Of a stretch of DNA of 24,883 nucleotides, positions 1-24,883 are shown in pieces. How positions within the stretch are numbered: position 1 is the stretch's first letter; each line of letters begins with the position of its first letter. The position numbers and the translations under genes are program-made. Origin of the DNA: a virus; the IMG/VR virus record IMGVR_UViG_3300047552_000304, positions 1 to 24,883 of that record; one strand, 5' to 3'. Under the pieces are notes generated by a model. That model searched no databases. It was not told the DNA's origin and saw only the letters and a program-made list of their open reading frames with translations.

Positions 1-84
1 ATATTGTTCACTTAGTCATGTATCGAAACGAAATTTAGCAAAACGGGATTGTGTGACCAAAACTAAACTTGTTCTAAAGATTGT

Positions 85-113
85 TTGACAGTAAAGTTGG
101 AATAAAATATAGT
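85..113 (+). promoter_or_regulatory. Sigma70-type promoter for thyX
   Basis: A perfect -35 box TTGACA (85-90) is followed after exactly 17 bases by TATAGT (108-113), five of six matches to the -10 consensus. Transcription would begin near 119-121, leaving a leader of about 40 bases before the thyX ATG at 159. It fits transcription of the thyX-to-denV group by host RNA polymerase. The 84 bases upstream hold no gene I can support. Confidence 0.8.
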
Positions 114-158
114 AGTGCTTCGTTTAGATTAAATTTAACTTTTTACAAGGAAAAAAAC

Positions 159-959
159 ATGCTAGAAGTCACTCCAAAAGTGTTTGTAATCGCTGAATCT
201 AAGATTAATCAAGCGGGTTTACAGGATTATTTGTCTGAATTGGGGGTTCCCGAGTGGAAAACAGACACAGATGTAGATGCACAAATTTTAACCGAGGTGG
301 CTGGTAAAAGCTGTTATAAATCTTTCAGCACTGACTTGAATAAAAATCTTACTCGAGCAAACGCCCGTGATAATCATACGTACATACAGGAAGGAATTAT
401 TGGAACTAAACATGGTTCAGTGCTAGAGCATTCCTCCGTGACTTTTGCTTTAGTGGATGTTAGCCGAGTGCTTACTCATGAGCTTGTACGCCACAGACCT
501 GGCACTGGATTTAGCCAAGAAAGCGGTAGATATGTTCGTACAGACGAAATTCGCATGTATATTCCGCCTGAAATTAAAGAAAACGACATATTGTGTAAGG
601 CTTTTATTGAGAAAGTTGTGGAAATTGAACGCTTCTACAAAGAGCTTGAAGAAATTAGTGGCGTTAACACAATGACTAATTTTGCACAAAAGAAACGTAT
701 GACTTCCGCACTTCGCCGAATCCTACCTGAAGGTCGAGCAAACACAATTATCTTTACAAGTAACCACAGAAGCTTACGTCACTTAATCCAAGTGCGTACA
801 AGCGAGCATGCTGAGGTTGAAATCCGCGAAGCATTTGTACAGCTTTATTCCATCATCAATCAAGCGTTCCCTGCTATGTATGCGGATGCTAAAATTGTCC
901 CAAGTAGCGACAAAAACGATGATATTCCACAAATCATATTCGAAAACGAGAAAATCTAA
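159..959 (+). CDS. thyX: Flavin-dependent thymidylate synthase ThyX
   Basis: Makes dTMP from dUMP using methylenetetrahydrofolate, FAD and NADPH, supplying thymidylate for phage DNA synthesis in the cytoplasm. The 266-residue protein has the family signatures: GSVLEHSSVTF near residue 86, the RHR motif at 111-113 continuing to SQESGRY (119-125), and a C-terminal block RRILPEG then TSNHRSLRH containing the nucleotide-binding and active-site residues. The signature has eight residues between RHR and the next conserved Ser (122) instead of the canonical seven, the RHRxGTxxSQES variant. I chose the ATG at 159 because an AAGG ribosome site (147-150) precedes it and because the promoter at 85-113 lies downstream of the alternative TTG at 81. 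Length is normal for the family. It is followed closely by the DUF3310-like gene, so the two are probably co-transcribed. Confidence 0.95.
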   Translation: MLEVTPKVFVIAESKINQAGLQDYLSELGVPEWKTDTDVDAQILTEVAGKSCYKSFSTDLNKNLTRANARDNHTYIQEGIIGTKHGSVLEHSSVTFALVDVSRVLTHELVRHRPGTGFSQESGRYVRTDEIRMYIPPEIKENDILCKAFIEKVVEIERFYKELEEISGVNTMTNFAQKKRMTSALRRILPEGRANTIIFTSNHRSLRHLIQVRTSEHAEVEIREAFVQLYSIINQAFPAMYADAKIVPSSDKNDDIPQIIFENEKI

Positions 960-968
960 GAGGTTAAA

Positions 969-1646
969 ATGAGTGAAACTAAAGTTTACAATGTGGGGGA
1001 CGAAGTTGCATTATTAGATATTGCTGAAACTGATGGGTTTTTTGACTTAAGGGGTTTGTTGTCGGGATTAGTTGGAAAGGTAAAAGACTATCCTCTTATT
1101 TGTGAGGAGGGTGTGGAATGTTATGTAGGAGCAATAAGTATTAGTTTTAGTTTAAATGATATACTTAAGCGTGACCCTACTTACACGGATGGGGATACAA
1201 TGGATGAACCAGACAGATGTTACTATTACTTTCGCAACGCTCAGATAGGCCCTGTTAATTTAGCATTTGACCCAAAACCAGTAGATTTAGACAACACTGA
1301 AAGTTTTGTGGTAGCTGTGGATGAAATAAAAGTTCAAGATGTTAGAGATAAGTTTGCTGAAAAGTATAAAGGACTAAACCCTGATATGGTTATCATAGAC
1401 GAGTTTGTAAACGTGCCTCCTCGTCCACACAACCATTACTTCAAAGACGTATCCCATTTAAAAACAATTGACGTTTACCGAGTTTTAGATTTGTTTGAAG
1501 TTGATAACCCTTGTATTCAACATGCGGTTAAAAAACTGCTGGTTGCAGGCGGTCGTGGTGCTAAGAATTTTGAACGTGACTTACGAGAAGCGGTAGATTC
1601 TATTAATCGTGCATTACAAATGATTGCTGAGGATGAGAATGCTTAA
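969..1646 (+). CDS. Unknown protein with DUF3310-like C-terminal domain
   Basis: This 225-residue protein has no recognisable enzyme motif in its first 150 residues. Residues about 155-216 (HYFKDV, then DVYRVLDLF, then HAVKKLLVAGGRGAKN, then DLREAVDSINRAL) resemble the small helical DUF3310 domain that is common in phage genomes, often near nucleotide-metabolism genes. That family is sometimes loosely annotated as a nucleotide kinase, but I see no P-loop here, so I do not assign a reaction. The start ATG at 969 is preceded by AAGAGG, nine bases after the thyX stop. The gene end overlaps the next start. Role inferred from position only: an accessory to nucleotide metabolism, or an early function. 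Confidence 0.6.
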   Translation: MSETKVYNVGDEVALLDIAETDGFFDLRGLLSGLVGKVKDYPLICEEGVECYVGAISISFSLNDILKRDPTYTDGDTMDEPDRCYYYFRNAQIGPVNLAFDPKPVDLDNTESFVVAVDEIKVQDVRDKFAEKYKGLNPDMVIIDEFVNVPPRPHNHYFKDVSHLKTIDVYRVLDLFEVDNPCIQHAVKKLLVAGGRGAKNFERDLREAVDSINRALQMIAEDENA

Positions 1647-1869
1647 ACAATGGTTAAGTTTTTGGTTCCGCAAAAGAGCTAAACAAGAAGCAGTGGTTTC
1701 CCTCGACTTAGGTAAAGACGATATTTTAGTTATACATTGTGACAGAGTTATAACTTCTGATTTAGCTAACCATATTCAGGAATCTTTTAATAATGCTTTA
1801 GAAGATAATCAAAAAGTATGGGTTTTACCTTTTGGTATGACTTATTCAATTATAAAAAGGATTAAATAA
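1639..1869 (+). CDS. Small unknown protein (76 aa)
   Basis: A short gene whose start overlaps the end of the previous gene by eight bases. The ATG at 1639 is preferred over the ATG at 1633 and a TTG at 1624 because GAGG (1629-1632) lies at a workable distance only from 1639. The protein begins with a basic, aromatic segment (KQWLSFWFRKRAKQ) and continues with a small alternating strand-helix-strand pattern: DDILVIHCD, then a helix from DLANHIQESFNNAL, then KVWVLPFG. This resembles tiny phage proteins of unknown function whose strands end in a V-V-L-P turn. No catalytic residues can be named. Confidence 0.6.
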   Translation: MLKQWLSFWFRKRAKQEAVVSLDLGKDDILVIHCDRVITSDLANHIQESFNNALEDNQKVWVLPFGMTYSIIKRIK

Positions 1870-1870
1870 G

Positions 1871-2041
1871 ATGGTCTTAACATGGCTCGCCTTAGCGGAA
1901 AAGGGCTACAACCTGCAAGTAAATTATTCAGGCAAGTGGCTTCACATTGGCTCTGATGAATATTGTGTAAAAAGTGCTGTTTGTCAAGGTTTAAAAATCA
2001 GATACAAACATGAGTTTCAGAATGCCCAAAAGCATTGTTAA
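1871..2041 (+). CDS. Small unknown protein (56 aa)
   Basis: An open frame starts one base after the previous stop codon, with AAAGG about ten bases upstream of its ATG. The protein is 56 residues and contains WLALAEKGYNLQVNYSGKW followed by HIGSDEYC, suggesting a small beta-rich fold with three cysteines. I do not recognise the family. It fills an otherwise empty stretch between tightly spaced genes, and its spacing fits coupled translation, which is the main support for it being real. Confidence 0.5.
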   Translation: MVLTWLALAEKGYNLQVNYSGKWLHIGSDEYCVKSAVCQGLKIRYKHEFQNAQKHC

Positions 2042-2231
2042 AAAAGAATTCCATGTGGTCAGCAATAGAGTTGACGGTTCTACTTGTATGTCCAATAATC
2101 TAAATGGCTATGTCCAAGCGTCACAAGATGCACTTTCTCGTCTTGAAAAAGGGCATAGTTCGGTTAAAATTATTATTTGCATGGAAAAAGAAAGCGTAAA
2201 TAATGACCCGAATAAACTTAGTTCCAGTTAG
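2010..2231 (+). CDS. Small unknown protein (73 aa)
   Basis: This frame overlaps the previous gene by 32 bases and the denV start by 29 bases, filling the gap between them. The start could be the ATG at 2010 or the one at 2022 (giving MPKSIVKKEFHVV). Neither has a strong ribosome site, so translation would depend on coupling. The segment KEFHVVSNRVDGS followed by an amphipathic helix (QASQDALSRLEKG) and a strand (VKIIICM) looks like a compact strand-helix-strand domain. No family is recognised. The C-terminal 20 residues are polar and probably disordered. Confidence 0.45.
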   Translation: MSFRMPKSIVKKEFHVVSNRVDGSTCMSNNLNGYVQASQDALSRLEKGHSSVKIIICMEKESVNNDPNKLSSS

Positions 2232-2652
2232 CGAGCTTTCAGACCAACATTTGTTTGCGGAGTTCCGTGAAATTAAAATGGTTCCTAAATCTTTAAGTCG
2301 CTCTATACGCGGTGCGATTAAAAAGTTTGGCAACGATTGGGAAAAAGAATTACTTAAGCGAATTCCAAAACGGTTTACGCTTAACACAGGGCATGTTACC
2401 TTTTTCTATGACAAAGGAGGCTTTTTAAGGCAAAGATTTGTTAATTTGTGCAAAGAATTAGACAAAAGAGGCTACAATTACGATAAAAACTCAGTTGTAG
2501 ACGAGTCGGAAGTTTATTTAATGCTAAGTAAATTGTGGACAAAAGATTACCAACCGACGTTTGACGAAATAGAAATATCACGTGAACGTATTCAAAACCG
2601 ATTATTGGAGAAACCGCAGTTTTATAAATATTATGGCAAACCCTATTTTTGA
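2203..2652 (+). CDS. denV: Pyrimidine dimer DNA glycosylase / AP lyase (T4 DenV family)
   Basis: Recognises UV-induced cyclobutane pyrimidine dimers, cuts the glycosidic bond of the 5' base and nicks the abasic site, starting excision repair. The N-terminus MTRINLVPVSEL matches T4 endonuclease V, with the catalytic Thr2 (its free amino group is the nucleophile after Met removal), Arg22 and Glu23 (in AEFREI) in place. The family block GHVTFFYDK and the C-terminal aromatic, basic motif YKYYGK are also present. Length is 149 residues against 138 for T4; extra residues lie around 29-45 and 85-110. Because Thr2 must be terminal, the ATG at 2203 is confirmed despite a weak ribosome site. The gene overlaps the preceding small gene and the following one, so it is part of the same operon as thyX. 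Confidence 0.93.
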   Translation: MTRINLVPVSELSDQHLFAEFREIKMVPKSLSRSIRGAIKKFGNDWEKELLKRIPKRFTLNTGHVTFFYDKGGFLRQRFVNLCKELDKRGYNYDKNSVVDESEVYLMLSKLWTKDYQPTFDEIEISRERIQNRLLEKPQFYKYYGKPYF

Positions 2653-2848
2653 AAAACAAGTTCTACAAGAACTAAAAAATTTAACGCAAGCTTATGTTAA
2701 TTTAGCAACGTATGTGCAATCAATGGGTGAAAATTTAGCACTTTTAGCACAGGCTTTGCAGGAAGAAAACGAAGAATTGCCAACCGAAACTAATCTTGAA
2801 ACTGTTTTAGAGGAAGGATTAGTAAGTCATGAAGAAGGCCTTGGATAA
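2633..2848 (+). CDS. Small acidic, probably coiled-coil protein (71 aa)
   Basis: The frame begins inside the end of denV (20-base overlap) and ends inside the HNH gene (20-base overlap). I chose the ATG at 2633 (MANPIFEKQ) over a GTG at 2582. Residues 5-45 form one long amphipathic helix (ELKNLTQAYVNLATYVQ then ENLALLAQALQEEN), likely coiled coil. The rest is a Glu-rich tail. No family recognised. Position directly before the HNH/terminase group suggests a packaging accessory, but that is inference from neighbours. Confidence 0.6.
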   Translation: MANPIFEKQVLQELKNLTQAYVNLATYVQSMGENLALLAQALQEENEELPTETNLETVLEEGLVSHEEGLG

Positions 2849-3116
2849 AGTTCAGCGTATTCGTGGTCGCAAACTGCAACGTATTCGTCGCGAGCATCTT
2901 AAAGAAAATCCTTTATGTGTTGAATGCGAAAAAGAAGGTACATATGTTCCAGCAGTTGAAATTGACCATATAATTGCGTTAGCAAATGGCGGTCAAGAAA
3001 CTAAAAGTAACCGACAAGGTCTATGTAAAGACCATCATGATAAAAAAACAAAGCTTGACTTAAAGTATAAACCTAAGGTAAAAATAGGAATTGACGGATT
3101 TCCGATAGAGGACTAA
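2829..3116 (+). CDS. HNH endonuclease beside the terminase genes
   Basis: A small (95 aa) HNH nuclease of the kind found next to terminases in HK97-like phages, where it assists terminase in cutting concatemeric DNA at cos ends. A basic N-terminal helix (about residues 7-25) leads into CVEC (Cys30, Cys33), the catalytic strand EIDHI (Asp46, His47), Asn61 and LCKDHHDKKT (Cys66, His69, His70). In most relatives the fourth zinc ligand is Cys in a CxxCH motif; here the equivalent position is His69, so zinc may be held by three Cys and one His. The ATG at 2829 follows AGGAAGG about 11 bases upstream. Confidence 0.9.
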   Translation: MKKALDKVQRIRGRKLQRIRREHLKENPLCVECEKEGTYVPAVEIDHIIALANGGQETKSNRQGLCKDHHDKKTKLDLKYKPKVKIGIDGFPIED

Positions 3117-3118
3117 AA

Positions 3119-3379
3119 ATGCAAATTGAAAAAGAGGGTTTTAGGATTTTAAGAATTACTGAATATCTTCCAACTAGAGTTGACGGTGATATTGCAATTA
3201 CAATCCTTGCAATAAATCCTAATTCAAAATCCTTTATAACTGATTTCAATGTTACTCAAGAATTTTTAAGGGATACAAGCCTTGAAGTTAAATACCAGAC
3301 TTATTGGGACATTATAATGAGTAATTATGAAAAAATTTCAAAGCATCCTGCAACACATATTGGTAAAATAGAGGATTAA
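3119..3379 (+). CDS. Unknown protein between HNH and small terminase (86 aa)
   Basis: The protein has no motif I recognise. It begins with strand-like segments (EGFRILRITEYL, then DGDIAITILAINP) and ends with a helical part (YWDIIMSNYEKISKH). The ribosome site GAGGA lies within the last codons of the HNH gene, and the ATG comes two bases after that stop. The same translation-start sequence recurs before the next gene. Placement between the HNH nuclease and the terminase suggests a packaging-related role, but nothing in the sequence proves it. Confidence 0.7.
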   Translation: MQIEKEGFRILRITEYLPTRVDGDIAITILAINPNSKSFITDFNVTQEFLRDTSLEVKYQTYWDIIMSNYEKISKHPATHIGKIED

Positions 3380-3381
3380 AA

Positions 3382-3807
3382 ATGAAAGGCCGAAAAGTGG
3401 AACCAATTCATCAAGCAAAACAACGTGGCGAGGATAGAGCTAGAAAACGTGACCGCCCTGATATTTCTACTATTGCCTTTGACAAATTGCCTCCTCCACC
3501 TTATTGGCTAGACAGTACATTAGGTATTGCTGAATATAATCGTTTAGGTAAGCTGTTAACTACTGCCAGAATGCTAAACGACTTTAACATTAACGTTTTT
3601 GGCGTATTTTGTCAGTTGTTTGGTATTGTTGTTGCTGATATGTCTGAAGGCAAACTGCCTAATGCATCTGTTCTTGGACAATTTAGGGGTATTACAGCTG
3701 AATTTGGCTTAACACCTTCAGCTATGAGTAAATTTCCAGGTATGCTTGATACTAACAACACGCCACAAGGTAACGCATTTTCATCTAATGGTAAAAAGTC
3801 TGCTTAA
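3382..3807 (+). CDS. terS: Terminase small subunit (P27-like)
   Basis: Binds the packaging initiation site on phage DNA and recruits the large subunit. The 141-residue protein has a basic N-terminus (AKQRGEDRARKRDRP), a Pro-rich linker (LPPPPYW), a helix-rich centre (AEYNRLGKLLTTARMLNDFN) and the C-terminal GLTPSAMSKF segment characteristic of the P27 family. Length fits the family. The stop codon is followed by a second in-frame-independent TAG, then directly by the large subunit ATG at 3811, the canonical pairing. Confidence 0.85.
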   Translation: MKGRKVEPIHQAKQRGEDRARKRDRPDISTIAFDKLPPPPYWLDSTLGIAEYNRLGKLLTTARMLNDFNINVFGVFCQLFGIVVADMSEGKLPNASVLGQFRGITAEFGLTPSAMSKFPGMLDTNNTPQGNAFSSNGKKSA

Positions 3808-3810
3808 TAG

Positions 3811-5520
3811 ATGTCTGATACAGTTGATTATGTTAAGATTGCGATAACTTACGCAAAAAAGGCTTCAAACCCTAGAAATAAAGGTACTTTTGGTCTATGG
3901 ATTAGACTTGCGGCCATTAGATTTCTAAAAGACCTTAACAGGGCTAGAGAACCCGAACCCCCTTTTACGTTTAGTGAATGGCATGCCAATGATGTTTGTG
4001 ACTTTGCTGAAAAGTTACCTCACGTTGAAGGTGTTTGGGATAGTCCTACAATCGTCTTACATGATTCCCATGTATTTTTCCTCGTACAATTATTCGGATT
4101 TCGTAACCTAGAAGGTGGACGACGTTTTACTACAGCTTTATTTGCTATTGCTCGTAAAAATGCTAAGTCTACTTTAGCCGCCATCATTGGATTGTATTGC
4201 CAAAATTGCGAGGGTGAGATAGGTCCACAAGTTGTTACAGGTGCAACAACGGGCTCACAAGCTAGAATTGTGTTCAACGTAGCTAAACGCATGGTTGAAA
4301 AAACGCCTGATATCCAAGAAGCCTTTAATCTAAGAGCTTATGCGAACAGTATTGCAAGTTTTGGCAACGGGGGATTTTTTAAACCAATTAATGCTCGAGC
4401 TTCTACTCAAGATGGTCTTAACCCATCATGTGTTATTCTTGACGAAATACATGCACACCAAAATCACGACCTTATAAACGTATTAAAATCAGCGGCAGGT
4501 GCTCGCGCAAATCCGCTATACCTGCTTCTCACAACGGAGGGCTATGCCAATGTAGGACCTTGGGAGGAGGAACGCGAATTTGCTAAGAAAATCCTTACTA
4601 ACGTTATTGAAGCAGAACATTATCTTGTTATTTATTATGCCGTTGACGATAAAAATGAAGAATATGGCATTATGTTTGAGGACGATGACTTTGATGAAAG
4701 TGCATGGATTAAAGCTAACCCATTAATCGAAGTCAACCCAATTCTTTTTAGAGAGATTAAAAAGGAAGCCATTGAAGCACAAGCTAAGCCTGGTAAACAT
4801 GCTGAATTTAAAATTAAAAGATTAAACCGCCAATCCTCTGTTGCTGAAGGTTTTATTAATCTTACAAAATGGAAAGCTTGCAATCGTGAACTTGATTTAG
4901 TTACTCTTAAACAATATCCATGTTATGCGGGTTTGGACTTATCCAGTACAACTGACTTAGCTTCATTCCGTTTGGTTTGGGATTTGGAAGGTGTTTATTA
5001 TACTTACGGATGGAGGTGGGTGCCGGGTATAGCTGTAAGTGAACGTGAAACAAGAGGACTAGTCCCATACAAAGCTTGGCTTGATAAAGGTTTATTAATA
5101 CCTTGTGGAGAAGAAGCCATGGACTATGATGTCGTTATTGAAACTATGACTAAGATATCACAAGAGTATAATATCATTAGCGTAGGTTATGACTCATGGA
5201 ACTCAAGTCATGTTGTTAGTAAATGCACTGAGGCAGGTCTTAATATGGTACAGTTTATCCAAGGACCTAAATCATACCACCCTGCTATGCAACAGTTAGA
5301 AAATAGATACCTTAAAGGTCGCTTTGTCCATGGTAATGACCCTATTTTAAATTGGAATGCATCAAACTTAGTTGCTAGAAAAGATGTCAATTTGAATAAC
5401 GCACCTGATAAAAGACGTAGTAAAGAAAAGATAGATGATATGGTTGCATTATTAATGGCAATTGGTCAAACTATTACAGTAGGACAGGACGAAGCTGAGC
5501 ATCAAGTATTTTTTGTTTAA
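3811..5520 (+). CDS. terL: Terminase large subunit (HK97-like)
   Basis: ATPase and nuclease that pumps DNA into the prohead and cuts it. The N-terminal ATPase domain has the deviant Walker A ARKNAKST (residues 114-121, Lys119), the Walker B strand VILDE (Asp211, Glu212) and a coupling motif TTEG (241-244). The C-terminal RNase H-like nuclease shows GLDLSSTTD (Asp376), VGYDSWN (Asp461) and KEKIDDMVAL (Asp542/543), the expected three acidic metal ligands. At 569 residues it has normal length and no sign of damage. The ribosome site is weak, so expression may be coupled to terS, which ends four bases upstream. Confidence 0.96.
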   Translation: MSDTVDYVKIAITYAKKASNPRNKGTFGLWIRLAAIRFLKDLNRAREPEPPFTFSEWHANDVCDFAEKLPHVEGVWDSPTIVLHDSHVFFLVQLFGFRNLEGGRRFTTALFAIARKNAKSTLAAIIGLYCQNCEGEIGPQVVTGATTGSQARIVFNVAKRMVEKTPDIQEAFNLRAYANSIASFGNGGFFKPINARASTQDGLNPSCVILDEIHAHQNHDLINVLKSAAGARANPLYLLLTTEGYANVGPWEEEREFAKKILTNVIEAEHYLVIYYAVDDKNEEYGIMFEDDDFDESAWIKANPLIEVNPILFREIKKEAIEAQAKPGKHAEFKIKRLNRQSSVAEGFINLTKWKACNRELDLVTLKQYPCYAGLDLSSTTDLASFRLVWDLEGVYYTYGWRWVPGIAVSERETRGLVPYKAWLDKGLLIPCGEEAMDYDVVIETMTKISQEYNIISVGYDSWNSSHVVSKCTEAGLNMVQFIQGPKSYHPAMQQLENRYLKGRFVHGNDPILNWNASNLVARKDVNLNNAPDKRRSKEKIDDMVALLMAIGQTITVGQDEAEHQVFFV

Positions 5521-5521
5521 A

Positions 5522-5571
5522 GCTATTGACAGATGATTTTAGTTAAAGGATACTCACTTTAAATCAATAGC
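5522..5571. repeat. 8-base inverted repeat flanking the capsid promoter
   Basis: GCTATTGA (5522-5529) and its exact reverse complement TCAATAGC (5564-5571) are 34 bases apart, with arm centres 42 bases apart, about four helical turns. The left arm overlaps the -35 box and the right arm lies just after the predicted transcription start. This could be a pair of repressor half-sites, a long-range hairpin or chance. An 8-base match in an intergenic stretch this size is not strongly significant. Confidence 0.35.
5526..5554 (+). promoter_or_regulatory. Candidate sigma70 promoter for protease-capsid
   Basis: A perfect TTGACA (5526-5531) is followed after 17 bases by GATACT (5549-5554), four of six matches to the -10 consensus. 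Transcription would start near 5561, with a leader of about 26 bases carrying a GAGGG ribosome site (5575-5579). It lies in a 66-base gap between terL and the capsid gene in a genome where gaps are rare, consistent with extra transcription of the most abundant structural gene. Confidence 0.5.
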
Positions 5572-5586
5572 AACGAGGGCTTAAAA

Positions 5587-7569
5587 ATGCCTAATCCTGT
5601 CAAATTAAATGCGTATTCAGTTCTGGAAGTCAAAACTATTGACGACCAGTCTGACGTTTACGTTATTCGGGGTATTGCTTCTACACCAACTCCCGACCGT
5701 GACCGTGACACAGTTAATCCAATGGGTGCTAAATTTAAAACACCCATGCCTTTATTGTGGCAACACTCACACTCAAAACCAATTGGTCGTGTAACTTTTG
5801 CTAAGCCTACTAAATCGGGCATTCCTTACATTGCGGAGATTCCAAAAGTTAAGGAAGCAGGCGTTTTAAAAGACCGAATTGATGAAGCAGTTCAATCTGT
5901 AAAATATAATCTCGTAACAGGCGTATCAATTGGATTTTCTCCGGTTGAAGGCAAAGTTCGTTATAATGACGAACGCAAAGGTTATGATTTTGATGAATGG
6001 GAGTGGCTTGAATTAAGTTTAGTTACTATTCCGGCAAATGCAGAAGCTACCATCGCAAGTATTAAATCATTAAGTAAAGAAGCTGATTCAGCCTCGTCTG
6101 GCAAAGAAGAAACTTTGGACCTTAGTGGTTATTTAGCAAAGCCTAGCGTTATAGGCAAATCCACCGTAGTTACATTAAAAAAGGAGTCGAAAATGAAAAA
6201 AACAACTGAAGAGTTGATTACCGACTTTAAGGCCAAACGCGAAGAACTTGCTAAACAAGTACAAGCAATGGTTGATAAGTCTACTGAATCAGGTGCATCT
6301 TTTGATGAAACCGAAAGCGAAGAATATGATTCAATGATTGGTGAAATTAAATCAATCGACACACACATTGCTCGTTTGGAACAAGTTAAAAGCTTGAAAT
6401 TGGAATCAGCAACACCTGTTAACGCAGATGATGTTGATACAACTCAAAAAGGTGCAAACGTAAGTCGTTCTGTTATCCAAGTGCATTCAAACTTGCCTAA
6501 AGGTACTGCATTTACACGTTTTGCAATGTGTATGGCTCAAGCTAAAGGCTCACGTTTTGAAGCTTTGGAGTTAGCAAAACGTTATGACCAAACTACACCA
6601 CAAGTTGGTCGTTTCTTGAAGGCCGCTACTCAAGCAGGCACAACTACTGATGCTGATTGGGCAAGTAAATTAGTTGATTACACAACAATGGTTGACGAGT
6701 TTATTGAATTGCTACGTCCAATGACAATCTTGGGTAAATTTGGCGCTAATGGTGTTCCAAATCTTCGCAATATTCCATTTAACGTGCGTATGCCATTACA
6801 ATCTGGTGGCGGTACATACAAATGGGTAGGTGAGGGTTCTCCAAAACCTGTAGGTGAAATGGTTATCGGTGAAGTATTGCTCCGCTGGGCAAAAGCTTCA
6901 GGTATCATTGTTATCAGTGATGAACTTGCTCGTCAATCAAGTCCTGCGGCTGAACAAATTGTTCGTCGTGAATTGTTATCAGGTATGTCAGCATTCTCAG
7001 ATAGCCAATTTATCGACCCAACAATTGCTGAAGTATCAAACGTATCACCTGCTTCAATCCTTAACGGGGTACTTGCAATCAACCCAAGTGGTAACGATGC
7101 AGACGCACTTCGCGCTGACATTGCTCGTTTGATGGATAAATTCTGGGCGGCTAATTTGACACCAACAAGTGGCGTTTGGATTATGTCTAACCGTCAGGCA
7201 ACTCGTATTAGCTTGATGCGTAACGGCTTAGGTCAAAAAGAGTATCCTGATATGACACCATTGGGCGGTACTTTGGAAGGCTTCCCTGTAATCGCTTCTG
7301 AGCATGTTCCTGATGCTTCAGGTGGCGGTATTATCGCCTTTGTGAATGCGGATGATGTATTCTACTCAGACGACGGTCCTGTAACAATTGATGTATCACG
7401 TGAAGCTTCATTGCAAATGAACGATGCTCCATCAACACCTGATGCCTCAACTGTTATGTTAAGCTTGTGGCAACACAACTTAATTGGTCTTCGTGCAGAA
7501 CGCTACATGAACTGGAAAAAACGTCGCTCTGCGGCCGCCCAGTGGATTGCTGGCGCAAACTACTCTTAA
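5587..7569 (+). CDS. Fused HK97-type prohead protease and major capsid protein
   Basis: One 660-residue frame carries both proteins that HK97 encodes separately. Residues 1-160 are a serine protease of the prohead protease type: DRDRDTVNP near 37-45, His60 in LLWQHSHSKPIGR, Ser114 in GVSIGFSP and Glu142 in LELSLVTIPAN. Residues about 203-275 are a highly charged coiled coil matching the scaffolding delta region. About 300-660 is the HK97-fold capsid (GGGTYKWVGEGSPKPVGE, then ISDELARQS, then FPVIASEHVP, ending near RAERYMNWKK). The protease would remove the scaffold after assembly and also separate the two halves. A strong internal start at 6193 can make capsid alone. The promoter candidate at 5526 and a downstream hairpin suit high expression. 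Confidence 0.93.
   Translation: MPNPVKLNAYSVLEVKTIDDQSDVYVIRGIASTPTPDRDRDTVNPMGAKFKTPMPLLWQHSHSKPIGRVTFAKPTKSGIPYIAEIPKVKEAGVLKDRIDEAVQSVKYNLVTGVSIGFSPVEGKVRYNDERKGYDFDEWEWLELSLVTIPANAEATIASIKSLSKEADSASSGKEETLDLSGYLAKPSVIGKSTVVTLKKESKMKKTTEELITDFKAKREELAKQVQAMVDKSTESGASFDETESEEYDSMIGEIKSIDTHIARLEQVKSLKLESATPVNADDVDTTQKGANVSRSVIQVHSNLPKGTAFTRFAMCMAQAKGSRFEALELAKRYDQTTPQVGRFLKAATQAGTTTDADWASKLVDYTTMVDEFIELLRPMTILGKFGANGVPNLRNIPFNVRMPLQSGGGTYKWVGEGSPKPVGEMVIGEVLLRWAKASGIIVISDELARQSSPAAEQIVRRELLSGMSAFSDSQFIDPTIAEVSNVSPASILNGVLAINPSGNDADALRADIARLMDKFWAANLTPTSGVWIMSNRQATRISLMRNGLGQKEYPDMTPLGGTLEGFPVIASEHVPDASGGGIIAFVNADDVFYSDDGPVTIDVSREASLQMNDAPSTPDASTVMLSLWQHNLIGLRAERYMNWKKRRSAAAQWIAGANYS
6181..6195 (+). 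promoter_or_regulatory. Internal ribosome-binding site and start for capsid alone
   Basis: Inside the protease-capsid frame, AAGGAG (6181-6186) is followed six bases later by an in-frame ATG (6193-6195) opening MKKTTEELITDF. This is a stronger Shine-Dalgarno than the one for the full frame. It sits exactly at the boundary between the protease and the coiled-coil scaffold domain. Confidence 0.75.
6193..7569 (+). CDS. Major capsid protein with scaffold domain, from internal start
   Basis: Translation from the internal ATG would give a 458-residue product: an N-terminal coiled-coil scaffold (about 70 residues, alternating charged and hydrophobic) followed by a complete HK97-fold capsid domain. 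HK97-like virions need hundreds of capsid subunits and far fewer proteases, so a separate capsid product from the strong internal site would solve the ratio problem that a pure fusion creates. Inference rests on the strength of the site and its position at the domain boundary; a protein product has not been shown. Compare the lambda C/Nu3 nested arrangement, where an internal start also makes the more abundant product. Confidence 0.7.
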   Translation: MKKTTEELITDFKAKREELAKQVQAMVDKSTESGASFDETESEEYDSMIGEIKSIDTHIARLEQVKSLKLESATPVNADDVDTTQKGANVSRSVIQVHSNLPKGTAFTRFAMCMAQAKGSRFEALELAKRYDQTTPQVGRFLKAATQAGTTTDADWASKLVDYTTMVDEFIELLRPMTILGKFGANGVPNLRNIPFNVRMPLQSGGGTYKWVGEGSPKPVGEMVIGEVLLRWAKASGIIVISDELARQSSPAAEQIVRRELLSGMSAFSDSQFIDPTIAEVSNVSPASILNGVLAINPSGNDADALRADIARLMDKFWAANLTPTSGVWIMSNRQATRISLMRNGLGQKEYPDMTPLGGTLEGFPVIASEHVPDASGGGIIAFVNADDVFYSDDGPVTIDVSREASLQMNDAPSTPDASTVMLSLWQHNLIGLRAERYMNWKKRRSAAAQWIAGANYS

Positions 7570-7586
7570 TTGAGTTTTTAAGCATA

Positions 7587-7620
7587 AACCTAAAGGGGGA
7601 AACTCCTTTAGGTTCTTATC
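7587..7620 (+). terminator. Strong hairpin after the capsid gene
   Basis: AACCTAAAGGGG (7587-7598) pairs with CTCCTTTAGGTT (7603-7614) across a GAAA tetraloop: 12 pairs including one G-T. The following TTATCTT is only a broken U tract. It could be a partially effective intrinsic terminator that tunes downstream expression, or a 3' hairpin that stabilises capsid mRNA. The next gene has no clear promoter of its own, so complete termination is unlikely. Confidence 0.7.
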
Positions 7621-7633
7621 TTAGGAGTATATC

Positions 7634-7975
7634 ATGTTCTTAGAAGTCACAGCTCTTAAACGTTTGTCATATGAAGGCCAACGTGAACCCGGCGACCGTT
7701 TTATCATGCGTCGTCAACATGCAAAAATTTTCAAAGCCAAAGGCCAAGTTGAGTTACATCCTGAAACATTAAGGGAAAACAGGACTTTGCCACCTTTAGC
7801 ATCAAAAGAAACTAAAGTTGTAGAAGCACCCGCTTTAGTGCAAAAAGTCGTCGAAGATGCAGTAGAAAATACGCCCGAAATTGTGGATAATGCTACTGAG
7901 TCAACTACTACAGCGACCGAAGAAACACCTGTTGTTAAGACCAGTAAAAAACGCAAAAGCAAATATGATGTATAA
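7634..7975 (+). CDS. Unknown small protein between capsid and portal (113 aa)
   Basis: A good ribosome site (TTAGGAG, 7621-7627) precedes the ATG at 7634. Residues 1-50 form a compact part (FLEVTALKRLSYEGQREPGDRF, split here by family position only) that looks beta-rich and contains the phrase EPGDRF. From about residue 55 the protein is rich in Glu, Thr, Val and Ala and then ends in a basic tail (KTSKKRKSKYDV), so the second half is probably disordered. Small proteins at this spot in related phages are usually head-associated, but I recognise no family. Confidence 0.75.
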   Translation: MFLEVTALKRLSYEGQREPGDRFIMRRQHAKIFKAKGQVELHPETLRENRTLPPLASKETKVVEAPALVQKVVEDAVENTPEIVDNATESTTTATEETPVVKTSKKRKSKYDV

Positions 7976-7992
7976 TCCTGTTAAGGGTCGCT

Positions 7993-9375
7993 ATGAAATT
8001 AATCCCAAGTTTTTTCGGTAAAGGGAAAGCGTTAGTAGAAAAAGCAGTAACAAATCCTTTACAGATACAAGACATATATGGTTATGTCCGTGAAATCTTT
8101 ACTGGTTCATGGCAACGTAATATTTCCAAGACCAAAGATACCCAATTAAGGTATTCTGCGGTCTTTTCTTGTATCAGCCTTATCGGTTCTGATATTGCAA
8201 AACTTTCTTTGATTGTTCTTACTCAATCAACTAAAGGTAATTGGACTTTGTCTAGAAACCTCCCTGCGTTGATGAAACGTCCAAACAAATATCAAACTTG
8301 GCAAAAGTTTGTAGAAGCTTGGATTCATTCTTTATTAACTGCTGGCAATGCTTACATTTATAAAATAATGGATAATGGTAGGCTTGTTGAGCTTCATGTT
8401 CTTAATCCACATAATTGCACTCCGGCTGTTACAGACGAGGGCGAGATTTATTATGCTTTACAGCGTAATGATTTGGCTAGGCAACTAGAATCAAATTATG
8501 TTCCTGCTAGTACAATCATTCACGATAGAATAAATTGTTTTTATCATCCTTTAGTGGGCTTATCACCTATCTTTGCTTGTGGTACTGCGGCTGACCAAGG
8601 TTTGTCTATTCAAGCAAACTCAACTGCTTTCTTTGATAACATGAGTAGACCTAGTGGTATTTTGTCAGCACCCGGTACAATTAAAAAAGATACAGCCGAA
8701 CGTTTAAAAGTAGCATTTGAAGAAAATTATTCACAAAACAATATTGGTAGAATTGCAGTATTGGGCGATGGTTTAGTGTATCATCAACTTGCTCTTAGCG
8801 CGGCTGATTCACAATTAATGGAACAATTAAAATGGACAGCTGAAACTGTTTGTTCATGTTTCCATGTTCCTATGTTTAAGATTAATGTAGGCAATCTACC
8901 TGCAAATGCTAACGCTGAAATGCTTAATCAGATTTATTATAGCGATTGCTTGCAATCATTAATAACATCTGTTGAAACAAACATAAATGAGTTAGGCCTT
9001 TTGCCCGTCAACCAAACTTTTAAATTTGATATCCGTGATTTAGTGCGTATGGATACATATCAAAAATATGAGTCTTTAGGCAAAGGTGTTAAGGATGGCT
9101 GGCTTAAACCAGATGAAGCTCGTGCTGAGGTTTATTTGGAATCAGTGCCAGGCGGTGATACACCCTATATGCAACAGCAAAATTATTCATTAAGAGCTTT
9201 AGCTTTACGGGATGAAACTAATCCGTTGTCAGTACAAAATACAAATCCACCCGCGGAGCCTACTACTCCTCAAGAGCCAAGTGCTCCTGTTCGGAATGAG
9301 TTAGCTCCAGAAGTGTTGTTTGTTAAAGAGTTAATGGAATTAGTGGAAACAGAAATTCAATTAGTTAGCGGATAA
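7993..9375 (+). CDS. Portal protein (HK97-like)
   Basis: Forms the dodecameric ring at one capsid vertex through which DNA enters and leaves. The 460-residue protein matches the HK97 portal family: SAVFSCISLIGSDIAKL near residue 55, GNAYIYKIMDNGRLVELHVL near 115-137, GLSPIFACGTAADQG then DNMSRPSGIL near 190-220, and the stem/clip part with QLKWTAETVCSCFHVP near 275-292. The C-terminal 60 residues are Pro/Thr-rich and then helical. It lies after the capsid gene rather than before the protease, a reversed order relative to HK97. Confidence 0.94.
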   Translation: MKLIPSFFGKGKALVEKAVTNPLQIQDIYGYVREIFTGSWQRNISKTKDTQLRYSAVFSCISLIGSDIAKLSLIVLTQSTKGNWTLSRNLPALMKRPNKYQTWQKFVEAWIHSLLTAGNAYIYKIMDNGRLVELHVLNPHNCTPAVTDEGEIYYALQRNDLARQLESNYVPASTIIHDRINCFYHPLVGLSPIFACGTAADQGLSIQANSTAFFDNMSRPSGILSAPGTIKKDTAERLKVAFEENYSQNNIGRIAVLGDGLVYHQLALSAADSQLMEQLKWTAETVCSCFHVPMFKINVGNLPANANAEMLNQIYYSDCLQSLITSVETNINELGLLPVNQTFKFDIRDLVRMDTYQKYESLGKGVKDGWLKPDEARAEVYLESVPGGDTPYMQQQNYSLRALALRDETNPLSVQNTNPPAEPTTPQEPSAPVRNELAPEVLFVKELMELVETEIQLVSG

Positions 9376-9390
9376 GCTTACGGGGAAATT

Positions 9391-10737
9391 ATGGACGTTA
9401 AATCTTTATTTGAGTCATTAAAAAAACTCATTGATGTAAAAATAGACACTTATTCAAAAAGTGTATCCCAAAGCTTGTCTGCTTTTGAAGAACGTGTTGG
9501 TTCTTTAGAAAAAGGCTTTGATAACATCACACTACAAAAAGGTGAAAAAGGCGATAAAGGGGATAAAGGTGAGGATGGTAAGTCCATAGAAATTGCAGAT
9601 GTAATGCCTTCAATAAAATCACTAATCGTTGCCGAGATTAATGATTTGCCTGTTCCAAAAGATGGAGTTGACGGTAAAGATGGTCGTGATGGTATTGACG
9701 GTAAAAATGCTGAAATTGATTATCCTGCACTAACACAAAGCCTTGTTGACGAATTAAAAGAGAGCAAGGGTTTTATTAGCTCTGTAACAAATCTTGTTCC
9801 CGTTGTAAATGGAGTTGACGGCAAAGATGGTAAAGACGTTGATATTGAATATGTAGACCAAAAATTACATTCTTTATTTACAGCACATGAAACTTCCTCA
9901 TTTGATTTAATTAAGTCTTTAGTTGAGTCACAAGTTAAAGAAATCCCTATTCCGAAAGACGGCAAGGATGGTTTAAATGGAAAAGATGGTGTTGATGGTA
10001 AAAATGCTTATGTTGATTATACCGCTATTGGTCAGACAATTGCGGAACAGATTAAAAACATTAAATTACCTGAAGCGAAAGAAATAAACATTGATGAAAT
10101 TGTAAATATAGTTCTTGAAAAAATGCCGTTTCCGAAAGACGGTAAAGACGGCAAAGATGGTTCCGACGGCAAAGCAGGCGAAAAAGGTAAAGACGGGGTT
10201 GACGGAAAAGATGCGTTAGAATTACATATATTAGAAAGTGTAGACTTGGACAAATCATATCCTCGTTCCACCTATGCAACAATTAAAGGTGGTTTATTCA
10301 AAGCATTTAGAGCAACTGACCCATTACAAGAGTTAGATGATTTTGAACGTAAAGGCTGGACTTGTATTGTTAAAGGTATTGACTCAATCACTGTTGACTT
10401 TAAAGACGATGAAAATAAACTGTACTTAAACATCGAAAATAGTTTAGGCACAGTTGTACAAAAAGAAGTAAAACTGCCTATCCCAAAATATAAAAACATT
10501 TGGGATAAAGATGCGACTTATGCAAAAGACCACATAGTTACTTCCAATGGTAGTATGTGGATAAGCAATACGGATAACAATACAGACCGACCTGGTTTAA
10601 GCGAAGCTTGGACTATGTGCGTTAAAAAGGGACGCGATGGTAAAGATGGTGCAAAAGGTAAAGACGGTTTAAACGGTAAAGACGGCAAAGACGGTCAAGA
10701 TTTAACCCAAATTAGTGAAAACGGAGCGAAATACTAA
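9391..10737 (+). CDS. Collagen-like repeat protein with carbohydrate-binding-like module
   Basis: A 448-residue protein with an N-terminal helical segment (1-48, likely trimeric coiled coil) and six blocks of Gly-X-Y triplets at about 51-62, 92-105, 141-149, 191-205, 251-273 and 414-436, mostly GKD, GVD and GEK. A unit of about 37 residues, starting [LI]P[VI]PKDG and ending in DY-x-A then a short helix, occurs at 86-122 and again at 185-222. Residues about 277-365 form a folded beta-rich domain, and 368-412 (YKNIWDKDATYAKDHIV, then W390 and W407) resemble the small CBM5/12-like chitin-binding fold. Located between portal and connector genes, it is likely a virion fibre or decoration protein binding host or environmental glycans; a tail role is also possible. 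Confidence 0.8.
   Translation: MDVKSLFESLKKLIDVKIDTYSKSVSQSLSAFEERVGSLEKGFDNITLQKGEKGDKGDKGEDGKSIEIADVMPSIKSLIVAEINDLPVPKDGVDGKDGRDGIDGKNAEIDYPALTQSLVDELKESKGFISSVTNLVPVVNGVDGKDGKDVDIEYVDQKLHSLFTAHETSSFDLIKSLVESQVKEIPIPKDGKDGLNGKDGVDGKNAYVDYTAIGQTIAEQIKNIKLPEAKEINIDEIVNIVLEKMPFPKDGKDGKDGSDGKAGEKGKDGVDGKDALELHILESVDLDKSYPRSTYATIKGGLFKAFRATDPLQELDDFERKGWTCIVKGIDSITVDFKDDENKLYLNIENSLGTVVQKEVKLPIPKYKNIWDKDATYAKDHIVTSNGSMWISNTDNNTDRPGLSEAWTMCVKKGRDGKDGAKGKDGLNGKDGKDGQDLTQISENGAKY
9541..10700 (+). repeat. Dispersed Gly-X-Y coding repeats
   Basis: Short units of the form GAyGGyAAAGAyGG recur in clusters at about 9541-9576, 9660-9707, 9810-9837, 9955-10006, 10135-10211 and 10634-10700 inside the collagen-like gene. 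They are in phase with the frame, so length variation by slippage would change triplet number without breaking the protein. Confidence 0.8.
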
Positions 10738-11342
10738 TGAATCCTGAAATCCTAGTAGACGTTGATGCTACAGACGAACCTATTACTTTAGCTGAAGCTT
10801 ATCATCAGTTGCGTATTGACAGTGATGCTGAGATTCCAAACGATTATGCAGGGGAAAGCCTTGTCCGTTTACAAATGAAGGGAGCCCGCGAGGTTTGTGA
10901 GCTGTATGCAGGGATTTCTTTCGGGTTTAAACGCTTAAAATATGTGCTTACATGTTTTCCCCGTGATAGATTTGGTAGATTATGCGCTCCAATTGAATTA
11001 CCTTTTGGACCTTTAGTAGAAGTTGTATCTTTTAAGTATGGCGAGGAACTGTTAACACCTGATTATTATGTAGTCAAAGAAAAAAATCTATTAGTTCCTC
11101 GATTAACATGGCCTTATGTTAATTATACCGAAGAACAACGTATTGAAATTATTTATGATGCAGGTTATGGCAATAATTCAAATACTAAAGTATGTCCAAG
11201 TTTAGCTAAAGTTGCAATGCTTTATGTTCTAGGTCATTTTGATGCTAACCGTGAAGATGTAACAGATAAACAAATGTACGAAATACCACAGGGTTCAAAA
11301 GATTTATTAGATAATCTTAGAGAACGCCACGGAGCTGTATAA
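10737..11342 (+). CDS. Head-tail connector protein (HK97 gp6-like)
   Basis: Adaptor that sits under the portal and starts the neck. The 201-residue protein opens with DEPITLAEAYHQLRID, the signature of the gp6-like/Phage_gp6 connector family, followed by helices with LVRLQMKGAREVCELYAG and a central beta insertion (PIELPFGPLVEVVSFKYG, then IEIIYDAGYG). It ends in the family's helical pair. It begins within the stop codon of the previous gene (TAATG) and ends the same way, so it is translationally coupled on both sides. Confidence 0.88.
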   Translation: MNPEILVDVDATDEPITLAEAYHQLRIDSDAEIPNDYAGESLVRLQMKGAREVCELYAGISFGFKRLKYVLTCFPRDRFGRLCAPIELPFGPLVEVVSFKYGEELLTPDYYVVKEKNLLVPRLTWPYVNYTEEQRIEIIYDAGYGNNSNTKVCPSLAKVAMLYVLGHFDANREDVTDKQMYEIPQGSKDLLDNLRERHGAV

Positions 11343-11680
11343 TGCGCCAAGGTGAATTAAGACAACGTATATCATTTCAACAAAAGATTGAAATAACGGA
11401 CAGTAATGGCTTTGTAAGTTCATCGTTTGAGGATTATCTTAATGCAAAAGAGTTTTGGGCTTCTGTTATGTATCCAAAAGGACGGGAAACAGTTGAAGAA
11501 CATTCTGTAAGAAATAGAGTTGATATAAAAGTAAAGATGCGTTATAACCCTAACATTGTGCCAACAATGAAGTTAGTTTACAAAAACGTAGAATATAATA
11601 TAGAAACTGTTTTACCTGATTCAAAAACAGGTAATTACTATATGATGATAAATGCTTACACAGGAGTTAACGAAGGATAA
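11342..11680 (+). CDS. Head closure / head-tail joining protein (HK97 gp7 or SPP1 gp16-like)
   Basis: A 112-residue protein with the typical opening GELRQRISFQQ, then EFWASVMYPKGRE, then VKMRYNPNIVPTMKLVYKN and a final strand pair. This is the small beta-barrel joining family (PF05521 type) that plugs the neck after packaging. It starts with a TAATG overlap and ends the same way. Length and gene order both fit. Confidence 0.88.
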   Translation: MRQGELRQRISFQQKIEITDSNGFVSSSFEDYLNAKEFWASVMYPKGRETVEEHSVRNRVDIKVKMRYNPNIVPTMKLVYKNVEYNIETVLPDSKTGNYYMMINAYTGVNEG

Positions 11681-12270
11681 TGCGCGATGATTTATTACTT
11701 AATCGATTTACTAATCAGACGATTGTGTGTGTTGCTTCGGGACCAAGCTTAACAAAAGAACAAATAGAATATGTAAATCTAAAGTCCAAAGTAACTTTTG
11801 TTTCAAATTCGTCTGCTTTTGATTTTCCAAATGCAACTGTTCTTTTTTCTTATGACCATAAATGGTATAACTACTATAATGACAAATTAAAACAGTTTTT
11901 TAAAGGTGCTAAATTTTGCAAAGACAAAATCACAGAAACTTCTGGATTTGCATTTAGCCTAGTTGACCAAGAATGGTTTAAAGCGTATGGTAATACAGGA
12001 GCAACGTTATTATCCTTAGCTTTACATGCAAATCCGAGTAAGGTTATATTAGTAGGTTATGATTTAAAGCAAACAGATAAAAGCCATTATCACGGAGACC
12101 ACCCTGAGCCTTTGGGTAATTGTAACAGAATAGAAATGTGGAAAGATGATTTTAAGGAACTATATAATGATTACAAAGCTCAGATTGATAAGATTGAAAT
12201 TTATAATTGTTCTTTGGATAGCAACCTTGATTTATTTCCAAGACAAGATTTAAAAAAGGTATTGTGGTGA
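11680..12270 (+). CDS. Rossmann-like protein (DUF115 / GT42-like) in the neck gene cluster
   Basis: This 196-residue protein is not a typical neck component. It shows TIVCVASGPSL (residues 14-24), a nucleotide-binding-like first strand and turn, then strands with VTFVSNSS and VLFSYDH, NTGATLLSLAL (105-115), and the strand KVILVGYDL (121-129) followed by HYHGDHP (136-142). This order resembles the DUF115/MptE-like and CMP-sialyltransferase (GT42) group, which bind sugar or pterin nucleotides. Similar proteins occur among the neck genes of some phages under uninformative names. I infer an enzyme fold, perhaps acting on a sugar of virion or host surface, but substrate and activity are unknown. 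It is coupled on both sides (TAATG at the start, GTGA at the end). Confidence 0.65.
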   Translation: MRDDLLLNRFTNQTIVCVASGPSLTKEQIEYVNLKSKVTFVSNSSAFDFPNATVLFSYDHKWYNYYNDKLKQFFKGAKFCKDKITETSGFAFSLVDQEWFKAYGNTGATLLSLALHANPSKVILVGYDLKQTDKSHYHGDHPEPLGNCNRIEMWKDDFKELYNDYKAQIDKIEIYNCSLDSNLDLFPRQDLKKVLW

Positions 12271-12806
12271 ATACAGCTTTAAACTTAAGAGGTATGCAAA
12301 TTAAATTCAGCGTCTTAGGCGTTGATGAGGTGCTTAGCGTCTTAATGAATCTGCCACCTGAAGTTGTAAGCAAAAGAGGTGGTCCAGTTAAAACGGCTGT
12401 ATTTAAGGCGGCTAGATATGTTCGGGATGAAGAACGTATTGCTTTACAACGCTCACTTGATGTAAGACGCGAAAAAGGTCTGTCAACGGGTCTGTTATTA
12501 GCAAACGTTGTTTCCCGTAGAAGTAAATATTTAGTGTCGGGTAAAGGTGAACGATACGTTGTTAAGATTTCTAGAAAAGCTTATCCTAGAAAGGATAACA
12601 CTTTAACCGGAAGTAAGCCTTCAACTTTAAAATCAGCCCATATCATGGAATATGGTTCTAAAAAACAAACCGCTACTCCGTTTATTATGCCTGCTTTTAA
12701 TCGAAGCAAAGAAGGCGCATTTAAAATAATGGTAGATGAATTAGATATAGGTATTGCAAAAGTAATTAAAAAACTAAGTCGAAAACCTAGAAAGAGAAGA
12801 GCATGA
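12267..12806 (+). CDS. HK97 gp10-like neck/tail completion protein
   Basis: A basic protein of about 179 residues placed between head closure and tail terminator, where gp10-like proteins lie. Features: LGVDEVLSVLMNLPPEV, then KTAVFKAARYVRDEERIAL (helix), a beta-rich centre, then AHIMEYGSKKQTATPFIMPAF, the family's characteristic HxxExG-TPFxxPA-type signature. I chose GTG at 12267, giving a GTGA overlap with the previous stop and a seven-base gap to AAGG (12256-12259). GTG 12264 is too close to it, and ATG 12294 has its only AAGAGG just two bases away. Confidence 0.85.
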   Translation: MNTALNLRGMQIKFSVLGVDEVLSVLMNLPPEVVSKRGGPVKTAVFKAARYVRDEERIALQRSLDVRREKGLSTGLLLANVVSRRSKYLVSGKGERYVVKISRKAYPRKDNTLTGSKPSTLKSAHIMEYGSKKQTATPFIMPAFNRSKEGAFKIMVDELDIGIAKVIKKLSRKPRKRRA

Positions 12807-13168
12807 TACCTCCAATTTATCAGCTTTTAAAAGCAAACGCTCCTGTAACTGCTATTGTTAATGCAAACAATATCTATTTTATTGAAGCACCCGAAAACAT
12901 TAATCCGACTACACCTTACATAGTGTGGACAGCACCTGATATTGAACCAGAAAACCAATTAAGTGATGTTCCTGATATTGATAAAGCAAGTATCCACATT
13001 AATTGCTATCATCCTGACCAAAAAGTATCAGTTGATTTAGCCAAAGCAATTCGTGATGCAATTGAACCTAGTGGTCATATGCTTAATGCTTTTTTGAATG
13101 AACGCGACGCTAAAACAAAAATGTATAATCATGTCTTAATTTTTGATTATTTTTTGCCTAGAAATTAA
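12803..13168 (+). CDS. Tail terminator / tail completion protein (DUF3168-like)
   Basis: The 121-residue protein matches the DUF3168 family that caps the tail tube and joins it to the head: IYQLLKANAPVTAIV at the start, PYIVWTAP in the middle, a strand around KASIHINCYH, helix VSVDLAKAIRDAIEP and a final strand pair. It begins in an ATGA overlap with the previous gene. It is the last gene before the 77-base gap carrying a promoter for the tail tube gene. Confidence 0.85.
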   Translation: MIPPIYQLLKANAPVTAIVNANNIYFIEAPENINPTTPYIVWTAPDIEPENQLSDVPDIDKASIHINCYHPDQKVSVDLAKAIRDAIEPSGHMLNAFLNERDAKTKMYNHVLIFDYFLPRN

Positions 13169-13170
13169 GC

Positions 13171-13199
13171 TTGCCTTCTTTATTTTATGATTTTATAAT
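13171..13199 (+). promoter_or_regulatory. Candidate sigma70 promoter for the tail tube gene
   Basis: TTGCCT (13171-13176, four of six) and a perfect TATAAT (13194-13199) are 17 bases apart. Transcription would start near 13206, leaving a 40-base leader that ends in a very strong ribosome site, TAAGGAG (13232-13238). It is placed in one of the few intergenic gaps, ahead of another high-copy structural protein. Confidence 0.6.
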
Positions 13200-13245
13200 G
13201 ACTTTGAGCTTCGCTGAATTACCCCCTTCTTAAGGAGAAACTAAA

Positions 13246-13710
13246 ATGAGTATTAAAAGCCAAGGTTCTGAGTTATTTATCGTCGACCCATCTGACAACT
13301 CAGTTATTAAATTATCATGCCCTACAGGTATTTCCGGTTTAGGCGGCCCTGCTGACCGAATCGAAACTACTTGTTTAGATGCAACTTCAAAATCTTACAC
13401 ACAAGGTCTAAAAGACCCTGCTCAAGTTACAGTTCCGTTTAATTTTGACCCACGTCAAGCTTCACATCAAGCTGTAAATGACCTATTTGAGGCTGGTACT
13501 GAAACTTACTTTATGGTAGCATTAAGTGACGGTACAGCTGTGCCTACTGCGGATAGTACAGGTGAATTTAATGCCTTGACTACTCGCACAAATGCGGTAT
13601 TCTTTGGATACATTGCAGACTTAAACATCGACATTGCTTTAAATGACGTTGTTAAGAACTCAATGGCAGTTCAACGCTCAGGTTCAGTTGTATGGACATA
13701 TAAACCATAA
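13246..13710 (+). CDS. Major tail (tube) protein
   Basis: Polymerises into the tail tube. The 154-residue protein begins SIKSQGSELFIVDPSD, then GISGLGGPADRIETTCLDATS, a pattern typical of lambda gpV-like tube proteins (the diagnostic RIETTCLD segment), then TVPFNFDPRQASHQAV and a C-terminal strand set ending RSGSVVWTYKP. There is no Ig-like C-terminal extension. The strongest ribosome site in the window (TAAGGAG) and its own promoter candidate fit high copy number. Confidence 0.92.
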   Translation: MSIKSQGSELFIVDPSDNSVIKLSCPTGISGLGGPADRIETTCLDATSKSYTQGLKDPAQVTVPFNFDPRQASHQAVNDLFEAGTETYFMVALSDGTAVPTADSTGEFNALTTRTNAVFFGYIADLNIDIALNDVVKNSMAVQRSGSVVWTYKP

Positions 13711-13722
13711 AAGTGAGAAAAC

Positions 13723-14073
13723 ATGACAAAAGGTAATGATTTTAAATTAACTGACCTTCTAGTATCAGATACACCCATTGAACGGGAAGTTGAAATCAAG
13801 GGCGAAGTGCATAGCTTCTTTTTTAAACAATTAACAGCTATTCAAGTTCGTCGTTTTGCTATTATAGAGCAATCAGGTACACCTGATGAAGTTGCTTTAG
13901 AAATGGTAAAAGTCATACAAAGTTCATTGTGTGACGAAAATGGTAAACTTGTATTTACACTTGAAGAAGCTAAAAAAATTAATCCTAAAGCTTTATTACC
14001 TTTATTTTACGCTTCAATGAAAGCTTCCGCAGGTATTCCAGATTCACCCGAAGAAGCTGAAATAAAAAAGTAA
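13723..14073 (+). CDS. Tail assembly chaperone, short form (gpG-like)
   Basis: A 116-residue protein between tube and tape measure, the place of lambda gpG. It has a strand-rich N-terminus (REVEIKGEVHSFFFKQLTAIQV) and helical remainder (DEVALEMVKVIQSSL, then LEEAKKINPKALLPLF). It stops immediately after a slippery A AAA AAG, so the same start also gives a longer -1 frameshift product. Chaperones of this type coat the tape measure before tube assembly and are not in the virion. Confidence 0.88.
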   Translation: MTKGNDFKLTDLLVSDTPIEREVEIKGEVHSFFFKQLTAIQVRRFAIIEQSGTPDEVALEMVKVIQSSLCDENGKLVFTLEEAKKINPKALLPLFYASMKASAGIPDSPEEAEIKK

Positions 14074-14381
14074 AACGCTATTCTGATAAGTGGTTCTGGC
14101 ATACGTTAGCCTTGGCATTAGGTGGTAGAACTGTTGAAGAATGGCAAAATGTTGTAAGTAATCGTGAGTTTCGTGATTGGATTGCTTTTTACAAAGCATT
14201 TCCTTTTGACGACCACCACAGATATCATCGTCCAGCCTCGTTAATAGTTTCACAAGGTAATCAGGACAGACTGCAAGCGTCACTTGAGTTTTTAGATATT
14301 AATTCAGTTGTTTCTCCTGAGTTAAATATCGAGGGTTTAAGCGAAGCAGACATGAGTATTATTCGAGCTTTAAGGGGTTAG
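13723..14381 (+). CDS. Tail assembly chaperone, frameshifted long form (gpGT-like)
   Basis: Ribosomes that slip back one base on A AAA AAG at 14064-14070 read past the TAA at 14071 and add 103 residues, starting VKRYSDKWFWHTLALALGG, for a 219-residue product. The downstream frame is open from 14061 to 14381, has no ATG start or ribosome site near its beginning, and encodes a gpT-like segment: GGRTVEEWQNVVSNREFRDW, then a YKAFPFDDHHRYHRP stretch. This is the lambda G/GT arrangement: the long form recruits tube protein to the tape measure while the short form is in excess. The joined coordinates are 13723-14070 and 14070-14381. Confidence 0.88.
14064..14073 (+). promoter_or_regulatory. Programmed -1 ribosomal frameshift site
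   Basis: The heptamer A AAA AAG lies in the correct phase (A|AAA|AAG in the zero frame) and is followed at once by the zero-frame stop TAA. A weak stem (GGC 14098-14100 with GCC 14109-14111) lies about 28 bases downstream and may not matter. A heptamer of this sequence is among the most efficient -1 sites in bacteria. Confidence 0.88.
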
Positions 14382-14383
14382 AA

Positions 14384-17300
14384 ATGAGAGCTACAGCGGG
14401 TTCAATTGTTGTAGACCTGTTAATGAAAACAGGTATGTTTGAAACCGATGCTGATAAAGCAGAACGTAGGCTCAGAAAATTAGCTAAAGAGATTGAAAAT
14501 CTTAATAAGCAAACTGAAAAAAGCAATCAAAGCACTAACCGAACTCAAAATAACCAAACAAATACAGTTGGTGGCGCTGGCGGAGGAATGCTTGCAGGCT
14601 TAGGCCTAGGTAATTTAGGAAGAGGCGCAGGTATAGCAGGTACTATTGCAACTTACGCCCGTCTTTCTGACGAAGCTACAAAACTTCGCGGTATTCTGAT
14701 GTCATCCACATCCGAAAATATCAAATATTCCCAATCTTTAAACGATGTAACAAGAATTGCAAGTGTCAGTCAAACAGGCTTAGAAGGCGTAGGTATTGCT
14801 TATGGCCGTATCGCACTCGCTACAGCAGATTTAGGTTTAAAACAACGCGAAGTTGCTGATATTGTGGAAACAGTATCCTTAGCTTTAAAAGTTAATGGTG
14901 CAACAGCCGCTGAAACGCAATCTGTATTGATTCAATTGTCACAAGCTTTCGGTAAAGGTAAGCTGGACGGTGACGAATTTAGAACAGTTATGGAGGCCGC
15001 TCCTCCTGTAATGCGTAAATTAGCGGAGTCTTTAGGTGTTCCTTTTGGTGCTCTTAAAGATATGGCGGCTCAAGGTCGTTTAACTTCTGAAGTCTTAACA
15101 AAAGCATGGGGTGACCCTGCTTATCTTTCACAATTAAGACGACAAGCGGAATCAATGCAAACTGTATCAGGTTCTATCACAGTTGCTAGAAACTCACTTG
15201 TTAACTTAGTTGCTACCTTTGATACACTTATTCCAGTTTCTAAACTTGCTTCAGGTGCAATCACTGGTGTTGCTAATGTTGCTCAGTTCTTAGCGGATAC
15301 TATTAACCGTAAACCATTAGATTGGAATAAGTTTTTTAATAGTAGCGGACTTCCTATAGGAATGTCTGTTAAGCTTGACCCAAAAACGGGTGAAGTGATT
15401 GCGGGTACTATAGCTGAAGTAAATAAAAAAATACAAGAGTCTTTGGAGAAAAACAAACCCAAAGATATGAATTTAATTTTGGGTAAAAATGATACTATCC
15501 AAGATATTGCTAATAAAATGAAAGCTCAGTCGGATGCTTTGAAAGGTTTTATTGGTGATAAAACTTATCAAACAGCCGCTGAAAAACTTCAAGCAGATGT
15601 AGACGCTTTGTACAAATCGTTTACTGACTCAGTTAAAGACGTTCCTGAGGGCGCTCCTAACTATATGGAAGCTTTGGACGTATTCAAAGCTCGTTATAAT
15701 GAATTAGTAAACGGAACACCTAAAAAGCCACGTGAAAAAACAGGCAAAAGTGAATTTGAAAAAGAACAAGATAAGATAAAAAACTTCATTGCTTCTTTGG
15801 ATAAGCAAGTTGCATTGCTTGGTAAAGAAAATACGGACATTCTTAAATATGACGCTTCCCTTTTAAAACTTAGCGAAACACAAAAGAAAAGCGTCGCGCA
15901 AAATATTAAATTAATTGAGTCTTTTAGTCAGCAAGATGAAATTTTAAATACAGCTGACAAAATTAATCAAGATTATATTCCTGCAATCGACGAGTTTATA
16001 AAGGAAGTAAGTGAACTAGATAAACTTTTTAACCGTGAAAAAAGTTTAAAATTAGATTTTGATTTGGGTAATCGTAAAAATGGAACTAAGAAAGGTCTAG
16101 GTTTTCTCGGACCTTTAGTTGACTCATCTGGTAATTTTGTAACTGAGTTTACTGTAGGTGTTAACATTGAGGGTAAAGAAATTGAAATACCCACTCTAGT
16201 TCCAACATTAAATAAAGAAGAAATTAATAAGATTCTTACGCTGAAAGAATCAGATGTTATTCCAACTGAAATTATAGACAAGGCTGTTGCATTTGCTAAA
16301 ACAAGACTTGAAAAAGGACTTGATGTTTTTGCATCTCCAACGGAATCTAAATCGTTAATTAATCTGGATGCATACAACTTAAAATTTGATGAATTGATTG
16401 AGAACTACACAAGTGCGACAGGTCAAGCTAACGATTACAAATCCGTTCTTGAAACATTAAACGACGCTGTTGCGAACTCTTTTAATCCACAGAATAAAGA
16501 CCGCATATTGGAGTTTGCTTCTGCTTACAATGATTTAAAAGAACAATTGAAGTCTAAAATAATCACAATTGAAGAGTTTACAAAGAAAACTCAAGAGCTG
16601 TTTAAAGCTACAAATGAACAAGCTAAAGTTGTGGAAAGGCTTAATGAAATCATTCGTGGCGGAGATATACAGCAACTTGAAGAACAAAGAAAATTAGTTG
16701 CTGAGATTTATCGTGAATACGAAACTGGAACTAATGAAGCCTTGGACTCTATTGAGGAACTTACTGATGTTGTAAATGAAGCTTTGGGTAGACAAAGAAA
16801 AGAAGTTAAAGATACTAGCGATTTTATGGAGGCGGCATATAAGAGGGCGGCTGAAAATATTCAAGATAGTTTGTCTAATTTCCTATATGAACCATTTAAA
16901 GAGGGAATGGACGGAATGCTTGTTGACTTTTTAAATGTGCTTCGTAGAATGGCTTCCGAAGCTTTATCAGTTGAGATACTTAAAAAGATTTTTGATGTAA
17001 GTGAATCAAAAGATATTAATGAAGCTATTGTGAACAGCTTTAAATCTTTACTTAAAAACTTAGAAGACTTGTTTGGCGATTTTTCCTTTTCTGATTTATT
17101 CAAAAACATGTTTAGTTCAACTGGCTTAACAGGCGCATCTGCTGGAAATCCTTTTAATTTTAATCTTTCTAGTTTGTTTGGTTCAAACTCAGTTGAACCT
17201 TTATCTGACTTTGTTCCTGCTTTCCAATTGGGGGACGCAGTGGCGCCTGACAGTGGGGGATTCTTTTCTTCTATATCTGATTTCTTTGGTGGCTTTTTTG

Positions 17301-17557
17301 AGGAGGGTGGAAGACCCCCTTTAGGTAAGATGTCGGTTGTTGGTGAAAAAGGACCTGAGTTATTTATTCCCGATAGTGCAGGAACTATCGTTCCTAATAG
17401 TGTGTTAAATCAGACAAACCAAACACCTGCTAACGTTAGCACAAAAATTATCAATGTGCTAGACCCTTCATTGTTATCCCAATATTTGAGAACTGACGAG
17501 GGTGAAAAATTAGTTATGAATACAATTCAACGTAACCGTTCTGCGTTAGGATTCTGA
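14384..17557 (+). CDS. Tape measure protein
   Basis: Sets tail length and is ejected with DNA. The 1057-residue protein begins with a charged coiled coil (20-55) and a Gly-rich stretch (63-90). About 100-260 matches the tape-measure N-terminal domain (KQREVADIVETVSLALKV, then QAFGKGKLDGDEFRTVMEAA, then MRKLAESLGV). Long helical segments fill 340-550 and 660-830. A compact insert at about 562-652 (GLGFLGPLVD, then TEFTVGVNIEGKEIEIPTLV) resembles a module seen in other phage virion proteins. Near 820-880 is the lambda-like C-terminal helix set, and about 975-1000 (VVGEKGPELFIPD) is the usual tape-measure tail motif. By the rough rule of 0.15 nm per residue the tail would be about 150 nm. Confidence 0.93.
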   Translation: MRATAGSIVVDLLMKTGMFETDADKAERRLRKLAKEIENLNKQTEKSNQSTNRTQNNQTNTVGGAGGGMLAGLGLGNLGRGAGIAGTIATYARLSDEATKLRGILMSSTSENIKYSQSLNDVTRIASVSQTGLEGVGIAYGRIALATADLGLKQREVADIVETVSLALKVNGATAAETQSVLIQLSQAFGKGKLDGDEFRTVMEAAPPVMRKLAESLGVPFGALKDMAAQGRLTSEVLTKAWGDPAYLSQLRRQAESMQTVSGSITVARNSLVNLVATFDTLIPVSKLASGAITGVANVAQFLADTINRKPLDWNKFFNSSGLPIGMSVKLDPKTGEVIAGTIAEVNKKIQESLEKNKPKDMNLILGKNDTIQDIANKMKAQSDALKGFIGDKTYQTAAEKLQADVDALYKSFTDSVKDVPEGAPNYMEALDVFKARYNELVNGTPKKPREKTGKSEFEKEQDKIKNFIASLDKQVALLGKENTDILKYDASLLKLSETQKKSVAQNIKLIESFSQQDEILNTADKINQDYIPAIDEFIKEVSELDKLFNREKSLKLDFDLGNRKNGTKKGLGFLGPLVDSSGNFVTEFTVGVNIEGKEIEIPTLVPTLNKEEINKILTLKESDVIPTEIIDKAVAFAKTRLEKGLDVFASPTESKSLINLDAYNLKFDELIENYTSATGQANDYKSVLETLNDAVANSFNPQNKDRILEFASAYNDLKEQLKSKIITIEEFTKKTQELFKATNEQAKVVERLNEIIRGGDIQQLEEQRKLVAEIYREYETGTNEALDSIEELTDVVNEALGRQRKEVKDTSDFMEAAYKRAAENIQDSLSNFLYEPFKEGMDGMLVDFLNVLRRMASEALSVEILKKIFDVSESKDINEAIVNSFKSLLKNLEDLFGDFSFSDLFKNMFSSTGLTGASAGNPFNFNLSSLFGSNSVEPLSDFVPAFQLGDAVAPDSGGFFSSISDFFGGFFEEGGRPPLGKMSVVGEKGPELFIPDSAGTIVPNSVLNQTNQTPANVSTKIINVLDPSLLSQYLRTDEGEKLVMNTIQRNRSALGF

Positions 17558-18804
17558 TGTTTACCAAAGTTCCATTTTCAGCAAAGCTTTTGTGGGAGGA
17601 AGGAAGCGCACTTCTTTGGGAAGAAGGTTCCGCATTACTTTGGGCTAAAAATGACGAGGGTTTTATATTTTCATATAAGCCTAATGCAAATTACATTGAG
17701 AACATTGAGTTTGCTACTGATGTAATTAAAACCAAAACAACTGAGCAACGTATTTGCTTGCGTAAAAATGCAAGAGTTACCTTTGATTTTGATGTGTATT
17801 TTAATGAATCCAACTTTAGAGAAATTAAAGCTATTATGCGCTCTATTGATAAACAGTCTTTTGTTTATCCTGATTGGGTTAGCGGTACTTATGTAGGCAA
17901 TGTTCTTGCATCTGATACAGAAATAAACTTTGATACTACGGAAGGAAGTTATGTTGTAGGTAATCTATTAGCTATTGTTAGTGGTGAAGGTTATATTCGT
18001 ACAGCAAGAGTATTAGAGATTTATTCTGATAGGATTGTTCTTGAGAATAATATTGGTGAAGATTTGTTAAACGCAAAGATATATCCGGCATTTCTAGTGT
18101 TTGTTAAAGATGGTATTAATATTAGACGCAACGTAAATAGCATTAACTTTGGTGCTTTAACATTACAATCTATTTTAAATTTTGATTATTCATCCTCACT
18201 AAGCTATCCGACATATAGGACGTATCCAGTTTTATTAGGTTGCAATCCTATTCTCAGTGGCATAAGCGATACGATACTTCAACCAATGGACTTGTTTGAT
18301 AATGGCTCTTCTAATCCTCAGTTTGAATATAACATTTATGACTTGAGCAGAACCTTTACACTTAACTTTACTGTAAATGGTAATAAAGAACGAGCAACAT
18401 TAAAAAAACTCATTCATACGATGAAGGGGCGTTATAAGACATTTTGGATTCCTAGTTATCATAATGATTTTGTCTTGTCCGCAAACATAGGTTTAAGTGA
18501 TACAACCATATCTGTAAACGCATTTGGCTATGGATATTATTATAGACTCGGTGAACCCTCCGACTTTGTTATTGAAATGAATAATGGAACTTATTATTAC
18601 AATAGAATAATTGATTCCACAAAAGATATAGATACTGAAGTGTTTACTTTACAATCCGCATTTGGCGCAAACATATTAATGGCTAACGTTAAGCGTATAA
18701 TGTTCTTACATAGAGTTAGGTTTGATTCTGATACTATTCAATTAAGACATTTAACGGGTAATGTTACTCAATGCTCAACAGTAGTAAGAGAGGTTAGCGA
18801 ATGA
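17557..18804 (+). CDS. Distal tail-like structural protein with WEEG repeats
   Basis: A 415-residue beta-rich protein directly after the tape measure, sharing one base with its stop (TGATG). Residues 12-30 hold an eight-residue unit LWEEGSAL twice and a partial third copy. Next comes a strand-rich domain (ARVTFDFDVYFNESNFREI), an SGTYVGNVLASD-type small barrel near 105-185, and a second related half (TFTLNFTVNGNKERATLKKL, with YKTFWIPSYHNDF) that resembles tail ring proteins made of paired beta domains. By position it should be the ring between tube and hub, equivalent to lambda gpM or siphophage Dit. No enzymatic motif. Confidence 0.7.
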   Translation: MFTKVPFSAKLLWEEGSALLWEEGSALLWAKNDEGFIFSYKPNANYIENIEFATDVIKTKTTEQRICLRKNARVTFDFDVYFNESNFREIKAIMRSIDKQSFVYPDWVSGTYVGNVLASDTEINFDTTEGSYVVGNLLAIVSGEGYIRTARVLEIYSDRIVLENNIGEDLLNAKIYPAFLVFVKDGINIRRNVNSINFGALTLQSILNFDYSSSLSYPTYRTYPVLLGCNPILSGISDTILQPMDLFDNGSSNPQFEYNIYDLSRTFTLNFTVNGNKERATLKKLIHTMKGRYKTFWIPSYHNDFVLSANIGLSDTTISVNAFGYGYYYRLGEPSDFVIEMNNGTYYYNRIIDSTKDIDTEVFTLQSAFGANILMANVKRIMFLHRVRFDSDTIQLRHLTGNVTQCSTVVREVSE

Positions 18805-19595
18805 GTTATCTAATACAAGAAAATTCTGCCGATTCAGGGATGCCGATACTGCTTGTGGATTTTGCACAAGGCGGTGAAACCTATCGCTTTACTACTTATG
18901 ACAAAGTATATTCATATACAAGTAATGACTACTTTCCATCCGCATTTGAGATAGATAGAATTAAGCAAAGTGCTGACCCATTTAAAAACGATATATCATT
19001 TACCTTTCCGCTATCTAACGAGTTTGCATTTAATCAGACTATTTATAAAAATAGCGAAGCAACTACAGTTACTTTAAGGCGTGGTCACGTTAATGATGGT
19101 GAGTTTGAAATAGTATTTGTTGGTCGTGTTATCGGTAGAGAGCTTAACGACACTGAATTGAAAGTGGTATGTGAAAGTATCTTTACTAAACTACGTTCTG
19201 TTGGGATTAGAGCAAAGTATGAACATTATTGTAGGCATACTCTTTTCTCTACTTTATGCGGAGCTGACAGGGGTCTTTACACAAATATAGGCGTGGTTGA
19301 TACTGTTACAAATAACACATTAGTTATATCAGAATTATCAGCAAGAGCAAATGGTTTCTTTGATTTAGGCGTTGTTGAAATTAATGGTGTCAAACGTGCA
19401 ATTGAAACTCATGTGGGTAGTAGTATAGTTTTGCTTTCCCCTTTCAATGAGGACGTTTTGGGCTTTACTGCAACTGTTACAGCTGGTTGTAATAGGACTT
19501 TTACAGTATGCAATACTAAGTTTAGCAATACTATAAACTTTGGTGGATTCCCCTATATACCAGTGAGAAACCCTTTTGAGGGTTCGCCTTATTAG
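18801..19595 (+). CDS. Tail-tip hub protein (BR0599/DUF2163-like, gpL-type)
   Basis: A 264-residue protein of the type that links the distal ring to the tail-tip attachment protein. The N-terminal half is a hub-like beta domain (GGETYRFTTYDKVYSYTS, then SFTFPLSNEF). The C-terminal half has the conserved set Cys144-x8-Cys153 (CRHTLFSTLCGADRG) and AGC-x6-C (Cys230, Cys237) followed by KFSNTINFGGFPYIPVRNP. Lambda gpL has four Cys at the equivalent place holding an iron-sulfur cluster, so metal binding is likely here. It overlaps the previous gene by an ATGA. Confidence 0.85.
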   Translation: MSYLIQENSADSGMPILLVDFAQGGETYRFTTYDKVYSYTSNDYFPSAFEIDRIKQSADPFKNDISFTFPLSNEFAFNQTIYKNSEATTVTLRRGHVNDGEFEIVFVGRVIGRELNDTELKVVCESIFTKLRSVGIRAKYEHYCRHTLFSTLCGADRGLYTNIGVVDTVTNNTLVISELSARANGFFDLGVVEINGVKRAIETHVGSSIVLLSPFNEDVLGFTATVTAGCNRTFTVCNTKFSNTINFGGFPYIPVRNPFEGSPY

Positions 19596-19603
19596 GATTA
19601 TTT

Positions 19604-19840
19604 ATGTTTGCACAAATTGTAGCTTATGTAGCTTTGCAGGTATTAAGTTACCTTCTTACACCAAAGCCAAAAGTTGACCAACCAAAGCCTGCGGGCTTGG
19701 ATGATATTGATTTTCCATCAACTGAGTTAGGTAAAGATATACCAGTGCTTTTTGGCACAAGGGAAATTACTGACCCAATGGTTTTATGGTACGGTGATTT
19801 GAGAGCTGTGCCTATTCGCAAGAAAGGCGGTAAAAAATAA
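19604..19840 (+). CDS. Small conserved tail-tip assembly protein (78 aa)
   Basis: Starts nine bases after the hub gene and ends in a TAATG overlap with the next. A hydrophobic N-terminal helix (AQIVAYVALQVLSYLL) is followed by a Pro/Lys linker and the block STELGKDIPVLFGTREITDP, then MVLWYGDLRAVPIRKKGGKK. This last block is a recurring signature in proteins preceding the tail-tip attachment protein in proteobacterial phages and resembles its N-terminal strand exchange region. Probably a separately encoded part of, or chaperone for, the tip. The hydrophobic segment is short and need not be a membrane anchor. Confidence 0.7.
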   Translation: MFAQIVAYVALQVLSYLLTPKPKVDQPKPAGLDDIDFPSTELGKDIPVLFGTREITDPMVLWYGDLRAVPIRKKGGKK

Positions 19841-20031
19841 TGGCTATTGTAAGAATGAACCATTTACGTTCTATCCATTATTGCGCAAAGGGTGTTATTA
19901 AATTCTTTGAGAAAAATAATTTAGACATTAAAGATTTTGTTAAGAATGGGATAGATGAATCCAAGCTATTACCTTTAAATGATGCTATGGCAAATAAGGC
20001 TGTAGAAGTCGCTAGAAAAGAGAAAACATGA
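19840..20031 (+). CDS. Small conserved tail-region protein (63 aa)
   Basis: A helical 63-residue protein wedged between two tail-tip genes, overlapping both (TAATG at the start, ATGA at the end). The segments HLRSIHYCAKGVIKFFEKNN and DIKDFVKNGIDESKLL match a small family found at the same place in related phages. Function unknown; the strict placement suggests an assembly factor for the tip. Confidence 0.7.
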   Translation: MAIVRMNHLRSIHYCAKGVIKFFEKNNLDIKDFVKNGIDESKLLPLNDAMANKAVEVARKEKT

Positions 20032-22652
20032 GTGGTGGTGGCAAAAGAGTAACCGTTGGTTATAAGTATTATCTAGGATTTGCTTTAGGGCTTATTCATG
20101 GTATTGCGGACATTATTTCTACCATTAAAGTAGATAAAAAAGTTGCAGTAAATCCACTTATATCACAAGGGGACACTTACATGAATCAGCCTAACCTTTT
20201 TGGTGGTGAAAAAAGGGAGGGTGGGGTTCAAGGAACTGTATCTGTTTATTCGGGCAGAATAACACAGCCTAGAGACACTTACATGACTTCTAGGCTTGGT
20301 GCTACTTATCCAGCGCATAGAGGTATTTCTTACGTTGTATTTAGACAAGTTTATATTGGGATAAATCCTTACCCTAGAAAATGGTCTGTAAGATTAACTA
20401 GGATATTTAAGCAATCTGATGGAAGTCCACAATGGTATTTGGGCAAAGCCTCATACGGATTTGGGGATTTCATTACACAAGATGTTCATTCCAGTTTAGT
20501 TGCAGGGTATAGCTTTAGAAGATTTAATAAACCACAAGGCGATTTACCTCCTACTGGATGGACTGACCCTGATTTTGATGATTCATCTTGGACTTTGAGT
20601 AGTACGCCTGTTTCTTTTTCTGGTGGTGGCGATGTATTAATCAGGTTTAGAGTAAACCTTGCGTTTGGCGCACAACTTAGGTTATCTGCTGATGATGATG
20701 CAAGAGGGTATATTAATGGAACGTATGTTGGACAAGCCACTGATGATTCAGGAGTGCAGGATTTAAACTTAAATGGCGGAGTAGTTGATGGTGAAAATGT
20801 TATTGCTATAAGCGGTGATGACATTACTGGAATGTCTTGGATTGCAAGAAGGGCTGCTTTTCAATACTATGATATGAACCCTGCTCACATTATTCGTGAG
20901 TGTTTAACAGATACATATTGGGGATTATCACAAGACCCATTAATGATTGATGATGATTCATTTACAGCTTGTGCTGACACTATGTTTAATGAAGGAATGT
21001 TTTTGTCATTTGCATGGTCGCAAGAAACAGACATTTATTCATTTATTAAAATGGTACTTTCACATATTGAGGGAACGCTTTATGTAGATAGAAAAACAGG
21101 AAAATGGAAGCTAACTTTAGCTAGGGACGATTATGTTATTGGTGATTTGCTTGTATTGGATGAAAGCAATATTGTAAGCATTGTAAACTTTAAGACCAAA
21201 GACCCTTCTGAGCTTGTTAATCAGGTTACTGTAATTTTTCATGACGTTGCTAAAGGTGAACAGAACTCAGTCACAGTTCAAAATAGAGCATCTATTGAAC
21301 AATATGGATTTGTTCGCCATGAAACATATCAATTCTTAGGCATATCAAGACCTGAGCTTGCTTTTAAAGTCGCTCATAGAGAGCTTAAATCAACATCTAT
21401 TGAGCTATTTACTTGCACTTTGTACGCAGACAGGACTGCACACATTCTTAATGTAGGTGACGTGTTTGTTCTTAACTATCAATTCAAGTTACAAAGCGGA
21501 ACATTTAATATTGAAAACATGGTAATGCGAGTTGCCAATATTGAGTATGGAACAATATCAGATAACAAAATTAAGGTTGATTGCATACAAGATGTATTTA
21601 AAACTTCCGATGTTACTTTTGTAGATGACACAGGCGGAGTATCGGACTGGGAAAATCCACAAATAGAACCTGTAGATATACCAAACACTTTATTATTTGA
21701 AGCCCCATATTACGAACTTGCACAAGTATTAAGCGATTCAGAGGCGCAAGCGTTGTCTGATGACTTGGGATATGCAATGATAACTGCACTAGAGCCTGAA
21801 AATGGTTATTTTAATATGACTATATTCAGTCAAGTTGGTTCTGAGTACGAGGAACGCGGAATTGCTTATTTCTCGCCAACAGCTACTATTGCAAATGAAA
21901 TTACAATGAATAGTAAAACAGTTGTGTTAGAAAACATGGTTGATGTAAATGTAGTTTCACCTTCTACTTATGCAATGATAAGCACTTCTAATGCAACAGT
22001 AGAGATAATTAGAGTTGAAAGCATTATTGAGGATTCCATAACAGGATTAACAACACTAACTTTTGAGCGGGGTTGCTTAGATACCACAAGACGTATTCAC
22101 GCATCTGGCACTAGAATTTACTTTGTGGATGAATTTGTAGGTAGCGATGAAATAGCTTATCTTGCTGGTGAAACTGCAAATTTTAAACTTGTGCCGACAA
22201 CCTCTTTAGGTGATTTGCCTTTAGAAGATGCTACGGTAAGAACACTTACATTTGCATCAAGAAAAGATAAACCGTACCCTCCAGGTCAAGTAAGAATTAA
22301 CGGTGTTCTTTATCCTACAGGTTCAGTAGGTGAGGATGTGACAATAAGTTGGGTTGAAAGAAACCGTTTGCAACAAACAGCTACTATTATTCATGACGAA
22401 GAAGATGGAGTTCCAGCGGAACCCGGTACATTGTATAATCTTGAATTATACCAAAGCAATATTGATGGTTCTGTATTAGGAAGTTTGCTGTATTCCGCTT
22501 ATGATATAAGCCCTTCATCAGATGGAACAAATGAAATTTTAGTTGTGGATTCTGAGTTTGCGGGTCATACTAGCTATACTTGCCTTGTGCTTTGGAGTGA
22601 ACGAGGTGCCTATGAAAGTTTTCAAAAACATAGAATAGTATTCTTGAGGTAA
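20028..22652 (+). CDS. Tail-tip attachment protein (gpJ-like) with inserted lectin-like domain
   Basis: The 874-residue tip protein, containing the hub part (residues 1-157 and about 283-560, for example GLIHGIADIISTIKVDKK near 21, PAHIIRECLTDTYWG near 285 and GTLYVDRKTGKWKL) typical of the phage-tail_3/J family. Residues about 158-278 interrupt it with a jelly-roll-like module: PPTGWTDPDFDDSSW, then RLSADDDARGYINGTYVG, then NLNGGVVDGENVIAISGDD, resembling galactose-binding-like domains. The C-terminal 300 residues are beta-rich repeats, including a fibronectin-III-like stretch (KPYPPGQVRINGVLY). Likely contacts the host receptor and orders the fibres. Start ATG 20028 forms an ATGA overlap with the previous gene. 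Confidence 0.88.
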   Translation: MSGGGKRVTVGYKYYLGFALGLIHGIADIISTIKVDKKVAVNPLISQGDTYMNQPNLFGGEKREGGVQGTVSVYSGRITQPRDTYMTSRLGATYPAHRGISYVVFRQVYIGINPYPRKWSVRLTRIFKQSDGSPQWYLGKASYGFGDFITQDVHSSLVAGYSFRRFNKPQGDLPPTGWTDPDFDDSSWTLSSTPVSFSGGGDVLIRFRVNLAFGAQLRLSADDDARGYINGTYVGQATDDSGVQDLNLNGGVVDGENVIAISGDDITGMSWIARRAAFQYYDMNPAHIIRECLTDTYWGLSQDPLMIDDDSFTACADTMFNEGMFLSFAWSQETDIYSFIKMVLSHIEGTLYVDRKTGKWKLTLARDDYVIGDLLVLDESNIVSIVNFKTKDPSELVNQVTVIFHDVAKGEQNSVTVQNRASIEQYGFVRHETYQFLGISRPELAFKVAHRELKSTSIELFTCTLYADRTAHILNVGDVFVLNYQFKLQSGTFNIENMVMRVANIEYGTISDNKIKVDCIQDVFKTSDVTFVDDTGGVSDWENPQIEPVDIPNTLLFEAPYYELAQVLSDSEAQALSDDLGYAMITALEPENGYFNMTIFSQVGSEYEERGIAYFSPTATIANEITMNSKTVVLENMVDVNVVSPSTYAMISTSNATVEIIRVESIIEDSITGLTTLTFERGCLDTTRRIHASGTRIYFVDEFVGSDEIAYLAGETANFKLVPTTSLGDLPLEDATVRTLTFASRKDKPYPPGQVRINGVLYPTGSVGEDVTISWVERNRLQQTATIIHDEEDGVPAEPGTLYNLELYQSNIDGSVLGSLLYSAYDISPSSDGTNEILVVDSEFAGHTSYTCLVLWSERGAYESFQKHRIVFLR

Positions 22653-22657
22653 TTATC

Positions 22658-23371
22658 ATGGTTGATAAACTAATAAATCAGTTAGACACGGAACTAAATT
22701 ATGCTTCTCTTTCTGTAAGTGATTTAGTTGCTTTAAGGGATGTTTCTGGCAATGTAACTGTCAAGGTTCAAATCCAGTATATTGTAAAACGTGGTCTTAA
22801 TGGCGCTGATTTGAATGACTTGGGGAATGTCGATGATTCTGCCACACCTGCGGATGGAAGCCTTTTAATAGGGGATGGTACAGCATGGCAACCAATTACA
22901 TTAGCTGAATTGCTTGCCGCATTGTTACCTTCTTACACTGGAAACGCAGGGGAGGTCTTAGCCGTAAACGTTACTGAAGACGGTGTAGTTTGGTCAACAG
23001 GTGTTGCTGGTGGTGGCGCACAACTTGATGAAGTTCAAGTGTGGACTGCCGCCCAAAGAAGCGAAGTCACTACATTAACTTATGCCTCTACCATCGCTGT
23101 TGATTTATCTCTTAGCAACTTCTTTACAGTCACAATGACAGGCAATGCAATTTTAGGCAATCCTACTAATCAAGTATCTGGTCAATCTGGTGCAATTTGG
23201 TTTATTCAAGATGGCACAGGAAGTAGAACATTGTCCTTGTCAGGAAATTATAAAACAGTAGGGGGTGTTGCTATTGAGCTTTCTACTTCTGCCGGTGCAG
23301 TTGACAGATTAGACTACGTTGTTCGTGCTAATGGCTTCGTTGAAGTGGCTTTATCTAAGGGATTAGCATGA
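22658..23371 (+). CDS. Tail fibre / minor tail protein
   Basis: A 237-residue structural protein following the tip gene. The N-terminus (KLINQLDTELNYASLSVSDLVALRD) is a binding segment typical of fibre proteins. The middle is a glycine/aspartate-rich, low-complexity link (NDLGNVDDSATPADGS), and the C-terminal half is a beta domain (TIAVDLSLSNFFTVTMTGN, then GAIWFIQDGTGSRTLSLSGN) common in phage fibres, where it trimerises. No enzyme motif. It ends in an ATGA overlap with the lectin-like gene, so the two may form one fibre. Confidence 0.75.
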   Translation: MVDKLINQLDTELNYASLSVSDLVALRDVSGNVTVKVQIQYIVKRGLNGADLNDLGNVDDSATPADGSLLIGDGTAWQPITLAELLAALLPSYTGNAGEVLAVNVTEDGVVWSTGVAGGGAQLDEVQVWTAAQRSEVTTLTYASTIAVDLSLSNFFTVTMTGNAILGNPTNQVSGQSGAIWFIQDGTGSRTLSLSGNYKTVGGVAIELSTSAGAVDRLDYVVRANGFVEVALSKGLA

Positions 23372-24747
23372 TTCCTTCAAGTCTTAATACTATGCTTATG
23401 TCGCCTACAGATGGAGTAATACCTCCTAGCCCAATGAAATGGGATGCAAATACCCTTGGATGGGGGATGCAATTATCTGTTGATAATTTAACATTAAACT
23501 GGTTAGCAGGCGCATCTAATGTCTTATTACAAGGCACTAATGTATGCGGTAATTCTCAAAAAGCATACGGTAAATGGCAATATACTGTTAGATGTACTGC
23601 AAACCAAGGCGGTTCGGGCGGACAAGTCACTTGGGCGCATTTTGGCATAAGTAAAAAACATAGGTGGTCTATAGGTCGTCTTGGAATGGCGACCTATGAT
23701 TATTGCATATCGTTCCGTGATGGTGACACAGAAATCACATACAAAACTAATTCAGCTACAGACACCACTTTATATAGTGGTGCGGGTTCATCAAATGATA
23801 TTGGAGATTACATCACAATTCTTGTTGACTTTGATGCTGGAAAAATTTGGTTTGCGGTCAATGGAACTGTTGTAGAAGGCAACCCAAATGCTGGAACAGG
23901 TGAAAGTTTTTCTTTTACGCCTAATTATGCGTTTTGCCCATGCGCTACATTAACTAGAAATGGTGGCTCAACTCCTGGCACTTATGTTCTTGAGCAAACA
24001 TTGATTTATTCAACATGGCCTAGTTTTGACTTATGGGATGATGCTGATGAAATAGGTCTTGATGACGAACTTCAATATGACGTAAACCATGCTGACACTT
24101 CATTGATTTGGATTGCTGAGGGGGTTGCTAACGGCACAACATCACTCATAGATTCAAGTCCTGATGCTCACACAATAACAAATAATCTAGCTACTGTAGC
24201 ATCTTCAACAGACGTTCTAAACAGCTTGCAAGAGCCTTGCGGAAGCGGAAGTTTAACTTTTGACGGAAATGATGCCTTTACGATTACTCCAGTAACAGAA
24301 TTTGTTGGCGGTACAGGCAATATTACTATTGAGTATTATATAAAAAGAGCATCAAATCCTGCATCTAGTGAAACTATTTATGACAATAGAAATAGTGCGA
24401 CAAGTACATTAATATTAACTTTGTTTGTTAATACAAGTGGGCAGATAGTTGTATTTTACAGTGGGGCTAACAGAATAACGTCGATAACTTCTGTATGCGA
24501 TAATCAATGGCATCATTTTGCTTTAGTACGCAATGGCAATAATATGGATATGTTTATTGATGGAGTTAAGCAATCAACGGTTGCAGGGTGGAGTGGTTTA
24601 AGCCTTGCCGCTAATGCTTTTAGAATAGGCTCAAATTATGTACCTAGTCAATATTTTACAGGCTCATTAAATTTTATCCGCGTTACTAAAGGAATTGCTC
24701 GCTATACGTCATCTTTTAGACCGCCTAGATTCTGGTTATCAAGTTAG
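23368..24747 (+). CDS. Lectin-type tail fibre tip: SPRY-like plus LamG-like domains
   Basis: A 459-residue protein built from two beta-sandwich domains. Residues about 35-215 resemble SPRY/B30.2 folds: YGKWQYTVRC, then HFGISKKHRWSIG, then GDYITILVDFDAGKIWFAVNG. Residues about 243-448 resemble the LamG/concanavalin-like fold: GSLTFDGNDAFTITP, then ITIEYYIKRA, then DNQWHHFALVRNGNNMDMFI and a last strand FRIGSNYVPSQYFTGSLNFI. Both fold types commonly bind glycans or proteins, so this is the best candidate for the receptor-binding tip. Both end at the distal tail; receptor unknown. Ribosome site is weak, consistent with coupling to the previous gene. Confidence 0.8.
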   Translation: MIPSSLNTMLMSPTDGVIPPSPMKWDANTLGWGMQLSVDNLTLNWLAGASNVLLQGTNVCGNSQKAYGKWQYTVRCTANQGGSGGQVTWAHFGISKKHRWSIGRLGMATYDYCISFRDGDTEITYKTNSATDTTLYSGAGSSNDIGDYITILVDFDAGKIWFAVNGTVVEGNPNAGTGESFSFTPNYAFCPCATLTRNGGSTPGTYVLEQTLIYSTWPSFDLWDDADEIGLDDELQYDVNHADTSLIWIAEGVANGTTSLIDSSPDAHTITNNLATVASSTDVLNSLQEPCGSGSLTFDGNDAFTITPVTEFVGGTGNITIEYYIKRASNPASSETIYDNRNSATSTLILTLFVNTSGQIVVFYSGANRITSITSVCDNQWHHFALVRNGNNMDMFIDGVKQSTVAGWSGLSLAANAFRIGSNYVPSQYFTGSLNFIRVTKGIARYTSSFRPPRFWLSS

Positions 24748-24755
24748 GAACTATC

Positions 24756-24883
24756 ATGAGAATTTTATATTACAGTCATTCAGGAAAACGAATTGGAGCA
24801 AACGGTTGGAGGGACGCTAATAATATTCTTCGTCCTTATTCTTTGCTTGAACAGTTGACACACGCAGAGCTGATCGAATTGGG
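24756..24883 (+). CDS. Unknown gene, cut by the window end
   Basis: An ATG at 24756, preceded by TTAGGAA (24744-24750) nine bases after the lectin gene stop, opens a frame that is uninterrupted to the last base. The visible 42 residues begin MRILYYSHSGKRIGANGW and continue NNILRPYSLLEQL, then HAELIEL. I do not recognise it. The strand-like start and position after the fibre genes would suit a fibre assembly or lysis-region gene, but the fragment is too short to tell. Confidence 0.65.
   Translation, partial: MRILYYSHSGKRIGANGWRDANNILRPYSLLEQLTHAELIEL

Follow-up and report, generated by a model that had tools for sequence, protein, structure and literature searches.

A standing question is how phages place the correct number of protease molecules inside a closed head. 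The HK97 prohead requires far fewer protease than capsid molecules. In the window, which is the whole stretch of 24,883 nucleotides analyzed here (a 24.9-kb IMG/VR virus record), the protease and the major capsid protein are encoded in a single frame. The analysis indicates that this is very probably a two-product gene, in which initiation at position 6193 gives most of the capsid protein and the protease would enter the prohead on a full-length product made in small amounts.

The frame at 5587 to 7569 on the plus strand runs for 660 codons without a stop. The S78/HK97-type protease domain occupies residues 1–150 (5587 to 6036), and is followed by a linker of residues 151–202 (6037 to 6192), which is predicted to be disordered and varies in length and sequence among relatives. 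The internal capsid cistron (6193 to 7569) encodes the 458-aa major capsid protein, which contains a predicted delta (scaffold) domain, assigned by analogy with HK97 gp5, at 6205 to 6408 and an HK97-fold capsid domain at 6685 to 7407. In the Pfam search, Peptidase_S78 (PF04586) matched residues 54–161 with 43.6 bits against a gathering score of 21, and Phage_capsid (PF05065) matched residues 367–607 with 58.5 bits against a cut-off of 24.2. In NCBIfam, the capsid part passed TIGR01554 (83.1 bits, cut-off 27.5), and the match to the profile of HK97-family major capsid proteins begins at residue 215, which is residue 13 of the internal product; for the protease, TIGR01543 gave 41.5, under its cut-off of 59. 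The PHROG search covered nearly the entire protein, where positions 12–626 of the 626 in the phrog_617 profile matched residues 9–659 with an E value of 3e-143. The catalytic residues His60 (5764 to 5766), Ser114 (5926 to 5928), and Glu142 (6010 to 6012) showed no variation across 77 aligned fused proteins. As the original prediction had proposed from the same three residues, the frame is a predicted S78/HK97-type protease joined to a complete HK97-type capsid protein.

The structure was predicted using AlphaFold2 from 77 sequences, with a mean pLDDT of 84.7. In the model, the protease domain extends to residue 150, and residues 151–203 are disordered, with pLDDT values below 50 at 151–159 and 161–203. 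The disorder stops at residue 203, and two delta-like helices (207–235 and 241–274) come next, so that the predicted delta domain lies directly after Met203, which is the arrangement of an HK97-type major capsid protein. A second low-confidence stretch at residues 282–296 precedes the HK97 fold and is, by analogy with HK97, a plausible candidate for the maturation cleavage site. In a Foldseek search, the best solved structures were the capsids of Bxb1, R4C, Muddy, and HK97, with E values reaching 1.5e-14. A sequence search of the PDB returned distant capsid proteins and nothing else.

Residue 203, where the capsid delta domain begins, is encoded by an in-frame ATG at 6193 to 6195, and the Shine-Dalgarno (SD) sequence AAGGAG lies at 6181 to 6186, 6 nt ahead of it. 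The site had been placed at the boundary between the two domains in the original prediction, and the coordinates, Met203, and the start of the delta domain agree with this placement. The full-length start is preceded by GAGGG at 5575 to 5579. The calculated SD pairing energy is −8.2 kcal mol−1 for the internal site and −6.4 kcal mol−1 for the upstream site. A simplified thermodynamic model of ribosome binding, written for this analysis and including SD pairing, spacing, local unfolding, and the start codon, gave −4.8 for the internal start and +0.7 for the upstream start; by the usual conversion, this gap corresponds to a roughly tenfold difference, with wide uncertainty. The internal start is the best of all in-frame ATGs inside the ORF. 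In the simplified model, it ranks third among the 27 gene starts of the window, and just 5 of 558 ATGs on the same strand reach its score. Among the structural genes of the window, it is second to the major tail protein (13246). The strong statistical case for the internal start is nevertheless based on the relatives and not on the single window sequence, for which synonymous recoding yields an equally strong SD with a codon-usage weight of 0.037.

Searches by protein and by alignment gave 124 fused loci and 28 further loci with alignable separate genes; reduction at 80% identity left 82 and 23, respectively. A homologous start was present in all 124 fused loci, as ATG in 112 and GTG in 12, no more than four codons from the homologous point. 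An SD of −6 or better was found at 53% of these sites, compared to 2.4% of matched in-frame control windows; the SD was weak in 13 of the 124. As a null model, the six codons of the SD region were recoded synonymously, and the observed SD was above the expectation in 70 of the 82 non-redundant fused lineages (Wilcoxon p = 6e-11). The same tendency was obtained in the 77 lineages with a single candidate, a subset that guards against choosing the best of several starts (68 of 77, p = 8e-11). Control Met codons in the same frames showed the opposite trend, where the SD exceeded the recoded expectation at just 106 of 328. In addition, Met is replaced only by Val, and GTG is the codon used in all eight non-redundant lineages with this replacement, for which the chance by codon usage is about 5e-5. 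The SD excess over recoding and the exclusive use of GTG for Val indicate that the DNA, and not the protein alone, is selected as a start site.

One part of the original prediction did not carry over from the window to the family. The internal SD is stronger than the upstream SD in the window, as had been noticed; among the 82 lineages, the internal SD is the stronger one in 48 but the weaker one in 32, and the relation was rejected as a family rule.

The separate-gene relatives have the same start, since the capsid gene begins at the Met203 position in all 28 of them. The junctions take several forms. In the Moraxella phages Mcat5 and Mcat9 and in Acinetobacter prophages, the protease stop lies inside the ATGA of the capsid start; in Stenotrophomonas phage SOVA965, as in many alphaproteobacterial prophages, the two genes are separated by a spacer that includes an SD of its own; and in one locus (L098) a TAA stands immediately 5' of the capsid ATG. 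In four split alphaproteobacterial relatives (L054, L060, L074, and L051), the stem-loop-like sequence GCCCTTGGACAAGGC or a close variant occurs between the protease stop and the capsid start. On a tree built on both domains with the linker left out, the number of switches between the fused and split states is at least 9 (the starred branches) to 12, counts that parsimony gives as lower bounds, and the start persists throughout. Together, the presence of the start in every fused member, the SD excess, the GTG-only Val, and the identical start in split relatives strongly support the predicted role of the internal site as the working start of the capsid protein, as had been originally proposed.

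These results leave the role of the long product to be considered. One reading is that the fusion has no consequence: the phage would need just the internal capsid start and an active protease, and the long product would be tolerated where stop codons happen to be absent. This would accord with the fact that about one quarter to one third of the relatives are not fused. The history of the linker argues against this. Among the fused rows, parsimony gives at least 64 changes in linker length with the frame still open, a lower bound derived from length states estimated from profile ends, compared to at most 10 changes in frame class when all rows are counted. The comparison is to be read with the caution that the number of length changes is estimated by parsimony and that the search ranking favors fused members; genome contigs alone gave 40 fused and 25 split loci. 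Two of every three random indels would break the frame, and yet at least 64 length changes keep it; the long product itself is therefore probably selected, and a fusion without consequence is unlikely. The frame retained through the linker changes and the invariant catalytic residues thus give indirect support to the prediction that the phage requires the full-length product too.

The long product may instead be the only one. In this case, all capsid protein would be made as the 660-aa fusion and freed by autocatalytic cleavage, as proposed for the fused protein of PAJU2, which was suggested to cleave itself (Uchiyama 2009, cited in PMC8306868). This explanation agrees with the retention of the catalytic residues in every fused member and with certain PHROG 3270 fusions that lack a good boundary start. 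However, it leaves unexplained why an ATG or GTG is invariant amid a variable linker, why the SD exceeds what the amino acids need and Val is encoded only by GTG, and why split relatives have an identical start; it would also require one protease per capsid subunit. Since the conserved start is left unexplained, polyprotein processing alone is insufficient, and we consider it quite improbable that the capsid protein is made in this way only. As regards the long product, self-cleavage and the production of two proteins are compatible. That the internal start is a relic inherited from separate genes and now out of use is very improbable, even though split relatives exist and the fusion is easily gained or lost, because the start and its SD are retained in highly diverged fused lineages, 37–55% identical to the window, in which the surrounding linker is not conserved.

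In the two-product reading, which is preferred here, the gene would consist of two overlapping cistrons in one register. Initiation at 6193 would give the bulk product, an ordinary HK97-type capsid protein of 458 aa that includes a delta domain, and initiation at 5587 would give a 660-aa protein in smaller quantity, with the protease attached through a flexible linker to the N-terminus of a capsid subunit. We propose that, through this tether, the protease would co-assemble with the shell and come to lie in the prohead lumen. During head maturation, the protease would cut off the delta domains, including its own, and this self-cut would free the protease and leave an ordinary subunit in the shell. 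A low dose of protease would fit the small number of protease molecules required in each HK97 prohead. If this is true, co-assembly through a fused subunit, with the dose set by two ribosome sites, would be a simple answer to the loading problem and would displace the polyprotein reading, and a large annotated family would lack its true capsid start in the databases.

The fused gene lies in a standard siphophage gene order, in which the small and large terminase genes precede it and a 113-aa ORF, the portal, a second portal-linked protein, the adaptor, and the head closure gene follow, and then the genes of tail completion, the tail terminator, the major tail protein, the tape measure, and tail proteins. 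The portal gene (7993 to 9375) is followed by a gene at 9391 to 10737 that matches the C-terminal half of the 859-aa "portal" family phrog_2271 and whose product contains collagen-like repeats; this is another pair of neighbors that is split here and fused in some phages. Pfam and PHROG matches identify 2203 to 2652 as a pyrimidine dimer DNA glycosylase of the T4 DenV type (PF03013). Between the head closure and tail completion genes, the best PHROG for 11680 to 12270 is labeled as an alpha-2,3-sialyltransferase, which is odd for this position. In the simplified model, the highest-ranked ribosome site anywhere in the window belongs to an ORF without an assigned function at 969 to 1646.

The fusion of the two proteins is already known, as had been stated in the original prediction, and the present gene belongs to such a family, PHROG 617, which includes the "capsid polyprotein" (gp03) of Pseudomonas phage PAJU2 and members in Salmonella phage FSL SP-016 and Escherichia phage JLK-2012; relatives of the JLK-2012 gene were found in 1245 of 5426 complete E. 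coli genomes. The window protein resembles the PAJU2 type in homology over 99% of its length and in the order of terminase, fusion, small gene, and portal, but the identity to the PAJU2 protein is 44%. The NCBIfam model NF045541, a prohead protease/major capsid protein fusion, gave only 36.4 bits against a cut-off of 525 and is a different fusion model from the present gene. The accessible text of the PAJU2 description does not mention an internal start, and no published evidence for internal initiation in such protease-capsid fusions was found in the searchable literature, which does not include the original PAJU2 paper. The new element is that the internal start has been tested by comparison across the fusion family; the searchable literature appears to contain no earlier description of this conserved capsid start, and the two-product reading differs from the published view of a capsid that is merely cut from a long protein.

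Fused protease-capsid genes have also been reported in Arthrobacter phages (PMC5513430). Those of Arthrobacter clusters AM/AU (Circum gp12) and AN (Maggie gp7), Lactococcus phage Q54, Nocturne116, and c2 belong to other sequence families than PHROG 617, namely PHROG 3270 and 2263. In each, the best internal start coincides with the boundary between the two domains: Met165 in Circum gp12, Met160 in Maggie gp7, Met145 in Nocturne116, Met144 in Q54, and Met131 in c2. Because the linker does not align in the Circum family, the boundary could not be aligned by columns, and a position-free test was used, in which the boundary Met falls within one of the six search patterns, a small bias. A boundary start with an SD of −6 or better was found in 34 of 55 non-redundant members of the Circum-type set (PHROG 3270), and several members have none. 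Hence, the start rule holds firmly in PHROG 617 but is a tendency in the other families, and the idea of an internal start universal to all fusion families was dropped. In four PHROG 3270-type loci (L204, L205, L220, and L183), a strong SD and ATG occur further in, directly before a conserved NVF motif and near the expected N-terminus of the mature capsid protein. That HK97-type protease-capsid fusions in general are two-product genes and not polyproteins, in which the capsid protein would come from an internal start and a fused minority, built into each prohead as a shell subunit, would meter a small, fixed dose of protease that later frees itself, has about an even chance of being correct.

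Compared to the HK97 proteins gp4 and gp5, the present gene shares the protease class, the capsid fold, and a delta domain at the N-terminus of the capsid protein, but in HK97 the protease and capsid protein are encoded by separate genes. In the C/Nu3 gene of lambda, the abundant product arises from an in-frame internal start, whereas the protease is part of the long form. A conserved internal start with an SD at the domain boundary, the mark of a dual-product gene of this type, was also found here. Lambda differs from the present gene in that its internal product is the scaffold rather than the capsid protein and in that its protease belongs to another family.
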